Shown here: positions 1 through 64,000 of the stretch, piece after piece
Layout: every line of letters starts with the position of its first letter
Position numbering within the stretch: the first letter of the stretch is position 1
The notes under the pieces: model-generated
The model's database searches: none
Seen by the model: only the letters and a program-made list of their open reading frames with translations
Told to the model about the DNA's origin: nothing
Program-made: the position numbers and the translations under genes
Source of the DNA: Holophagaceae bacterium
GTDB taxonomy: Bacteria; Acidobacteriota; Holophagae; Holophagales; Holophagaceae
Direction: 5' to 3'
Assembly: GCA_009783055.1 (NCBI GenBank)
Contig: WRHW01000005.1
Span: 1 to 64,000 of the forward strand
DNA length: 64,000 nucleotides

Positions 1-71
1 CCCGCAAAGTCCTCTGGGTCCCCGCTGTAACCCTTCAATATCTCGTCTAATACTTCTTTCGTAAACGCCAT
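1..71 (-). CDS. IS256-family transposase, N-terminal fragment (runs off window)
   Basis: Only the first two dozen codons are inside the window. They read MAFTKEVLDEILKGYSGD and then PEDFAG, which resembles the start of IS256-type (mutator) DDE transposases, where a TKExLDxxLK...PEDL pattern is usual. A strong Shine-Dalgarno site (AAGGAGG on the minus strand, about 78-84) precedes two adjacent ATG codons. The second (ending at 71) has the better spacing and gives MAFTKEV; starting at 74 would add one Met. The catalytic DDE residues lie outside the window, so whether the copy is intact cannot be judged. The family call rests on a short stretch. Confidence 0.65.
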   Translation of the reverse strand, partial: MAFTKEVLDEILKGYSGDPEDFA

Positions 72-95
72 CATAAACCTCCTTCTTAAGTCTAG

Positions 96-120
96 GCGTT
101 TACACAAAATCTGTTACATG
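96..120. repeat. Probable terminal inverted repeat of the IS256-type element
   Basis: Immediately upstream of the transposase ribosome binding site the sequence GGCGTTTACACAAAATCTG resembles the GTGTAAAC-containing ends of IS256-family elements. The opposite end is outside the window, so the exact boundary and any target-site duplication cannot be seen. Confidence 0.4.
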
Positions 121-297
121 GTCAAATAAAAGCAAGCACACAACTGCGACCGACCCAAACATGATCATGCTTTTCATGGTATGTCCTTCAAGACTTGTAA
201 TTTAATTTGATTATGGAATTGCTACCAAACCATTACCTTTCCCATTTCCCAAGGATAATTCATAAACAAATTTTGTCAAAAAATTTTATAGTCGTTT

Positions 298-410
298 AAT
301 ACCAAGTTGTAACCTATAGACCCTATGGCCAATTTGTAACCAAAGCAATAATAGAAGTTAGAATTCATGCTTGTGATTGCATTGAGACCGAATGATCGCA
401 ACTTGGTATT
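298..410. repeat. Long-loop copy of the ATACCAAGTTG palindromic repeat; rest of 121-564 without a gene
   Basis: The arms AATACCAAGTTG (298-309) and CAACTTGGTATT (399-410) are perfect inverted complements separated by about 90 bases. The same arms flank short loops at 30692-30732 and 57151-57192, so this is a dispersed repeat family in which this copy has a much longer interior. Nothing else was recognised between the IS end and the DUF3187 gene. Confidence 0.6.
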
Positions 411-564
411 ACACCCCCTGACCATCCATTGACACAGCTATCACTATTCTAGCAGATTTTTTTCGCAATAATTACTTTCTGTTCTAATTAACGAGTTTCA
501 GCGTTGCATACATTCAAAACTGTTGGATGTAGCATGGGTTCAGCCTGAATTTGGACTTTGAAAA

Positions 565-1533
565 TCAAAACCGATATTGAATAAATGCAGTCAAATCTGG
601 ACTAGTATAGGTTCCGGCTTCTTCAGAAATACTAATCCGCCACTTGGGCAATTTCGAGTGGCTAAATGTCCAGTGCTGTTGCCATCCCGACCTATCTATT
701 CTGGGGATGCCCACAGAATATGGACTTTCTACATATGCAATTGTTATGTCTAGGCCAAGCCCACTCAATATCCCACGACCATTTGGCTGATAGCCAATGC
801 CCGCCCATGCCCTCTTCTGTGTGTTGTGATCCAAAACTAGGGAGTAGGGATTAGTATTGCTGATGCCCAAAAATGCGTATTCGAGTTGAGTATGAAATAA
901 AAAGCGACCCCATCTCTGCCACAGGGCAACGCCAATTAGTTCATCCCAGCCTCCACTACCTGAAAAATCAGACCCTGATCCTGTAGGGGCTTGTACTGAG
1001 ATGCCCATGCGACCACCTGATGTTGGAGTTCCAAACGGAAATAGCAGTGCCACGTCAGCATCCATGAAACATGCACGGTCTTTGGTCAACTGAGCTACCA
1101 CCTGGCCATCCCGCTCAAGGGTATAGTCTAGGCGATATTTTGGAGCCATGTCGCGCCCACCTTGTGGAACACCTAATACTGAGTGCCATGAAGCAAATGC
1201 CTGATCTGCCCACCCCCCGCTTCGCCATATTCCCCTCAAGCGCAGATTAAACACAAGTGGCCCAAAGTGGCGCGCTAGGTCAAGGGTTAAACCCCAATCC
1301 TCCCCATCGAAGCGTGCAAAGGTACGCCCTTCGTCTCCATTCTCAAAATCTGGTCTTAAAAATTGGCTGGCGGCTTCCAACGTAATGCCCGACCGACCAT
1401 CAGGAAGCGGTTCCGGAAAGATGGATAATATTGGATGCCTGTTTGGTCTTGGAGCCTCCTGCCCAATAATAGAAGCTATTGAGAAAAGTAGGCATACTAG
1501 CGGTTTAACGACCCTATTCAACAACATCACCAT
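565..1533 (-). CDS. DUF3187-like outer-membrane protein
   Basis: A 322-residue protein with an N-terminal hydrophobic signal sequence (about residues 1-24, ending near IIGQEA). The rest is rich in aromatic residues in alternating patterns and ends in ...TAFIQYRF; a terminal Phe is typical of outer-membrane beta-barrels. The overall pattern (GISVQAPTGSGSDFSGSGGW, then barrel strands) resembles the DUF3187 family, whose function is unknown. It starts three bases after the stop of transketolase on the same strand, so the two are probably co-transcribed, although no functional link is obvious. Two nearby Met codons (MVM) make the exact start uncertain. Confidence 0.6.
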   Translation of the reverse strand: MVMLLNRVVKPLVCLLFSIASIIGQEAPRPNRHPILSIFPEPLPDGRSGITLEAASQFLRPDFENGDEGRTFARFDGEDWGLTLDLARHFGPLVFNLRLRGIWRSGGWADQAFASWHSVLGVPQGGRDMAPKYRLDYTLERDGQVVAQLTKDRACFMDADVALLFPFGTPTSGGRMGISVQAPTGSGSDFSGSGGWDELIGVALWQRWGRFLFHTQLEYAFLGISNTNPYSLVLDHNTQKRAWAGIGYQPNGRGILSGLGLDITIAYVESPYSVGIPRIDRSGWQQHWTFSHSKLPKWRISISEEAGTYTSPDLTAFIQYRF

Positions 1534-1536
1534 TAC

Positions 1537-3513
1537 CTATTGGGGAATTGCTTGAAGCAAAAGTTTTGCGGCCTCAACAACGCTACTTGGTGTGATGCCA
1601 AATTTTTCAAACAGAATTTCCGCCGGTGCACTTGCTCCAAAGTGGTCGATACCTATGTTGATTTTGGCATATCGCCCCCATCCTGCCGTAACCCCAGCTT
1701 CGATGCTTATTGCGGGAACGTCTGTAGGAAATACTGTCTGATGGTAGGCCACATCCTGTGCTTCAAAAACCTCCCAGCTAGGAAGGCTAACAACTCGAGT
1801 CGGAATGCCCTCACTTTCCAGAATGGTACGGGCATCTATAGCAGTATGCACCTCCGAGCCTGTTGCAACTACAATCAATCGGGGTGAACTTGATGCTTCT
1901 TCCAATACGTATCCACCTTTGTCTGCCCCTCTTGTTTTATCTGCGTCCAATACCGGTAGTTTCTGCCGGGAAAGAATCAGTGCAACTGGCCTACCGGGGT
2001 CATTTAGTGCCAACGACCATGCAATATTTGTTTCGGTAGCGTCTGCTGGGCGAATTACTGTCAGTCCCGGAATTATTCGTAATCCCATCAAATGTTCTAT
2101 GGGCTGGTGGGTGGGGCCATCTTCGCCAACGCCAATACTATCGTGGGTAAAGACATAGATAACTGGTTGCTTCATAAGCGCGGCCAAGCGCATGGAGGGG
2201 CGCATATAATCGCAGAAAACTAAAAAAGTAGCCCCAAACGGCCTCAATCCACCATGAAGGCTCATGCCATTTAATATCGCCCCCATTGCATGTTCCCGTA
2301 TACCAAAGTGGAAATTGCGTCCTGCACATGTTTTGTCAAACGTGCCTTGCCCCTTAATAAATGTGTTATTACTCGGAGCAAGATCGGCACTACCGCCGAC
2401 AAGTTGTGGAATGTGAGGAGCAACTGCGTTCAGGATTTGCCCCGATGCCTCGCGAGTCGCAATTTTTTCGCCTACGTTGAAGGTTGGGAGAGCCGTCTGC
2501 CATGAAGCCCCCAAACCGCCATCCAACAAAGTTTTCAACTCTTCAGACAATTCTGGATAGTCAATACAATATTTTTCCCAATTTGCTTTCCAAGCCGCCT
2601 CAAATTCTGCCCCCACCTTAATACACTCTCTCCATTCGGCAAGAATGTCTTCTGGCACGGCAAAATCCTTTTCTGTTTCCCATCCCATAGCAATCTTGGT
2701 TGCACGAACTTCTTCCTCGCCAAGGGGCGCACCATGGGCGGCAGATGTATTTTGTTTGTTTGGCGACGGCCAGCCAATAATGGTGCGACACGCTATTAGT
2801 GTTGGTTTTCCACTTGGAGTTTTTGCGGTTTGAAAGGTAGCCACCAGCGCGGAAACATCTTGGCCGTCAACTTCGAGAACTCTCCATCCCTGCGCCTTAA
2901 ACCTAGCCAAAATGTCTTCGCTGATGGCGAGATTAGTACTGCCCTCGATTGTTATGCCGTTGTTATCCCACAGAACTATCAGCTTCTCCAAACCCAGATG
3001 CCCAGCCAAACTACAGGATTCTATGGCGACACCCTCCATGAGGTCTCCATCTCCAGCAAAGGCGTAAGTTAGGTGGTCGATAATCTCATGGCCAGCTCGG
3101 TTAAACCTGTTTGCCAGCCATCGCTCGGCTATTGCCATGCCCACAGCATTGCCGATTCCCTGCCCCAGTGGTCCGGTTGACGTTTCGACTCCAGGGGTGA
3201 TTCTGTGTTCAGGGTGCCCTGGGGTCTTAGATTCCCATTGGCGGAAATTGCGAATGTCATCTAACTCTAGGCCATAGCCTGATAAAAAAAGTAAAGAATA
3301 GAGCAACATTGACGCATGGCCACAACTTAGGATGAAACGATCTCTGTTTACCCAATCAGGATTCGAGGGACTATGGCGCATAATCTTTGTCCATAGTGCA
3401 TAGCCTGCAGGGGCAAGTCCCAATGGAGCACCTGGGTGTCCAGAATTTGCCCTCTGGATGGCATCCATAGACAGACAACGAATTGCGCCAATACAACGTT
3501 TTTCATCGTTCAT
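1537..3513 (-). CDS. tkt: Transketolase
   Basis: Thiamine-diphosphate enzyme of the non-oxidative pentose phosphate pathway, moving two-carbon units between ketose and aldose phosphates. It has 658 residues, the normal length. The N-terminal domain carries the GDGDLMEGVAIE...WDNN cofactor/Mg2+ motif and the HGAPLG stretch. The middle domain shows the FGIREHAMGAILNGM motif and the GVGEDGPTHQP substrate loop. The start was taken at ATG 3513 because the upstream TTG lacks spacing from the GAGG site. It is divergent from threonine aldolase and is followed directly by the DUF3187 gene. The function is confidently recognised. Confidence 0.95.
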   Translation of the reverse strand: MNDEKRCIGAIRCLSMDAIQRANSGHPGAPLGLAPAGYALWTKIMRHSPSNPDWVNRDRFILSCGHASMLLYSLLFLSGYGLELDDIRNFRQWESKTPGHPEHRITPGVETSTGPLGQGIGNAVGMAIAERWLANRFNRAGHEIIDHLTYAFAGDGDLMEGVAIESCSLAGHLGLEKLIVLWDNNGITIEGSTNLAISEDILARFKAQGWRVLEVDGQDVSALVATFQTAKTPSGKPTLIACRTIIGWPSPNKQNTSAAHGAPLGEEEVRATKIAMGWETEKDFAVPEDILAEWRECIKVGAEFEAAWKANWEKYCIDYPELSEELKTLLDGGLGASWQTALPTFNVGEKIATREASGQILNAVAPHIPQLVGGSADLAPSNNTFIKGQGTFDKTCAGRNFHFGIREHAMGAILNGMSLHGGLRPFGATFLVFCDYMRPSMRLAALMKQPVIYVFTHDSIGVGEDGPTHQPIEHLMGLRIIPGLTVIRPADATETNIAWSLALNDPGRPVALILSRQKLPVLDADKTRGADKGGYVLEEASSSPRLIVVATGSEVHTAIDARTILESEGIPTRVVSLPSWEVFEAQDVAYHQTVFPTDVPAISIEAGVTAGWGRYAKINIGIDHFGASAPAEILFEKFGITPSSVVEAAKLLLQAIPQ

Positions 3514-3619
3514 GTATTCCAACCTCTTTCCGAGAATATTTCACCATGAAAAAAATGTAATTCTGGTCACTAACAACATAGAATGATAATAGCAAGTTTC
3601 TGGTAAGGTTGGTTTGCCA

Positions 3620-4645
3620 ATGAAAATACTTGATTTCAGATCCGATACCGTAACAAAGCCCTCTACAGAAATGTATTCTGCAATGGCTGTAGCAGAAGTA
3701 GGGGATGATGTTTTAGAGCGTGACCCCACAATGGAACGCCTAGAATGCAAAGTGGCAGAATTGCTGGGCAAGGAAGCGGCACTCTGGGTTCCAACGGGCT
3801 GTATGTCTAACTTGATTGGATTAATGCTCCACCTTAAGCGAGGAGATAGGTTTCTTGCACCTGCTCAAGCCCACATCCTTGGCTCAGAGCTTGGAACAGC
3901 CGCATGGCTGGCTTTAGGAATGCCCGAATCACTCCCTTGGGAGGGAGGGCCTGGAAAAATAACACCAAGTCAAGTAATTAAATCTGCCGGAAACCCTGGC
4001 CAATACTATTCATTGCGCACTACGTTGTTGTGTATAGAAAATACACACAACTTTGCAGGAGGCACCTGCCTTACTGCCTCCGAACATAAGGCATTAGTAT
4101 TAGCGGCTAAAGAAAAGAGCCTCAAAATTCATTTAGACGGAGCTAGGTTATGGCATACTGCCGTGGCAACTGGAGATAGTCTGTCAGACTTGAGTTGGGG
4201 AGCCGATACAGTCTCCGTATGCCTCTCCAAGGGGCTGGGGGCACCTATGGGTAGCGTTATTGTTGGAAACAAAGACTATATAGCCGAAGCGCGTCGAATC
4301 CGCAAAATGCTTGGGGGAGGTGTCCGCCAAGGCGGAGTTGTGGCCGCCGCAGGGATAATTGCCCTAGATCAAATCCCTCGGTTGTCTGATGACCATGCCA
4401 GAGCTACAAGGTTGGCTGATGGACTCACTTCTTACGGCTTTAAGCTTACCAAACCTGAAACCAACATAATGTTTGTCCAGGTCCCCAAACCCGGTGAAGC
4501 CATGACCCTTCTCGAATCTGTAGGCATCCGCTGTCTGGCAGTAGGGCCTGCCCTGCGTTTTATTACACACAGAGATCAATCTGATGGCGATGTAGGAGAT
4601 GCCTTGGAGAGGATAAAACCTATTGCCGAAAAGCTGATCTCTTAA
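3620..4645 (+). CDS. ltaE: Low-specificity L-threonine aldolase
   Basis: PLP-dependent fold-type I aldolase that cleaves L-threonine or L-allo-threonine to glycine and acetaldehyde. The protein has 341 residues from the ATG at 3620; an in-frame TTG two codons upstream is less likely. It begins with the family hallmark DFRSDTVTKPS, then VGDDVLERDPTMERLE. The PLP-binding lysine lies in SVCLSKGLGAPMGS, followed by an Arg-rich RRIRKMLGGGVRQ stretch. It is a stand-alone gene divergent from tkt, with an AAGG ribosome binding site. Specificity between threonine, allo-threonine and beta-hydroxy amino acids cannot be read from sequence. Confidence 0.92.
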   Translation: MKILDFRSDTVTKPSTEMYSAMAVAEVGDDVLERDPTMERLECKVAELLGKEAALWVPTGCMSNLIGLMLHLKRGDRFLAPAQAHILGSELGTAAWLALGMPESLPWEGGPGKITPSQVIKSAGNPGQYYSLRTTLLCIENTHNFAGGTCLTASEHKALVLAAKEKSLKIHLDGARLWHTAVATGDSLSDLSWGADTVSVCLSKGLGAPMGSVIVGNKDYIAEARRIRKMLGGGVRQGGVVAAAGIIALDQIPRLSDDHARATRLADGLTSYGFKLTKPETNIMFVQVPKPGEAMTLLESVGIRCLAVGPALRFITHRDQSDGDVGDALERIKPIAEKLIS

Positions 4646-4714
4646 TTATGTAGAGGCCAATAATTTTAATTTTTCTTTGCTATGTTTTTCCAAATAATCA
4701 TCTAGGAGGATTTG

Positions 4715-7700
4715 ATGTTCCCACACCAATTCATAACTACAGCCAGACGTTTTTCAATTCTGGCAATGCTTTTGGCTCTACCATTTCAGATGTCTGGACA
4801 GCAGTCGCGACAAAGAGTGCAGACACCAACGGCCAAAAAAATAATTTCACATGATGTTTATAACACATGGAAATCCATTCAAGGGACAAGGATTAGCGCG
4901 GATGGACAATGGACAGCCTTTGCTTTGCAACCAGCCGAGGGCGATGGCGTATTAATCGTCCGTAACCTTAAAACAGGTAATGAATATCGCCACGAAAGGG
5001 GGCAAAGCCCTCAATTTTCTGCCGATAGCAAACACGTTGCTTTTTCGATTGCACCTCCCCTAGCTGAAGTTGAACAAGCTAGAAAGGATAAAAAGAAACC
5101 TGAAGAAATGCCAAAAAATGCCATAGGCGTTATGGAATTGGCAAATGGTCGATGCGAAGTCATCAACAATGTAAAGTCGTTCCGCCTTGCAGATGAAGGG
5201 GGTAGATATTTGGCTTACCTGATGGAAAAATCTGAAGAAAAGAAGGACGAAAACACATCATCCAACACAGAGGAAAAGGATTTTGATCAGCGTCGCCCAA
5301 CACCCCAACGCCCAGGCGGAGCTACAGGTGGGGGAAATTCAAGGGATACTGGGACAGACCTAGTGATTAGAGAACTTGCAACTGGAACAACGGCTATTAT
5401 CACGGAAGTCAGCACATATCAGTGGAATAAAGATGGTTCCTGCCTGTTGTATACGGTTAATTCAAAAACATCGACGAATAATGGATTATTCGCACTCAGA
5501 GCTTCGGAGCCTTCGATAACTTCCCAAGACCTTGCACCATATAAGACAACGCTGTTGATGGGCACTGGTAAATACCAGTCAATCCAGTTTGATTACCAAG
5601 GTACACAAGTGGCTTTTCTTAGTGATAGGGACGATGCAACTGCAAAAGAAAAAACAAAAGAAGCTACGAGAGAATCCAGCAGGTCGGAGACTCCCTCTGA
5701 AGCTAGGTCAGAAAACAGCACCAATGAAAATGAAGACCCCAACATCTATAAACTCTATTTGTGGAGAGTTGGAGAAAACACATCAAGAGAGTTGGTAGCC
5801 CCCGGAACTACAGGGTTGCCCCAAGGATGGAATGTTAGCGAACATGGAAATCTTTCCTTTAGCAAAGACGGCAAGCGGTTATTCCTCGGTACCGCACCGC
5901 TTACAAAGGCAACTCCGAAAGATGCGCCTGAACCGCTAAAAGTTGACATATGGCACTGGCAGGACCCTGAGCTACAAACTGTGCAAAAGGTTAGGGCTGA
6001 GGCCGAAAGGAATAGAAATTACAGAGCAGTGCTGCATTTAGATAATTCAAAATTGGTTCAACTGGCAAACCCGGAAATGGCTAGCATTTCTGTAAACGAA
6101 AACAGCCGCATCGCCCTTGGCTCTGATGATCGCGCATATTTGCTGGCCTCTACTTGGGATGCCGCCCACAGGGACTACTATGCAGTTGATCTGGCAACAG
6201 GCGCGAGACGACCACTATTCAAGGCTGTACGCTTTAATGCAAGCCTAAGCCCTGATGGGCGATATGCCATAGCTTTTGATGCTATCGAGCAAAAGTGGGT
6301 CTCCATGACTACGGATACTGGCATTACAAGGGATTTGACTGGAAGCATCAAGGCAGTCTTTTATAACGAATTATCTGACACCCCCGAACCACCAAGGCCA
6401 TACGGTTTAGCTGGGTGGAGTACCCGCGATTCAGAAGTCCTTGTATATGACAGGTTTGATGTTTGGGCAATCAATCCCGCAACGGGAGCCTCAAGACAAG
6501 TCACACAGGGTCATGGAAGACAGCAAAATATTATTTTTCGCTATGTTTCTTTAGATGCTGACCAAGAAGCCATACCAACTGATAAGCCTGTTTTGTTGTC
6601 TGCAACCAACTATGGAAGCAAGGCTACTGGCTATTTCCGCACCAGTTACCAGGGCGGAGAACCTCAAAGACTCATCTATGCTGACAAAGTCATCTCTGGG
6701 CTTACAAAGGCAAAGAATGCAGATGTTGTTACTTTTACACAGCAAACCTTTACTGAGTTTCCTGACATTTGGACTTCTGGCCTGGACTTTTCAAGACCAC
6801 AAAAAATCAGCAATGCCAATCCCCAGCAGACCCAATACAGATGGGGAACTCAGGAGATGATTGAATATGTGAACAGTGATGGCAAGGTATTAAAAGCCTT
6901 GTTAGCCAAGCCTGAAGATTTTGATCCATCCAAAAAGTACCCAATGATGGTCTATATCTATGAAGGAATGACAGATGGCCTAAATAGGTACGTCACACCC
7001 GCCCCAGGACAAAATATCAATGTGAGTCGATTTGTCAGCAATGGTTATTTAGTGCTCCGGCCTGACATTGTATACGATACTGGCTTTCCAGGTATGAGCG
7101 CGATGAAATGCGTTCTGCCAGCAATCGAGCAAGTGGCATCCAAGGGCTATGTTGATCGCGAGAGAATTGGTATTCAGGGTCACAGTTGGGGTGGTTATCA
7201 GATTACTTACCTGATAACACAAACCAATATCTTCAGGGCCGTTGAAGCAGGTGCATCAGTAAGCAACATGATTAGTGCTTATGGAGGAATTCGGTACGGA
7301 ACAGGGATAAGCAGACAGTTCCAATATGAACGCACTCAAAGCCGAATCGGTGGCACTCCATGGACAAAGCCAATGCAGTTTATTGAAAACAGCCCTATTT
7401 TCTTTGCAGATAGAGTTCAGACACCGTATCTGACAATTCACAACGACCAGGATGACGCTGTGCCATATACCCAAGCCATCGAATTCTTTACAGCCTTGCG
7501 TAGGCTTGGTAAGGAAGCCTATTTTTTCAATTACAACGGGCAACTGCATGGACTGCGTGACCGGGAAGCTGTAAAACACTTCACTGTTCACATGTGCGAG
7601 TTTTTTGACCACTACCTCCTCGATGCTCCAAGACCAGAGTGGATGGAAAAGCCAACTCCTTACCTGGAGAGAGGCAAACGGGACGTATCAGGCCTTTTTA

Positions 7701-7723
7701 AAAACGAAGCTGAACAAAAGTAA
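4715..7723 (+). CDS. Secreted S9-family prolyl oligopeptidase-like peptidase
   Basis: A 1002-residue exported serine peptidase. The first ~28 residues form a signal peptide (SILAMLLALPFQMSG). A long beta-propeller region follows with repeated Ala-phe-SxD blade motifs (ISADGQWTAFAL, FSADSKHVAFS, LSPDGRYAIAF). The C-terminal alpha/beta hydrolase domain has the nucleophile in GHSWGGYQ (Ser about 824), the acid in NDQDDAVPY (Asp about 913/914) and the base in GQLHGLRD (His about 945). It likely trims di- or oligopeptides in the periplasm or outside the cell. A low-complexity charged insert (EEKKDENTSSNTEEKDFDQRR) sits in the propeller. AGGAGG at 4704-4709 supports ATG 4715. The exact S9 subfamily is not resolved. 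Confidence 0.88.
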   Translation: MFPHQFITTARRFSILAMLLALPFQMSGQQSRQRVQTPTAKKIISHDVYNTWKSIQGTRISADGQWTAFALQPAEGDGVLIVRNLKTGNEYRHERGQSPQFSADSKHVAFSIAPPLAEVEQARKDKKKPEEMPKNAIGVMELANGRCEVINNVKSFRLADEGGRYLAYLMEKSEEKKDENTSSNTEEKDFDQRRPTPQRPGGATGGGNSRDTGTDLVIRELATGTTAIITEVSTYQWNKDGSCLLYTVNSKTSTNNGLFALRASEPSITSQDLAPYKTTLLMGTGKYQSIQFDYQGTQVAFLSDRDDATAKEKTKEATRESSRSETPSEARSENSTNENEDPNIYKLYLWRVGENTSRELVAPGTTGLPQGWNVSEHGNLSFSKDGKRLFLGTAPLTKATPKDAPEPLKVDIWHWQDPELQTVQKVRAEAERNRNYRAVLHLDNSKLVQLANPEMASISVNENSRIALGSDDRAYLLASTWDAAHRDYYAVDLATGARRPLFKAVRFNASLSPDGRYAIAFDAIEQKWVSMTTDTGITRDLTGSIKAVFYNELSDTPEPPRPYGLAGWSTRDSEVLVYDRFDVWAINPATGASRQVTQGHGRQQNIIFRYVSLDADQEAIPTDKPVLLSATNYGSKATGYFRTSYQGGEPQRLIYADKVISGLTKAKNADVVTFTQQTFTEFPDIWTSGLDFSRPQKISNANPQQTQYRWGTQEMIEYVNSDGKVLKALLAKPEDFDPSKKYPMMVYIYEGMTDGLNRYVTPAPGQNINVSRFVSNGYLVLRPDIVYDTGFPGMSAMKCVLPAIEQVASKGYVDRERIGIQGHSWGGYQITYLITQTNIFRAVEAGASVSNMISAYGGIRYGTGISRQFQYERTQSRIGGTPWTKPMQFIENSPIFFADRVQTPYLTIHNDQDDAVPYTQAIEFFTALRRLGKEAYFFNYNGQLHGLRDREAVKHFTVHMCEFFDHYLLDAPRPEWMEKPTPYLERGKRDVSGLFKNEAEQK

Positions 7724-7737
7724 TTGATTTTTCTGCC

Positions 7738-7776
7738 GAGCATCTTGCAAAAAATTCTCGAATTTGCAAGATGCTC
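7738..7776 (+). terminator. Stem-loop after the S9 peptidase gene
   Basis: Perfect 13-bp stem GAGCATCTTGCAA / TTGCAAGATGCTC with a 13-nt loop, beginning 14 nt after the peptidase stop. There is no long U run, only CTTAT. A hairpin with related arms (TCTTGCAAAA) follows pyrB. Confidence 0.65.
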
Positions 7777-7848
7777 TTATGCAAATACAACACAAATTCC
7801 CAAACAAATACCTTCAATGGTTATGTGTAGCGTTTATCGGAGTTTTGG

Positions 7849-9615
7849 ATGATTGATCTGTTCCCTTTAGCCACGGTTCCAACCCTACGATTGCATGGAG
7901 TTGATTATCTCCTCCTGGTTTTGTACTTCGTTTTCGTTATTGCCATAGGTGCTTTTCTTAAACGAAGCATGAAATCTAGTGAAGATTTTTTTCTCTCAGG
8001 ACGCTCTATACCAGCATGGATAGCTGGTCTGGCATTTTTGAGTGCAAATTTAGGGGCGCAAGAAGTCATCGGCATGGCCGCTTCTGGTGCCAAGTACGGC
8101 ATATCAACCGCCCATTTTTATTGGATTGGTGCTGTACCCGCAATGGTCTTTGTGGGCGTATTTATGATGCCCTTCTACTATGGTTCAAAAGCACGTTCAG
8201 TCCCTGAATACCTAAAGTTGCGCTATGACGAAAAAACAAGAGCTTTTAATGCTTTTAGTTTTGCCGCAATGACAATTTTTTCCAGTGGCATTTCCATGTA
8301 TGCAATGGCCAAGCTCCTAAATTTATTGTTGGGCTGGAACTTCGACATGGCTCTATGGATCAGTGCCCTCATAGTTTTGGCCTATATCTTTTTGGGAGGC
8401 TTGACTTCAGCTATTTACAACGAAGTGATGCAGTTCTTCTTAATCATTTTCGGATTTGCCCCACTAGTGTTTTTGGGGCTTAAAAACGTGGGTGGCTGGC
8501 CAGGGCTTAAGGAAAAATTAGCTATTGTCGCCACTTCCCCAATTTATGGCTCTGAAAATTATTCCTCTGACGCATGGACAAGTGCCTGGGGTTCACTAGG
8601 TTCATCCTCAGGTAATCCAATGGGGGTTGAGTGGTTTGGGATGGCGATGGGGCTGGGTTTTGTACTGTCATTTGGCTACTGGTGTACAGATTTCCTGGTC
8701 GTACAACGAGCGATGGTTGCCAAGGACGAAAACAGTGCGCGGTTAGTTCCACTAATAGCTTCAGTGCCAAAAATGCTATTCCCCATTCTGGTGATCGTAC
8801 CTGGCATGATTGCCATTGCGCTGACAGCCACTAACGGTGGTTTTTCTATTCCAGAAAAAATTGTTGATGGTGCAACCATGTTGGATTACGACATGGTAAT
8901 ACCTGGCATGTTGGCTCACTACTTCCCAACAGGACTATTGGGGCTTGGATTAACTGCATTGATGGCCAGTTTTATGAGTGGAATGGCTGGAAATGTAACT
9001 GCCTTCAACACAGTTTGGACATACGATATTTACCAAAGCTATATAGCCAAAGGTAAGAGTGACCAGCATTATTTATGGATGGGCAGGGTTGCTACTGTTG
9101 TAGGAACGCTTGTATCACTGGCCGCGGCGTATATGGCCAACAGCTTCAACAACATTATGGACATGCTCCAATTGGTATTTGCATTTGTAAATGCTCCCCT
9201 ATTTGCGACATTCCTCCTTGGGATGTTCTGGCGCAGAACAACTGGAAACGGGGCATTCTTTGGGTTAGTATCTGGAACTTTGGCCGCGGCAATCCACCAC
9301 GGCCTTACGCTACCATATGGTGCCTCCGCTGGCATTAAAGGTGGGTGGCTAGTTTCGGAAGTGTTGCACCGCTACCCATCTGAAATGGCACAAAATTTTT
9401 GGACTGCTATTTGGTCATGGTCAAGTTGTTTTGTCGTCACCATTCTTGTGAGCTTATTGACTAAACGCCTCAAGACAGATGACGAGCTACGTGGACTGGT
9501 ATTTTCCCTCACCGAGCGCAGAACAGATAGATACCTTGTCTGGTATAAGCGTCCTGCAGTACTTGGTGCGATAATACTTGCCTTTGCAGTTGCCTTAAAC
9601 ATAATTTTTGCATAA
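7849..9615 (+). CDS. Sodium:solute symporter (SSS/SGLT family), probable sugar transporter
   Basis: Polytopic membrane protein of 588 residues with about 13-14 hydrophobic segments. It opens with DYLLLVLYFVFVIAIGAFLKRSMKSSEDFFLSGR and the SSS signature region AGLAFLSANLGAQEVIGMAASGAKYG. Family members couple Na+ entry to uptake of galactose, glucose, myo-inositol or similar solutes. The next genes are a small membrane protein and galactokinase, so galactose (or galactoside) is the likely substrate; that is context inference. It starts at ATG 7849 after a CGGAG site and heads the galK operon. Confidence 0.88.
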   Translation: MIDLFPLATVPTLRLHGVDYLLLVLYFVFVIAIGAFLKRSMKSSEDFFLSGRSIPAWIAGLAFLSANLGAQEVIGMAASGAKYGISTAHFYWIGAVPAMVFVGVFMMPFYYGSKARSVPEYLKLRYDEKTRAFNAFSFAAMTIFSSGISMYAMAKLLNLLLGWNFDMALWISALIVLAYIFLGGLTSAIYNEVMQFFLIIFGFAPLVFLGLKNVGGWPGLKEKLAIVATSPIYGSENYSSDAWTSAWGSLGSSSGNPMGVEWFGMAMGLGFVLSFGYWCTDFLVVQRAMVAKDENSARLVPLIASVPKMLFPILVIVPGMIAIALTATNGGFSIPEKIVDGATMLDYDMVIPGMLAHYFPTGLLGLGLTALMASFMSGMAGNVTAFNTVWTYDIYQSYIAKGKSDQHYLWMGRVATVVGTLVSLAAAYMANSFNNIMDMLQLVFAFVNAPLFATFLLGMFWRRTTGNGAFFGLVSGTLAAAIHHGLTLPYGASAGIKGGWLVSEVLHRYPSEMAQNFWTAIWSWSSCFVVTILVSLLTKRLKTDDELRGLVFSLTERRTDRYLVWYKRPAVLGAIILAFAVALNIIFA

Positions 9616-9625
9616 GGAGCACACT

Positions 9626-9835
9626 GTGAAATTCGACCTGCGACTACCCATTGGACTTTTATTTATTGCATACGGAGCCATATTACTTATCTATGGCCTT
9701 TTCACTTCAGAAGCTATGTATCAGTGTTCATTAGGGATCAATGTCAACCTGCTATGGGGGGCTGTAATGCTTGTATTTGGAGGAATAATGTTTGCGTTAG
9801 CATTTTACACCAGACGCAAAGGTGCTGATTCATGA
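9626..9835 (+). CDS. Small two-helix membrane protein linked to the SSS symporter
   Basis: A 69-residue hydrophobic protein with two predicted transmembrane helices (about residues 5-25 and 38-62) and a basic C-terminal tail (YTRRKGADS). The start is the GTG at 9626, preceded by AAGGAG with 6-nt spacing; the in-frame TTG at 9608 lies inside the symporter gene and lacks a site. It begins 10 nt after the symporter stop and overlaps galK by ATGA, so it is translationally coupled within the operon. Its role is unknown; it may be an accessory subunit of the symporter. Confidence 0.75.
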   Translation: MKFDLRLPIGLLFIAYGAILLIYGLFTSEAMYQCSLGINVNLLWGAVMLVFGGIMFALAFYTRRKGADS

Positions 9836-10992
9836 CTTCAGCAATCGTTGATGATATATCTAGGTCATTTCATACGAAGTTTGGAAAGGAATCCATCCTA
9901 GTAAAAGCACCAGGTAGGGTCAACCTCATCGGCGAGCATACCGATTACAACGAAGGATTTGTTTTACCTGCGGCAATAGACAAAGCCATTTTTCTTGCAA
10001 TTAAGCCAAGTGCCACCACCTTGAACCACTGGGTGTCGCTAGACATGGAGCAATCTTTTGAAGCATCCATTGATGCTATTGAACGCTCCAAATTGCAATG
10101 GCCTAACTATCTGCAAGGTGTACTGGTTGAATTAGGAAATCTTGGGATGGCTGTTCCTCCGACCAATATTGTTTTTGGAGGTGATATTCCCATCGGTAGC
10201 GGGATGAGTAGTAGTGCCGCTTTAACTACAGGCTTTGCTTTTGCTTTGAATCAATTATTTGGTTTAGGACTGTCTCGCATCGATATTGCAAAATTAGGTC
10301 AGCGAGCTGAAAACAATTTTGTTGGTATAAAGTGTGGCATCATGGATCAATTTGCTTCGGTTCTAGGATGCGAAAAAACGCTACTGCATTTGGATTGTCG
10401 AGACATCACCTACACCTACGTCCCATTCAACCGCAATGATGTTCGCATAGTACTGTGTGACACTCAGATAAAGCACAACTTAGCTGAAAGTGAGTATAAC
10501 CTGCGCCGATCACAGTGTGAAAGAGGAGTGGAAATTCTCAAATACTACTTCCCTGATGTGAGTAGCCTGAGGGATGTAAATCCAGAAATGATGCAATCCC
10601 ATGAACAGAAGATGGATGATGTTGTTTTTCGCCGTTGCACCTATGTTATCGCTGAAAACCAACGAGTCGCAAAAGCGTGCAATTCATTGACCACAGATGA
10701 TTTTGTTGCCTTTGGTCAGGCCATGAACGACAGTCATCAAGGTCTAAGGGATGATTACGAAGTGAGCTGTCCAGAACTGGATGTCTTACAGTCTGTTGCA
10801 GAAAAAACCGAAGGTGTTTTTGGCAGTCGCATGATGGGGGGAGGCTTCGGAGGATGTACCATCAACTTGGTGACAGAAGCATCACTAGAAAATTTCCAAC
10901 AGACACTGGGCAAAGTCTTTCGCCAAAAACTAGCAAAAGAGCCAATAATCCATATTTGCCAACTTAAAGGGGGAACGGAAATATTGGAATAA
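9832..10992 (+). CDS. galK: Galactokinase
   Basis: GHMP-family kinase of 386 residues that phosphorylates alpha-D-galactose to galactose 1-phosphate with ATP, the first step of galactose catabolism. The galactokinase signature GRVNLIGEHTDYNEGFVLP is near residue 25. The ATP loop GDIPIGSGMSSSAAL follows at about residue 120, and the C-terminal GHMP motif MMGGGFGGCTINLV is intact. CGIMDQFAS contains the catalytic Asp region. Its start overlaps the stop of the small membrane protein. No galT is in the window, so the fate of Gal-1-P probably runs through the nucleotidyltransferase at 13154. Confidence 0.95.
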   Translation: MTSAIVDDISRSFHTKFGKESILVKAPGRVNLIGEHTDYNEGFVLPAAIDKAIFLAIKPSATTLNHWVSLDMEQSFEASIDAIERSKLQWPNYLQGVLVELGNLGMAVPPTNIVFGGDIPIGSGMSSSAALTTGFAFALNQLFGLGLSRIDIAKLGQRAENNFVGIKCGIMDQFASVLGCEKTLLHLDCRDITYTYVPFNRNDVRIVLCDTQIKHNLAESEYNLRRSQCERGVEILKYYFPDVSSLRDVNPEMMQSHEQKMDDVVFRRCTYVIAENQRVAKACNSLTTDDFVAFGQAMNDSHQGLRDDYEVSCPELDVLQSVAEKTEGVFGSRMMGGGFGGCTINLVTEASLENFQQTLGKVFRQKLAKEPIIHICQLKGGTEILE

Positions 10993-11033
10993 TTACCAGA
11001 CGTAGAGTAATAGTATAAACGTGGGTTTAAGGC

Positions 11034-12056
11034 TTAAACGGTTAATGTTACTTTGTTCAGATGTGGCGGGTTGTCTGGATTCATGCCACGCTCGCGTGCA
11101 AGTTGCTCAACCGCCAGATGGAAAACTTGGATGATGACCAACGGATCGAGCCAAGGGTCACCAGCGCATGGGAGGACGATGTTGGCCTCATCTGATTTTT
11201 GTGTGGAAATTAATAACACATCAGCACCAAGGGCTCTCATCTCCTTAGCTGTATCAACAATATCTTTTTGGGCAGGCCCGCGAGGGGCAAACATCAATAT
11301 TGGATATTTTGGCTCAATTAGTGCCTTTGGGCCATGTTTTACTTCTGCCGAAGAAAATGCTTCGGCCTGAATAGAGCATGTTTCTTTGAATTTCAATGCG
11401 GCCTCCATTGCAATTGAGCAACTTGGGCCCCTGCCCAATACAAGCGCGTTTTTTTTGTTGTGAAACAATTCTACGACTTGGCTTAGTTGAGTCTTTTGGG
11501 CGACTTCCAAGATTTCAGGGAGCCTTTTTAGTGCATCCAAAAGAGCCTGATTGTGGCTCCAGTGTCCAACAAATCGAGCGATAGCGGCTAGGCTTGCAAT
11601 AAAAGATTTTGTTGCGGCTACGCTTTGCTCAGAGCCTGCATACAAGGGGAAAAAGAATTCCGCGGACTTTGCCAGTGGACTATCTTCAACGTTAATAAAC
11701 GCCACTGTTTTTGCCCCGGATCGTGCACATTCATCAAATGTAGACACTATATCCGGACTCTTGCCAGACTGGGAAACTCCGATAGCCAGCGAGTTTCTCA
11801 TTTTGAGTGGAGATTGATATAGTGTCACAACTGATGGTGGAAGAGACATAACTGGAATACCCATCTGGGCAGTTATCATGTATGCGGCATAGCTACATGC
11901 ATGATCTGATGAGCCCCGTGCGACTGTAGCTATGAAGGCTGGAGCGTTTTTCTGTAGATAAACTCCTAGTTCGTGAAATCTGTCCTCATCTTGGGACAAC
12001 TGCCTAGCTATTACCGAAGGTGTGGATGTTGATTCCAGAAACATTTTCGAGGTCAT
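11034..12056 (-). CDS. SIS-domain sugar isomerase, probable NagB-II/GlmS-like amino-sugar phosphate isomerase/deaminase
   Basis: A 340-residue protein made of two SIS (sugar isomerase) domains, equivalent to the isomerase half of GlmS without the glutaminase part. Visible motifs are ARGSSDHACSYAAYM, GVSQSGKSPDIVSTF, GRGPSCSIAMEAALKFKETC and EAFSSAEVKHGPKALIE, typical of GlmS-type/NagB-II proteins. Such proteins interconvert glucosamine-6-P and fructose-6-P, usually in the deaminating direction when the glutaminase domain is absent. ATG 12056 has an AAAGGAG site; the longer ORF start does not. It lies convergent to galK and divergent from the galE-like gene, which suits hexosamine catabolism. 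Confidence 0.82.
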   Translation of the reverse strand: MTSKMFLESTSTPSVIARQLSQDEDRFHELGVYLQKNAPAFIATVARGSSDHACSYAAYMITAQMGIPVMSLPPSVVTLYQSPLKMRNSLAIGVSQSGKSPDIVSTFDECARSGAKTVAFINVEDSPLAKSAEFFFPLYAGSEQSVAATKSFIASLAAIARFVGHWSHNQALLDALKRLPEILEVAQKTQLSQVVELFHNKKNALVLGRGPSCSIAMEAALKFKETCSIQAEAFSSAEVKHGPKALIEPKYPILMFAPRGPAQKDIVDTAKEMRALGADVLLISTQKSDEANIVLPCAGDPWLDPLVIIQVFHLAVEQLARERGMNPDNPPHLNKVTLTV

Positions 12057-12221
12057 GGTACTATCTCCTTTTACATGATATTTCATTCCGTTCCCTGATA
12101 GAAAGGTGCGATTTCAAAACTAGAGAAAATTCCAGCAGTGAAGTTTAGCTTTGTCATGGATTCCAAAAAGACTTATACTTTACAGACCATAGTTCTAGTA
12201 AATTATACATTGGAGTAGTTT

Positions 12222-13154
12222 ATGAAAATTCTAGTCACAGGTGGTGCCGGTTTTATAGGTAGCCATTTTGTCGATCGCTTTTTGGCCGATGGACATGATG
12301 TTTCGGTACTGGATAATTTGCGAAGCGGTGCTAGGAGTAATGTAGACCCTAGAGCAGAATTTGTTTTTTTGGATCTAAAGGACAATGCCCTAGAAGCAGA
12401 GGTTGCAAAGATAAAACCAGATGCCATTTTCCATTTGGCCGCTCAGATCGACGTCAGAGTTAGTTGCGAAGACCCCATATTTGATGCAACAGAAAATATA
12501 TTGGCAACCTTGAGGCTAATTGAAGCTGGTCTGAAAAATGGAATGAAATTCTTTGGCTTTGCTTCCAGCGGGGGGGCAATTTATGGTGAGGCAACCAATC
12601 CCCAACCTGAAACACATCCTGAGGTTCCTATGAACCCGTACGGCGTTGCGAAGTTGGCTGTGGATAAATACTTATACTCCTATTCAATTCAACGAGGACT
12701 CAAGAGCGCATCAATGCGATTTTCCAATGTTTATGGGCCTAGACAGGGCGCAAAAGGTGAGGCAGGCGTGGTTGCTGTGTTTGCCAAACTGTTGCGAGAT
12801 GGGAAACCACCTTGCATTAATGGCGATGGACTTCAAACTAGAGATTTTGTTTTTGCCCCTGATTTAGCCGAAGCTGGTAGCCTGATACTACAGCAATCTG
12901 CAACAGGCATATTCAATCTGGGCACAGGAGTTGAAAACTCGGTATTGGATTTAGCGGTTCAGCTCTGTAATATTGCCAATGTGGATGCGTCTATGATTAG
13001 GCATAGAACGGCCATTCAAGGCGAACAGAGGCGAAGTGTCCTGGATTCATCGAAAGCATCCAATAAATTGGGCTGGAACCCTAGAACTAGCTTCCCAGCT
13101 GGCCTAAAATTGACTTATGATTGGTTTGTAAAAAACAGGCTGGAGGATATTTGA
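12222..13154 (+). CDS. NAD-dependent sugar epimerase, GalE-like
   Basis: Short-chain (extended) reductase of 310 residues. The NAD-binding Rossmann motif [10 protein letters not shown] is at residues 7-16, the LDNLRSG and DLKD motifs follow, the catalytic serine sits in ASSGGAIYG and the YxxxK pair is YGVAK. The substrate domain contains [10 protein letters not shown]. It probably interconverts UDP-galactose and UDP-glucose and/or the N-acetyl forms. It starts a three-gene operon: its TGA overlaps the ATG of the nucleotidyltransferase, and the kinase follows. Related NDP-sugar epimerases look alike, so the 4-epimerase call leans on context. Confidence 0.8.
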
Positions 13155-14062
13155 TGAAACCTGAATTGTTGGTTATGGCGGCTGGAATGGGCAGTAGATT
13201 CGGCGGCTTAAAACAGCTTGAGCCTGTAGGCCCAAGTGGCGAAAAAGTTATGGACTACGGCATTTATGACGCAAAAAAGTCTGGAATCGAGAGGGTTGTA
13301 TTTGTTATTCGGCGCGATTTTGAAAATGAATTTCACATGGAAGTCGGGTCTAAATATCGTAAGTGGATGGAAGTAGACTATGCGTTTCAGGAACTAACTG
13401 ATCTACCAAGCGAATTTGCAATACCAGAGGGTCGGCAAAAGCCTTGGGGTACTGCTCATGCAATTCTATCTTCTAGACATGTCATCAATAATCCATTCAT
13501 TGCCATGAACGCCGATGATTTTTATGGAAGAAATGCTTTTAGTCTGCTTGCGAATTGGCTCTCCAAGCCAGTTCCGTCTCAGGTAGACCGCTATGCTATG
13601 GTGGCTTTTAGATTGACGAACACGCTTTCGGCCAATGGGACAGTTACTAGGGGTATTTGCGAGGTAGATGAGCTAGGAATGTTGAAATCAGTGGAAGAAT
13701 GCCTGTCCCTTGAGGCAACCGAAGATGCTGTCCGTGATATTAAACCTGATGGCTCTTCAGTCTTTTTTTCTGGAAATGAACCTGTATCTATGAATTTTTG
13801 GGGATTTCAACCAACCCTTTTTGGCCATTTAGAGGAGCTATTTATTGATTTCTTGCATGAGCATGGACAGGAACAGAAATCTGAGTTTTATATTCCTGTA
13901 GCAGTAGATAATCTGATACGTGCGGGCAAGGCAGATGTTCAAGTACTTAGTTCGCCAGACCCTTGGTTTGGTGTCACCCATCGCGAAGACAAAGAATTAG
14001 TAGTCTCACGCATACAGGAATTAGTAAAGAGTGGCGAATATCCACACTCACTTTGGAGCTAA
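13154..14062 (+). CDS. Sugar-1-phosphate nucleotidyltransferase
   Basis: A 302-residue nucleotidyltransferase-fold protein. The nucleotide-binding loop is LVMAAGMGSRFGGLKQLEPVG at the N-terminus; the GTAHAIL and NADDFYG motifs hold the metal-binding acidic residues. It should transfer a nucleotidyl group from an NTP to a sugar 1-phosphate. The start overlaps the galE-like stop (TGATG) with GGAGG upstream. The partner kinase begins 3 nt after its stop. The trio kinase/nucleotidyltransferase/epimerase forms a complete route from hexose or N-acetylhexosamine to a UDP-sugar, replacing GalT-type uridylyl exchange. Sugar and NTP specificity are inferred. Confidence 0.8.
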   Translation: MKPELLVMAAGMGSRFGGLKQLEPVGPSGEKVMDYGIYDAKKSGIERVVFVIRRDFENEFHMEVGSKYRKWMEVDYAFQELTDLPSEFAIPEGRQKPWGTAHAILSSRHVINNPFIAMNADDFYGRNAFSLLANWLSKPVPSQVDRYAMVAFRLTNTLSANGTVTRGICEVDELGMLKSVEECLSLEATEDAVRDIKPDGSSVFFSGNEPVSMNFWGFQPTLFGHLEELFIDFLHEHGQEQKSEFYIPVAVDNLIRAGKADVQVLSSPDPWFGVTHREDKELVVSRIQELVKSGEYPHSLWS

Positions 14063-14064
14063 AA

Positions 14065-15168
14065 ATGACTATTGTTTTCCTCGAAGATGTAATCAAACAA
14101 TTTGATATTTTGGGCGACTATGTATCAGCAGAACCGTATGGCAATGGTCACATAAACGATACTTTCGTAGTGGTATTCGATCAGGGCGGGACTATTGTCA
14201 AGTATATTGTTCAACGCATAAATGACAATATTTTCACAGAGCCTGTCAGAGTGATGGAAAACATTATCCATGTAACCCAACATATTAGAAAAAAGGCAGA
14301 AGCTAAGGGAATTGAAGATATCAGCAGACGGGTTTTGACCTTGGTTAAAACTCTAATGGGAGAAGATTTTGCCCGTGATCCGGATGGTCATGTTTGGCGT
14401 TGTTATATTTTTATCGAAGACTCTAAGAGTTGGGACATTATTGAGACTCCTAGTCAGGCTTTTGAGGCGGCTAAAGCCTTTGGGGCATTTCAAAGTGACT
14501 TGATGGACTATGACGGACAAAGGCTTTTTGAAACTATTCCCTTGTTTCACCACACCCTAAATCGTTTTGCTACGCTTCAAAAAGCCATTCAAGACGATGT
14601 CAAAAACAGAGCCATAAAAGTTAAATCAGAAATTGACTTTGCGCTTTCACATGAGCCACTTGCCGGTTGTCTCTTGTCTCTTCAGGAAAAAGGGGTTATC
14701 CCTGAACGAATTACCCACAACGATACCAAACTCAACAATGTGTTGCTGGATGATAAAACTGGGGAGGGCATCTGTGTATTAGACTTAGATACAGTTATGC
14801 CTGGCCTTAGCTTATATGACTTTGGGGACATGGTGAGAACGGCTACTAATCCGGTGGCAGAAGACGAACTTGACCTTAGCAAGGTTGTAGTACAAACCAG
14901 AATGTTTGAGGCAATCGCCAAGGGCTACTTAGAAGGCACTGCTGGGGCATTGCTCCCAGTTGAGAGGGAGCACTTGGTGACATCAGGTAAGTTGCTCACC
15001 TATGAATGCGGGATCAGATTCCTGACTGATTACCTTCAGGGCGATGTTTATTTCAAAATCAAGAGGGAAGCTCACAACCTAGATCGGTGTCGCACCCAGT
15101 TTGCCTTGGTTAGGTCGCTTGAGGAACATGAAGAAGGCTTGGTAAAATTTGTTAGTACACTCTCATAG
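14065..15168 (+). CDS. APH-fold sugar kinase, NahK-like (N-acetylhexosamine 1-kinase)
   Basis: A 367-residue protein of the aminoglycoside phosphotransferase fold. The N-terminal lobe has YGNGHINDTFVV; the catalytic loop is THNDTKLNNVLLDD and the metal-binding motif CVLDLDTVMPG. This arrangement matches NahK-type anomeric kinases that phosphorylate GlcNAc/GalNAc at C1. The start is ATG 14065 with GGAG at good spacing; the longer reading frame would overlap the upstream gene. It is the last gene of the galE-like/nucleotidyltransferase/kinase operon, followed 49 nt later by a sugar porter. Homoserine kinase-type or choline kinase alternatives are less likely given context. Confidence 0.78.
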   Translation: MTIVFLEDVIKQFDILGDYVSAEPYGNGHINDTFVVVFDQGGTIVKYIVQRINDNIFTEPVRVMENIIHVTQHIRKKAEAKGIEDISRRVLTLVKTLMGEDFARDPDGHVWRCYIFIEDSKSWDIIETPSQAFEAAKAFGAFQSDLMDYDGQRLFETIPLFHHTLNRFATLQKAIQDDVKNRAIKVKSEIDFALSHEPLAGCLLSLQEKGVIPERITHNDTKLNNVLLDDKTGEGICVLDLDTVMPGLSLYDFGDMVRTATNPVAEDELDLSKVVVQTRMFEAIAKGYLEGTAGALLPVEREHLVTSGKLLTYECGIRFLTDYLQGDVYFKIKREAHNLDRCRTQFALVRSLEEHEEGLVKFVSTLS

Positions 15169-15217
15169 GCTTCACCGCCCATAATTTTGTAGATAAATAT
15201 TTGTCTGGAGCAAAATC

Positions 15218-17020
15218 GTGAATACAGAAAACAAGGATTCAAAGCGTCTTGTCTTTAACATGCGCTATTTGCTTTTTATTGCAGGTCTTGGTGGTCTGCT
15301 TTATGGCATAGATGTTGGTATTATTGCCGGTGCATTGCCTTATCTCGAAAGCAGTGCTTCTGTAGCTTGGAAACTAAGTGCTCAGCAACTCAGCTTTGTG
15401 GTTGCGGCTGTATTGCTTGGAAGTGTGTTGAGCTCCCTGTTTGCAGGCATGTTATCTGATTTGTTTGGCAGGAGAGCTATCATGGTGCTCTCCGGTATTC
15501 TTTTTACCTTGAGCATTCCTGTGATCGCTCTGGCATCTGGCTATACACCGCTTCTGCTGGGTCGCCTACTGCAAGGTGTTTCGGGAGGACTAATAGGCGT
15601 AGTAGTGCCTTTGTATCTTGCAGAAGGACTTGGAGCTTCCAATAGGGGTAAAGGAACAGGTTTGTTTCAATTACTTCTGACAATCGGATTGGTGCTTGCC
15701 GCCTTGATTGGCTTGTTCTATGCCAATAAAGTAGAGGGAGTAGAAAAAGCAGTGGCAGGGGCAATGGATGCCGCAGACAAAATTCTTGTAGCAAAGGACA
15801 GTGCATGGAGGTCGATTTTCTGGATGAGTATTTCTCCCGGAATTATTTTTACGATCGGTGCTTTTTTTATTTCTGAAAGTCCCCGCTGGCTATTCCAGAA
15901 AGGTAAGTTTGAAACCGCGCTAAAGGCACTTCGCAAGACTAGGACAGAAGAAGAGGCCACCATTGAGTTCAAGGAAATGGAAGCAAGCGCAGTTGCTCCC
16001 AAAGTGGAAGGTGGCAAGGTTTCATATAAAGACAGCTTGCTCAGCAAAAAATATGTGGTTCCCTTTATCCTTGCATGTGTCATCTTGGCCTGCAATCAAG
16101 CTACAGGAATCAACTCCATACTGGCATACATCGTCAACATACTTAACAACGCCGGATTGCCAGGTTCTATAGCTAACTGGGGTGACTTGAGCGTTAAATC
16201 TCTCAACGTAATTATGACGGTGGTGGCAGTTATACTAGTAGATCGCAAGGGGCGCAAATTCTTGTTATCTATGGGTTCGGGAGGCATTGTTGTTAGCTTG
16301 CTTGTTGCAGGAATGCTCTTTTGGAGATCAGAGCAGGGGCAGGTTGATATAAAAGCCCATTTTGAAACCATGATTCAGGAAAATTCTCTAATTGTGCCTG
16401 TAATTGATGACGAGTTGTTATTGCGTGCTGGTATCCCTACGGATGGGCGCGCCCAACAATTAACTCTCGTCTATAGCTATGGCCCCTTTACTGATGTCCA
16501 GACCAGGCGGACAGACGATGTATACCAAAAAGAAATAAAAATTAACTTGGAGGATACTGTTCAAAAAGACAGTGTTATAGGAAAATTTTTCCGAAAAATT
16601 CACCTAAATCCATTTGCAGACCCAGCTAAGGGGGTTTCTGCAGAACTAGTCATCGAAAAAGCACTGATAGGAGCGGTACCCAGCATAACCAACGGTTGGC
16701 TTACAGCGATATGTATTCTAGCTTTTATCAGCTTCTACGCCGCAGGGCCTGGCGTTTGTGTTTGGCTAGCACTCTCAGAATTAATGCCAACTCGAATTAG
16801 GTCTAATGGTATGAGTATCGCGCTCCTGCTAAATCAATTTGTCAGCACCACCATCGCCGCTGTTTTCTTACCGATGGTCGGTAACTATGGATATGCGGCA
16901 ATGTTTTTCTTTTGGGCGGGCTGTACCGTAATCTATTTCATCACCGCCGCATTTTTCTTACCTGAAACGAAAGGTAAAACGCTTGAGGAGATCGAAGCCC
17001 ATTTTGGAGGCCGTTCATAA
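15218..17020 (+). CDS. MFS sugar-porter family transporter with large loop insertion
   Basis: A 600-residue major facilitator of the sugar porter type, about 130 residues longer than usual. Family motifs are visible: DLFGRRAIM after helix 2, PLYLAEGLGASNRGKGTG after helix 4, SESPRWLFQKGK at the central loop, DRKGRKFLL after helix 8 and the terminal PETKGKTLEEIE. Two hydrophilic inserts stand out: about residues 170-196, and a longer one at about 370-490 between transmembrane helices 9 and 10. It starts with GTG 15218 (CTGGAG upstream). It probably imports the sugar handled by the upstream operon. Confidence 0.85.
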   Translation: MNTENKDSKRLVFNMRYLLFIAGLGGLLYGIDVGIIAGALPYLESSASVAWKLSAQQLSFVVAAVLLGSVLSSLFAGMLSDLFGRRAIMVLSGILFTLSIPVIALASGYTPLLLGRLLQGVSGGLIGVVVPLYLAEGLGASNRGKGTGLFQLLLTIGLVLAALIGLFYANKVEGVEKAVAGAMDAADKILVAKDSAWRSIFWMSISPGIIFTIGAFFISESPRWLFQKGKFETALKALRKTRTEEEATIEFKEMEASAVAPKVEGGKVSYKDSLLSKKYVVPFILACVILACNQATGINSILAYIVNILNNAGLPGSIANWGDLSVKSLNVIMTVVAVILVDRKGRKFLLSMGSGGIVVSLLVAGMLFWRSEQGQVDIKAHFETMIQENSLIVPVIDDELLLRAGIPTDGRAQQLTLVYSYGPFTDVQTRRTDDVYQKEIKINLEDTVQKDSVIGKFFRKIHLNPFADPAKGVSAELVIEKALIGAVPSITNGWLTAICILAFISFYAAGPGVCVWLALSELMPTRIRSNGMSIALLLNQFVSTTIAAVFLPMVGNYGYAAMFFFWAGCTVIYFITAAFFLPETKGKTLEEIEAHFGGRS

Positions 17021-17040
17021 TATCTGTTTTCTATAGAGCC

Positions 17041-17168
17041 TTTTTCAATACCCGTCAGAGTTTTGAAACAACGGAGTTGGCTAGGCTGTGCCATAATAAA
17101 GCCGCACACTGCTTTAACTTGGAAGCGATTTGGAGGCACAGACCTTACAATGGGTTTTGAATTACCTC
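17041..17168 (+). repeat. MITE-like repeat, short copy
   Basis: About 128 bases related to the longer copy at 33610-33850. The 5' parts share TTTTCAATAC, GTTTTGAAACAACGGAGTTGG (GTTTGAAACGACGGAGTTGG in the other copy) and ATAATAAAGCCG. Both end in GAATTACCTC/GAAATTACCTC. The middle ~110 bases of the long copy are missing here, so this looks like an internal-deletion derivative. It lies between the MFS porter and cinA. Confidence 0.6.
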
Positions 17169-17192
17169 CCGTGCCTTTACAGAGTTTTTTAA

Positions 17193-18428
17193 ATGTTAAT
17201 TGAAATCATAGCAATTGGTTCTGAATTATTAAACGCGGGAAGGGTAGACACCAACTCTATCTGGATAGCAGAACGACTAGGAGAATTGGGGCTTGAACTG
17301 ACCCTAAAAACATGTGTAGGAGATGACACCGCCACATTAAAAGCCTGTATCGTAAATGCACTTGAGCGCGCAGACATAATAATTACCACAGGTGGCTTGG
17401 GGCCAACCTTCGACGACCAGACGAAAGAATCCTTTGCAGAAATCATCGGTGTGCCAATGTTCAAAGACGACCAAGTCCGGGCAAAGATAGATAATTTCTT
17501 TCAGGCCGGACGTGTGGTCACAGAAAATAATTACAAACAAGCCTTAATACCAAAAGGTGCAGAAGCAATCCATAACCCACTAGGAACGGCTCCCGGCATT
17601 TACTGGACAAATCTTCCATCCCACCCAAAGTGCAAAATAATAATGCTCCCCGGTGTGCCAAAGGAAATGATGGCTATTTGGGAGGGCGAAATCCACTCTC
17701 GCCTAAAGGGCTTAGCAGGGCAATCAAATAAAACAATGCGCTTTGTTGTCGGTGGCAGGGGTGAGAGCCTATTGGATGAAAAAACCCTACCCATAAGAGA
17801 GCTTCACTCCCACTTGCAATGGACAATCCTCGCCCCAAAAACCCATGTTGAATTTTTAGTTCGGTCGAAGAGCGAAAAAGACCTGCAATCTGTGAGAAAA
17901 GACATGGAAAACGCTTTAGGCGACGATTTAATTTGTGTTGGCAGTGGTCAGCCAGAAACAATTTTGCTAGACATGCTGGTCGAGCGTGGCGAAACTGTGG
18001 CACTGGCTGAAAGCGTGTCTGGAGGTATATTGGCCTCCCGCCTGGCAAGCCAACCGGGGGCTAGTAGAGCCTTTGCCGGCGGGGTAGTGGCCTATACTCC
18101 CATCGCCAAAACCATGCTAGTTGGCGTGGCAACTGATTTTATTGACACCCACGGCACTGTAGGCAATGCTATCACTATAGAAATGGCAGAACGAATACGA
18201 AAAAAGATGGAGACTACCTGGGGTATAGCAATAACAGGAAACGCTGGCCCCAGTATTGACCCAAACTCTTCTAGCCAAAATGGGGCAAACCAAATAGGGA
18301 GGTGCTATATTGCAGTTGCTGGCCGATCTGGCACAACCTGCCAAAGCCGTGACATACACGGCGACAGGGCAGACATTCAGCTCAGGGCAACAAATTGGGC
18401 AATAGACATGCTAAGGCGTTTGCTATAG
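17193..18428 (+). CDS. cinA: CinA-like protein / NMN amidohydrolase
   Basis: A 411-residue two-domain protein. The N-terminal MoCF/COG1058 domain (IIAIGSELLNAGRVDTNSIWIAERL, TTGGLGPTFDDQTKE) has ADP-ribose pyrophosphatase-type activity in characterised homologues. The C-terminal CinA domain (LAESVSGGILASRLASQPGASRAFAGGVVAYT, AITGNAGP) is the nicotinamide-mononucleotide deamidase. The role is pyridine nucleotide recycling; the competence-inducible name is historical. ATG 17193 is preceded by a T-rich stretch without a clear Shine-Dalgarno site. The gene ends inside the TTGCTCC stem-loop shared with the convergent small secreted gene. Confidence 0.92.
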   Translation: MLIEIIAIGSELLNAGRVDTNSIWIAERLGELGLELTLKTCVGDDTATLKACIVNALERADIIITTGGLGPTFDDQTKESFAEIIGVPMFKDDQVRAKIDNFFQAGRVVTENNYKQALIPKGAEAIHNPLGTAPGIYWTNLPSHPKCKIIMLPGVPKEMMAIWEGEIHSRLKGLAGQSNKTMRFVVGGRGESLLDEKTLPIRELHSHLQWTILAPKTHVEFLVRSKSEKDLQSVRKDMENALGDDLICVGSGQPETILLDMLVERGETVALAESVSGGILASRLASQPGASRAFAGGVVAYTPIAKTMLVGVATDFIDTHGTVGNAITIEMAERIRKKMETTWGIAITGNAGPSIDPNSSSQNGANQIGRCYIAVAGRSGTTCQSRDIHGDRADIQLRATNWAIDMLRRLL

Positions 18429-18473
18429 TCGTCTACTTGCTCCGAGCACTGCTTGCCACAAGTAAACGACTAT
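18425..18473. terminator. TTGCTCC-family stem-loop, copy 1 (bidirectional terminator)
   Basis: Arms ATAGTCGTCTACTTG and CAAGTAAACGACTAT pair over 15 bases with one mismatch. The loop carries CTCCGAGCACTGCTTGCCA. It overlaps the cinA stop and abuts the stop of the convergent secreted-protein gene. The same sequence family is at 19064-19103 and, inverted, at 31443-31488. Confidence 0.6.
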
Positions 18474-18475
18474 AT

Positions 18476-18982
18476 TTATTTTCTGTCGACCTTGATTGAA
18501 TATTTATTGTCAGCGAGGCCAGACAACCAAAAATAAACTTCGCATGGATCTGGAGCCGTGTTTTTTAGACTCAACACAGTTCTTTTTGCCTTCAACTGAT
18601 TATCCATGTCTCGCTTGATCTTTGAATACAGTGGATGGCTATTGTCTCTTGGCAAAAGCCAGTTGAGGAAATAGCTATCAGGGGGCATAGCCTTCAAGGA
18701 CAGCTTAACTTGCTCTCCGGGATTGAGTTGGACAGAAAAAAAGCGTATGCCCCTTTTTCTCGAGTCTGTAGAATCATTAACTCCTGCGTACGAATAGGAT
18801 TTGTCCTCAGGCATAGCATTTTCCGCAATTAGAGTGACATCTCGAGGAACGCGTATGTTTTCTTGTGCACCCTTGGAGTAGTCCATCTGGCTCTGTTGGG
18901 TGTTTTCCTGCCCAGAACTAGTTAAGTTATGCGTACCTGACATAAGCAAAAATGAAAAAGCAAAGATACCATAGCAATTCAT
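18476..18982 (-). CDS. Small secreted protein of unknown function (left copy)
   Basis: A 168-residue exported protein: signal peptide at residues 1 to about 20 (CYGIFAFSFLLMSGTHNL), a QENTQQSQMDYSKGAQ linker and a mature domain with NPGEQVKLSLKAMPPDSYFLNWLLP. It is homologous to the right-hand protein at 30951: compare NPGEKIRLTLKCIPS, the YSK/DYSKLS motif and the matching C-termini YSIKVDRK and YTVTIDRN. AAGGAG precedes the ATG. It is the outermost gene of the left arm of the mirrored locus and may be exported with or act on the transport system. No known family was recognised. Confidence 0.75.
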   Translation of the reverse strand: MNCYGIFAFSFLLMSGTHNLTSSGQENTQQSQMDYSKGAQENIRVPRDVTLIAENAMPEDKSYSYAGVNDSTDSRKRGIRFFSVQLNPGEQVKLSLKAMPPDSYFLNWLLPRDNSHPLYSKIKRDMDNQLKAKRTVLSLKNTAPDPCEVYFWLSGLADNKYSIKVDRK

Positions 18983-19063
18983 AGTGGACTCCTTGTGAAA
19001 TTTGGATTCTTCGATAATTTTACTTGTATAGTGGATTACTTTCAGAGCAGTACAGAGTCACTT

Positions 19064-19103
19064 GTTCATTTGCTCCAAGCATTGCTTTTCACAAGTAAAT
19101 AAC
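19064..19103. terminator. TTGCTCC-family stem-loop, copy 2
   Basis: GTTCATTTG / CAAGTAAATAAC arms enclose CTCCAAGCATTGCTTTTCA, closely matching copies 1 and 3. It lies 68 nt beyond the stop of the left small barrel gene and upstream of the secreted gene, so it may separate their transcripts. Confidence 0.5.
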
Positions 19104-19170
19104 AAAAAGTGTCAACTGATCTAAAAAAATGGGGACGCATAGCATCCCCATTTAGGCCAACTACAACGAT

Positions 19171-19857
19171 CTAGTAAGGCATTTCAAACTGGTACTTCAC
19201 CGTCAGGCCAATCCAAGCTGGAAAAACTCGGTTATATCCAGCTACCTTATGTGGGGATACCAAGACATCTCTTCTTGGCGAACTTTGCGAATCGTTCTTC
19301 CATGTGTAGAGGTTATAGTCAAGGCTGACGCTGAGGTCTTTCCACACATTGTAATTAACGCCAAATCTCAGGCCCAGTTTTGCTTTGCCTTCGGGGTGTG
19401 GTCCTGGAGGCAAGGGGGTGCCATCGTATTTGAAATCATTTGGGTAGTTAGTGGCTCTTAGTTGGGCCAGGTAGTCGCTCTCAGTATCGCGACGGCCATC
19501 CCACCACATATAGCCAACACCCAGATAGGGCTTTAGACCGGCAACTGGGGTCTGAAAGGTAAAATCAATCCCCACGCCCCAAGACATAAGATTTTGCTGA
19601 AGTTCTATGGCTTCGTTGTAATCGCCACTCCAGCGGGTGTAGCGACCGAATAGCCGAAGACCAACGAACTCATCCTGCCTAAAGTCGTAACCCATTTCAA
19701 ATCCGTGGCCAGTGGTTTTGCCACCCTGATAGGCTCTTAAGTCTGCTTGCGAGAAACCCATCGTTGCGCCGAGGTATAGCGGTTTCTCGACATCCTGTGC
19801 TATCAGCCCTAGAGAGGCAGTACCCAAGATGCAAAGAGTGCATAGTTTTTTAATCAT
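19171..19857 (-). CDS. Small outer-membrane beta-barrel protein (left copy)
   Basis: A 228-residue protein with a signal peptide (MIKKLCTLCILGTASLGLIAQ) and alternating aromatic barrel strands, ending KYQFEMPY. It parallels the right-arm protein at 30002: YLGATMGFSQADLRAYQGGKTTGHGFEMGYDF versus the equivalent KDYLGGKSNGWGFEGGYDF, and GKAKLGLRFGVNYN versus NKAKLGLRIGADYH. CAGGAGG precedes the ATG. It follows the TonB receptor gene by 18 nt and is surely co-transcribed with it. The role is unknown; it may be an accessory outer-membrane component of the receptor. Confidence 0.82.
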   Translation of the reverse strand: MIKKLCTLCILGTASLGLIAQDVEKPLYLGATMGFSQADLRAYQGGKTTGHGFEMGYDFRQDEFVGLRLFGRYTRWSGDYNEAIELQQNLMSWGVGIDFTFQTPVAGLKPYLGVGYMWWDGRRDTESDYLAQLRATNYPNDFKYDGTPLPPGPHPEGKAKLGLRFGVNYNVWKDLSVSLDYNLYTWKNDSQSSPRRDVLVSPHKVAGYNRVFPAWIGLTVKYQFEMPY

Positions 19858-19875
19858 TAATAATCCTCCTGAAAG

Positions 19876-22800
19876 CTAAAACTTGAGCCCAAGGCTGGTT
19901 GAATAGTTTCTGTTTCCACTGCGTTGGTTAATCAAACCAAACCTATCGAAGTTGTTTACCTGGAACCCAGCATCATAGTCCCATGGCAACGTGCCTCCAC
20001 CGTAGCCCATTATAAGGGCGGTGGCGGCGTCAGCAGAGCCAACACTGTGATTTGGGTATACGGTATTAAAGATGTCGCCAATCTGGAATTCTGCAAAGAA
20101 GTTCAACTTCCCTTTGAGAGGAATGGTAAAATTCCACTTGAAGTCAACCATGAAGTTATCCATGTCGGTCCACTTACCGCGTCCATTAAAGTATCTGTTA
20201 TAGGCAGTAGGGATGTTGACTGTCAGGATTGAGCCATCATGAGTGGGGTTGAAATAAGCCCAATATGGATTATTACTGGCGTTTCCAGTATTGTTTAATT
20301 GTTGCGAGGCACGGCGATCCATTGGGGCACCAGTCTGGTAGTTGCCGAGCATAGAGAATGTGTGGCGAATGCCTCCTCTTTCTCCAAGATTCCATGTAAT
20401 CCATGTATTGATGACATTGTGCTGGCTGTACCTCAACTCACCTTTGGGGTTCCACCATTCGGTGGGAACACCTGCGGCCTCATATAGTTCCGGCCACCTA
20501 GAAGACGTATAATAAGAGTTATTGCCCTCTCTCCAAGGCTCATAGCCTTTTGTGCGCGCCACTGTCCAGTTGCCTGCGAAGTGTAAGTTTTGGTATGCCG
20601 ACTTGTATAGAGGATAGCTCCACTCCATTTCGAGCCCATGATGGGTTCTGCTACCTTTTGGATCCACCTTCAGAATCTGCATATAGCCACCATAGGTCTG
20701 TTGCACGGGGTTGGTGATGACGGGATCGGGAGTCCCAAACCTCTGCCAAACATCTATGTAGTCGCGGAAAACAGCCGAAATGCGGAAAGAACCACCATTT
20801 TCAAAACCACGCCGATAGCTGAGAGCATATTCAACCGCGGCTGTGGGTTTGAGTCCTGGGTCGACCCAGTACTGAACATGGCTGTCTGTCATCGAATATA
20901 GGTGCCCATAGTTGGATGGATTTATTACATCTTCAAAAGATACCCATTGTGGATTTTCGGGTGTACCAGTGCCCTTATCCCAGAAATAGGTAAAAACCTG
21001 GTTGCCGTTGTATTTCCCAAACAGGTTAGTTAAACTTCCGCTATTTATAGTCCCTCTGAAGTGGGCATAGGAGAATGAGAAGAGGTGTTGATTGTCGCCA
21101 AAGGGGTCGTATTTAACTTCGAACCTGGGTGTAATGGTACTTGAGTCTATATAGCGACCACTAACGGCATCCGCGGTATATTTATCATACCGGAGGCCTG
21201 CCATGATGCTCCAGCTATCATTTATAGACCAGAGGTCATTTACATAGATACTGGTTGTGAGGTACTCGTTAGTATCACCGCCAGAACCAGACCAGTTGGT
21301 CGTCCTGTATTGAGGAATATAATTAGTAGCTGCCCTTAAAGACTCATAAGAGTAACCGGTAGAGACACCATTGTCATAAATAGTCCCTGTTCCAGTCTGG
21401 GCAAGGGAGCCGATGTAATTATAAACAGCGTACATCCCATCCAGTCTGCGGGCAGGTGAATAGAACATTTGATTATTGGGGCCGTACTGCACAGAGTTTA
21501 GTGAACGTTCGGCCAATCGTTCAACGCCGAAATCTATGTTGTGACTTTCGGTAAACCAGTTGTAATTGACACCCCAAGTCTCGGAGTTTCTTACTTCTCT
21601 GGGTCCCATACCAGTCTGGCCATTTGACAACACAGAACCTGCCGAATACTGGTTGCCCTGTCCAATAATTGATGTAAGCGCTTCATTGTTATACCACTGA
21701 TTGATATAAATAGGATCCCCAGGACCACTTGCAAAGGCGATTTCATTAATTCTTTCGCCCCACCTTGCTTCAAGAACGCCATTACCTCCGAATACACCCC
21801 TGTATTCAATAGAGTTGAAATCCCTGTCAGAAGACTGATAGTCAACAAAGTCTGTACCACCCCACCCTTGGAAGTATGGGCCGAAGGGGTTGCGGGAAAC
21901 CTGTGCAGAAACCTGATGGTTTTGCCCGATTAGCCAAAACAGTTTGTATTGGTAAATTTCTGATGGATAAGCACCGTAAGCGGTGAGAGAAGTGTTTGGT
22001 GTGGTTCCCCAAAGGTAGCCCAAATTGTCACTTGCCCCTTGGAAGTTGGGGATAAATCTCCAACTTTGGAGAGAGTAGTTTGTGTTGGTGCTCTGACCAT
22101 TTGTGGCAGGAGTGAGAACCGTGCCAAAAGAGAATGTCAGGTGGTCAGGAATAATCGGGCCAAACACTGTAACTTCCCAAGTCTTGCTGATGTTATCTAT
22201 ACTAAGAGTCGGGGGATTAGAAAGCCTCTGTCCCAGTCTACCAAACAGTCCACGATTTGACTGAGTGTTCCACCAGCCGTGGCCAAGATTGGCTCTGATG
22301 GTACCTTCGAAGTAGTTCTTCCCAGTTTTTGTGGAAATAGCCACCAAGCCACCGGAATTATTGCCGTACCTAGAATTCAGAGCGGACTGCATGACTGCGA
22401 CATCCTCGATCATGTCATTCAAAACTGCTTCATAGTTTCTGCCCTGGCGAACCGTTGGGTCTTTAAGGCTGATACCGTTGACCATAAAGGCTGTTTCACC
22501 AGTCAGACCACCGCGAACAACTGGGTAGTCGGTGGCACCGCCAACACCAGGGGAAAGCCAGATTGCTCCATAGGCATTTGACGATACTGGCAGGGAAGCC
22601 AAAGTCTCTAAGTCGAAATTGGTCGAAGTTTTTGTTTGGGTTTTATCGACAGTGGCTGAAACCCCTACGATTTCAACTTCTGTTGCGGCCACGGTTGTTG
22701 CCTTGAGATCAAAATTTTGGCGAACAATACCACCGCCTGCCACTCTGAAGGTGGACTTACTACCGATAAACCCGGGCTTGCTTACGGTGAGTGTGTACTG

Positions 22801-23025
22801 ACCGGGGAGCAGTAGGTTAAAACGGAAATTGCCCTGTTGGTCTGTAACCAAGGTGCGAGAGACTAAAATAGCGTCGCCGGAAATAACCAGAGTTGCTCCT
22901 ACTGCTGGTACTCCGCCTGGTTCCCTTACCGTCCCAAGAACGGACCCCACACTTTCCTGCGCCGATAGGCTAGTGGCTACGAGTGTAGCCGCCAGAAAAG
23001 TCAATCCTTTCGTGTTTAACATCAT
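19876..23025 (-). CDS. TonB-dependent receptor, Oar-like, with N-terminal carboxypeptidase-regulatory domain (left copy)
   Basis: A 1049-residue outer-membrane protein. It has a signal peptide (to SLSAQ) and a Carboxypeptidase-regulatory-like Ig fold (about residues 25-110: GSVLGTVREPGGVPAVGATLVI, LLPGQYTLTVSKPGF). A plug domain follows (about 130-250: YPVVRGGLTGETAFMVNGISLKDP, NSRYGNNSGGLVAISTKTG), then a 22-strand-type barrel ending NYSTSLGLKF. Such receptors take up large or complexed nutrients by TonB energy. There is no SusD partner. It is paralogous throughout to the right receptor at 26771. GGAGG lies upstream of two adjacent ATGs. The substrate is unknown. Confidence 0.9.
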   Translation of the reverse strand: MMLNTKGLTFLAATLVATSLSAQESVGSVLGTVREPGGVPAVGATLVISGDAILVSRTLVTDQQGNFRFNLLLPGQYTLTVSKPGFIGSKSTFRVAGGGIVRQNFDLKATTVAATEVEIVGVSATVDKTQTKTSTNFDLETLASLPVSSNAYGAIWLSPGVGGATDYPVVRGGLTGETAFMVNGISLKDPTVRQGRNYEAVLNDMIEDVAVMQSALNSRYGNNSGGLVAISTKTGKNYFEGTIRANLGHGWWNTQSNRGLFGRLGQRLSNPPTLSIDNISKTWEVTVFGPIIPDHLTFSFGTVLTPATNGQSTNTNYSLQSWRFIPNFQGASDNLGYLWGTTPNTSLTAYGAYPSEIYQYKLFWLIGQNHQVSAQVSRNPFGPYFQGWGGTDFVDYQSSDRDFNSIEYRGVFGGNGVLEARWGERINEIAFASGPGDPIYINQWYNNEALTSIIGQGNQYSAGSVLSNGQTGMGPREVRNSETWGVNYNWFTESHNIDFGVERLAERSLNSVQYGPNNQMFYSPARRLDGMYAVYNYIGSLAQTGTGTIYDNGVSTGYSYESLRAATNYIPQYRTTNWSGSGGDTNEYLTTSIYVNDLWSINDSWSIMAGLRYDKYTADAVSGRYIDSSTITPRFEVKYDPFGDNQHLFSFSYAHFRGTINSGSLTNLFGKYNGNQVFTYFWDKGTGTPENPQWVSFEDVINPSNYGHLYSMTDSHVQYWVDPGLKPTAAVEYALSYRRGFENGGSFRISAVFRDYIDVWQRFGTPDPVITNPVQQTYGGYMQILKVDPKGSRTHHGLEMEWSYPLYKSAYQNLHFAGNWTVARTKGYEPWREGNNSYYTSSRWPELYEAAGVPTEWWNPKGELRYSQHNVINTWITWNLGERGGIRHTFSMLGNYQTGAPMDRRASQQLNNTGNASNNPYWAYFNPTHDGSILTVNIPTAYNRYFNGRGKWTDMDNFMVDFKWNFTIPLKGKLNFFAEFQIGDIFNTVYPNHSVGSADAATALIMGYGGGTLPWDYDAGFQVNNFDRFGLINQRSGNRNYSTSLGLKF

Positions 23026-23067
23026 TATTTTCCTCCAAATAAGTTTAAATAATTGACATTGTTTTGG

Positions 23068-23880
23068 CTAAAAACGTAGGCCAATGCAAAAATCTAGAGT
23101 TACCTTGCTGTCAGAACCAGTAGTTGTGTGGGCAGTTGCCCCGGTATAGACAAAAGGCTGATACTCTACAGTTGAGTAAGACATCCAACCAAGATTTACC
23201 TCGGTAAAGAAATGTTTGTCCAGTCGCCACTGAGCACCTACAAAGAAGCCAGGGCTTACGGAGTTAGCGGCAGGAGTATGGTTGAGGCCCTCACGATGCA
23301 CCAACACAGGAGTGCCGGCGGTTGCGGCTGGTACTGTAGGTATGCGATCGTACACCCTTAATTCGCCAAGTACTTCCTGTTGGTAGATCATGGAAAATAC
23401 TGTCAGGCCAGCATGGGCATAAAAGTTGGTATCGGGAAAATTGTATCTGTAGCCCAATGTAAGGCCCCAACCCTCTAATACGTCATGCCTCATGTCAACA
23501 GAACCACGGGTGGCAGAAGCCGGGTCTTGATTAAAAATATGACCAGTGCCTGTAGGGGTATAGCCTACGCCAGTCCAAAAATTAAAGTCGCCATAGCCAG
23601 CGGGTTTATTTGTGAGCCGCGTCCTGTCTTTCCAGTCCGCCTTCCAATACTTGTATCCAAGTTCGGCAAATAATTCGTCTTTAGGACCGATTAAGGAAAG
23701 TTTGTAGTCGCCCGTGACTGCAAAGTTGAGTGCCCCCCGGGAGTTTTGGGCTTCAATGCCACCAGTCAGAGCCATACCACCACCAAACTTGATGCCATAG
23801 GATATTTCCTGAGCGTTGGCCTGATGCGATGTCCCCAACAGCACTAGTGCTACCAAGGGTATATTAAAAATTGATCTCAT
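23068..23880 (-). CDS. Outer-membrane beta-barrel protein, first gene of left arm
   Basis: A 270-residue barrel protein with a cleavable signal peptide (MRSIFNIPLVALVLLGTSHQANAQ), starting at ATG 23880 after AGGAGG. It is homologous to the right-arm protein at 25962: ISYGIKFGGGMA versus WGFGLKVGAGIG, and the C-termini QPFVYTGATAH...LDFCIGLRF versus TPYVYTGNPST...LEFSAGFKF. It is the promoter-proximal gene of the left operon, 42 nt before the receptor gene. Only 124 nt separate its start from inverted repeat L. I saw no convincing promoter in that gap, as expected if this arm is currently silent. Confidence 0.82.
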   Translation of the reverse strand: MRSIFNIPLVALVLLGTSHQANAQEISYGIKFGGGMALTGGIEAQNSRGALNFAVTGDYKLSLIGPKDELFAELGYKYWKADWKDRTRLTNKPAGYGDFNFWTGVGYTPTGTGHIFNQDPASATRGSVDMRHDVLEGWGLTLGYRYNFPDTNFYAHAGLTVFSMIYQQEVLGELRVYDRIPTVPAATAGTPVLVHREGLNHTPAANSVSPGFFVGAQWRLDKHFFTEVNLGWMSYSTVEYQPFVYTGATAHTTTGSDSKVTLDFCIGLRF

Positions 23881-24004
23881 CGTGAAATACCTCCTATTGA
23901 CAGAATTGACTGTCCAAAAAATGAGATGGTGAAAGAAATTGAACTGCGAATTGCCATACAACCTTTCAAAAAATCGTTATCGTTACTTACGCTCTTAACA
24001 CTGG

Positions 24005-24042
24005 CTGATTGCCCCACATTTTCCCTCCCTGAGAAGGGGGGA
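24005..24042 (-). repeat. Inverted repeat L (putative recombinase site)
   Basis: 38 bases (CTGATTGCCCCACATTTTCC then CTCCCTGAGAAGGGGGGA) that are the exact reverse complement of 25783-25820. The inner part CCCTCCCT-GAGA-AGGGGGG is an imperfect dyad with a short spacer, like the core of a tyrosine-recombinase crossover site. It lies 22 nt upstream of the integrase -35 element. Confidence 0.85.
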
Positions 24043-24064
24043 ACAGCTATAGACTTGGCTTGTA

Positions 24065-24093
24065 TTGACGCAGTAAGTATTTGGATTTACAAT
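24065..24093 (+). promoter_or_regulatory. Integrase promoter giving a probable leaderless mRNA
   Basis: TTGACG (24065-24070), a 17-nt spacer and TACAAT (24088-24093). The integrase ATG starts six bases after the -10 box, so the expected transcription start falls on or beside the ATG. No Shine-Dalgarno site is present. Confidence 0.65.
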
Positions 24094-24098
24094 ACATT

Positions 24099-25208
24099 AT
24101 GAGACAAAGCACAAAAAAACACTCAAAAAATGGTAGTTTTGGGCGCGAAGCCACATGCTCTGAAAGACAGATTGGGCGATTCCAAAAAAATGGCCTGGGA
24201 AGTTGCCAAGATAGTAGCTCCGTGACAGTGGCAGATGCCATACATGCCTATTTCTGTGAAGGCGAAAGGCGAGGGATGAAGAGCATAGCCAGAAGCAGAA
24301 TGAGCGCAAATGCTTGGATTATCCCCATGCTTGGCAACCAAGAAGTTTCAAAACTGAGCAGAGAATTGCTTGAAGGTTGGCTGGGAGCCGTTGCCGAAGC
24401 TCCGCGTAGGGTTAGGACGAAATTGGGGCAAGCGCAAGCCTTTGCCCAGCCACCGGTAACTGATGAGGAAAAGAGGGCACGAAAAGACTCTGCTAACCGA
24501 GTTCTTACAATTCTTAAGGCGGCTCTAAACTATGCTGTCGACCGGGAATTTGTGCACATTGTAGACCCACCATGGAGAAAAATTAAGCCTTTCAGGGGCA
24601 CTGCGAGAGCCAGAGCTAGGTTTTTAAGCATGTCAGAACAGGTAAAACTCCTCGATGCCTGCCCGCCTGAGTTTGGAAACTTAGTAAAGGGTGCGTTGCT
24701 TACTGGTTGCCGATACAGCGAATTGGCACGGCTACGATGCAGGGACTATAACTCAGGCACAGAAATTCCAACTATCTTTGTTGCTGTTTCAAAGAGTAGC
24801 AAGCCTCGCCACATAGTCCTGACAAGTGAGGGAGTAGCACTCTTTGAAGAGCTTACGTCCAAAAAACAAAGCCCCAACGATCTAATTTTTACTAACAGCA
24901 TTAAGAGAAAAAAGCGCAATGGATTAGAAAGCAATGGGTGGCTAGAAAGCGACCAAAAACGATATATAAAGGATGCCTGCACAGCCGCCGGACTCGAAAG
25001 GGTATCATTCCATGAACTGAGGCACACATACGCCTCGATGTTGCTAAACAACAAGTGTCCTACGCCTGTGGTGGCTCAACAACTTGGACATTCTGATTCC
25101 AGAATGGTAGAAAAGCACTATGGACACCTCTTGTCCTCCTATGTAGCAGGTATGGTAAGAGCCACCATGCCTGTTATAGGCATTGTTGGGACTGATAGTT
25201 TTCGCTAG
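24099..25208 (+). CDS. Tyrosine recombinase (phage integrase family)
   Basis: A 369-residue site-specific recombinase. The N-terminal half (about 40-170) is a SAM-like core-binding domain (VADAIHAYFCEGERRGMKSIARSRM). The catalytic domain has Arg205 in TGCRYSELARL, a Lys at about 232-235, His305-Arg308 in FHELRHTYASML, His331 in QQLGHSDS and nucleophile Tyr341 in EKHYGHL, so the full R-K-H-R-H-Y set is present. ATG 24099 is chosen over an upstream TTG because of the promoter position. The gene sits between 38-bp inverted repeats and between two mirror-image surface operons. No phage or conjugation genes are near, which favours a local DNA-inversion role over element mobility. Confidence 0.92.
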   Translation: MRQSTKKHSKNGSFGREATCSERQIGRFQKNGLGSCQDSSSVTVADAIHAYFCEGERRGMKSIARSRMSANAWIIPMLGNQEVSKLSRELLEGWLGAVAEAPRRVRTKLGQAQAFAQPPVTDEEKRARKDSANRVLTILKAALNYAVDREFVHIVDPPWRKIKPFRGTARARARFLSMSEQVKLLDACPPEFGNLVKGALLTGCRYSELARLRCRDYNSGTEIPTIFVAVSKSSKPRHIVLTSEGVALFEELTSKKQSPNDLIFTNSIKRKKRNGLESNGWLESDQKRYIKDACTAAGLERVSFHELRHTYASMLLNNKCPTPVVAQQLGHSDSRMVEKHYGHLLSSYVAGMVRATMPVIGIVGTDSFR

Positions 25209-25501
25209 GCCAGGACACATGAGCGAATTTCAAAACATAAATTTTTTCCAGTATGGAAACCGCCTGAAACGACCTGTTTTGGAGAGTTGCTAGGTGAAAT
25301 ACATGGTTTCTGGGCAAATACAGGAATTTAGAAAAAAGTTCCCTAAATTTTAAAAAAAGTGTAAAATTTTTGATATGAGCGGTTGAATTTTTTGTAACAA
25401 GGTAGTAAATTGATAGCTGGCAGGAGGTCTTATTGATTTTTTCCCATTTCATTGAAGAATTTCATGTCTTGGTTCCCTCGGTGGATCAATACTGCTTTTG
25501 T
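25209..25501. repeat. Tandem module 1 after the integrase (diverged copy of module 2)
   Basis: Non-coding, A/T-rich. It aligns in order with module 2 (25523-25782): a dyad with AATTTAG (25325-25331) and CTAAATT (25343-25349) around AGTTCCC, then AAAATTTTTGATA, then TTTCCCATTT, then TCAATACTGCTTTTG just before a CCCCCCTTCTCAGGG core. An AGGAGG-TTG pair at about 25422-25435 opens a 100-codon frame that I do not accept as a gene. Confidence 0.5.
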
Positions 25502-25522
25502 TCCCCCCTTCTCAGGGAGGGA
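25502..25522 (+). repeat. Repeat R1 (partial recombinase-site core)
   Basis: TCCCCCCTTCTCAGGGAGGG plus A, 21 bases identical to the first part of R2 and in the same orientation. The match stops before the AAATGTGGGGCAATCAG half. It would be an alternative partner for L (inversion) or R2 (deletion). Confidence 0.7.
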
Positions 25523-25611
25523 TATTGCAAAGAAAATTCTGTGGGGGAATCACCGGTGTTCAAACAAATTTGGTCGAAGGGGGGTGATTGGTTTCAGAGT
25601 GAAACTAAAGA

Positions 25612-25632
25612 TTTGGGGAAAAGTTCCCAAAA
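25612..25632. promoter_or_regulatory. Operator-like dyad upstream of the outward promoter
   Basis: Nine-base arms TTTGGGGAA and TTCCCAAAA around AAG, with one mismatch, 25 nt upstream of the -35 box. A degenerate counterpart is at 25325-25349. It could bind a regulator or the recombinase; no protein partner can be named. Confidence 0.4.
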
Positions 25633-25657
25633 TTTTGAAAATAACGAAAATTTTTTA

Positions 25658-25685
25658 TTGATATTTGAAAAAGCTATTGTAAAAT
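25658..25685 (+). promoter_or_regulatory. Outward promoter inside the invertible segment, facing the right operon
   Basis: TTGATA (25658-25663), a 16-nt spacer and TAAAAT (25680-25685), each 5/6 to the sigma-70 consensus. It reads rightward through R2 toward the barrel/TonB operon that starts at 25962. Inversion between L and R2 would turn it to face the left operon. Confidence 0.55.
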
Positions 25686-25782
25686 CTTTGCAAGTAGCAT
25701 CCGTTTTTGTCGAAAACACGCTACGTAATTTTTGAGGGGGTTTCCCATTTTGTTTTTCCTAGTTGACCGATATTGTCTTTTG

Positions 25783-25820
25783 TCCCCCCTTCTCAGGGAG
25801 GGAAAATGTGGGGCAATCAG
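25783..25820 (+). repeat. Inverted repeat R2 (putative recombinase site)
   Basis: 38-base exact reverse complement of L: TCCCCCCTTCTCAGGGAGGG followed by AAAATGTGGGGCAATCAG. Its outer edge is 141 nt from the first gene of the right operon, close to the 124 nt between L and the left operon. Confidence 0.85.
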
Positions 25821-25961
25821 TAAAATTTGTGTAAATAGGTTTTCTCACTGGGGCTCCCTGTCTCCATAAACCATTGCAAATGAAAGAAAGGTTTTTAGTG
25901 TGTTCGCAATCAACTTCAACTTAATGTGCACGTTTGCACAAATATCATTTGGAGGAAATCA
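25821..25961 (+). promoter_or_regulatory. Leader of the right operon
   Basis: 141 bases between R2 and the first gene of the right operon. It holds a small dyad GTGCA-CGTT-TGCAC (about 25926-25939) and GGAGG at 25951-25955. No internal sigma-70 promoter as good as 25658-25685 was seen. Confidence 0.35.
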
Positions 25962-26741
25962 ATGATATTCAAAACATCTCGGTACCTTTTGCTGGGGCTT
26001 GGCGTTGGCCTTTTCGTGAACGCCCAAGAGCCAACTTGGGGCTTTGGGCTTAAGGTTGGAGCTGGCATAGGACAGGCCTCTACAAACGAGCAGGTCTCCA
26101 ACATGTCGGTTCACATGGCCTTTACGGCTCAGTACAAGATCGACAGCAAGTCAGCCTTTATTGGCGAGCTAAAGTACATCTACTTCAAAGCCGATGATTG
26201 GGAAAACCCAATGTTTGAAGCCCATGCCACAAAGAATTTTTATTCTGCAGGGGAAATGTGGCTTGACCATCTTCAGCCAGGCACCAAGGTGTGGAGTTCG
26301 ATGTACTACTCCATAGACTATCGTAAGAGTGACCTAGATGGTTTAGTCTTTGGCTTTGGTTACAAGCGTTCTATTATGGACACCAAGTGGTCGTGGCAGG
26401 CTGGCATCAAATTTGATTGGCTAAAATCGCAGGATCAAACTCAGGGCCATGTTGGTCTGTTTGAAGACGAAGCATACGTCAATTCAAGACCTGCAAACGA
26501 CCCCGGAGATGAAATTGTCAGATGGGTTGCCCTCAACGGCAAAAACACCATTAAGCCTGGCGTGTTTGCAGGCATTACTGGTTTTGTCAGCGAAAACGTA
26601 TTTGTCGAATGCAATCTCTCAACTATTGCATACACTCAGCCTTTCTATACTCCCTACGTTTATACAGGCAATCCATCGACGGTTGTGGAGAATTCCAGAA
26701 ATAAAATTGTGCTTGAATTTAGCGCTGGTTTCAAATTTTAA
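25962..26741 (+). CDS. Outer-membrane beta-barrel protein, first gene of right arm
   Basis: A 259-residue protein with a signal peptide (MIFKTSRYLLLGLGVGLFVNAQ) and barrel-type alternating strands, ending in FSAGFKF with terminal Phe. ATG 25962 follows GGAGG; the longer frame has no site. It is paralogous to the left protein at 23068-23880 and occupies the same promoter-proximal place in its operon, 29 nt before the TonB receptor. Its role is unknown. It may be a partner of the receptor or a variable surface protein. Confidence 0.82.
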   Translation: MIFKTSRYLLLGLGVGLFVNAQEPTWGFGLKVGAGIGQASTNEQVSNMSVHMAFTAQYKIDSKSAFIGELKYIYFKADDWENPMFEAHATKNFYSAGEMWLDHLQPGTKVWSSMYYSIDYRKSDLDGLVFGFGYKRSIMDTKWSWQAGIKFDWLKSQDQTQGHVGLFEDEAYVNSRPANDPGDEIVRWVALNGKNTIKPGVFAGITGFVSENVFVECNLSTIAYTQPFYTPYVYTGNPSTVVENSRNKIVLEFSAGFKF

Positions 26742-26770
26742 CGCCACGGTGCTTTGATAAGGAGAATTAA

Positions 26771-29700
26771 ATGAAATTATCCCATTTAACATCACTGGGT
26801 CTGATGCTGGCCAGCGTTTCACTCATAGCGCAGGAGAGTACCGGAGTCTTGCTTGGTACTGTGAGAGATGAGTCAGGCAATCCAATAGCTGGTGCAACCG
26901 TGACAATCACATCCTCCGTCCTGTTGCAACCAAGAACCATACCAACAAATGCAAACGGCGAGTATCGCGCCCAAATGTTGCCACCAGGTGGTGGCTATAC
27001 ACTCACGGTTTCACATACCGGCTTATTAACCCGAAGGGTTGGTGGACTAACTGTCAGGTCTGGTGTCACCGCCAGGCAAGACATTGTCTTGAGGTCTGCT
27101 GATGTTGCTACTACAACCATCGATATCGTCGGAATGTCTGCCGCTGTGGACAAAACTGAAACCAAGGTATCCACTTCATTTTCTTTTGATGAAATTGAAG
27201 CACTGGTAGCTCCAAGTCTGAATGCCTGGGGTGCCTTGGCGATGTCCCCTGGCGTAGCTGGTAACATCACCTACCCAGTAATCCGCGGTGCCATTACTGG
27301 ACAATCTCAATTTTTGGTAAACGGCGTTTCTGTGAGGGACTCACTGGTTCGCGAGGGTCGTCAAGATGAAAGCGTTATCGCCGACATCATCGAGGACATC
27401 CAAGTAATCCAAAGCCCATTGAATGCTAAATATGGCTTCACCTCTGGCGGTATTGTAAACGTCGTCACCAAGACTGGTGGCAACGAATTCCACGGCGGTG
27501 TCCGCATCAAGCTCGAAAATGATCTTTGGGCCGCTCGTACCCATGATACAGCCCCACGAGTTCCACATCGAACTCGTGTAGGCTTGCCACAGTCATTTGC
27601 AAGTGAGCCATACGAAGACCTACTCTGGAAAACCTACGAACTAAACTTCCGCGGGCCCATTTGGAAAGACCACATTACTTTCACCTACGCCGGCAGGTTT
27701 ATCCCTGAAACAACCGGTTCGGCTGGTGTGGTCAATCTGTTTTCCAGTGGTACCCCTAGGCCATACAACCCCTATTTTGGCAAAGGGGAACTAGGCTTTA
27801 CATACGGCCAGGTGGATATGACACCCGGTTACATCTATGGGGTAGATAAATTACTTACCCAAAACTATAAACTGTTCTGGCAGATTACACCGTCCCAGAC
27901 CCTCTCCTTCGAGGCAACTGTAGACAAATCAGACTACTTTGACGACCAGTTGAGTGGCAATATTGACGTGGAAAATGGCCGTTACCTACAGCGTGCCCCC
28001 ACTGACAATCGTGTGATTCAATACAATGCAATCTTCGGCAATTTTGTTGTCGACCTGAGGTGGGGCACTCACAACACAGACGTAGAATTTTCCTTTGGAC
28101 CTGGAGATCCAATCTATCACGGGACATATTCCGCTGATGCCGAACATTTCTTTGATAGGAGACCATCGGCCAATTCCAACTGGTGGCAAGGTTCAGTGCT
28201 AACAAACGGTGATCGCGGAGACGGAATCCCCGAACACAGAAATACTGCAATGTTAGACGCAAACGTACAGTGGATGAAAAACAATCATCAGCTCGATTTT
28301 GGATTTGCACAGTTCCAAGACATTGTTAGAGGTGGCGGATACCCAGGTATCAACGGTGCTACTTATTATGTTCCAGGCCGTGTGGCGGATGGCAGGTATG
28401 TGGTGTGGAATGTCACCGGCACCTATGACGACCCGCTTCAAGGAGGCAGTAGCCCCACCGATGCTCTTTGGAGAACTGCCGCCCGCATTCCTCGTGTAGA
28501 TGTCGTATCAACAACTGGCTCTAGATATGCTGACAACGAGTTTACAACTCAGGCGGTCTACGTAAACGACCTGTATACCATTAATGAAAAGTGGAGCGTA
28601 ATGGCAGGTCTGAGGTTTGAAAAGTACATTTATGACAGCAAGCTGGGTAAGGAAATTGACAATTCAGACATCCTGCCGCGTCTTTCTGTTAAGTATGACC
28701 TCTTCGGCGATAACCAGCACGTTTTTGACTTAAGCTATGGTCATTTCCGCGGAACAATTGGTCCTGGAACCCTTGGCGGATTCATGCGCTCTCCCAACAA
28801 CAGAAGTGTGAATTATTTCTGGAGTGCTGGCCAACTTGGCACTCCGCTGGGTGATGGCGTGCCGTACTTGGTTTCCAAGGAAGAACTCCTCAATCTAAAC
28901 AACTATACCCCGTACAACTATGTTGACTCTGAACTTGGCAGACTAATTAGCCCAGACATCATGCCTGAAATGAGAACTTCTATCACGATTAATTACTCTA
29001 GGGCATTTACTACAGGTTACTTCCGCGTTGCGGCCATCTTTGACAAGTTCTCCGACATACCCTACATCTCGATACCTGAGTGGACAATTAAGTACACCCC
29101 AGATTTCCCGAACACTGGCATGGAAAACATTGCACCCTATGTTGACCGCTATTTTAGCATCGATCCCTATGGGAAACGAGACTACACAGCACTTGAGGCT
29201 GAGTGGCAACAAAGGCTCTTCGGCACGGCCAAGAGTAACTTAACCTGGGCGGGTAACTGGACAATGGCTCGTATCAAGGGCACCAGGCAGTGGAAGGAAG
29301 GAAATGTCGGCGATAACGCGGCCTACTACTATGAGCAATGGGATAAGGCCGGAGTACGCAGAGAAGCATGGAATCCCTATGGGGAGTTGGATGGAGTGAG
29401 TGAGCACCACAACATTAAGTCTTGGCTTACCTATCATGTGGGCGACCGCACCGGCGTTCAGACAGACTTGACCTTTATGGCCTCATATGTCACTGGCAGA
29501 CCCTATAATCAGACTGCCAACATACGGTTGCCTGATGAGCTTTATAGCCAGGCACAGCTATACACGGTGCTGAATTATGCACGCTATGCGGCATTCTACT
29601 ACAACGACTCGCGCGGCTGGTTCCTTAACCAAGATGGGCCACCCTCCTTTGACCTTAAGTGGAACATGAACATGCCCCTTGGTAAGATATCGCTATTCTC

Positions 29701-29980
29701 TTCAGTGAGTATCTTTAATGTTTTCAACCACTATAGCAGAACAGGCCTTGGCAGGAGTGTTCAAGCCGGGGATATATTTACTTCAGAGGGTATTTTCGAC
29801 TTTGATCCTTCAGCACCAAACTATGGTATGCCTACAGGCCCATACCAGGCAATATGGGGGGATGCAAATGCCTACAATAAAACCAAGGGTTGGGCCGCGG
29901 GCAATCAGGGGCGGTACAGCCGTGGCGGATGGTCTTATAACCAGCGCTATATCTATGTCGACTTTGGTTTCCGTTTCTAA
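26771..29980 (+). CDS. TonB-dependent receptor, Oar-like, with N-terminal carboxypeptidase-regulatory domain (right copy)
   Basis: A 1069-residue outer-membrane receptor with the same layout as the left copy: signal peptide to SLIAQ, regulatory-like Ig domain (GVLLGTVRDESGNPIAGATVTI, PPGGGYTLTVSHTG), plug (YPVIRGAITGQSQFLVNGVSV, NAKYGFTSGGIVNVVTKTG) and a long barrel ending YIYVDFGFRF. Both copies share the linker IVGxSAxVDKTxTKxSTxF. Loop regions differ strongly, so the two receptors probably bind different ligands. AAGGAG precedes ATG 26771. It is co-directional and closely spaced with the barrel genes on both sides. Confidence 0.9.
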   Translation: MKLSHLTSLGLMLASVSLIAQESTGVLLGTVRDESGNPIAGATVTITSSVLLQPRTIPTNANGEYRAQMLPPGGGYTLTVSHTGLLTRRVGGLTVRSGVTARQDIVLRSADVATTTIDIVGMSAAVDKTETKVSTSFSFDEIEALVAPSLNAWGALAMSPGVAGNITYPVIRGAITGQSQFLVNGVSVRDSLVREGRQDESVIADIIEDIQVIQSPLNAKYGFTSGGIVNVVTKTGGNEFHGGVRIKLENDLWAARTHDTAPRVPHRTRVGLPQSFASEPYEDLLWKTYELNFRGPIWKDHITFTYAGRFIPETTGSAGVVNLFSSGTPRPYNPYFGKGELGFTYGQVDMTPGYIYGVDKLLTQNYKLFWQITPSQTLSFEATVDKSDYFDDQLSGNIDVENGRYLQRAPTDNRVIQYNAIFGNFVVDLRWGTHNTDVEFSFGPGDPIYHGTYSADAEHFFDRRPSANSNWWQGSVLTNGDRGDGIPEHRNTAMLDANVQWMKNNHQLDFGFAQFQDIVRGGGYPGINGATYYVPGRVADGRYVVWNVTGTYDDPLQGGSSPTDALWRTAARIPRVDVVSTTGSRYADNEFTTQAVYVNDLYTINEKWSVMAGLRFEKYIYDSKLGKEIDNSDILPRLSVKYDLFGDNQHVFDLSYGHFRGTIGPGTLGGFMRSPNNRSVNYFWSAGQLGTPLGDGVPYLVSKEELLNLNNYTPYNYVDSELGRLISPDIMPEMRTSITINYSRAFTTGYFRVAAIFDKFSDIPYISIPEWTIKYTPDFPNTGMENIAPYVDRYFSIDPYGKRDYTALEAEWQQRLFGTAKSNLTWAGNWTMARIKGTRQWKEGNVGDNAAYYYEQWDKAGVRREAWNPYGELDGVSEHHNIKSWLTYHVGDRTGVQTDLTFMASYVTGRPYNQTANIRLPDELYSQAQLYTVLNYARYAAFYYNDSRGWFLNQDGPPSFDLKWNMNMPLGKISLFSSVSIFNVFNHYSRTGLGRSVQAGDIFTSEGIFDFDPSAPNYGMPTGPYQAIWGDANAYNKTKGWAAGNQGRYSRGGWSYNQRYIYVDFGFRF

Positions 29981-30001
29981 TCTGCATGAGGAGATAAAAA
30001 T

Positions 30002-30679
30002 ATGACTAAATTTACTAAATCCCTGCTCATGCTTGGAGCAGTACTGGTGACTGCCAATGCGCAGGACACAGACAAAGCCTGGTATCTTAAGGCAAACCTA
30101 ACCCTTCCATTTGCCGAAACTAAGGATTATCTAGGTGGTAAATCCAACGGATGGGGCTTTGAGGGGGGCTATGATTTTGGCTTACCCGATGACTTCAGCT
30201 TTATTACTCCTTGGGTTGCCTATTCCAGATTTGTTGGAAATGTCCGGAAGGACTATCCCGAATCAATTCTGCTTGGTCTCGAGCCAGCCGCTCTCGGACT
30301 GGATGTATATCAGATTGGGCTTAACTTTAAATATCAAACAAACTTGACTGGCTTGCGTCTTTGGGCAGGCATCAGCGTCAACTGGTTTGATGGCAATCAA
30401 ATTACCGCTGGCTACACACCTGGCGAATTAGACCCTGCCGATAACCCCAGAACCGATGCACATGGCTTTGGCGAAAACAAGGCTAAGCTGGGTCTACGCA
30501 TAGGTGCGGATTATCACTTTACTTCCGAGTGGAGTGCCCACCTTTCCTTCGATGCTAGTGCATGGAGATCCGACCCTGACAGGTACGTCCCGGGTGCCCT
30601 GGGTAACAGAACCGGTGTCCACGCCCTCAACCCAATGAGACCAAGCTGGTTTGCCATTTCCGTTGGCTACCACTTCTAG
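30002..30679 (+). CDS. Small outer-membrane beta-barrel protein (right copy)
   Basis: A 225-residue protein with a signal peptide (MTKFTKSLLMLGAVLVTANAQ), barrel pattern and C-terminal ISVGYHF. It is the counterpart of the left protein at 19171-19857: the shared block GENKAKLGLRIGADYH and the final PSWFAISV/PAWIGLTV strand are clear. It begins 21 nt after the receptor stop with GAGGAG upstream and closes the transport part of the right operon before a palindromic repeat and terminator. Function unknown. Confidence 0.82.
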   Translation: MTKFTKSLLMLGAVLVTANAQDTDKAWYLKANLTLPFAETKDYLGGKSNGWGFEGGYDFGLPDDFSFITPWVAYSRFVGNVRKDYPESILLGLEPAALGLDVYQIGLNFKYQTNLTGLRLWAGISVNWFDGNQITAGYTPGELDPADNPRTDAHGFGENKAKLGLRIGADYHFTSEWSAHLSFDASAWRSDPDRYVPGALGNRTGVHALNPMRPSWFAISVGYHF

Positions 30680-30691
30680 TAGCAATCTGTG

Positions 30692-30732
30692 TTATACCAA
30701 GTTGCTCCCATCCGGGTGGCAACTTGGTATAA
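30692..30732. repeat. ATACCAAGTTGC palindromic repeat
   Basis: Perfect 14-bp arms TTATACCAAGTTGC and GCAACTTGGTATAA around a 13-nt loop, just after the right small barrel gene. Related copies are at 298-410 and 57151-57192. It could act as a transcription terminator. The following 110 bases (30733-30842) show nothing recognisable. Confidence 0.7.
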
Positions 30733-30842
30733 GGCGACGGAACATTGTCGTCCGCATCGTTTTTGATGATTCGGGCTTTGCTCGCTTTTGAAAAAACTTT
30801 TACATTCACAGCGTTCAACCCGTTGATCGCTACTCGATTTTT

Positions 30843-30879
30843 GATAAGAGACGCTCATAATTTATGTGCGTCTCTTATC
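30843..30879 (+). terminator. Stem-loop between right barrel and secreted genes
   Basis: Twelve-bp perfect stem GATAAGAGACGC / GCGTCTCTTATC with a 13-nt loop and a short T stretch after it (CCCTTTATT). It probably ends transcription of the right TonB operon. Confidence 0.6.
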
Positions 30880-30950
30880 CCTTTATTACTTGCCTAGACT
30901 ATCCATAGTATAAACTGGAAATAGTCTGTTGTTCAGACAAGGAGTTTGTT

Positions 30951-31430
30951 ATGAAAAAATTTGGCATTTTGGTCTTGGCAATTTTGTTCCCAGTAGTGCT
31001 TTGTGGACAGGGTAGCGAACAGCCCAAGGTTGACTACAGCAAGCTGAGCCATGAAGTAACGGTGGTTCCCAAAGGGGTTACAAAGCTAGAGGAAAAATCG
31101 TTGCCAAGGTCTCTCGATCGGGAATCGTTGGATACTGATATAGCGTCGGCTATGAAGGGACAAAGGGTTTTTTCCATAATTATAAATCCAGGCGAAAAAA
31201 TCAGACTTACCCTCAAGTGCATTCCAAGCAAGGCAATTAAAATTAATTGGGTGGTTCCTGTCGCAAATGACTTGCTGTTGACTGAGTTGAAGAGGCTAAA
31301 CCTTAACCAGTTAAAGCTGAAATCCCCTCGAATAGAACTTAAAAATAAATTGCCTTTACCTTATGAAGCTAGTTTTTACTTGGCAGGCTCGTACGATACA
31401 CCTTATACGGTTACAATAGATAGAAATTAG
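30951..31430 (+). CDS. Small secreted protein of unknown function (right copy)
   Basis: A 159-residue exported protein with signal peptide MKKFGILVLAILFPVVLCG and mature domain KVDYSKLSHEVTVVPKGV...INPGEKIRLTLKC...NKLPLPYEASFYLAGS, ending YTVTIDRN. It is the paralogue of the left protein at 18476. An AAGGAG site precedes the ATG. It is separated from the barrel gene by a palindrome and a stem-loop, so it probably has its own promoter. No known family was recognised; a beta-sandwich fold is plausible from the strand pattern but is not shown. Confidence 0.75.
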   Translation: MKKFGILVLAILFPVVLCGQGSEQPKVDYSKLSHEVTVVPKGVTKLEEKSLPRSLDRESLDTDIASAMKGQRVFSIIINPGEKIRLTLKCIPSKAIKINWVVPVANDLLLTELKRLNLNQLKLKSPRIELKNKLPLPYEASFYLAGSYDTPYTVTIDRN

Positions 31431-31442
31431 TTCCTTACAACT

Positions 31443-31488
31443 GTAGTCGTTCACTTGTGACAGGAACCGCTTGGAGCAAGTTAAATGG
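31443..31488. terminator. TTGCTCC-family stem-loop, copy 3 (inverted)
   Basis: Reverse complement reads AACTTGCTCCAAGCGGTTCC then TGTCACAAGTGAACGACTAC, matching copies 1 and 2. It lies between the convergent secreted-protein gene and aroC, in the mirror position of copy 1. Confidence 0.55.
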
Positions 31489-32613
31489 CTATAGCATTGC
31501 CTCCACGACCTTCCAGTCATATTCAGCAATGCCGTCTTTGCATAATGAGCATGGTTTCTGCGCCTCTTGTGTCAGCCATGCGTCATAAATAGCTAAGGCG
31601 CACATGGCCTCCGCCACCGGTAGTAATCTGGGTGCTATGCAGGGGTCGTGGCGACCACCAATTTCGATTTCTGTTTCTTGCCCTGTCAGATCAATTGTTT
31701 TTTGTTTTTGTCCGATAGAGCTTGTTGGTTTTACTGCCAGGCGCATAACGATGGCATCCCCATTGGAAATGCCCCCCAGAATACCTCCGGCATTGTTGGT
31801 GGAAAATCCTGTTGCTGTAATCGGATCATTGTGCTGGGAACCACGCATTCGTGTTGCCTTAAATCCGGCACCAAATTCAACGCCTTTTATACCCCCTATA
31901 CTCATGCAAGCGTAGGCGAGCATGGCATCCAGCTTAGAAAATACTGGGTCTCCCAAACCTATGGGTAGCCCTGTTATGTGGATTTCGGCTATCCCCCCTA
32001 CTGAGTCCCTTGCTTCCATTGCGGCCTCGACTGCGGCGCGTTGCTTGGGAAAGGTGCATGGATCGCATACTTTTAGTGGGTTGTGGGCTACAAATTCCCA
32101 GTCGATGGTTTCACATGCAATACCAGCAATTTCTCTGTTGAAGGATTTTATCGAAACCCCTAATGGAGTTAATTGCTGTTTTGCCCAAGCTCCTGCGGCT
32201 ACTCTGGCGAGGGTTTCCCGCCCACTAGATCGACCGCCACCCCTGTAATCCCTTAGCCCATATTTTCGCTCGTAGGTCAGGTCACTATGCCCTGGGCGAA
32301 AAATATCTTTGATAGCTGTATAATCACTTGGGTTTTGACCCTCGTTAAATACTACCAGGGCAATCGGATGACCTGTGGTATGCCCTTCGTATACCCCGGA
32401 CAATACGTGGACAATATCCCTCTCCTGCCTCGGAGATGCCACGTCGTTCTGGCCTGGACGACGGATGTCGAGTTCATGTTGTATGGCCACTTGGTCAAAG
32501 GGTAGACCGGGTTTTACGCCATCGATCACTGCTCCAACAGCGGTTCCATGGCTTTCGCCAAAGGTGAGTACCCTTAGGAAATGACCAAATGTGTTTGGAG
32601 AGGCATGGATCAT
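31489..32613 (-). CDS. aroC: Chorismate synthase
   Basis: Last enzyme of the shikimate pathway: converts 5-enolpyruvylshikimate-3-phosphate to chorismate using reduced FMN. The family opening NTFGHFLRVLTFGESHGTAVG, the GRSSGRETLARVAAGAWAKQ signature and the RHDPCIAPRLLPVAEAM C-terminal motif are all present. From ATG 32613 it has 374 residues. An upstream in-frame ATG at 32652 would add 13 residues, and neither has a strong ribosome site. The C-terminus (CSLCKDGIAEYDW) extends slightly past the usual end. Chorismate mutase lies just upstream on the same strand. Confidence 0.94.
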   Translation of the reverse strand: MIHASPNTFGHFLRVLTFGESHGTAVGAVIDGVKPGLPFDQVAIQHELDIRRPGQNDVASPRQERDIVHVLSGVYEGHTTGHPIALVVFNEGQNPSDYTAIKDIFRPGHSDLTYERKYGLRDYRGGGRSSGRETLARVAAGAWAKQQLTPLGVSIKSFNREIAGIACETIDWEFVAHNPLKVCDPCTFPKQRAAVEAAMEARDSVGGIAEIHITGLPIGLGDPVFSKLDAMLAYACMSIGGIKGVEFGAGFKATRMRGSQHNDPITATGFSTNNAGGILGGISNGDAIVMRLAVKPTSSIGQKQKTIDLTGQETEIEIGGRHDPCIAPRLLPVAEAMCALAIYDAWLTQEAQKPCSLCKDGIAEYDWKVVEAML

Positions 32614-32847
32614 GGTGACAGTCGCATTTTGAAACTTTTCCAATAGGTACATGCGCTTACAACGCTCTGCTTAATGCGAGCTGTTTAACGAAAAAAAAAC
32701 ATTTTATCAAAACCGCAACGGTTGCCAACAGACTCTATGGCATATCTCTGTGCAGACTTGTTTATGGCGTTCTGCCTGCCATTCGACAAGAGTATGGGGC
32801 GTTTTAGGCAAAACACCAATACAGTCCCTCTTTTGTATCTGCCATAA

Positions 32848-33216
32848 TTATTCCAGCTTAGATGCAATGTCATCCAAGTGTCTCATTAAACGCTTGGCCA
32901 GTGCTTCATCTTCCAGAATTTTGAAGTTATCGCCCATTACTTCAAAAATTTCAATACTCAGGTCGATTTCGGAATCATCATCTTTATCCTGCAACACCTG
33001 GACTTCGGATAGCGGTGAAATGACCACAAACTGGCGACCTTCAAAGTCTAGCTTTTCTAGGATAGCAAAGTCTTCTACGTTGCCATTCTCATCTTCTAAT
33101 TCGACAACCTCAATTTCATTTTCCTCACATGTGCATTCCCCGCCCCCTCCGCATGGGCAACTACACTCCGGGTCTCCACACCCGCACGTTTGGTTTTGCT
33201 TCGTTTTTCCTGACAC
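32848..33216 (-). CDS. DUF1292-like protein with Cys-rich N-terminus
   Basis: A 122-residue acidic protein starting with GTG 33216. The N-terminal 35 residues are Cys/Gly-rich (CGCGDPECSCPCGGGGECTC) and could bind a metal; the rest (IEVVELEDENGNVEDFAILEKLDFEGRQFVVISP) matches the short DUF1292 domain, function unknown. It lies between aroC and chorismate mutase on the same strand. The acidic character (many Asp/Glu) is extreme. The start codon assignment is uncertain because the upstream site is weak (GGGG). Confidence 0.65.
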   Translation of the reverse strand: MSGKTKQNQTCGCGDPECSCPCGGGGECTCEENEIEVVELEDENGNVEDFAILEKLDFEGRQFVVISPLSEVQVLQDKDDDSEIDLSIEIFEVMGDNFKILEDEALAKRLMRHLDDIASKLE

Positions 33217-33307
33217 GTTGACACCCCATATTCATGTTGCAATCTTTTGATGGCAACTCGGCACTAATTGTTTATTAAGTGTATCTGAAGTTGGTTTGGA
33301 TAGCAGA

Positions 33308-33595
33308 TTATTTTTGTAGCTTTAGGCATGTTTTGAAAATTTCTTTATAAATCAATTCTATAGATTCAAATGGAAAAATTCCATCATAGTTATTTGCAAG
33401 TCGCTCCATGATTGATTTTTCCCTTGTAGAAACATATAGTTTGGGGCTATTGGGCTGTTCAGCTACCTTTTGCTGTCCAACTTCTACCACAATTTTTGCG
33501 CGTTGATTTAATAATTCCAGTAACTGGTCATCAATGCGGTCGATCTCACTGCGCAGTCTTTCAATTTCTGGAATATGTGCAAATTCGACATTCAT
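33308..33595 (-). CDS. Chorismate mutase, AroQ type
   Basis: A 95-residue all-helical chorismate mutase that rearranges chorismate to prephenate for Phe/Tyr synthesis. The family pattern is visible: IERLRSEIDRIDDQLLELLNQRAKIVVEVGQQK, then the STREKSIMERL and FPFESIELIYKEIFKTCL helices; the Arg, Lys and Glu contacts of AroQ enzymes are in place. It is a stand-alone domain of standard length. It lies upstream of the DUF1292 gene and aroC on the same strand, consistent with an aromatic biosynthesis cluster. No clear Shine-Dalgarno site. Confidence 0.88.
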   Translation of the reverse strand: MNVEFAHIPEIERLRSEIDRIDDQLLELLNQRAKIVVEVGQQKVAEQPNSPKLYVSTREKSIMERLANNYDGIFPFESIELIYKEIFKTCLKLQK

Positions 33596-33609
33596 ATATC
33601 TATTGAGCC

Positions 33610-33850
33610 ATTTTCAATACGCTTGGGGTTTGAAACGACGGAGTTGGTATACTGCGTCTATAATAAAGCCGTGGGCGACTTTGGAGCACACGCCGGCAAT
33701 GAAGGTGAACACTGCAAAGAAACAAATAGCGGGAGTTTTGTTAGCAAATAGGAGAAAAGCCGGGCGTAAGAGCCTCGTGTATCCAAGCGGAGCGAAGGAT
33801 GCCGAGAGTTGGAGGGTGCAGACATACAACATGGTATTGAAATTACCTCT
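33610..33850 (+). repeat. MITE-like repeat, long copy
   Basis: About 240 bases with imperfect terminal inverted repeats (TTTTCAATACGC at the left, ATGGTATTGAAATT at the right). It shares both ends with the shorter copy at 17041-17168. Inside is a 60-codon open frame from ATG 33699 (MKVNTAKKQIAGVLLANRRK...), reading out through the right end. I do not call it a gene because nothing supports its translation. The element fills the gap between chorismate mutase and the toxin gene. Confidence 0.6.
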
Positions 33851-33870
33851 ACAAGTAAACGACAATATTA

Positions 33871-34199
33871 TTAATTGAAGTCATTATTTTTCATACGGGA
33901 ATCAATGATAGCTACAATATACACTTCGTTTTCTTCCAAGCGGAACAACGCCTTGTAGCGATTTTCAAACGGCATTTTCTGTAAGTATTAACAAAAATGT
34001 CAGCCGTATCTAATTTATCTGCAAGCGGGAATTGGTATGGATTGTCCGCAATCCTAGCAATTATATGGTCAAACCGAGAAAACAATCTATCGGCGGCATC
34101 AATGCTCACTTGAGCTAAAAAAACAGCGTGCTTAAGTAACATATCTTCGGCAGGTTCAGTGACTGTCACTTTATACTTTTTTGTTTTTTTCAATGACAC
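33871..34199 (-). pseudogene. RelE/ParE-family toxin, frameshifted
   Basis: The first ~70 codons (MSLKKTKKYKVTVTEPAEDMLLKHAVFLAQVSIDAADRLF, then RIADNPYQFPLADKL) are a ParE-like fold. Near 33973-33980 (AGAAAATGCC on the coding strand) the frame shifts. The current frame continues with an unrelated tail and stops at 33912. The neighbouring frame gives MPFENRYKALFRLEENEVYI then VAIIDSRMKNN and stops at 33871, a normal RelE/ParE C-terminus. One inserted A explains this, so the toxin is probably inactive, unless slippage or a sequencing error is involved. It overlaps the antitoxin gene. Confidence 0.72.
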
Positions 34200-34419
34200 G
34201 CCTCATTTTTTCAAGAACTATCTCAGCTGGGACAATTCTGCCTTCTTTGATGGCTACTTCACCTAACCTTATGGCTTCATGTATTTCGCTAGGTGTGTGT
34301 GGCAATCTTCCACCTTGAACTGGATTACCAGAATGCTTTCCCAATGTTGCATCAATTTCGTAAGAGATTCCAGATGCGGGTGGTTCTGGTAAAGCAACAG
34401 CTAATTGTTCACTGCCCAT
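34171..34419 (-). CDS. Putative antitoxin of the ParE-type pair
   Basis: An 82-residue small protein from ATG 34419 (GGAGG upstream), overlapping the toxin start by 29 nt as usual for toxin-antitoxin operons. The C-terminal half (TPSEIHEAIRLGEVAIKEGRIVPAEIVLEKMRRVIEKNKKV) is helical and charged, fitting a toxin-wrapping segment. The N-terminus is Pro-rich. No DNA-binding ribbon-helix-helix is obvious. The call depends on position and size. Confidence 0.62.
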   Translation of the reverse strand: MGSEQLAVALPEPPASGISYEIDATLGKHSGNPVQGGRLPHTPSEIHEAIRLGEVAIKEGRIVPAEIVLEKMRRVIEKNKKV

Positions 34420-34598
34420 GTCGCCTCCATTTGGATACAAGTGTAGCACCTTTCAGTTGTAAAAAAAAATACCTACTGCAAAGATACGCCGGGTCAGGCT
34501 TTCCATCTGAAAACTGTGAACTGGTATAAGGCCGCTAGTAGCCATCAGAAAAACCGTTTGGTGACAGGGCTGGCCCAAATTGGCCATTGCTATTACCT

Positions 34599-36644
34599 CT
34601 ATTCATTTGAGGCGGGAAAAAGAAAAATGGTTGTTTGGTCTACATACTGTTTTCCGTTTTTGATACCGCTAATTTGGATCTTGTTTTCGCCCTGATTTAG
34701 AGTTACATCCCAAGTAAAATGCACCTGACCAGCTACCTGCCCTTTGCCAATCATTTTGCCATTTATTGTCAACTCGCATGAATCCAGATTGCTGTATACA
34801 TGAATTGTCTGTTTTGGAATTGTCCTTTCTATCAGGCGTTTATCTGCAAGATATAGCACCGGCTCAGTGCTCCAAGCCGCTTTATATAAATAAAAGGCAT
34901 CTTTTTTGACGAGGCGGTCGTAGGAGATTAATCCTTTTTGATTTCGACCAGGAACCCCTCCTCGATTCCAAAATGGACATGTAAAGTCAAATAAATTCCA
35001 TACATAGGTACCCCATATATGGGGCACTTTTTCTATGGCGGCCAAGTGAATCTCATGGTACCTACTCTGATATCCTTCTGGATAAAATTGCCCCTTTACT
35101 GGGTCGCCCGGCGTTTGGTCATCTTCGCTCTGTTGTTGCCAGTTACCTTCTGCACCATATTCAGATAGCGAAATAAAAGTGCCTGGCCGTAGCTTTGTTT
35201 TTTCAAACCATTCAACAATATCCCCTGCCTTCCCCCCATACCATCCAAAATAGCGATTGTGCCCCTGAAGCTCGGCTAGATGGTTCTCTGGCCTCTCCAA
35301 ATCTCCATAGCCTGTAACTGCAACTGTTGGACGGTCTGGGTCTTCTGTCTTGGCTATGTCGTGCAGTTCTCTGGTAAGTACAACAGGAAAATCTTGATCT
35401 CCCCTAACATATACCTCATTGTGTAGCCCCCAAGTAAATATCGAGGGATGGTTGTAGTTCTGGCGAATTAATTCCCTCAACTGCTGTTTTGCATTTTCCC
35501 CTTCCTCTCCCGTCCAAGTATTGACGAAAGGAATTTCTGCCCACACAAGAAATCCCAAACGATCAGTTGCAGAATAAATATATTCGGCTTGTTGATAATG
35601 CGCCAATCGCAGGGATGATGCCCCAATTTCCATCATTATGTCTAGGTCTTCCTGATGATCAGCATCTGTCAAAGCAGACCCCTTGTTTTCTCTTTCCTGA
35701 TGCCGGCATACACCTCGTAGCGGATAGGCTTCACCATTCAGAATAAAGCCATGGGTATCGTCAAAACTAAAACTTCTCAAACCTAATGGCTGTGTAACAC
35801 TATCAACAGTCCTTTGGCCATCTTTCAGAGATATGGTTAATGAGTAAAGGTATGGGTCTTTCTTTCCATGCCATAGATGTGGCTTTTGTATGGTTATTTC
35901 TTGCCTGAATGGTTGTACTCCAGCCGGTCGTATTCGCACTTCACTTGCTAAATTTGCAACTAACTTGCCTTTGTCGTTATGTACTTCAGCCACAAGCCTT
36001 AATTCTGCGGGGGTTTTTGCTAAATTTGCCAATTTTGTAGTTATTTCAATGTTCGCAACAGTCTTGTCAACCTTTTTTTGTCTGATATACACACCTGGAG
36101 AAGCGTAGTCTGTGGTAGTAATGTGAGCCGGATTTGTAACAATCAGTGAAACCGGGCGATAAATACCGCCAAACACAGTAAATAAGTAATGATTTACAGG
36201 AATAACATCCGGCCTTGACCGATTGTCTGCCCTGACAAGCATTTCGTTGAAATTGCCATAATTAATAGCATCAGTAATATCAATACAAAAAGCTGAATAG
36301 GCTCCTTTGTGTTGCCCCAAATGCTTGCCATTGATGTATATATCTGCCACTGATCCTACGCCTTCAAAACGTATGAATACCCTTTTTCCTTTCCAATCCT
36401 CAGCTACATCCAAGTCACGCCTATACCAGCCATATCCTTGATACATCCCAACACCTGACTGCGCGTCGGTTGCATTCCAAGTATGCGGTATAGAAACACC
36501 TTGCCAGTTTGGCAATTCATTGCTGTTTAGTCGCGCTGTGTCCCACTTCACAAACTCCCAATTGTCATTAATCGGAAATTGTAAGCGTTGGCCATAGGCT
36601 GGAAAGGATATCAAGATCAAAAAAAGAAGGGTTATGAATCGCAT
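34599..36644 (-). CDS. Secreted GH2-family glycoside hydrolase (beta-galactosidase-like)
   Basis: A 681-residue exported glycosidase with signal peptide (MRFITLLFLILISFPAYGQ). Domain order is sugar-binding jelly roll (about 20-185: VSIPHTWN, GYGWYRRDL), immunoglobulin-like linker, TIM barrel (about 300-590) and a short C-terminal Ig domain. The acid/base is Glu410 in WGLHNEVY and the nucleophile Glu495 in SLSEYGAEG, both GH2-typical. It probably releases beta-linked galactose (or glucuronate/mannose) outside the cytoplasm, feeding the sugar operon at 7.8-17 kb. ATG 36644 with GAGG fits best. Specificity is unproven. Confidence 0.87.
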   Translation of the reverse strand: MRFITLLFLILISFPAYGQRLQFPINDNWEFVKWDTARLNSNELPNWQGVSIPHTWNATDAQSGVGMYQGYGWYRRDLDVAEDWKGKRVFIRFEGVGSVADIYINGKHLGQHKGAYSAFCIDITDAINYGNFNEMLVRADNRSRPDVIPVNHYLFTVFGGIYRPVSLIVTNPAHITTTDYASPGVYIRQKKVDKTVANIEITTKLANLAKTPAELRLVAEVHNDKGKLVANLASEVRIRPAGVQPFRQEITIQKPHLWHGKKDPYLYSLTISLKDGQRTVDSVTQPLGLRSFSFDDTHGFILNGEAYPLRGVCRHQERENKGSALTDADHQEDLDIMMEIGASSLRLAHYQQAEYIYSATDRLGFLVWAEIPFVNTWTGEEGENAKQQLRELIRQNYNHPSIFTWGLHNEVYVRGDQDFPVVLTRELHDIAKTEDPDRPTVAVTGYGDLERPENHLAELQGHNRYFGWYGGKAGDIVEWFEKTKLRPGTFISLSEYGAEGNWQQQSEDDQTPGDPVKGQFYPEGYQSRYHEIHLAAIEKVPHIWGTYVWNLFDFTCPFWNRGGVPGRNQKGLISYDRLVKKDAFYLYKAAWSTEPVLYLADKRLIERTIPKQTIHVYSNLDSCELTINGKMIGKGQVAGQVHFTWDVTLNQGENKIQISGIKNGKQYVDQTTIFLFPASNE

Positions 36645-36794
36645 TGTCCTCACCTCAATAGTTTTGGATCGTCTATCTAGAGTGCTTAATTTGCTTAAGT
36701 TCGCAACCGTGCAAAACAGATGGCTAGACTCGATGTACTAGAAAAATCCGGCAAAACAAATCAAATGCTATTTGTTGCCATGCCTAACATCGCA

Positions 36795-38474
36795 CTAGGC
36801 TAATGTAGCGAGTTGGCCATGTATCAAATCCAAGTATTCTTTGAAGCTACTTGCCTCTTCAGAAATTTTTACAACGCTTCCTGAGTCATCTAACTCCAAT
36901 TCAGCCACTAGATTATACAAAATTGAAATAATTTGTCGTAAATCTCTTTCAAAATTATGTTGCACACGTTTTTCCTTTGTTTGATCGAATAAAATCTCTA
37001 GGCAACACTTTATTGGACTGCCGTCAATTCCATCCAATTCGATTGGTATTGCATACGCGTCAAAAAAGAATGTTTGATCATCGTCCGTTTCTTCCACTAA
37101 CGAATGTTGCATATTTCCACTTTTTAGCGCAGTGGCAATCAAGCAACCTTCACAACCATTTTCCCTTCGAACACTACACCTTTTCTTATTTGAAACGTCA
37201 TAGCATTTGCCGGCCATAATTTCTTCGATGGTCTTGCCTAAGACATACGTATAATTTTCTGAGGCGTATAGGACGTTTAGATCATCATCTACAATCATAT
37301 AAAATGCCGGAGTATTATCGAAGATTGCACTTAAAAATGAATTTGTTTCATCAAAGTGCTCAAGCTTCCTTTCCTTTGGGTGTTCTACTTGACTACCATC
37401 GGGCTGAGAGGTGCAAACTATATTTCTTTGAAGGAATGAATTTGCAATAAAGTTTTGGGTTATTGCAAGTGATTCATCTTTGGATGACAGCGAATCCTTA
37501 TCGAGGCCAAAGTCCTCAACCATTTGTGCAAAACAGTCCACAAGATGTGGATCAAATTGAGTTCCGGAATTCTTTTTGATCTCCTCCATCGCAATTTCAT
37601 GGCTGAGCTCTTTCCTGTACGGCCTTGTAGAAGTCATCGCATTGTAAGTATCTGCGATGGCGGCAATTCTGGCTTCTAGGGGAATATCTGTCCCCTTTAA
37701 CTGATTTGGATAGCCCCTTCCATCCCACCTTTCATGGTGGGCAATAGCAATATCTCTAATAGATTGGAATGTATTAGTATCTGGCAACAATAAATATGTA
37801 AACAGAGGATGCTCTTTCATCTTTGCAAATTCAGCGTCATCCAATTTTCCATTTTTTAGCAGGACATTGTCAGGAATGTGAAGTTTACCCAAATCATGTA
37901 GCAATCCCCCAAGTACAGCATTAAATGCCGCTCTTGGACCCAGCCCCAAGTACCATGTCAGCTTAGAACTGATGGCACTAACATCTCTGCAATGATTACA
38001 TGTGTAAGCATCCTTTTTTTCCAGTATGGTAATTAATCCATCGATTATTTCCATAAACATTATATCGGTTTGCTCTTTTATCAGTATTTCCTTGGTTCTA
38101 TCCGTCAAAATCTCCAGGATGTATTCAAGTTCACCTGTTTTTTCGTCCAAAATCGGAATTGCTAAGTCGCTGATATAAGTAACTGATCCATCTGGCAGAG
38201 TATCTTTCCTGAGCAACTCCTGCGGTTTGCCACTTTCAATCGTATCTCGTACAGCGCAATAGCTACACGGTTCGCCACCATTTATTGAATAATAACACAG
38301 CTCTCCGACTATATTTTTTCCGGCAATCTTTCGAAGTTGCATGTATTGTTGATTGACAAAAAGGATTCTATACGACTTATCTAGAAGGACATAACAAACC
38401 GGTGTGTTTTCGATCAGAGTCCTAATGAACTTCTGTTTGAACCGTGGGCTATCTAAATCAAGCCTTCTTGTCAT
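36795..38474 (-). CDS. PAS / HD-GYP / PAS signalling protein (c-di-GMP phosphodiesterase)
   Basis: A 559-residue soluble protein from ATG 38474 (GAGGGA upstream). Domain order: PAS (about 15-130), HD-GYP (about 140-320) and a second PAS (about 378-500). The HD-GYP motifs are complete: HDLGKLHIP (His193-Asp194), HHERWDGRGYP (246-256) and IADTYNAMTSTRPYR, so it should hydrolyse cyclic di-GMP. Both PAS domains hold cysteine clusters (Cys60/70/73 and Cys424/433/441/444). No membrane segment. Single gene, no partner cyclase beside it. Confidence 0.87.
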   Translation of the reverse strand: MTRRLDLDSPRFKQKFIRTLIENTPVCYVLLDKSYRILFVNQQYMQLRKIAGKNIVGELCYYSINGGEPCSYCAVRDTIESGKPQELLRKDTLPDGSVTYISDLAIPILDEKTGELEYILEILTDRTKEILIKEQTDIMFMEIIDGLITILEKKDAYTCNHCRDVSAISSKLTWYLGLGPRAAFNAVLGGLLHDLGKLHIPDNVLLKNGKLDDAEFAKMKEHPLFTYLLLPDTNTFQSIRDIAIAHHERWDGRGYPNQLKGTDIPLEARIAAIADTYNAMTSTRPYRKELSHEIAMEEIKKNSGTQFDPHLVDCFAQMVEDFGLDKDSLSSKDESLAITQNFIANSFLQRNIVCTSQPDGSQVEHPKERKLEHFDETNSFLSAIFDNTPAFYMIVDDDLNVLYASENYTYVLGKTIEEIMAGKCYDVSNKKRCSVRRENGCEGCLIATALKSGNMQHSLVEETDDDQTFFFDAYAIPIELDGIDGSPIKCCLEILFDQTKEKRVQHNFERDLRQIISILYNLVAELELDDSGSVVKISEEASSFKEYLDLIHGQLATLA

Positions 38475-38590
38475 CAAATTCCCTCTCAGAAATATATTAT
38501 CCAAAATTTTGAAGGAATCCGATATGTTTTTTTTGCTAATTCGGCCCTTATGCCGATCCAAAATCATTCATAGGGGTTTTGAAAAAGGCT

Positions 38591-38911
38591 CTAATGAAAT
38601 GTGGGGCTTTTTTGGGGGGGGGCGAGTGGGTCTCCTCCAAAATATTCTTCGGCGGGAAACCGCTTGTCTTCTAATATTTCAATAAATGACCACTGACTGC
38701 CCTTGGGCAAATTTCCTTGCGGAACGTCTAATACTCTGACTTTTAATAATCTGTTGTAGATTGGGAAGTCAAGTTCATCCCCTACCGATACTTCTGCGCT
38801 GGCCTTGCGGGGGAGTCCATTAATCCGCACCATGCCCTCATCGCAGAGTTCTTTTGCCAATTCTCTGCGTTTGAGCAGGTGAGTGGTTCTAAGAAATAAA
38901 TCCAGCCGCAT
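38591..38911 (-). CDS. S4-domain RNA-binding protein (Hsp15/RqcP-like)
   Basis: A 106-residue protein whose first 60 residues are an S4 RNA-binding fold (MRLDLFLRTTHLLKRRELAKELCDEGMVRINGLPRKASAEVSVGD). Small S4 proteins of this kind act on ribosomes with stalled peptidyl-tRNA (Hsp15, RqcP). The C-terminal tail is Pro-rich. AAGGGA stands before the ATG. It lies upstream of the HD-GYP gene and downstream of the isomerase genes on the same strand. Confidence 0.82.
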   Translation of the reverse strand: MRLDLFLRTTHLLKRRELAKELCDEGMVRINGLPRKASAEVSVGDELDFPIYNRLLKVRVLDVPQGNLPKGSQWSFIEILEDKRFPAEEYFGGDPLAPPQKSPTFH

Positions 38912-38977
38912 CGATGTCCCTTACAAATGCCAAGTAGCCTCCATTCGAGTTAATTTCAAATTTGAACTCTGCTATCA

Positions 38978-39952
38978 CTATCCAGCCCCAATGATTTGCT
39001 CCTTTGGTACTATGTAGCGTATGTTGGCTCTGAGACGCTGTGCCTGAAGGTAGTGCATTCGGGCATTTTCGGCCTTAGGCTCCCTTAACTTGTTAATAAT
39101 TTGGGTTTTCACTGTATCAAACGGCAATATGCCTTCCTGCTCTGACCCAATTAGTTGAATAAGAATATAGTCCTTGTCGGTTTCAATGGCATTGCCAACT
39201 TCGTCTGGTTTTAGAGAGAGGGCGGTATCCTCAATGGACTGTAGCAATAGCCCTTTATCAACCCAGCCGATGTCTCCCCCTGTGCCTTTGCTCGGACTAG
39301 TAGAATATTTTGTAACGAGGGATTCAAAAGATGTACCTTTGGCTACTTCTTCTTGAATTATTGCGAGGGTTTCTTTTGCAGATTGTAGTTCAGATGGAGT
39401 TGCGCCCTTGGCAATGATAAGCTCTCTGATTCTGAACCTTGCTGGCTTTTTGTATTCGGCTTGGTGTTCGTTGTAATAGAGCCTGGCCTCCTGATCCTCA
39501 ACTGGTACTTTGCGGAAGACTTCCATCCATAGTAGGTTTTGAATGATGGTGGATTCTCTTTGCATTCGGAGAAATTCGTTTAGGGATAGCCCAAGTTCAG
39601 CCCGGACTGCTTTTTCCATATCAGATTCTGAGAGGGAGTTTCGTTGCAAAAAATCAGCAAGAATTTCTTTTTCAGTGGGGGCGTTGTCTTGAATATTATT
39701 TTCTGTGGCCACGTCTAGGAGCACAAAAGTATCAACCATCTCCGTCAGGGTTTTTTCGCGCGCATCTTTAAGTTTTTCGTCCAGTTCTTTGCCTGAGAAA
39801 TGGCGATATAGCTCAGAATATTGCTGTTCAACACTTTGCTGAAAAGCCTTTCGGGTAATGATATGGTTGTTGACCACCACCAGTATCTCTTCGATGGTAG
39901 TAGTCTGGGCAACAAGGGCAGGAGCTATTAGCAATAAAAGTGTTCTTCTCAC
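38978..39952 (-). CDS. SurA/PrsA-like periplasmic peptidyl-prolyl isomerase
   Basis: A 324-residue exported chaperone: signal peptide MRRTLLLLIAPALVAQ, a SurA-N-like helical region (IEEILVVVNNHIITRKAFQQSVEQQYSEL) and a single parvulin domain (RFRIRELIIAKG, FESLVTKYSTSPSKGTGGDIGWVDKGLL). It probably helps fold outer-membrane proteins in the periplasm, of which this window encodes many. It is 16 nt downstream of a second isomerase gene on the same strand, so the pair is an operon. It has one rotamase domain where E. coli SurA has two. Confidence 0.85.
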   Translation of the reverse strand: MRRTLLLLIAPALVAQTTTIEEILVVVNNHIITRKAFQQSVEQQYSELYRHFSGKELDEKLKDAREKTLTEMVDTFVLLDVATENNIQDNAPTEKEILADFLQRNSLSESDMEKAVRAELGLSLNEFLRMQRESTIIQNLLWMEVFRKVPVEDQEARLYYNEHQAEYKKPARFRIRELIIAKGATPSELQSAKETLAIIQEEVAKGTSFESLVTKYSTSPSKGTGGDIGWVDKGLLLQSIEDTALSLKPDEVGNAIETDKDYILIQLIGSEQEGILPFDTVKTQIINKLREPKAENARMHYLQAQRLRANIRYIVPKEQIIGAG

Positions 39953-39968
39953 CGTCTGTCTCCGATAG

Positions 39969-40916
39969 CTACTTGCCTACAGCTTCGATTGGGGCATCCA
40001 TCTTGGGGGGTTGGGTATTTGCTACTTCTTCGCCTTCTACATAGCCTATTTCGGCCTTAATTGAACTTACCCATTTTGCCCATATTTCAGGACGCATTCT
40101 CTCAGAGAGTTGTTGGGAAACAGTAGCCCTGACTTCATCTAAAGGGGGGACTTTACCTAATTGCCTGTTTTCAACGAGAATTATGTGGTATCCAAACCGT
40201 GACTTGATCGGCTCGCCCACATTTCCGATCTCCTGAGAACGGACGGCCTCAGCAAATTCTGGTACCATGCGCGAAGGGTCGAAATCTGAATATAGGCCAC
40301 CATTATCTTTACTACCAGGATCGTCGCTGTACTCGCTTGCGACCGTCTGCCAGTCTTTGCCGCTAATGAGTTCGTCTTTAGCCTTTAGTACTTTGGCCAG
40401 AGCTTCTTCCTCTGTGAGCTTATCAGTTTCATTTTCGTTGGTACGAGCCGATATTAAAATGTGTCTGGCTGAAGCGGTGTCCTGGGATTTATAGCTATCG
40501 AGATTTGCTTCATAAAATGCCTTTATCTGCTCTTCGGTAGGTGTGGCAAGCCTCTCTAGTGTTGGGGCATGCTTAGAGACATACTCTGACATCATCAGGG
40601 TGCCTGCTACCCATTTAAGTTTGGCCTGATATTCTGGCCATTTGTCTACCCCCTCTTTTTTTGCTTGGCTTACCAGCACCATCGTTTCTAAAAAACTTCT
40701 TTGGGCTTGCTTAATTGTTTCTGGCGATCTCTTCATTTGCTCTATTTGAGCGGGTTGATAATACAAAGGCAAGTATTCAAAAAAATCGGATTCTCTGTAA
40801 ATGACATTTCCGATCTTACCTATTACTTTATTTTCTGGTTGAGCCGGCGTTGTCGCAGTCGGATTCTGAGCCAATAGCGACAGGGAAAAAAGCGAAAAAA
40901 ACACGGTCTTTATCAT
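39969..40916 (-). CDS. Parvulin-type (PpiC) periplasmic peptidyl-prolyl isomerase
   Basis: A 315-residue exported protein with signal peptide MIKTVFFSLFSLSLLAQ and a long helical region. The PpiC domain (ASARHILISARTNENETD, WQTVASEYSDDPGSKDNGGLYSDF, VGEPIKSRFGYHIILVENRQ) carries the family's His and Phe active-site positions. It precedes the SurA-like gene in a two-gene operon. Both probably act as folding factors for secreted and outer-membrane proteins. Ends with a Lys/Pro-rich tail. Confidence 0.87.
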   Translation of the reverse strand: MIKTVFFSLFSLSLLAQNPTATTPAQPENKVIGKIGNVIYRESDFFEYLPLYYQPAQIEQMKRSPETIKQAQRSFLETMVLVSQAKKEGVDKWPEYQAKLKWVAGTLMMSEYVSKHAPTLERLATPTEEQIKAFYEANLDSYKSQDTASARHILISARTNENETDKLTEEEALAKVLKAKDELISGKDWQTVASEYSDDPGSKDNGGLYSDFDPSRMVPEFAEAVRSQEIGNVGEPIKSRFGYHIILVENRQLGKVPPLDEVRATVSQQLSERMRPEIWAKWVSSIKAEIGYVEGEEVANTQPPKMDAPIEAVGK

Positions 40917-41092
40917 TTTGTGCTACCTCAAGGAGCAGTTAAAAAGTACTGGAGCATCCAGCATGAACTATGCAATCTTATCACCAATGCCACAATATTG
41001 CCTCGGCAATTTTTGACATAAAGCAACATAGTACAGTGCCCCTGCATGGGACTTGGTTCCCAATTAAACAAGCTAATTTCAAATTAGTCCGG

Positions 41093-42157
41093 TTACTGGA
41101 TGGTGAATTTTGCCCTGATTTCTTCGGCCAGTTGAAAAACAGACATGGAGTAAAAGGTTGACCTGTTGTATCGGGTTATTGCGTAGTAGTTTTGATACCC
41201 TAGCCAATATTCGGTTTGTTGCCCTGGGGTGGGCAAACTTATTAGAGTGGCCATTTCTGGGGAAATCGGTGCCACCTTAACCCCCTGTGTTGCCAGCTCG
41301 CTGACCGACAAACTTGGTTGCATACCCGCGTTTAGCCATGCATCTTTTGGTCTGCCTTCAATTATTACCTTATGTGCTATTGGCTGGTCTTTTTGCCAGC
41401 CGTGGGCATTCAGATAATTTGCGACGCTACCTATGGAATCTGCAACGCTTTTTTCAAGGTCTACAACGCCATCGCCGTCAAAATCAACTCCAAATTTTCG
41501 CCAACTACTAGGCATAAATTGAGGGATGCCAATGGCTCCAGCATATGAGCCAACGGGCTTTAACAGGTCGATGCCATTCTCCTTTGTTAGTAGGAAAAAT
41601 TGTTCGAGCTCGGCCAGAAAAAAATCAGGTCGCCTAGTGTCATGGAATGCAAGGCTCGCCAAAGCCTCCAAAACACAGTAGGTGCCAGTGCGCTGACCAT
41701 AGAGAGTTTCTACCCCAATGATTGCAACTATTACTTCTGGAGGCACTCCATATTGTTCATATGCCCTCGCTAGAATTTCAGCATTTTTCTTCCAGAACGC
41801 CACCCCATCTTCGATGCGTGATTTTGTTAAAAACTGCCCCCTGTATGTTTTCCATGACCTCACTACATGCTGTGTCTGTGTTTGGCTAGGGGCACTTTGT
41901 AGCATTAGATTCAAAACACGTTCATTTGGGGCAATGTTAGAAAATTGTTTCGTCACCCAATCTGCCTCAAATTCATGCTTGGCCACCATCTGAGAAATAA
42001 ATTCGGCCACCGCTTGGTTGGAAGAAAAGGCCGGCAGTTTTGGTTTTGGAGTTGGCCTTTGAGCCTGGCGATTGGGGCTAGACTGAGCTCTACCTGCCTG
42101 CGGGTGGCAAGGTATTGAAGAAATTAAAAAAACAAGAAAAATAAGGACAGACTTCAA
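41093..42157 (-). CDS. mltB: MltB-type lytic murein transglycosylase
   Basis: A 354-residue exported enzyme that cleaves the MurNAc-GlcNAc bond of peptidoglycan to leave 1,6-anhydro ends. The start is the TTG at 42157 (AAAGG upstream), giving signal sequence KSVLIFLVFLISSIPCHPQ; a longer frame would hide it. The catalytic glutamate lies in VIVAIIGVETLYGQRTGTY. YAGAIGIPQFMPSSWRKFGVDFDGDG is the SLT-family motif. The C-terminal part looks like the usual MltB extension. The Cys near the cleavage site (SIPCHPQ) could be lipidated but is not a clean lipobox. Confidence 0.85.
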   Translation of the reverse strand: MKSVLIFLVFLISSIPCHPQAGRAQSSPNRQAQRPTPKPKLPAFSSNQAVAEFISQMVAKHEFEADWVTKQFSNIAPNERVLNLMLQSAPSQTQTQHVVRSWKTYRGQFLTKSRIEDGVAFWKKNAEILARAYEQYGVPPEVIVAIIGVETLYGQRTGTYCVLEALASLAFHDTRRPDFFLAELEQFFLLTKENGIDLLKPVGSYAGAIGIPQFMPSSWRKFGVDFDGDGVVDLEKSVADSIGSVANYLNAHGWQKDQPIAHKVIIEGRPKDAWLNAGMQPSLSVSELATQGVKVAPISPEMATLISLPTPGQQTEYWLGYQNYYAITRYNRSTFYSMSVFQLAEEIRAKFTIQ

Positions 42158-42316
42158 AGCATACCTTTCGAGAAAATTATACCAACTTGCGGCCAAAAGA
42201 TCGTACTTGATATGAAAATTTGGCAACACTTGGATGGCTTAAAGGCAAGTAGTAATACTGGTTATTCATTGGAACGTTAATCCTCGCAGTGTGCAGGTCA
42301 TCAAGAGAAAAATATA

Positions 42317-42325
42317 TGGTATAAT
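42317..42325 (+). promoter_or_regulatory. Extended -10 promoter of the restriction-modification operon
   Basis: TGGTATAAT, a perfect -10 with the TG extension, about 30 nt upstream of the methyltransferase ATG. No good -35 is visible, as usual for extended -10 promoters. Confidence 0.55.
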
Positions 42326-42355
42326 GGCGAGGTAGGTATAGGAAATCCAAAAACA

Positions 42356-43939
42356 ATGAAGATAGACAGATTGTTAAGCATCAAAGAAGCGAGCGAGTGG
42401 GCAACGGCTCATATTGGTAAAAACGTTACAACTTCAAATATCGCTTATCTTATTCAATACGGTCGAATCAAAAAACAAGGAGCAAATGGCACAACGCTGG
42501 TTTCGCAAAACGATCTCTTGAGATATTACCAATCGTACAATGGTTCGCGCGAAATCAATTACAGAGATCGGCTTGGACAGGACTTAAATTGGGCGTTGGC
42601 CTTCGATCAGTACAAAGAAGCCGAAACTACGAAACACGTCCATCGCCTCCACCCTTACAAAGGAAAATTCATTCCGCAACTCGTCGAGTATTTTCTCGAT
42701 AACCATACGGATCACTTCAAGAAAGAAACGTATTTTAAGAAGGGCGACATTGTTCTCGATCCATTTTCCGGTAGCGGAACAACGATGGTACAGGCTTGCG
42801 AAATGGGAATTCACACTCTTGGCATCGACATTTCTACTTTCAATACGCTCATCGGGAACTGCAAAATCACACGATATAATGTTCACGCGTTGCAAACGGA
42901 AATTTATCGGGTCACAAACGTACTGGTCGAATATGTTGCAACAGCTAACATTGAACAGTTTGAAACTGAACTCGTAAAGGAATTGTATCAATTCAATAGT
43001 GAATTTTTTCCGGTCCCAGAATATAAGTATCAACTTCGGCATAAAAAGATCAACGAAGAACAATACGGAGCAGAAAAAGAGGAACTCTTTGCGTCGACTT
43101 ATTGGAAATTGGTAAAAAAATACGACATCAAATTGTGCCAATGTCGATCGGACTCGTTTCTGGACAAATGGTATCTGCCACACATTCGTAGCGAAATCGA
43201 GTGTGTGCATACAGAAATTACGAAAATCAGAGACGAGAACACCCGAAAAATTTTGAACGTGATTTTGAGCCGAACTATTCGCAGTTGTCGGTCAACAACC
43301 CATGCGGATTTAGCAACCCTGATTGAGCCAAAATTGGAAACGTATTACTGTAGCAAGCACGGAAAAGTTTGTAAACCGCTTTTTTCAATTTTGAAATGGT
43401 GGAAAACGTATTGCAAAGATACTGTCGAGCGGCTTCAAAATTTTGAGTCGCTAGCAACGGATTCGTATCAGATATGCTTGACCGGTGACAGCCGGGACAT
43501 TGATATTTTGCAACAATTAAAGTGGCAACATCCAGCCTTTGGAAATCTGATTATGGAACAAAAGATACAAGGCATTTTTACATCACCACCTTACGTCGGA
43601 TTGATTGATTATCATGAGCAACATGCCTACGCTTATGACTTGTTCGGATTCGACCGGAAAGACGAATTGGAAATTGGCGCAATGTTCAAAGGGCAGGGGA
43701 AAGAGGCACGGGAGAATTACATACAGGGAATCGCCGATGTTTTGAACCATTGCAAAGCATATTTATCGGATGGCTATCATGTTTTTCTAGTGGCGAATGA
43801 CCGATATAATATGTATCCCTCTATAGCGGAGCGGGCGGGCATGCACATTGTTCTTCAATTTCGCCGCCCGGTTCTTAACCGTAGCGAAAAAGACACCGGT
43901 GCCTATTCCGAAACGATTTTCTACCTGAAGGAGAAGTGA
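42356..43939 (+). CDS. Type II DNA methyltransferase (amino-methylating, SPPY motif)
   Basis: A 527-residue modification enzyme. The N-terminal 60 residues resemble a helix-turn-helix or MerR-like DNA-binding segment (LSIKEASEWATAHIGKNVTTSNIAYLIQYGRI). Motif I DPFSGSGTT is at about 135-143 and motif IV TSPPYVG near 409-415. The long stretch between them (about 150-400) probably holds target recognition. SPPY usually marks N4-cytosine methylation. Its TGA overlaps the start of the nuclease gene (TGATG), a classic restriction-modification operon in which the methylase is made first. Confidence 0.85.
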   Translation: MKIDRLLSIKEASEWATAHIGKNVTTSNIAYLIQYGRIKKQGANGTTLVSQNDLLRYYQSYNGSREINYRDRLGQDLNWALAFDQYKEAETTKHVHRLHPYKGKFIPQLVEYFLDNHTDHFKKETYFKKGDIVLDPFSGSGTTMVQACEMGIHTLGIDISTFNTLIGNCKITRYNVHALQTEIYRVTNVLVEYVATANIEQFETELVKELYQFNSEFFPVPEYKYQLRHKKINEEQYGAEKEELFASTYWKLVKKYDIKLCQCRSDSFLDKWYLPHIRSEIECVHTEITKIRDENTRKILNVILSRTIRSCRSTTHADLATLIEPKLETYYCSKHGKVCKPLFSILKWWKTYCKDTVERLQNFESLATDSYQICLTGDSRDIDILQQLKWQHPAFGNLIMEQKIQGIFTSPPYVGLIDYHEQHAYAYDLFGFDRKDELEIGAMFKGQGKEARENYIQGIADVLNHCKAYLSDGYHVFLVANDRYNMYPSIAERAGMHIVLQFRRPVLNRSEKDTGAYSETIFYLKEK

Positions 43940-44718
43940 TGGCACTTGCCCAAGGGCAGAAAACACAAATAATTACTGTAATTACTGATTGTTTACGTTC
44001 AAAATTTCGGAATTATCGCCCGGAGAGCGGTAATATGCCATTTCATTTCCGGCTCTTGGGCAAAGATCGTATGGCGTTGTACTCATTCATCCAATCCTTA
44101 AATACAACATTTGGAACGTCAATTTTTGAACCGGTTGCTGTAACACTTGCCACTAACCATTTTGAAAAGGCACAATCGCAATACATTGTCGGCAAAACGA
44201 TTTATGAAAAAACACAGCAGAGTATCCAACAGATTATTAACCAAATTTCAATAAATGGGAACCCGGACAAAAAAAAAGAAGTGGATTTGATCCGCCATTC
44301 TCTAACTGGAAAAATCGCACAGTTAAAAACAGTAAAAGTTGATTTGTTTGTCGAAAACGCCAATGGCGAGCAATTTTTGTTTGACTTAAAAACAGCAAAG
44401 TCGAACATCAGCAATTTCAAAGACTTCAAACGGACATTGTTAGAATGGGTAGGCATTGCTTTGACACAAAACAGCAAAGCCAACGTTCACACACTCATTG
44501 CAATTCCATACAACCCCTATGAACCGAAGCCTTACGAACGCTGGACAATGAAAGGAATGCTTGACATGAAAAACGAGTTGAAAGTAGCTGAAGAATTTTG
44601 GAATTTTCTCGGAGGCGATGGAGCATATGATGACTTGCTCGATTGCTTTGAAGAGGCAGGTATAGAGCTACGTCCCGAAATTGACGCATACTTTGGAAAA
44701 TTTAAAAGCTATTCGTAG
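43939..44718 (+). CDS. Type II restriction endonuclease, TdeIII-like
   Basis: A 259-residue nuclease starting at ATG 43939 (AAGGAG upstream). The PD-(D/E)XK core is visible as VKVDLFVENANGEQFLFDLK (Asp135 with Asp149-x-Lys151), followed by WVGIAL and VHTLIAIPYNPYEPKPYERW. From memory the sequence resembles TdeIII-type endonucleases, whose recognition site is GGNCC; I hold that assignment with moderate confidence. It is cotranscribed with the methyltransferase. Confidence 0.75.
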   Translation: MALAQGQKTQIITVITDCLRSKFRNYRPESGNMPFHFRLLGKDRMALYSFIQSLNTTFGTSIFEPVAVTLATNHFEKAQSQYIVGKTIYEKTQQSIQQIINQISINGNPDKKKEVDLIRHSLTGKIAQLKTVKVDLFVENANGEQFLFDLKTAKSNISNFKDFKRTLLEWVGIALTQNSKANVHTLIAIPYNPYEPKPYERWTMKGMLDMKNELKVAEEFWNFLGGDGAYDDLLDCFEEAGIELRPEIDAYFGKFKSYS

Positions 44719-46193
44719 CAATACTTTCGCAGTGCGTCAACTGTCGCTGATATTTCGGTATACATGGCTCTGTCCTGCCATGGGGGGCAAGTTGCCTCTA
44801 ATGCTTTCATCAGCTTTTCCAAACCCTCCGCTGGTTTTTTGCCCACGAGCCGAATGCCTTCCAGTGCCATCCTGGCTTCGAGGGCGAGTACTTGCTCGAG
44901 CGCATCAGTTGCTCGTAGTAGTTTTCTAGCGGCAATTGGACCCATGCTTACATGATCTTCTTTACCTGCGCTCGTGGGAATCGTGTCTATACAAGCTGGG
45001 TGCGCCAGTCCCTTCATTTCACTAACAAGTGCGGCACTTGTAACGTGTGCCATCATAAAACCGCTTTCTAATCCACCATTTTTGCAAAGGAACGCTGGTA
45101 AGTCTGAATATGCAGGGTTGACAAGGCGTTCCTGACGGCGTTCTGAAATGCTTGCTAAATCGCAGACTGCTATCGCCAGAATATCGCAAGCAAAGGCAGG
45201 GTACTGACCATGAAAATTTCCACCGCTTCTGCTTTCTTGGGTCTCTGTAAATATCATTGGGTTATCTGTTGCGCTATTGATCTCTCGTTCCAATATTTCG
45301 CCAGCAAATGCCAAAGTATCTCTTGCAACACCATGAACTTGTGGTAAACAACGCAACGAGTAGGCATCCTGCACTCGATTGCAGTCCTTGTGGCTTTCAG
45401 CAATTTCGCTTGTTTCACCCAATATTTGACGCATGTGGTCTGCAACTTCTATCTGGCCAGGATGAGGTCTGGCTTGGTGAATACGTGGGTCATAGGCTGA
45501 ACGAGTACCACGCAGTGCTTCTAGGCTTAATGCCGCAATTTCATCTGCCAATGGGATCAATTTTCGCAGACGACAAATCGCCAGATTGCCGAGGGATGTA
45601 ATCATCTGGGTTCCATTGATAAGGGCCAAGCCCTCTTTGGGCTGTAGCTGAATCGGCTTTAAGCCTGCTTTGGCTAGGGCACTGGCACCCGCTATGAGTT
45701 CTGAACCATCCCATGCAAGCCCTTCGCCAACTAATAACAATGCCATATGGGCAAGTGGAGCAAGGTCGCCCGATGCCCCAACGCTTCCTTGACAGGGAAT
45801 CACAGGTAATACGTTTCTGTTTAGGCACTCTGTCAGGAGCTGTATTGGTTCTGCCCTTATTCCAGAATACGCTTTGAGTAAACAATTGATACGAGCCGCC
45901 ATCAGGGCGCGGGTCTCTATGATTGATAGCGGTTTGCCCACTCCCGCGGCGTGGCTTCGTAACAAGTTTAATTGCAGTTGTGCCAATTGATCTTCAGGGA
46001 TAACTACAGTTGCAAATTGTCCAAAGCCCGTGTTAATTCCGTAGACCACCCTTTTTTCTTTCAATATCTGGTCTATTACCCCTCGGTTTTCGAGCACCCG
46101 CTCCAAGGCGATATTATCCAATGTAACCTGCTCTCCATTTGCAATGCAGGCAAGCTGTTCGGCTGTTAAATTGTTTCCGTTGAGTTGAATCAT
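44709..46193 (-). CDS. hutH: Histidine ammonia-lyase
   Basis: First step of histidine degradation: L-histidine to trans-urocanate and ammonia. It has 494 residues. The Ala140-Ser141-Gly142 triad in GSVGASGDLAPLAHM cyclises to the MIO electrophile; VYGINTGFGQFA, QDAYSLRCLPQVHG and EINSATDNPMIF are family motifs. It is divergently arranged with hutU (158 nt apart). Its 3' end overlaps the 3' end of the restriction nuclease gene by 10 nt, suggesting the restriction system was inserted right beside it. Confidence 0.95.
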   Translation of the reverse strand: MIQLNGNNLTAEQLACIANGEQVTLDNIALERVLENRGVIDQILKEKRVVYGINTGFGQFATVVIPEDQLAQLQLNLLRSHAAGVGKPLSIIETRALMAARINCLLKAYSGIRAEPIQLLTECLNRNVLPVIPCQGSVGASGDLAPLAHMALLLVGEGLAWDGSELIAGASALAKAGLKPIQLQPKEGLALINGTQMITSLGNLAICRLRKLIPLADEIAALSLEALRGTRSAYDPRIHQARPHPGQIEVADHMRQILGETSEIAESHKDCNRVQDAYSLRCLPQVHGVARDTLAFAGEILEREINSATDNPMIFTETQESRSGGNFHGQYPAFACDILAIAVCDLASISERRQERLVNPAYSDLPAFLCKNGGLESGFMMAHVTSAALVSEMKGLAHPACIDTIPTSAGKEDHVSMGPIAARKLLRATDALEQVLALEARMALEGIRLVGKKPAEGLEKLMKALEATCPPWQDRAMYTEISATVDALRKYCYE

Positions 46194-46351
46194 ATCGACT
46201 CTCCAATTGCTATTTTACGCTGTAATGGCAAAAAATAAAAATCAAGGCACATGGTGACAGGATGCGGTCAAATCCTTTTAAGGCAACTCGTATTAGCTAT
46301 TTGCATATCCATAGGGTAAAATATATTTGAAATTAGTTTCTGGAGGCTCAA

Positions 46352-48046
46352 ATGTCTTATACCGATCCCCGCCGCGATGAAAGCCGCGTCATCCGCGCCC
46401 CCAGAGGGACAAAGCTATCATGCAAAAACTGGCTGGCAGAGGCCGCCTACCGTATGATACAAAACAACCTCGACCCTGACGTTGCAGAAAATCCTAAGAG
46501 TCTGGTTGTTTATGGCGGAATTGGGCGTGCCGCTAGAAATTGGGAATGCTTTGACAAGATTTTGGAGTGCTTAAAAAAATTGGAGGATGATGAAACTTTG
46601 CTGATTCAGTCTGGCAAACCTGTTGGCATTTGGAAGAGTACGCCAGATAGCCCAAGGGTGCTACTTGCCAACTCCAATCTCGTGCCTATGTGGGCAAACT
46701 GGGAGCATTTTCATGAGCTAGACCGAAAGGGTCTCTTTATGTTCGGGCAGATGACGGCCGGCAGTTGGATATACATCGGAACTCAGGGAATAGTTCAGGG
46801 AACTTACGAAACTTTTGCAGAAGCAGGTCGCCAACATTTTGACGGTGATCTAGGTGGCAAATGGATTTTGACAGCAGGGCTAGGGGGTATGGGCGGTGCT
46901 CAACCTCTTGCCGCAACTTTTGCTGGAGCCGTGAGCCTTAACGTAGAGTGTCAACAAACAAGCATAGATTTTCGCCTCCGCACTCGCTATGTAGACGTGC
47001 AGGCTAAGGATTTGAATCATGCCATCGAACTCATAAAAGCCCACACATCCAATAAAGAAGCCGTTTCTATTGCCCTCCTTGGAAATGCCGCCGAGGTGCT
47101 ACCTGAGCTTGTTAAGCAAGTTAAGGCAGGGGCTATTAACGCTCCTGATATTGTTACTGACCAGACCAGTGCCCACGACTTAGTCTATGGATACCTTCCG
47201 CTTGGCTGGAGTTTAGATAAGTGGAAGGATGCTCAGGCTGATCCATCCAGGCATTCTGAAATTACGGTAGAGGCAGGTAAGTCATGTGCAGTTCATGTTC
47301 AGGCAATGCTAGACTTTAAGGGTTTGGGCAGTGTGGTGGTTGACTATGGAAACAATATCCGCCAGGTTGCAAGAGATAACGGCGTAGCAAACGCCTTTGA
47401 TTTTCCCGGCTTTGTTCCGGCTTACATACGGCCACTGTTTTGCGAAGGTAAGGGGCCTTTCAGGTGGGTGGCTCTGAGTGGAGACCCCGAAGATATCTAC
47501 AAGACAGATGCAAAAATCAAAGAATTATTTCCCCAAAACAAGCACGTCCACCGCTGGCTGGACATGGCTAAGGAACGAATTAGTTTCCAAGGGCTTCCAT
47601 CTCGGATTTGTTGGTTGGGTTTAGGCGAGCGACACCTAGCTGGCCTGGCATTTAATGAAATGGTGAAGTCTGGCGAACTAAGTGCTCCCATCGTCATTGG
47701 TCGCGACCATCTCGATACCGGGAGTGTAGCAAGTCCCAACCGTGAAACAGAGAGCATGAAGGACGGCACAGACGCGGTATCGGATTGGCCATTACTCAAT
47801 GCCCTGCTCAACGTAGCAGGCGGAGCGACTTGGGTGAGCTTCCATCACGGAGGTGGCGTGGGGATGGGATATAGCCAACATGCAGGCGTGGTAATCGTTG
47901 CAGATGGCACAGATGCCGCGGCGAAGCGTTTAGAGAGAGTACTCTGGAATGACTGTGGAACAGGTGTGATGCGCCACGCCGATGCAGGATATGAGATTGC
48001 CATTAAGACGGCAAAGGAAAAGGGGTTACAACTTCCGATGGTATAA
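46352..48046 (+). CDS. hutU: Urocanate hydratase
   Basis: Second histidine-degradation enzyme: urocanate plus water to imidazolone propionate, with tightly bound NAD+ as electrophile. It has 564 residues. [57 protein letters not shown] and the C-terminal [17 protein letters not shown] are all conserved. TGGAGG precedes ATG 46352. The remaining hut genes (hutI, hutG or ftcD) are not in the window, so the pathway must be completed elsewhere. Confidence 0.95.
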
Positions 48047-48058
48047 GAAGTCCCCCTG

Positions 48059-50551
48059 CTAAAATACTCTTAACAATGCGATATATCCGTTTACTCCTCT
48101 GACACCTGGCACGTCTGATTGTATGCCGATCCCGATATCGGCTCTGACTGTTGTAAACCACCAAAATCCAGGTATGTCTCCAGCCAACCCCAATCCGGTA
48201 AAGCCGTATGTCTTTTTGTCATCGAGGCTATGAGCGCGTGCGTGGTCGAGGTGACATGAAAAGCGAAAACTGGCGGCGGCTGGGAATACAAAACCCATGC
48301 TGGCATAGTGAATTTTGTCGGCGGTGACAGCGTTACTTCGAATACCAGCAACCCTTACGCCTCCCCCCATCCCCCCCAGTTCAAGGGATTGGAAGCGGTC
48401 GAAGCCACTTCCTCCATCCATACCAATTTCGCTATGAATCCATGAAAGCGAATTTAGCCGCAGGTCGTAGGCAGTAGTCATCCCCCATCGGGTGTATTTC
48501 CCGCCTTCAGCGATTGGCCTGATGTCTCCTGGGGAACCAAAGAAACCATCTGGTCTCTTCCCTGAGCCATAATTCCCCCTAAGTTGAAAGCCTTTATGCA
48601 TCCAAGTCAATTCGCCCGTCCAGCCCAAAGTGAAACCAGAAGGCGGGATGAGGTAATCCGGCGTACGATATTTTTCTTCTTTGGCATCTGAAAAACGATT
48701 ATAGATGCCTAAACCTTGTAGCCTCATACGAAAGCCGTAGCCCAGGTCACGGCCAATACTGAGCCTGACTTGTGCGGATTGTCGCGCCACTCCATCCTCA
48801 TCCAATAGCTCGCCATCTTTTACTGGACGTTCAGTAAAGGCCAGTATGCCCCCTTGGGCATGTATTCCTAAAGCGAAGCCTGCCAAGTCAGGTATGGTGA
48901 GCGTCCCCATATTATACACACCGGCTATCAGGGCGTTATACTGAATCCCTTTTCCGAAGGCATCATAGTCGAAGAGAGCCAAAGCCGCGGCAGGTATTAC
49001 TGGAAATTGCAGTGACGGATCTACTAACACCGCACCGCCTATTGCCCTACCAAAAGTGCGTTGCTTGTGTTCGATATAGCGGTTGCCGTCTTTGTCCCTG
49101 ACTAGGTACCTGACTCCATCTTCAGTCTGACGCATCATCGTACTCTTTGAATCTCTTGCTTGTTGACGATTATAAAAAAAATCGTCTTGGTTAATCAAAA
49201 AACCAGTATAAATGTGATCTCTCTGAACCTGAGCTACACCGCCTGATAGCACCCAACGTTCAAAGGTTTGGATGTTCATTACCCGCCAATACCCTGGGGC
49301 AGGTTCGCCATAAGTCAATTTCCGTTTTTCAGACTTAATTATGCCGGGCAAATTTGACCGCTCGCTACGCTCCTCCAATATCCGTCCGCTTTCCTCTGCT
49401 ACAAGTATTTGCCCTGTAAACAATGTTGGATCGTCTACAGAAGGTGTAAATCGAATCCATCGTTTGCCCACTCCCTCTGGCCCCCCGTCGCTGTAACGGT
49501 ACCTTTCAGTCAAATTTAGTGCTACAGGTGGGCTAATACTTCTTTTGCTTTCAATTATTGGTAGCTGAAATTGACCTGAAATGTTCGCTTTTACGCCATT
49601 TACCAATATTTTTTCTTGCAAAAATTCTTCTGGCTCGCCTGTGTTCTCAAAGAAACTGAATATATATCCCAAATCACCTCCTACCCCCCTATCGGATTGT
49701 GCGTGGATGTTGACTGATAGCTGGGACTGTTGCGTTTTAAGGGCAGAACTATCCCTTAGCTGGGTAGCCCTCACTTTTGCAAGAAGCGCATGAACGTCAT
49801 AATCAGCCTTCCCTTCCACAACTACAAATGCGTTTGATTCATCTTCGGGTATGGTTTTTTCCCATCCATTTTCTGTAAACTGCCAATGTAAAGCCTGTTG
49901 CCCAGTTGCGTTCCTGAGGGTTAGTCGGCCCGGTTCGCCGTCAATTTCAATAAATCCGCTAGGTATCATTTTTAGTAAAGTGGCCGCATGGCCATCTGCA
50001 GGAACTACTAGCAATGCCTGGTTGCTTAGCAATAGAGGCAATTCCTTACCCGGGTCGGAGGGACACCAAATTGTCCAAGGCCGGGCGGGTAATTGACTCT
50101 GAGCCTTGATAAGGGTACCTATCCAGTTTTCGGGCTGGAGCGACAGATTTTCTGGCAATAATATGCCTCCATCCAAAGACCCCCAAAAACTCTCATCCCA
50201 ATTGGGAGGTGCTGTTTCGTCATAAGACAGATAGACCTTTATCGCAGGGTTTTGTGCTCTTAAAGCCTGACTGGCCGCTAACAAAATCGGCAATCGTCCA
50301 TCACCGCTAGGGAGCTTGAGTTGTATGTCACCAAAACCCTTATACGGTTGCACAATTTGTAACCAAGCATTTCGTACATCCTCTATTTCTTGCTCATTTA
50401 GTATGTTTTTGGGAACTAAAGTCTCTGGTAGAGCATCCCTCAGGTCGAGAGTAGGTGGTATTAAAACCCCAGTTCTCAGAAATGGTACAGGGGGCGTTGG
50501 TTGCGTAGCTAAACAACAAATGGAAACGATTGGAAGGATGATAGTCAGCAT
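48059..50551 (-). CDS. Large outer-membrane protein of unknown family
   Basis: An 830-residue exported protein. It has a short signal sequence (LTIILPIVSICCLATQ). An N-terminal globular region (about 20-260) contains LPILLAASQALRAQNPAIKVYLSYDETAPPNWD, and the region after about 270 has repeated aromatic beta-strands that end GYIALLRVF, as in a large outer-membrane barrel. I do not recognise a named family. The N-terminal region may be a soluble enzymatic or binding domain, but no catalytic motif was found. It is convergent with hutU. Confidence 0.65.
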   Translation of the reverse strand: MLTIILPIVSICCLATQPTPPVPFLRTGVLIPPTLDLRDALPETLVPKNILNEQEIEDVRNAWLQIVQPYKGFGDIQLKLPSGDGRLPILLAASQALRAQNPAIKVYLSYDETAPPNWDESFWGSLDGGILLPENLSLQPENWIGTLIKAQSQLPARPWTIWCPSDPGKELPLLLSNQALLVVPADGHAATLLKMIPSGFIEIDGEPGRLTLRNATGQQALHWQFTENGWEKTIPEDESNAFVVVEGKADYDVHALLAKVRATQLRDSSALKTQQSQLSVNIHAQSDRGVGGDLGYIFSFFENTGEPEEFLQEKILVNGVKANISGQFQLPIIESKRSISPPVALNLTERYRYSDGGPEGVGKRWIRFTPSVDDPTLFTGQILVAEESGRILEERSERSNLPGIIKSEKRKLTYGEPAPGYWRVMNIQTFERWVLSGGVAQVQRDHIYTGFLINQDDFFYNRQQARDSKSTMMRQTEDGVRYLVRDKDGNRYIEHKQRTFGRAIGGAVLVDPSLQFPVIPAAALALFDYDAFGKGIQYNALIAGVYNMGTLTIPDLAGFALGIHAQGGILAFTERPVKDGELLDEDGVARQSAQVRLSIGRDLGYGFRMRLQGLGIYNRFSDAKEEKYRTPDYLIPPSGFTLGWTGELTWMHKGFQLRGNYGSGKRPDGFFGSPGDIRPIAEGGKYTRWGMTTAYDLRLNSLSWIHSEIGMDGGSGFDRFQSLELGGMGGGVRVAGIRSNAVTADKIHYASMGFVFPAAASFRFSCHLDHARAHSLDDKKTYGFTGLGLAGDIPGFWWFTTVRADIGIGIQSDVPGVRGVNGYIALLRVF

Positions 50552-50676
50552 AGAGAGAGTTTACAGGAATAAGTATGAAAAAACGAATCTTTAGAAAAAT
50601 CAAAACATCATCTATCATGGATCATGGAGAGCAAAAGAGTGGCTAATCGTTTTTATTGGTATTGGCAGAGACACAG

Positions 50677-51864
50677 ATGCGATTTTCTGTAAAATACACA
50701 TCGCCGGCTGGTGAAGTCCTTCTCAGAGAACTGGAAGGCACTAGCGCAGACGAAATCAGGCGAAGGCTGACCACTGAAGGTCACTTTCCACTGGAGGTCA
50801 AGGCTTCGAGTTCGACTTTTTCCCGAAATCGCTCCATCAAAGCCGAGCCACTGATAATGTTCAACCAAGAGCTACTCGCCCTCCTAAAGGCCGGCATTCC
50901 ACTTCTGCAGTCTCTGGAATTGCTTATGAGCCACGGCAAAGACCCTAACTTGCGCTCCGCTATAGGAAGGGTAGTGGCTTTAGTCCAAGAAGGTATGTCT
51001 TTTTCTGAGGCACTGGATCAAGCAGGAGGCTTCCCCGCGGTCTATAAAGCAAACGTGGTGGCTGGAGAGCGTAGCGGTACGTTGCCCGAAGTTATCACAC
51101 GTTGGCTTGCATTTCAAAAATTTGCCCAGAGTAGTCGCCGCAGAATTACAGAAGCGTTGTTTTATCCTGCGTTTTTAGTCGTTGTTTTGACCCTTGCCCT
51201 TTTGGTGATGTTCAACTATGTTTTGCCAAAATTTAGCCAAGTTTTTGAGAGCGGTGGCCAAGAGTTGCCTAGGCTTACCCAAATACTGATGTCTTTTGGC
51301 AATTTTATGAGCGCAACTATTTACTATCAGGCAGGCATTTTCCTTGTATTGGCAGTAGTCGTCCGCTGGCTCACAAAAACAGAAGGCGGGGTAAGGATAT
51401 TTGAAAAAATACTCCTTGGCATACCCCGCCTGGGGACTCTTTATCGCATGTACCACAGCAGTGTTTTTACTCGTACAACTAGTGTTTTGCTTTCAGGTGG
51501 GTTGCCCATATTACAGGCCATGGAGGTCATCCAAAGGACAAGTAGCTCACACAGAATGAAAGTAAAATTGATTACTGTTATTGAAATGGTGCGCGCTGGC
51601 AGTTCGCTACATCAATCGTTGGAGCAATCCAAGATGCTTGACCCCCTAGCCGTAGAAATGACTAGGGTTGGCGAGCAGAGTTCTTCCCTACCAGAAATGA
51701 TGAATCACGTAGCCGATTTTTTTGACCAAGAGGTCGAAAAATCAACAGTTGCTGTTACTAGCCTAATAGGACCAGTTCTGATACTATTTATGGGAGTGAC
51801 AATTCTTTGTTTGCTGTTAGCAGTTTATGTACCCATGTTTAACATGAGTAATGTTATGAGATAA
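50677..51864 (+). CDS. Type II secretion / type IV pilus inner-membrane protein (GspF/PilC family)
   Basis: A 395-residue polytopic protein with two GspF domains (about 55-180: FNQELLALLKAGIPLLQSLELL...AGERSGTLPEVI, and about 255-380: FTRTTSVLLSGGLPILQAMEVI...VGEQSSSLPEMM) and three transmembrane helices (about 165, 215, 370). It is the inner-membrane platform of the type II secretion or type IV pilus machine. The start is ATG 50677, with a weak site. Partner gspE/pilB genes are not adjacent. It precedes the DUF4920 gene by 21 nt. Confidence 0.87.
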   Translation: MRFSVKYTSPAGEVLLRELEGTSADEIRRRLTTEGHFPLEVKASSSTFSRNRSIKAEPLIMFNQELLALLKAGIPLLQSLELLMSHGKDPNLRSAIGRVVALVQEGMSFSEALDQAGGFPAVYKANVVAGERSGTLPEVITRWLAFQKFAQSSRRRITEALFYPAFLVVVLTLALLVMFNYVLPKFSQVFESGGQELPRLTQILMSFGNFMSATIYYQAGIFLVLAVVVRWLTKTEGGVRIFEKILLGIPRLGTLYRMYHSSVFTRTTSVLLSGGLPILQAMEVIQRTSSSHRMKVKLITVIEMVRAGSSLHQSLEQSKMLDPLAVEMTRVGEQSSSLPEMMNHVADFFDQEVEKSTVAVTSLIGPVLILFMGVTILCLLLAVYVPMFNMSNVMR

Positions 51865-51885
51865 TCTCTTTTTTTGGAGGCAACA

Positions 51886-52317
51886 ATGTTTCGCAATCTA
51901 GCACTTATCCTTCCCCTAGTCCTAGCAACACCAGCTATGGCTCAGCAGTTCGGCAAGCCACTGACCCTAAAAGCAGAGACAAAAGTGTCTGACATTCTGG
52001 CAAAGCCTGATGAGTACAATGGCAAGCTAGTCCAAATAAAGGGCACTATTGTCGACGTATGCCCTTCTAAGGGATGCTACATAATGATCGCTGGTGACCA
52101 GAGATATCAGAGCATCCAATTTAAGGTAGAAGATGGCGTTATTAGTTTCCCAACTAGCCTCAAAGGTCAAGAGGTTGTAGCGGAAGGCGTCGTTATGAAA
52201 TTAATCCAGAAAGCAACTGAAGAAAATTGCGAGGCAGACGAAAAAGCCAAGCAAGATGGGAAAAAAGATTCTGCCCCGATTGTTAGAATTAACGGAATCG
52301 GTGCTGTAGCCAAGTGA
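51886..52317 (+). CDS. DUF4920 periplasmic protein
   Basis: A 143-residue exported protein with signal peptide MFRNLALILPLVLATPAMAQ and an OB-like domain (ILAKPDEYNGKLVQIKGTIVDVCPSKGCYIMIAGDQ) containing the paired cysteines CPSKGC typical of DUF4920. GGAGG precedes ATG 51886. Its stop overlaps the GTG start of the PepSY-type gene, so the two are translationally coupled, suggesting a shared role, possibly in metal or redox handling. The function of the family is not established. Confidence 0.8.
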   Translation: MFRNLALILPLVLATPAMAQQFGKPLTLKAETKVSDILAKPDEYNGKLVQIKGTIVDVCPSKGCYIMIAGDQRYQSIQFKVEDGVISFPTSLKGQEVVAEGVVMKLIQKATEENCEADEKAKQDGKKDSAPIVRINGIGAVAK

Positions 52318-52877
52318 ATATTCACAAACTAAATGCCATCTTACACCGTGATATAGGCTACCTCGCTGTTGGCCTGACCTTGGTGTATGCCATCAGCGGG
52401 ATAGCAATTAATCACATCGCCAACTGGAACCCAAATTATAAAAAGATTGAACAGGCGTTACAAATTGAGCCACTGGACATAAATAAGAGTCAGGAAGAAT
52501 TGGCCGAACTTGCTTGCAAACAACTAGAATTACCGATGCCTAGAGCAACCTTTCAGCCAAACGAAAACACTCTGCAACTGTTGTATGGGGGGCATGGGGG
52601 GCGCACTTATGGCGTTGATCTGCCTACAGGCAAGGTAATCATGCAGGAAAACCAGCCAAGGCCTGTCCTATATGCCCTAAACAGATTGCATCTCAATGCC
52701 CCGAAAATGCTCTGGACGTATATTGCAGACCTATACTCAGTATCATTAATTTTTCTTGCAATTTCGGGTCTGTTTATCATTAAGGGCAAAAACGGTCTCC
52801 TTGGACGAGGCGCGTGGCTAACAAGCATAGGCATTCTTATCCCACTCAGCTATTGGATTTGGTGGATAAACCGCTGA
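52314..52877 (+). CDS. PepSY-associated transmembrane protein
   Basis: A 187-residue inner-membrane protein starting at GTG 52314. Helix 1 (LHRDIGYLAVGLTLVYAISGIAINHI) has the HRxxG pattern of PepSY-associated proteins. A periplasmic loop (about 35-125) has PepSY-like strands (YGVDLPTGKVIM), followed by helices at about 138-155 and 163-184 (SLIFLAISGLFIIKG). Relatives of this family are linked to iron or heme-related reductases. It overlaps the DUF4920 gene. Confidence 0.77.
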   Translation: MNIHKLNAILHRDIGYLAVGLTLVYAISGIAINHIANWNPNYKKIEQALQIEPLDINKSQEELAELACKQLELPMPRATFQPNENTLQLLYGGHGGRTYGVDLPTGKVIMQENQPRPVLYALNRLHLNAPKMLWTYIADLYSVSLIFLAISGLFIIKGKNGLLGRGAWLTSIGILIPLSYWIWWINR

Positions 52878-52992
52878 ATCAGTACTTGGAGCTACGAAAA
52901 TAGCTGTAGTGGCCGTCTGGAATTATAGAAAACTGAACTATCTATTTTGCTGTCATGGATACTGACAGTTGTATCTGACTATCGGAGATCAA

Positions 52993-53895
52993 ATGGCCAT
53001 AACGAAACTAGACCAGATGCTCGACGCATTGCGGAGCAAGCCCAAAAAGAAATTAGTTGCCGTTGCCGCTAACGACGAACATACCATCGAAGCAGTTAAG
53101 GATGCAGTAAACGCAGGAATCGTAGAGGCGATCCTAGTTGGAGATGAAACCAAAATAATCGAAATATGCAACAAAGATAGTATTGATCCTGGCATCTTCA
53201 CAATAATAAACGAACCAAACGAATCTGTTGCCGCCACAAAAGCTGTGGCAATGGTGAGAGACGGTATGGGTGACGTACTGATGAAGGGTAGCCTATCCAC
53301 TGATAAATATATGAAGGCAATCCTTAACAAAGAACTTGGCCTCATGGCACCGGGTTCCATCCTCACCCATGTAGCAGTAATAGAGAATCCAAAATATCAC
53401 AAGCTAATGGTAGTAGGTGACGTGGCGGTAATCCCGGCTCCAGACCTAAAAGAAAAGACAGCCATCCTCAACTACCTGATAAATACTGCCAAAGCTCTGC
53501 AAATCGAAACCCCCAAAGTGGCAATAATAACAGCCAGCGAACAAGTTCTACCAAAACTTCAAGCCTGTGTCGATGCGGCACTTTTAAGCAAAATGGCAGA
53601 TAGGGGTCAAATCACAGGTGCGATCATCGATGGGCCTCTTGCGCTTGATGTGGCAATAGACAAAGAAAGCGCGGCGATAAAGGGGCTAAATAGCCAAGTG
53701 ACAGGTGAAGTGGACTGCCTACTATTCCCAAATATTGAGGCTGGCAATGTGTTCTACAAGTGCATGACCAAAATTGTAGGTTGCGAAGTAGGAGCCATTG
53801 TAGCCGGAGCCAAAAAACCCTGTGTACTCTCCAGCAGAGGGGATAGTGTAAAAACCAAGCTGTATTCAATCGCGCTTGCGGCGATGACGGCCTGA
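52993..53895 (+). CDS. Phosphate acyltransferase (acetyl/butyryl; Ptb-like)
   Basis: A 300-residue member of the phosphate acetyl-/butyryltransferase family that exchanges CoA and phosphate on short-chain acyl groups. Typical stretches are VAVAANDEHTIEAVKDAV, DVLMKGSLSTDKYMKAIL, GLMAPGSILTHVAVIENP and DGPLALDVAI. The length fits Ptb or the C-terminal domain of Pta. No buk/ackA gene is adjacent, so direction and substrate are open. ATG 52993 with CGGAG is preferred to the upstream start of the frame. Confidence 0.87.
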   Translation: MAITKLDQMLDALRSKPKKKLVAVAANDEHTIEAVKDAVNAGIVEAILVGDETKIIEICNKDSIDPGIFTIINEPNESVAATKAVAMVRDGMGDVLMKGSLSTDKYMKAILNKELGLMAPGSILTHVAVIENPKYHKLMVVGDVAVIPAPDLKEKTAILNYLINTAKALQIETPKVAIITASEQVLPKLQACVDAALLSKMADRGQITGAIIDGPLALDVAIDKESAAIKGLNSQVTGEVDCLLFPNIEAGNVFYKCMTKIVGCEVGAIVAGAKKPCVLSSRGDSVKTKLYSIALAAMTA

Positions 53896-53951
53896 TGCCT
53901 AGCACTCCGTGCTTCTGGAAATTGCTATAATGCTTGGATAGGGGTGCAACT

Positions 53952-55340
53952 ATGCTACTAGTAATGCGGTTTTCTTTTTTGGCATTGACCACTGCGGTTT
54001 TATTGAATGCTCAGACGGGGAGGCCAGAACTTGCCAAGAGAAATTTTACAAGCAGTGCTGTGGAGCAAAAAATAGTTGAAATAAAGTCTGCCAGCAATCC
54101 TGTAATCGCTAGGCTGTTTGAAAACTGTTTTCCCAATACACTGGATACTACTGTTACATATAAGGAAAAAGACGGACTGCCGGATACTTTTGTCATTACC
54201 GGCGATATCAATGCCATGTGGCTAAGGGATAGTACTGCACAGGTATGGCCATATCTAAGTCTGGTCAATAGTGACCCAAAACTTAAGACCATGCTAGCTG
54301 GCCTGGTGCGCCGTCAGACTGATTGCATTATCATTGACCCATACGCAAACGCTTTTAACGATGGGCCTGGGACTTCCCATTGGGCTAGCGATCATACCAA
54401 AATGCTACCTGAATTGCATGAGCGCAAGTGGGAAATCGACAGCCTCTGTTGGCCAATTCGACTTGCACACGGCTATTACAAGGCCACAAATGATGGCTCG
54501 GTATTTGATGAAAAATGGAAGTCAGCAATGCGCCTAGTGATTCAAACTTTTAAGGAGCAACAACGAAAAGGCGATCGAAGGGGGCCACATCCATATCGGT
54601 TTAGCAGGACTACTGCCTGGCAACATGATACAATGGCGCAAGGGGGTTTGGGCAACCCTTGGAAACCATGTGGTCTGATAGCAAGTGCCTTCAGGCCGTC
54701 TGATGATGCGACACTGTTCTTATTCTTAGTTCCATCCAACCACTTTGCTGTGGTCAGCTTGCGACAGATGGCTGAATTGGCAGAAGACCCAGCTAAAGAC
54801 CCTGATCTGGCAAGTGTAGCAAGGGAGTTGGCAACAGAAGTTGAAATAGCATTGCATAAACATGCAATAGTTACGCATCCAACCTATGGCCAAATGTGGG
54901 CTTATGAGGTGGACGGATATGGAAACGCATTGATGATGGATGATGCTAACCTTCCCAGCTTGGTTTCACTACCATACCTAGGTGCATGTAAGCCGAATGA
55001 CAAACTGTACTTGGCAACTCGACGTTTTGTACTGAGTGCTGACAATCCATATTTTGCAGAAGGCAAAATCGCCAGGGGCATTAGCAGTCCACATGCAGAT
55101 GCCCATAGAATTTGGCATCTTGCATTGATCGCTCAAGGAATAACCTCTACAGATAAGGCTGAAGTAGCTCAGGTGTTGCAGACTTTATCCACAACTCACG
55201 CTGACACATATTTTATGCACGAGGCCTTTGATAAAGATGATCCCAAAGACTTTACTCGAAAGTGGTTTGCCTGGGCAAACACTTTTTTTGGAGAATTTAT
55301 TTTGCACGTGTATGAAAATTGGCCTGAGCTATTGAAGTAA
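53952..55340 (+). CDS. Secreted GH125 exo-alpha-1,6-mannosidase
   Basis: A 462-residue exported protein with signal peptide (LLVMRFSFLALTTAVLLNAQ). The family hallmark ITGDINAMWLRDSTAQVWPY is followed by GPGTSHWASDHTKMLPELHERKWEIDSL, RTTAWQHDTMAQGG, SRTTAW and KWFAWANTFFGEFIL. GH125 enzymes are metal-independent, inverting alpha-1,6-mannosidases active on N-glycans, suggesting host or yeast glycan use. AGGGG lies before ATG 53952. The next gene is a CBM9-like protein, 33 nt downstream, likely in the same transcript. Confidence 0.88.
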   Translation: MLLVMRFSFLALTTAVLLNAQTGRPELAKRNFTSSAVEQKIVEIKSASNPVIARLFENCFPNTLDTTVTYKEKDGLPDTFVITGDINAMWLRDSTAQVWPYLSLVNSDPKLKTMLAGLVRRQTDCIIIDPYANAFNDGPGTSHWASDHTKMLPELHERKWEIDSLCWPIRLAHGYYKATNDGSVFDEKWKSAMRLVIQTFKEQQRKGDRRGPHPYRFSRTTAWQHDTMAQGGLGNPWKPCGLIASAFRPSDDATLFLFLVPSNHFAVVSLRQMAELAEDPAKDPDLASVARELATEVEIALHKHAIVTHPTYGQMWAYEVDGYGNALMMDDANLPSLVSLPYLGACKPNDKLYLATRRFVLSADNPYFAEGKIARGISSPHADAHRIWHLALIAQGITSTDKAEVAQVLQTLSTTHADTYFMHEAFDKDDPKDFTRKWFAWANTFFGEFILHVYENWPELLK

Positions 55341-55373
55341 TTTTGTTTCTTGCTATCGAAGGGCTCTGAAACA

Positions 55374-55946
55374 ATGTCGATCAGCGAACACGAAAATGGC
55401 CTGCTTCCCATAGACTGCGACTGGTACGGAGCTATTCTGCAACATTCCCCTAAGTGGTCACTGAAGATAATCGACAATGCTCTGGTATTAAGAGGTGCGC
55501 ATCATTCAAAGCCAATTTGTATTGCTAAAGATAGCGATGGCGAGTTTATCGAGGGTCTGTCGGAAGCAGACGTGGTCGAGTTGTTCTTGCTAAACCCTAA
55601 CACAGGTTTTTATATTGAGTTCAACCTGAGTCCTCATGGGGCATGGTGGTGTTGCACTTTTGAATCACCGAGAGTGCGCTCTGTTGAAATGCCAAACATA
55701 CTTCATGGCGTGAAGACTAATGCAAATATTTCACAGAAAGGATGGGATAGCTCTCTATTAGTGCCACTGAAAAGCCTTCCCTCCCATCTTGCCTTCGACA
55801 CAAAAACAACTAGGGGAAATATCACTTTTTGCCTTGGACAGCCCCAGCAATATTTTTCAATGGCAGACTTGGGAGGGGAAACGCCTGATTTCCATCGACC
55901 CGATAGATGGATTACCTTGGCAAAATTAATTGGCGAGGAAAAGTAA
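55374..55946 (+). CDS. CBM9-like carbohydrate-binding protein
   Basis: A 190-residue protein without an evident signal peptide. The central part (VVELFLLNPNTGFYIEFNLSPHGAWWCCTFESPR, then FDTKTTRGNITFCLG) matches family 9-like carbohydrate-binding beta-sandwiches. The ATG at 55374 is chosen over an upstream start that lacks a ribosome site. Position after the GH125 mannosidase suggests it recognises a related glycan, though without an export signal it would act inside the cell or use a non-classical route. Moderate confidence. Confidence 0.7.
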   Translation: MSISEHENGLLPIDCDWYGAILQHSPKWSLKIIDNALVLRGAHHSKPICIAKDSDGEFIEGLSEADVVELFLLNPNTGFYIEFNLSPHGAWWCCTFESPRVRSVEMPNILHGVKTNANISQKGWDSSLLVPLKSLPSHLAFDTKTTRGNITFCLGQPQQYFSMADLGGETPDFHRPDRWITLAKLIGEEK

Positions 55947-56070
55947 TGATCATGGCTATCGCATAAGTCATCCAAGCCATCATAAGGTTGATAATTGTTT
56001 TCTACAAATTGTGCATTGCTATAAACTATACAGAACCGGGTGAACACCAACCACTCAAGTGAGGTAGATC

Positions 56071-57087
56071 ATGGCAATGACAAAAAAAAATACAACAAAA
56101 ATTAGCCCTCCAAAGCTAGGCCCTGTTGGTAGATATATTACACACCACTACCGCCATTTCAATTCTGCCGCCCTTATTGATGCCGCGGAAAGCTATAGAG
56201 TATTTTTGGCCAAGGGCGGCAAAATGATGATATCAATAGCTGGAGCAATGAGCACTGCAGAGCTGGGTTTATCTTTAGCAGAGATGATTCGCAAGGATAT
56301 GATTCATCTTATTACTTGCACAGGTGCCAACCTAGAAGAAGATGTTTTTAATCTTGTGGCTCACGATTTTTATGAACGAGTGCCCCACTATCGCGACCTT
56401 ACGCCAAAGGACGAACATGCCCTGCTTGCCAGACACATGAATAGAGTGACTGACACCTGCATTCCGGAGATGGAAGCCATGCGTCGCATTGAAAGTGCCA
56501 TGCTAAAAGTGTGGACAAGGGCAGATAAGGCTAAGAAGCGTTTTTTTCCGCATGAGTTTTTTCAGCAGGTTCTAAAATCAGGGGAGCTAAAAAAGCACTA
56601 CCAGATAGATACTAAACACTCATGGATGTTGGCCGCCATGGAAAAGAATATCCCCATAGTAGTACCTGGCTGGGAAGATAGCACCTTGGGCAATATGTTT
56701 GCCGCGGCTGTCATACGGGGCGAAATCAATAATGTCCACACTGTCCGTACAGGCATCGAATATATGACATGGCTAGTGAAACATTACACAAAGACAACAA
56801 AACAAGCCCCCCTTGGTATGTTTCAGATAGGAGGGGGCATCGCTGGTGATTTTCCTATTTGTGTTGTCCCATTGCTCCATCAAGACCTTGAACAGGCAGA
56901 CGTGCCACTCTGGGGCTATTTTTGCCAGATTAGCGATAGTACTACAAGCTATGGGTCATATAGTGGAGCAGTGCCAAACGAAAAAATAACATGGGGCAAG
57001 CTAGGGATTGATACACCAAAACATATCATCGAAAGCGATGCAACAATTGTTGCCCCCCTCATATTTGCCTATCTGTTGGGGTGGTGA
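56071..57087 (+). CDS. Deoxyhypusine synthase-like protein
   Basis: A 338-residue homologue of eukaryotic deoxyhypusine synthase (NAD-dependent aminobutyl transfer from spermidine). Conserved features: MMISIAGAMSTAELGLSLAEMIR and LITCTGANLEEDVF near the NAD site, PIVVPGWEDSTLGNMFAA, and the active-site lysine Lys310 in the ITWGKL motif near the C-terminus. Bacteria lack eIF5A, so family members probably make homospermidine or modify a different amine. GAGGTAG precedes ATG 56071. It stands alone between the CBM9-like gene and rnpB. Confidence 0.87.
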   Translation: MAMTKKNTTKISPPKLGPVGRYITHHYRHFNSAALIDAAESYRVFLAKGGKMMISIAGAMSTAELGLSLAEMIRKDMIHLITCTGANLEEDVFNLVAHDFYERVPHYRDLTPKDEHALLARHMNRVTDTCIPEMEAMRRIESAMLKVWTRADKAKKRFFPHEFFQQVLKSGELKKHYQIDTKHSWMLAAMEKNIPIVVPGWEDSTLGNMFAAAVIRGEINNVHTVRTGIEYMTWLVKHYTKTTKQAPLGMFQIGGGIAGDFPICVVPLLHQDLEQADVPLWGYFCQISDSTTSYGSYSGAVPNEKITWGKLGIDTPKHIIESDATIVAPLIFAYLLGW

Positions 57088-57150
57088 TTTTGTGGAGACG
57101 ATGTTTGGTAGTAATTTTGCAATTTTGGTAGACTCTCTATTGTTGGAGAC

Positions 57151-57192
57151 GTCATACCAAGTTGCACCCATACGGGAGCAACTTGGTATGAC
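57151..57192. repeat. ATACCAAGTTGC palindromic repeat
   Basis: Arms GTCATACCAAGTTGC and GCAACTTGGTATGAC (15 bp, perfect) around ACCCATACGGGA, between the DHS-like gene and the rnpB terminator. It is the third member of the family seen at 298-410 and 30692-30732. Confidence 0.7.
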
Positions 57193-57198
57193 ATAGCT

Positions 57199-57236
57199 TA
57201 GAGCAGTTTATCTATTCAAAATAAACTGCTCTAAGG
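57199..57236 (-). terminator. rnpB terminator stem-loop
   Basis: A 14-bp perfect stem CTTAGAGCAGTTTA / TAAACTGCTCTAAG with an AT-rich loop, adjoining the 3' end of the RNase P RNA gene. Confidence 0.65.
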
Positions 57237-57625
57237 TGGGCTTGTAAGCTGGATTCTGTCAGAGGGTGTCATTCCTCTTGGATGGTAGTCACCTACCACC
57301 TCTAGCAACCTACCCGCCGACTTGGTCGGGCCAACCTTCTACCCATTGAGGGCGCGTCGGTCTATTTGGTCTTGCTCCCCAGGGGGTTTGCCGTGCCTGA
57401 ACTGTTACCAATCCAGCGGTGGGCTCTTACCCCACCATTTCACCCTTACCTGTACCAATAATGGCAACAGGCGGTATCTTTCTGTTGCACTTTCCGTCGG
57501 ATCACTCCGCCCAGCCGTTAACTGGCCTGGTGCCCGCCTTTCAAAGCACATGGCTTGAAAGATTTATTTGGAGTCCAGACTTTCCTCTGCATCAATTTTT
57601 TCAATACAGCGACACCCTAGCCCAC
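57237..57625 (-). ncRNA. rnpB: RNase P RNA (bacterial type A)
   Basis: Catalytic RNA of ribonuclease P, which matures tRNA 5' ends. On the minus strand the conserved GAGGAAAGTCTGGACTCC block is followed by the P4/CR-IV AGATACCGCC region with ACAGAAAG, the GGTAAGGGTGAAA and GTAAGAGCCCACC core, and the 3' ACAGAATCCAGCTTACAAGCC. The ends pair as P1 (GTGGGCT with AGCCCAC), which sets the ~389-nt extent. A shared GTGAAATGGTGGGGT stretch belongs to the class A structure. Lies between the DHS-like gene and a divergent histidine kinase. Confidence 0.93.
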
Positions 57626-57740
57626 ACTTCAATATACCGCACTCTCATTTTTTTTTGTAGAATACTAATATATAGTTGTTAATTGCAGATTAACAATTGC
57701 GAATTGCTTACTAACTGACAACTCACAGGTTGAAATTTCG

Positions 57741-59123
57741 TTGAGCGACAAAGGAAAAAAAACACCTAAAATAGAGGCTGATCAGCCCAAAGAAACTGTT
57801 TGTAACAGTGAGAACTCAGAAAAAAGCGATCAAGAGTATCAGGAAAAAATTACCAAACTAGAAGGTCTACTAGAAAAGCAATCTCATAAACTGTCAGTAT
57901 TGCAGTACATGACTGAGATTTTCACGTCTGCTCCAAAGCCTAAAAAAATTGTCCGCATTTTAGCTGATTTGTTTAGTAGTGAGCTTGGAGCGAGAGTGAG
58001 CGCAGTATGGATAAAGGAACCATTTTCAACAACTTTTCAACCCAATATTAGTTGTGATGTAAAAAAGGAGCTACTGGAAGGATGGAGGCTCCCAATTCCA
58101 AACCCATTTCCTAATATTCCCATGCTTCTGTCGCAACCTCAGTGGCTAGAAAGTAGCATCCTTCCTGACCTTCAACAAGTGCTTGGCATAAAGGACAATA
58201 TTGAACCTTACTATATCCCTTTTGAATTTAAAACAGAGTTAGTCGGTTTTAGCATCGTTGGAATTGATTCAGAATACCAAATAGAAAACGACAAAGATGC
58301 ACTCTCCGCATTAGGACACATAGTAGCCGCATCATTATTCAATACCAACCTCCTGACGGAACTGAGAGAGAAACTTGATGAAATTAACCAAAAGACAGAT
58401 GAACTAGAAAAAACAAACGCCGCTCTAATTGACGCTAATAGATTCAAAAACGAGTTTTTTACAATGACCAGCCACGAACTCAGGACACCACTCACGGGCA
58501 TTCTCGGATTTACAAAGCTAATAATAGATGGGTTATACGAGGATGAAGATGAGATGCGACAAATGCTTGAGGATAACTACTCTTCTGGAAAAAGTTTGCT
58601 TAGGCTAGTAAACAACATTCTGGATATGTCAAAGATAGAATCTGGCTCATTCCATATTTCATTAGAACCAGTTTCGCTCCAAGACTGTTTTTCTGAAATT
58701 AGCCATGTAATCAACAACCTTCCCAAAGAGCATGGAGTAGTAATTAATATGCCTGACGGCTTGGAGTCAATGCCTAAGGTAATCGCAGACATGGGTAGCT
58801 TGTGCCAAGTACTGATAAATCTTATTTCAAACGCAATTAAGTTTACACATGCCGGCTCTGTAACCGTCATGGTAGAGCGAGGCATAGGGGTAATAAATAT
58901 CTCTGTGATAGACACCGGCATTGGGGTAAGTCCGGAAAGCCAGACACGGTTGTTCCAGAATTTTGTTCAGGCTGATGAAGGTTATTCACGCAAATATGGT
59001 GGCACAGGATTGGGGTTAGCTATTTGCAAACATCTACTTGGAATGATGAATAGCACTATCTCTCTTCACAGCAAGGGAGTGGGATATGGCACGACAATCA
59101 GTTTTGCAATCCCCATAGCCTGA
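57741..59123 (+). CDS. Soluble sensor histidine kinase
   Basis: A 460-residue kinase starting at TTG 57741. Residues 30-55 are a coiled coil, about 60-200 a GAF-like sensor domain and about 202-235 a helical linker. HisKA has the phosphoacceptor His245 in TMTSHELRTPLTGIL. HATPase_c shows LINLISNAIKFTHAG, DTGIGVSPESQ and YGGTGLGLAICKHLLG. No membrane helix, so it senses a cytoplasmic signal. No response regulator lies beside it. The start codon is uncertain. Confidence 0.85.
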   Translation: MSDKGKKTPKIEADQPKETVCNSENSEKSDQEYQEKITKLEGLLEKQSHKLSVLQYMTEIFTSAPKPKKIVRILADLFSSELGARVSAVWIKEPFSTTFQPNISCDVKKELLEGWRLPIPNPFPNIPMLLSQPQWLESSILPDLQQVLGIKDNIEPYYIPFEFKTELVGFSIVGIDSEYQIENDKDALSALGHIVAASLFNTNLLTELREKLDEINQKTDELEKTNAALIDANRFKNEFFTMTSHELRTPLTGILGFTKLIIDGLYEDEDEMRQMLEDNYSSGKSLLRLVNNILDMSKIESGSFHISLEPVSLQDCFSEISHVINNLPKEHGVVINMPDGLESMPKVIADMGSLCQVLINLISNAIKFTHAGSVTVMVERGIGVINISVIDTGIGVSPESQTRLFQNFVQADEGYSRKYGGTGLGLAICKHLLGMMNSTISLHSKGVGYGTTISFAIPIA

Positions 59124-59152
59124 TGTATATTTGCATAGGATTTGGTACAGTA

Positions 59153-60214
59153 TCAGCTTTCAATAATAGTTTTCAAATTTTTTTCAAACGGTGGTTTAGC
59201 AATTCCGCGCTCAGTTACAATAGCAGTAACAAGTTCATTATCAGCAAAATCAAATGCAGGATTGTATACCTTAATTCCTTCTGGTGCCATGCGCTTCTTA
59301 TACCACATTTCTGTAACCTCGCTGTGCTGTCTTTCTTCGATATGAATTTTTTTCCCGGTGGGAGTATTCATATCGATAGTTGATGTAGGAGCGCACACAT
59401 AAAAAGGTACTCCATAGTATTTTGCCAGAATGGCTATGCCTGAAGTCCCAATTTTATTGCAAACATCGCCATTTGCGGCTACCCGATCACTTCCAACGAA
59501 TACCGCCTGAATCCATCCATTCTTCATAACTTGTGAAACCATGTTGTCACAAATAAGTGTCGTATCTATACCTCTTTCAAACAGTTCAAACGCAGATAGC
59601 CTTGCACCTTGCAAGAGCGGACGGGTTTCTGTGGCATACAGTTTATAGCGAAAACCCCTCTCATAACCAAGATGGATTGGTGCCAGAGCAGTTCCATATT
59701 TTACTGTCGCAAATTGTCCAGCATTGCAATGTGTTAATATGCCATCACCATCATTTATCAATGTCAACCCATATTCGCCAATATTTTTGCAAGCCAAAAT
59801 GTCTTCTTTCTTAATAGTTACAGCCTCTCTGTGCAGAATATTTTTGATTTCACCTATAGGCTTGGTCGCATTTTTTAATACCACGCTGTCCATTCTGTCG
59901 AGTGCCCAAAAGAGATTAATAGCCGTAGGGCGCGCCGATGCCAGATATTCCAGAGCAGATCGAAACTTATTATAAAATTTGTCAAAAACATCTTCATCAA
60001 TTTCCTTTGCGGCCAGATAGATCCCAATGGCCACGGCAACGCCAATTGCTGGTGCTCCACGCACTTGAAGCGTGGAAATAGCCTTCCAAATATCTCTTTG
60101 GTTTGTAAGTGAAAGAACCTTTATCTCCCCTGGTAGCAGACTTTGGTCAAGTATCACCAAGGCACTTTTTTCGTCATCAAGCGAAACAGTTTCATAATCC
60201 ATCACATGCTTCAT
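59153..60214 (-). CDS. mtnA: 5-Methylthioribose-1-phosphate isomerase
   Basis: A 353-residue member of the eIF2B-related isomerase family, converting 5-methylthioribose-1-P (or 5-deoxyribose-1-P) to the ribulose form. Visible motifs: TLQVRGAPAIGVAVAIGIYLAAKE, the catalytic Cys in ILTHCNAGQFATV and the Asp in VGSDRVAANGDVCNKIGT. Its start overlaps (ATGA) the stop of the class II aldolase gene, so the two work as a module. No MtnK/MtnP gene is adjacent. Confidence 0.9.
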   Translation of the reverse strand: MKHVMDYETVSLDDEKSALVILDQSLLPGEIKVLSLTNQRDIWKAISTLQVRGAPAIGVAVAIGIYLAAKEIDEDVFDKFYNKFRSALEYLASARPTAINLFWALDRMDSVVLKNATKPIGEIKNILHREAVTIKKEDILACKNIGEYGLTLINDGDGILTHCNAGQFATVKYGTALAPIHLGYERGFRYKLYATETRPLLQGARLSAFELFERGIDTTLICDNMVSQVMKNGWIQAVFVGSDRVAANGDVCNKIGTSGIAILAKYYGVPFYVCAPTSTIDMNTPTGKKIHIEERQHSEVTEMWYKKRMAPEGIKVYNPAFDFADNELVTAIVTERGIAKPPFEKNLKTIIES

Positions 60215-60939
60215 TTTTTTCCACCAATATCCAGTAAGTTGGATGGCACCGACGCACTTCGAAGTGCTCCACCGGCTACAATCCCTAGCCTATTGCTGTT
60301 TGCCAACAATTCCTCAACTTGGTCTTTGCTTAAGACATTAGTCTTTCCAATCAAGCGACTGGTATACATGTGAATCAGTGCAAAATGCTCCAGAGATTCT
60401 AGACGAAAAAGTGCTTCCATCAATGACCTACCCCAAGTAAGCACTCCATGATTGGCAAGTAGCAATCCATTGTAATCCCTGCAATAGGGAGCAACAGAGT
60501 CTGCCAATCCCTGCGAGCCTGGAGTTTCATAATGCACACACGGAATAGCACCTAAGTTCACCACAGCTTCAGAATAAGTAGCCATGTCTAATGCAATTCC
60601 AGCTATGGCAAAAGAAGTACTAACTGGAGGATGCGCATGTGTAATCCCGCAAATAGATGGATTTTCATTGTATATGCAAATGTGCATTTTGATTTCTGAG
60701 GATGGCTCCATCGCGCCTGCTGACAATATTGTTCCATCTAATCGCATCTTTATTAAAGTTTCTTCAAGCATAAACCCTTTGGAAACTCCAGTTGGGGTAG
60801 TCCAAATAACGTCTTCGGATACTTTGCAACTTATGTTACCGTCACTTGCCGCCACAAATTTTTTTTCATACATCCGCCGGCCTACTTCAACTATGGATTG
60901 TTTAGCCATGTGGTCATCTGGAAAAACTTGTTTATTCAT
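60211..60939 (-). CDS. Class II aldolase/adducin protein, probable 5-deoxyribulose- or methylthioribulose-1-P aldolase
   Basis: A 242-residue zinc aldolase. N-terminal VGRRMYEKKFVAASDGNISCKV is typical of the family, followed by TPTGVSKG, EPSSEIKMH (catalytic Glu) and the zinc motif ITHAHPP (His-x-His); NHGVLTWG carries the third His. Such enzymes split a ketose 1-phosphate into DHAP and an aldehyde. Overlap with mtnA makes 5-methylthioribulose-1-P or 5-deoxyribulose-1-P the likely substrate, giving DHAP plus methylthioacetaldehyde or acetaldehyde. Fuculose/rhamnulose aldolase is less likely. Confidence 0.85.
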   Translation of the reverse strand: MNKQVFPDDHMAKQSIVEVGRRMYEKKFVAASDGNISCKVSEDVIWTTPTGVSKGFMLEETLIKMRLDGTILSAGAMEPSSEIKMHICIYNENPSICGITHAHPPVSTSFAIAGIALDMATYSEAVVNLGAIPCVHYETPGSQGLADSVAPYCRDYNGLLLANHGVLTWGRSLMEALFRLESLEHFALIHMYTSRLIGKTNVLSKDQVEELLANSNRLGIVAGGALRSASVPSNLLDIGGKK

Positions 60940-60992
60940 AGCATTTCCCCATCACTACATTGTATGATGTACTTCTGAAAGGTAAATATCGC

Positions 60993-61964
60993 ATGGTTGA
61001 TTTTCCGAATAGCTTTCCCTTCAGGCACTTACTGGGCATTGAGCAACTGAGTCAGCAGGATATTGCTTTAATATTGGATCAGGCAAAGACCTTTGAAGAT
61101 GTCTGTGAAAACCCGGAAAAAAAAACAATTCCAGCTCTACAAAAAAAAATTGTAGTCAACCTTTTCTTTGAAAACAGCACAAGGACTCGCAACAGCTTTG
61201 AAATAGCAGAAAAGAGGCTGTCTGCAAACGTCATAAATTTTGACGCGTCTTCCAGTTCGCTAAGCAAGGGTGAAACGCTGGTTGATACGGCTACTAACCT
61301 AGAAGCCATGCGCCCCGACATTATCGTCATGCGACATGGCGCAACTGGTGCTCATTCTCTAATGGCTCGACATGTAACGGCAAAAATTATCAACGCTGGG
61401 GATGGTTCCCACGAGCATCCAACCCAAGCTCTACTTGACGCTTATACCATCAAGGAAAAATTTGGGAAGTTGGATGGTCTACAGGTAGCCATTGTAGGTG
61501 ATATTCGCAACAGTCGAGTAGTTAGGTCTAACCTATGGCTTTTGACCAAAATGGGGGCAAAGGTAACATTGGTCGGCCCTCCAACTCTTTTGCCTATTGA
61601 GATGAAAGAAACATGGCCAGACGTAACACTGAGCAACGACTTTGACGAAATAATCTCAAAAATGGACGTAATAATGATGCTTCGATGCCAGTTCGAGCGA
61701 GGCACCGGCAACTACATCCCAAGCCAGAGTGAATATACTAGGCACTACCAGCTAAATTCCAAGAGACTACAGAACGCAAAAAAGGAAGTAGCAGTACTAC
61801 ACCCCGGCCCCCTCAACAGAGGGGTGGAAATCACCAGCGAAGTAGCAGATGGACATAATAGCCTGATATTGCAACAAGTTACAAACGGTGTGCCCGTAAG
61901 AATGGCGGTGCTGTACCTATTGGCTCTCAGTAATGACGATGTAGGTAGTTGCAAAACCCTGTAA
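60993..61964 (+). CDS. pyrB: Aspartate carbamoyltransferase, catalytic chain
   Basis: Second step of de novo pyrimidine synthesis: carbamoyl phosphate plus aspartate to carbamoyl aspartate. From ATG 60993 it has 323 residues. The carbamoyl-phosphate loop is NLFFENSTRTRNSFE, then DASSSSLSKGETLVDT, the HGATGAHSLMARH and HEHPTQALLDAY motifs, and the aspartate-domain LHPGPLNRGVEI. It is transcribed away from the aldolase gene; a strong stem-loop follows. An upstream in-frame start is disfavoured. Confidence 0.94.
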   Translation: MVDFPNSFPFRHLLGIEQLSQQDIALILDQAKTFEDVCENPEKKTIPALQKKIVVNLFFENSTRTRNSFEIAEKRLSANVINFDASSSSLSKGETLVDTATNLEAMRPDIIVMRHGATGAHSLMARHVTAKIINAGDGSHEHPTQALLDAYTIKEKFGKLDGLQVAIVGDIRNSRVVRSNLWLLTKMGAKVTLVGPPTLLPIEMKETWPDVTLSNDFDEIISKMDVIMMLRCQFERGTGNYIPSQSEYTRHYQLNSKRLQNAKKEVAVLHPGPLNRGVEITSEVADGHNSLILQQVTNGVPVRMAVLYLLALSNDDVGSCKTL

Positions 61965-61992
61965 TACACCTACTCCCTTCTTTTTACCTTCG

Positions 61993-62026
61993 GCCTCTTG
62001 CAAAAACAGGTGGTTTTGCAAGAGGC
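61993..62026 (+). terminator. pyrB terminator stem-loop
   Basis: A 13-bp stem GCCTCTTGCAAAA / TTTTGCAAGAGGC, loop ACAGGTGG, 29 nt after the pyrB stop. Arms resemble those of the stem-loop at 7738-7776. Confidence 0.65.
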
Positions 62027-62040
62027 TCTGTTGTTTGCCA

Positions 62041-62072
62041 GAAGAGAGCTAGGGCTAATCCTAGCCCTCTTC
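62041..62072 (-). terminator. Ferredoxin-gene terminator
   Basis: GAAGAG-AG-CTAGG ... CCTAG-CC-CTCTTC stem-loop placed just past the ferredoxin stop on the minus strand. Confidence 0.55.
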
Positions 62073-62084
62073 AAAGCACTACAA

Positions 62085-62255
62085 TTAGCCCTCTACGATA
62101 GCTTCAGACGGGCAGGCAGAGACACAAGCCCCACAATCAATGCACGTATCGGCATCTATGGTGTAGTGAGGGCTTCCCTCCTTGATAGCTTCTGTGGGGC
62201 AGTCGGATATGCAGGTGCCACAGGCAGTGCAAGAATCTGTGATGTTGTGGGCCAT
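62085..62255 (-). CDS. 2[4Fe-4S] ferredoxin
   Basis: A 56-residue low-potential electron carrier with two CxxCxxCxxxC[P] clusters: CTACGTCISDCP and CIDCGACVSACP. Starts at ATG 62255 (GGAGG upstream); the preceding in-frame Met four codons up would overlap the ribosome site. It serves anaerobic redox enzymes such as pyruvate:ferredoxin oxidoreductase, so it supports an anaerobic or microaerobic lifestyle. Single gene flanked by its own terminator. Confidence 0.92.
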   Translation of the reverse strand: MAHNITDSCTACGTCISDCPTEAIKEGSPHYTIDADTCIDCGACVSACPSEAIVEG

Positions 62256-62365
62256 AAATTCCTCCATTGATGGCTCAGTTGGAAATAGGATAAAAAAAGA
62301 TTGTAAAAACCAAATTCCATCCTGTCATTGTTAAAGTTTACCATTATATTTGGATGGAGAAAAAA

Positions 62366-63892
62366 ATGTTCAAAAAACCAGTTGTTTTACTAATACTTGA
62401 CGGGGTTGGGGACGGCTCAAGAAATTCATTTGATGCCACCTTTGTGTCTGGAATGCCCCACTTAAATAGCTTGCGACGACAATATGCCTCAACACAGCTA
62501 AGAACAAGCGAAGAAGCTGTGGGTCTGCCAGAGGGTCAATTTGGCAACTCTGAAGTGGGTCATACCAATTTGGGAGCAGGACGAATAGTGTGGCAAGAAT
62601 TAACCCGTATTGATGCCGCCATAAAAAAGGGAACTTTTAGGCAAAACAAAGCAATGTCTACACTTATTTCCGAGGTTAAGACCAAAAAGACGAGGCTTCA
62701 CCTGATGGGCTTAGTCAGTCCGGGTGGGGTTCACAGCCACCAAAACCATATAGTTGCCCTTGCTCAGTGGGCAGAAGCAGAGGGAGTTCCTACCACCATA
62801 CATGCCTTCCTTGATGGACGCGATACCCCACAAAAGAGTGCAGATGGCTACCTGGCATGGCTAGATGAGCAACTCAAAGCTACACCGATGGTAAAGGTTG
62901 GTTCCATAAGTGGTCGCTACTGGGCTATGGACAGGGATAAGAGATGGGACAGAGTAGAAAAAGCATGGAATATGTTAGTGGAAGGTCAGCCGGAGCATAA
63001 GCACGACACATCAGCCAGTGCAATTAAAGCCGCGTATGAACGGGATGAAACTGACGAATTTGTAGCACCTACAATTACAAAGGACTTTCACCCCATCGCA
63101 GATGGAGACGGCATAATTTTCTATAATTTCAGGGCAGACCGTGGGCGACAGTTGTGCCATGCTTTGGTTGATCCAGCCTTTGATGGATTCAAACCCAAAC
63201 ACCGTCCAAATGTAAAATTAGTAACGTTTACTCAGTATGACATTGCATTAGACCCATACCTCTCAGTAGCATATCCCCCACAAAACCTCACAAAGATATT
63301 TGGCGAATTAATTAGCGAAAAGGGTCTAAAGCAGTTCCGAACAGCCGAGACAGAAAAATATGCGCATGTAACATTCTTTTTTAATGGTGGTCGTGAGGAA
63401 CCTTTTCCTGGGGAGGATCGTCTTCTGGTAGACAGCCCGAAAGTTGCCACATATGACCTAATGCCCGAGATGAGTTGCCACCAAGTAGTTAGGGGACTAA
63501 TTGATGCTATTCACTCGAATAAATATGAAGTAATCATATGCAATCTAGCTAATGGTGACATGATCGGCCACACGGGAATACTTGACGCGGCAGTAACTGC
63601 CTGCACTGTGGTAGATGATTCTGTTAGAAAGGTTGCAGATGCAGTATTAAAACAAAAGGGCGTACTGATAGTAACGTCTGACCACGGAAATTCAGAATGT
63701 ATGCTGGACGATGAAGGTCATCCTCATACAGCCCATACAATGAATTTAGTTCCATGCGTAATTGTTGCCGATGGCTTTGAAAGAATGGCCCTCCGCCCGG
63801 GTGGTGCCCTTTGTGATGTGGCTCCGACCTTACTTAAACTATTAGGTATAGAACAACCAAACGAAATGGACGGAAAAAGTCTTTTTAAGTAA
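62366..63892 (+). CDS. gpmI: 2,3-Bisphosphoglycerate-independent phosphoglycerate mutase
   Basis: A 508-residue Mn2+-dependent alkaline-phosphatase-fold enzyme interconverting 3- and 2-phosphoglycerate in glycolysis. The LLILDGVGDG metal motif is at the N-terminus, the nucleophile Ser in EGQFGNSEVGHTNLGAGR near residue 63, then HAFLDGRDTPQKS, GRYWAMDRDKRWDR, ANGDMIGHTG and TSDHGNSECMLDD. The ATG at 62366 with GGAG spacing is chosen over the upstream ATG at 62354. The 3' flank to the window end (63893-64000) holds only a short TAGGCTTCGCCTA hairpin. Confidence 0.94.
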   Translation: MFKKPVVLLILDGVGDGSRNSFDATFVSGMPHLNSLRRQYASTQLRTSEEAVGLPEGQFGNSEVGHTNLGAGRIVWQELTRIDAAIKKGTFRQNKAMSTLISEVKTKKTRLHLMGLVSPGGVHSHQNHIVALAQWAEAEGVPTTIHAFLDGRDTPQKSADGYLAWLDEQLKATPMVKVGSISGRYWAMDRDKRWDRVEKAWNMLVEGQPEHKHDTSASAIKAAYERDETDEFVAPTITKDFHPIADGDGIIFYNFRADRGRQLCHALVDPAFDGFKPKHRPNVKLVTFTQYDIALDPYLSVAYPPQNLTKIFGELISEKGLKQFRTAETEKYAHVTFFFNGGREEPFPGEDRLLVDSPKVATYDLMPEMSCHQVVRGLIDAIHSNKYEVIICNLANGDMIGHTGILDAAVTACTVVDDSVRKVADAVLKQKGVLIVTSDHGNSECMLDDEGHPHTAHTMNLVPCVIVADGFERMALRPGGALCDVAPTLLKLLGIEQPNEMDGKSLFK

Positions 63893-64000
63893 ACCTTTTC
63901 TGAAAAAAGAGCACTAATACTAAAACGTGTCATTGCAAAACACCTGATTTGCAATTCAGCCAGGATGATAGGCTTCGCCTATTTTGAAATATCCACAAAT

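Follow-up and report, generated by a model that had tools for sequence, protein, structure and literature searches.

A candidate invertible promoter segment with an internal tyrosine recombinase between paralogous outer-membrane receptor operons in a Holophagaceae bacterium

The 64,000-nucleotide stretch of Holophagaceae DNA analysed here (contig WRHW01000005.1, positions 1 to 64,000; hereafter the window) contains a 1.8-kb segment that is very probably an invertible promoter cassette switching two outer-membrane receptor operons. We infer its inversion from the anatomy of the locus, from site pairs with pair-specific spacers in sister species, from segments found there in both orientations, from opposite configurations of orthologous operons, and from a sister recombinase lying at a similar site. 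On these sequence grounds the self-inverting segment proposed in the initial annotation of this DNA gains support. All anatomical points of that annotation stood; what had escaped it were a third site with a further promoter unit, the paralogy of the operons throughout, and a genus-wide site family. Placed between paralogous operons, and with like sites in front of surface genes in sister species, the segment and its relatives look like a switch by which little-studied Acidobacteriota change their coat.

Anatomy of the segment

The segment is bounded by two 38-nt inverted repeats that are, as first described, exact: they are 100% complementary, with 1740 nt between the arms (Table 1). By our own estimate the chance of a perfect 38-nt inverted pair in 64 kb is of the order of 1e-14. 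Each repeat extends beyond the crossover core by 16-18 nt of outer flank, identical in both, and is thus wider than the crossover unit. The core had been read as a dyad of crossover type, which holds, but the dyad as originally drawn is better replaced by 9-nt arms around an asymmetric 7-nt spacer, GTTCCCCCC-TTCTCAG-GGAGGGAAA. Crossover sites of tyrosine recombinases are built from two inverted arms of about 9-13 nt and a 6-8-nt spacer that matches between partners; the window sites have this form, with 9-nt arms, a 7-nt spacer and identical partner spacers. A third copy of the core, R1, agrees at 93% over 29 nt and is direct to the right repeat. It lies within a tandem duplication that has degenerated (units 1 and 2 in Table 1; 71% identical, in two blocks). 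The spacer TTCTCAG is present at three of three sites, and the window holds three same-spacer candidate sites, a multi-site shufflon having at least three.

Allowing up to three mismatches, a search for the 19-nt core found three matches in the window against 0.01 expected from window shuffles. Genome-wide scatter of the 38-bp sequence, as of an ordinary repeat, had been named in the initial annotation as an observation that would speak against inversion; across the 141 contigs of the genome (2.71 Mb; completeness 95%) there are no copies beyond the three window cores, all at this locus. A looser dyad search gave approximate matches in the same genome (C55, C12, C2 and others), which were rejected as standing at the level of the reversed-pattern control.

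Two complete four-gene operons diverge from the segment and are paralogous gene by gene, in the same order. Invertons are flanked by short inverted repeats of 10-40 nt, the segment lying upstream of a gene (PMC11892184). The window repeats measure 38 nt and lie 124 nt from the left operon start (ATG at 23880, minus strand) and 141 nt from the right one (ATG at 25962), the distances originally given. A sigma70 consensus scan of 23.7-26.1 kb returned only two promoter-like sequences, one leading into the recombinase gene and one toward the right operon, a count not above the shuffle mean of 3.8; the same scan found no outward promoter toward the left operon.

Table 1. Features of the segment and of the flanking operons (window coordinates)
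Feature	Position	Strand	Remarks
Left gene 4	18476..18982	-	168 aa; probably exported protein without assigned family
Left gene 3	19171..19857	-	228 aa; OMP beta-barrel
Left gene 2	19876..23025	-	1049 aa; Oar-like TonB-dependent receptor
Left gene 1	23068..23880	-	270 aa; putative outer-membrane barrel
Left crossover site / inverted repeat	24005..24042	-	candidate; core about 24021-24043; abuts left operon; arms GTTCCCCCC and GGAGGGAAA, spacer TTCTCAG on - strand
Promoter-like sequence	24065..24093	+	TTGACG-17-TACAAT into recombinase; consensus match only
Tyrosine recombinase	24099..25208	+	369 aa from ATG; TTG start at 24081 possible; core-binding and catalytic domains
Promoter and site unit 1	25304..25527	+	candidate P1 TTGATA-17-TGTAAC at 25370-25398, read by eye
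Inner crossover site R1	25499..25527	+	candidate; inverted to left site, direct to R2, same 7-nt spacer
Promoter and site unit 2	25589..25808	+	candidate P2 TTGATA-16-TAAAAT at 25658-25685, toward right operon
Right outer crossover site R2 / inverted repeat	25783..25820	+	candidate; abuts right operon
Right gene 1	25962..26741	+	259 aa; paralogue of left gene 1 (27%)
Right gene 2	26771..29980	+	1069 aa; Oar-like TonB-dependent receptor (36% to left gene 2)
Right gene 3	30002..30679	+	225 aa; OMP beta-barrel (31% to left gene 3)
Right gene 4	30951..31430	+	159 aa; 35% to left gene 4

Going by consensus matches and the map, P1 and P2 would be the operon promoters and the operons would be switched by inversion. 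The recombinase would cut within the 7-nt spacer of inverted sites and flip the 1.8-kb segment. In the sequenced orientation the P1/P2 promoter end, on the 3′ side of the recombinase gene, would face the right operon and set it ON, and the recombinase-5′ end would face the left operon, which would be OFF. Recombination of the left site with R2 would invert the 1.8 kb and swap the states (left ON, right OFF). Pairing of the left site with R1 would bring P1 alone before the left operon while P2 stayed with the right one, setting both ON; a crossover between R1 and R2, which are in direct orientation, would remove one promoter unit of 281 bp. The segment would take the recombinase gene along, together with the promoter-like sequence of that gene. 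Expression in B. fragilis is lower the more repeat copies separate promoter and operon (PMC4747536), and by the same effect the inner site of the window could also tune expression.

Related sites in sister species

The same site family, with the refined form GTTCCCRCC-N7-GGYGGGAAC, occurs in two of three sister species (G001 and G002), nearly always just upstream of surface operons at roughly 35-175 nt. The genes downstream form receptor operons and a cluster with a glycosyltransferase-like gene, or encode a lipoprotein-like product and other probably exported proteins. Among 77 genomes of the family, cores with the window-type spacer matched only in the window's own genome (G000), G001 and G002, and in none of the 73 outside the genus. 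When the spacer was left free, two single matches appeared outside the genus, fewer than with the reversed control pattern. A scan of IMG/VR yielded five contigs with one site each. One further match, G002:C106, was discarded as a superficially similar palindrome followed by T-runs that looks like a terminator.

Inverted pairs surround segments of 0.4-1 kb in G001 (C71, C89, C164, C172) and G002 (C114, C123, C129, C196, C204); these segments have no recombinase inside. Both species also hold single sites, several of them near contig ends. Spacers are identical in nine of nine inverted pairs, despite differing arms within some pairs, and differ between pairs: TTCACAC in G001, and TTACCAC, TTTGCAC, TTTACAC (twice) and CTTACAC in G002. 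The spacer TTCTCAC belongs to single sites in both species. A tyrosine recombinase requires identical spacers in its two partner sites, and identity within pairs is the trace expected of such an enzyme. In G002, with four spacer types among five pairs, random pairing of the ten ends matches fully in 3 of 945 ways by our own calculation.

The inner flanks of the sister segments fall into two classes, and each paired segment has one end of each class. A-ends carry TTGACA, 16-20 nt and TGTATG, with 21-32 nt between the end of this motif and the site. B-ends, rich in AT, hold TTTGACAT repeats, often 9 nt apart; the B-end of G001:C288 is the 5′ leader of its recombinase and is 72% identical to the C270 and C271 ends. 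The A-end faces the operon in C7, C102, C164, C165 and C114b, and the B-end does so in C71, C89, C172, C123, C196, C270, C271, C288 and C114r. Either end may thus face the operon, unlike a fixed regulatory element, which would always present the same one. The pattern TTTGACA...CTGTATG was considered as a -35/-10 promoter and rejected: it occurs at A-ends, but reading of the contigs found TTTGACA repeats in B-ends too. These repeats may be arm-type recombinase sites. A tandem of promoter end and inner site recurs in G002 at C129 and C204, with inner sites that are more degenerate but keep the TTTACAC spacer. In G002, L177 (6840-7560) and L201 (7360-8060) hold such tandem units, whose degenerate inner sites parallel R1 and R2 of the window.

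Orthologous operons are found in opposite configurations. Reciprocal best hits pair the left operon with that of G001:C7 (52-59%), and the right operon with those of G001:C270 and G002:C114 (45-65%), as orthologues. The left operon is faced by the recombinase-5′ end in the window and by an A-end in G001:C7; the right operon is faced by the promoter end in the window and by B-ends in G001:C270 and G002:C114. The orthologous operons of the sister species sit in other chromosomal contexts, so that the opposite configurations establish a change of arrangement but not its frequency, and could reflect rearrangement over evolutionary time instead of frequent switching.

Some smaller observations concern the single sites. 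A TTCTCAC site is common to four G001 receptor operons (L165, L170, L171 and L121, corresponding to C7, C270, C271 and C288), of which C7 alone has a promoter-type end, the other three being promoter-less. C270 and C271 have 184 bp of recombinase-leader-like DNA in common (94%), followed by unrelated DNA, a pattern suggestive of decayed cassettes or of exchange between loci.

The recombinase and competing explanations

The initial annotation was also right in placing a complete tyrosine recombinase between the repeats: the 369-codon frame is open, the catalytic residues R-K-HxxR-H-Y are all there, Pfam Phage_integrase is matched with an E value of 2e-24, and the predicted structure matches solved tyrosine recombinases. 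Its closest relative is the G001:C288 recombinase (61-62% identity; sister grouping with support 100/96), and each of the two adjoins a site of the same family. At C288 the site CCCACC-TTCTCAC-AGTGGG lies beside the recombinase gene and is followed by a barrel/TonB-receptor operon, as on the left of the window segment. Most of the other relatives are ordinary integrases of about 440 aa, and no comparable exact inverted repeats were found around recombinase relatives elsewhere. The closest named hits, among them Holophagales bacterium Mcx344_bin57 and Geothrix, place the genome with the Holophagaceae. The G003 recombinase locus was rejected as a switch; it is without sites and has toxin-antitoxin-like and mazG-like genes nearby. 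At G003:C188 (L120 4056-4632), the integrase is separated from a receptor gene, whose N-terminus seems to be missing, by two short ORFs similar to BrnT/BrnA toxin-antitoxin genes.

Relative to full-length relatives, about 75 N-terminal residues are absent from the window recombinase. In the structural model of one relative (L034), residues 28-103 make up a b-b-b-b-a fold of the arm-binding type. The window model is unstructured and of low confidence over residues 1-39; for both proteins the core-binding and catalytic domains are modelled with confidence. No significant remnant of the N-terminal arm domain was detected in the other frames. With the domain present in its closest relatives, the window enzyme appears to be derived from an arm-binding integrase and to be one no longer. 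The DNA has diverged in parallel: exact TTTGACA is absent from the window segment, against one to five copies in each sister segment or end examined, and the CTGTATG motif of the sister segments is absent as well. The window ends are consequently classed as A or B by their position relative to the recombinase gene and not by sequence.

Given a diverged segment and an enzyme without its arm-binding domain, the switch might be frozen, that is, a former invertible cassette locked in one orientation once the domain and the arm sites had been lost. The missing N-terminus and the missing TTTGACA copies are what such decay would leave. We nevertheless regard it as unlikely, since the reading frame has stayed open with every catalytic residue kept and the 38-nt repeats remain perfectly identical. 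The losses from enzyme and DNA coincide, as they would in a simplified system, and the Rci recombinases of shufflons function without an arm-binding domain (PMC8138268).

Much less probable is a small mobile element, either an insertion sequence or a minimal integrative element, whose terminal inverted repeats would be the 38-nt repeats. The recombinase family does include integrases of mobile elements. A second recombinase of the same genome (G000:C21; L118 12490-19975; 447 aa, 52% identical) lies by primase-like and ArdC-like genes, and its locus, which follows an mfd-like gene on the downstream side, is probably an integrative element. The cinA gene next to the left operon, moreover, has different neighbours in sister species. 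Against mobility, the genome holds no further copy, the window has three sites in place of two, and the sister sites flank recombinase-less segments in front of surface genes with spacers that differ by pair. Least probable of all, indeed scarcely credible, is that the repeats are transcription terminators or RNA hairpins and not crossover sites: each core can form a GC-rich hairpin and the palindrome at G002:C106 looks terminator-like, but the window sites have no T-run directly after them, conservation extends through the asymmetric, pair-specific 7-nt spacer, and the leader RNA folds no better than shuffles (z -0.48).

Beyond the invertible cassette, which is the reading preferred here, a wider and rather doubtful scheme can be drawn for the genus. 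In this scheme spacers would encode a network in which like-spacer sites at several loci recombine and one promoter end is shared among receptor operons. The window lineage would have become a self-contained three-site, three-state switch, enzyme and segment having shed their arm-binding parts together.

Relation to known inversion systems

The closest likeness is to the Tsr19 system, of Bacteroides type, in which a tyrosine recombinase lies near the invertible promoter of surface-polysaccharide or outer-membrane-protein genes. There, too, several copies of the inverted repeat can separate promoter from operon, and one enzyme acts at local and distant loci. The differences are that the Tsr19 recombinase, as described, lies near and outside the segment, whereas the window gene is inside; that the Tsr19 promoter, again by description, serves one operon, whereas the window has a paralogous operon on each side; and that phylum and site sequence are others. 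In its working the window system would thus resemble a Bacteroides-type invertible promoter, with its own site family, an internal recombinase and a paralogous operon at each end. The sapA system of Campylobacter fetus likewise inverts a promoter segment that lies between homologous surface-protein genes in divergent order, but by RecA-dependent recombination over long repeats and with no dedicated site-specific recombinase known in the segment.

The sites of R64 Rci are asymmetric with a 7-nt spacer, as in the window. Rci shuffles coding segments, not a promoter, and belongs to a different integrase subgroup. It is nevertheless an inversion enzyme that stands among arm-binding integrases and is itself without the arm-binding domain (PMC8138268). 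The Mpi-controlled capsule promoters of B. fragilis are likewise inverted at multiple loci before surface operons, by a serine recombinase in contrast to the tyrosine recombinase of the window (PMC4747536). The SusC/SusD shufflons of Bacteroides also vary TonB-dependent receptor operons through recombinase-driven inversion (PMC4747536); they undergo shufflon-type multiple inversions at receptor clusters, whereas here the promoter-and-recombinase segment alone would move. No report of invertible promoters in Acidobacteriota was found in the literature searched, with most subscription journals outside its scope.

If real, the switch would mean that DNA inversion lets uncultured Holophagaceae vary entire TonB-receptor operons along with further surface genes, in the manner of gut Bacteroidota, and that the inversion enzyme was recruited from the integrases of mobile elements. 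Two general questions become testable: with the pair-specific spacers, how a single recombinase can keep its many switches separate, and with the joint loss of the arm-binding domain and the arm-like repeats, how an integrase turns into an invertase. The cluster faced by one site pair in G001 (L166 2300-3274) includes a glycosyltransferase-like gene, and surface sugars may therefore also be varied by such switches. In the leader of the left operon, the sequence AAAGGTTGTATGGCAATTC (window 23941-23965) resembles GGTTGTATGGTAGTTC, which adjoins the recombinase-type leader in G001:C270.
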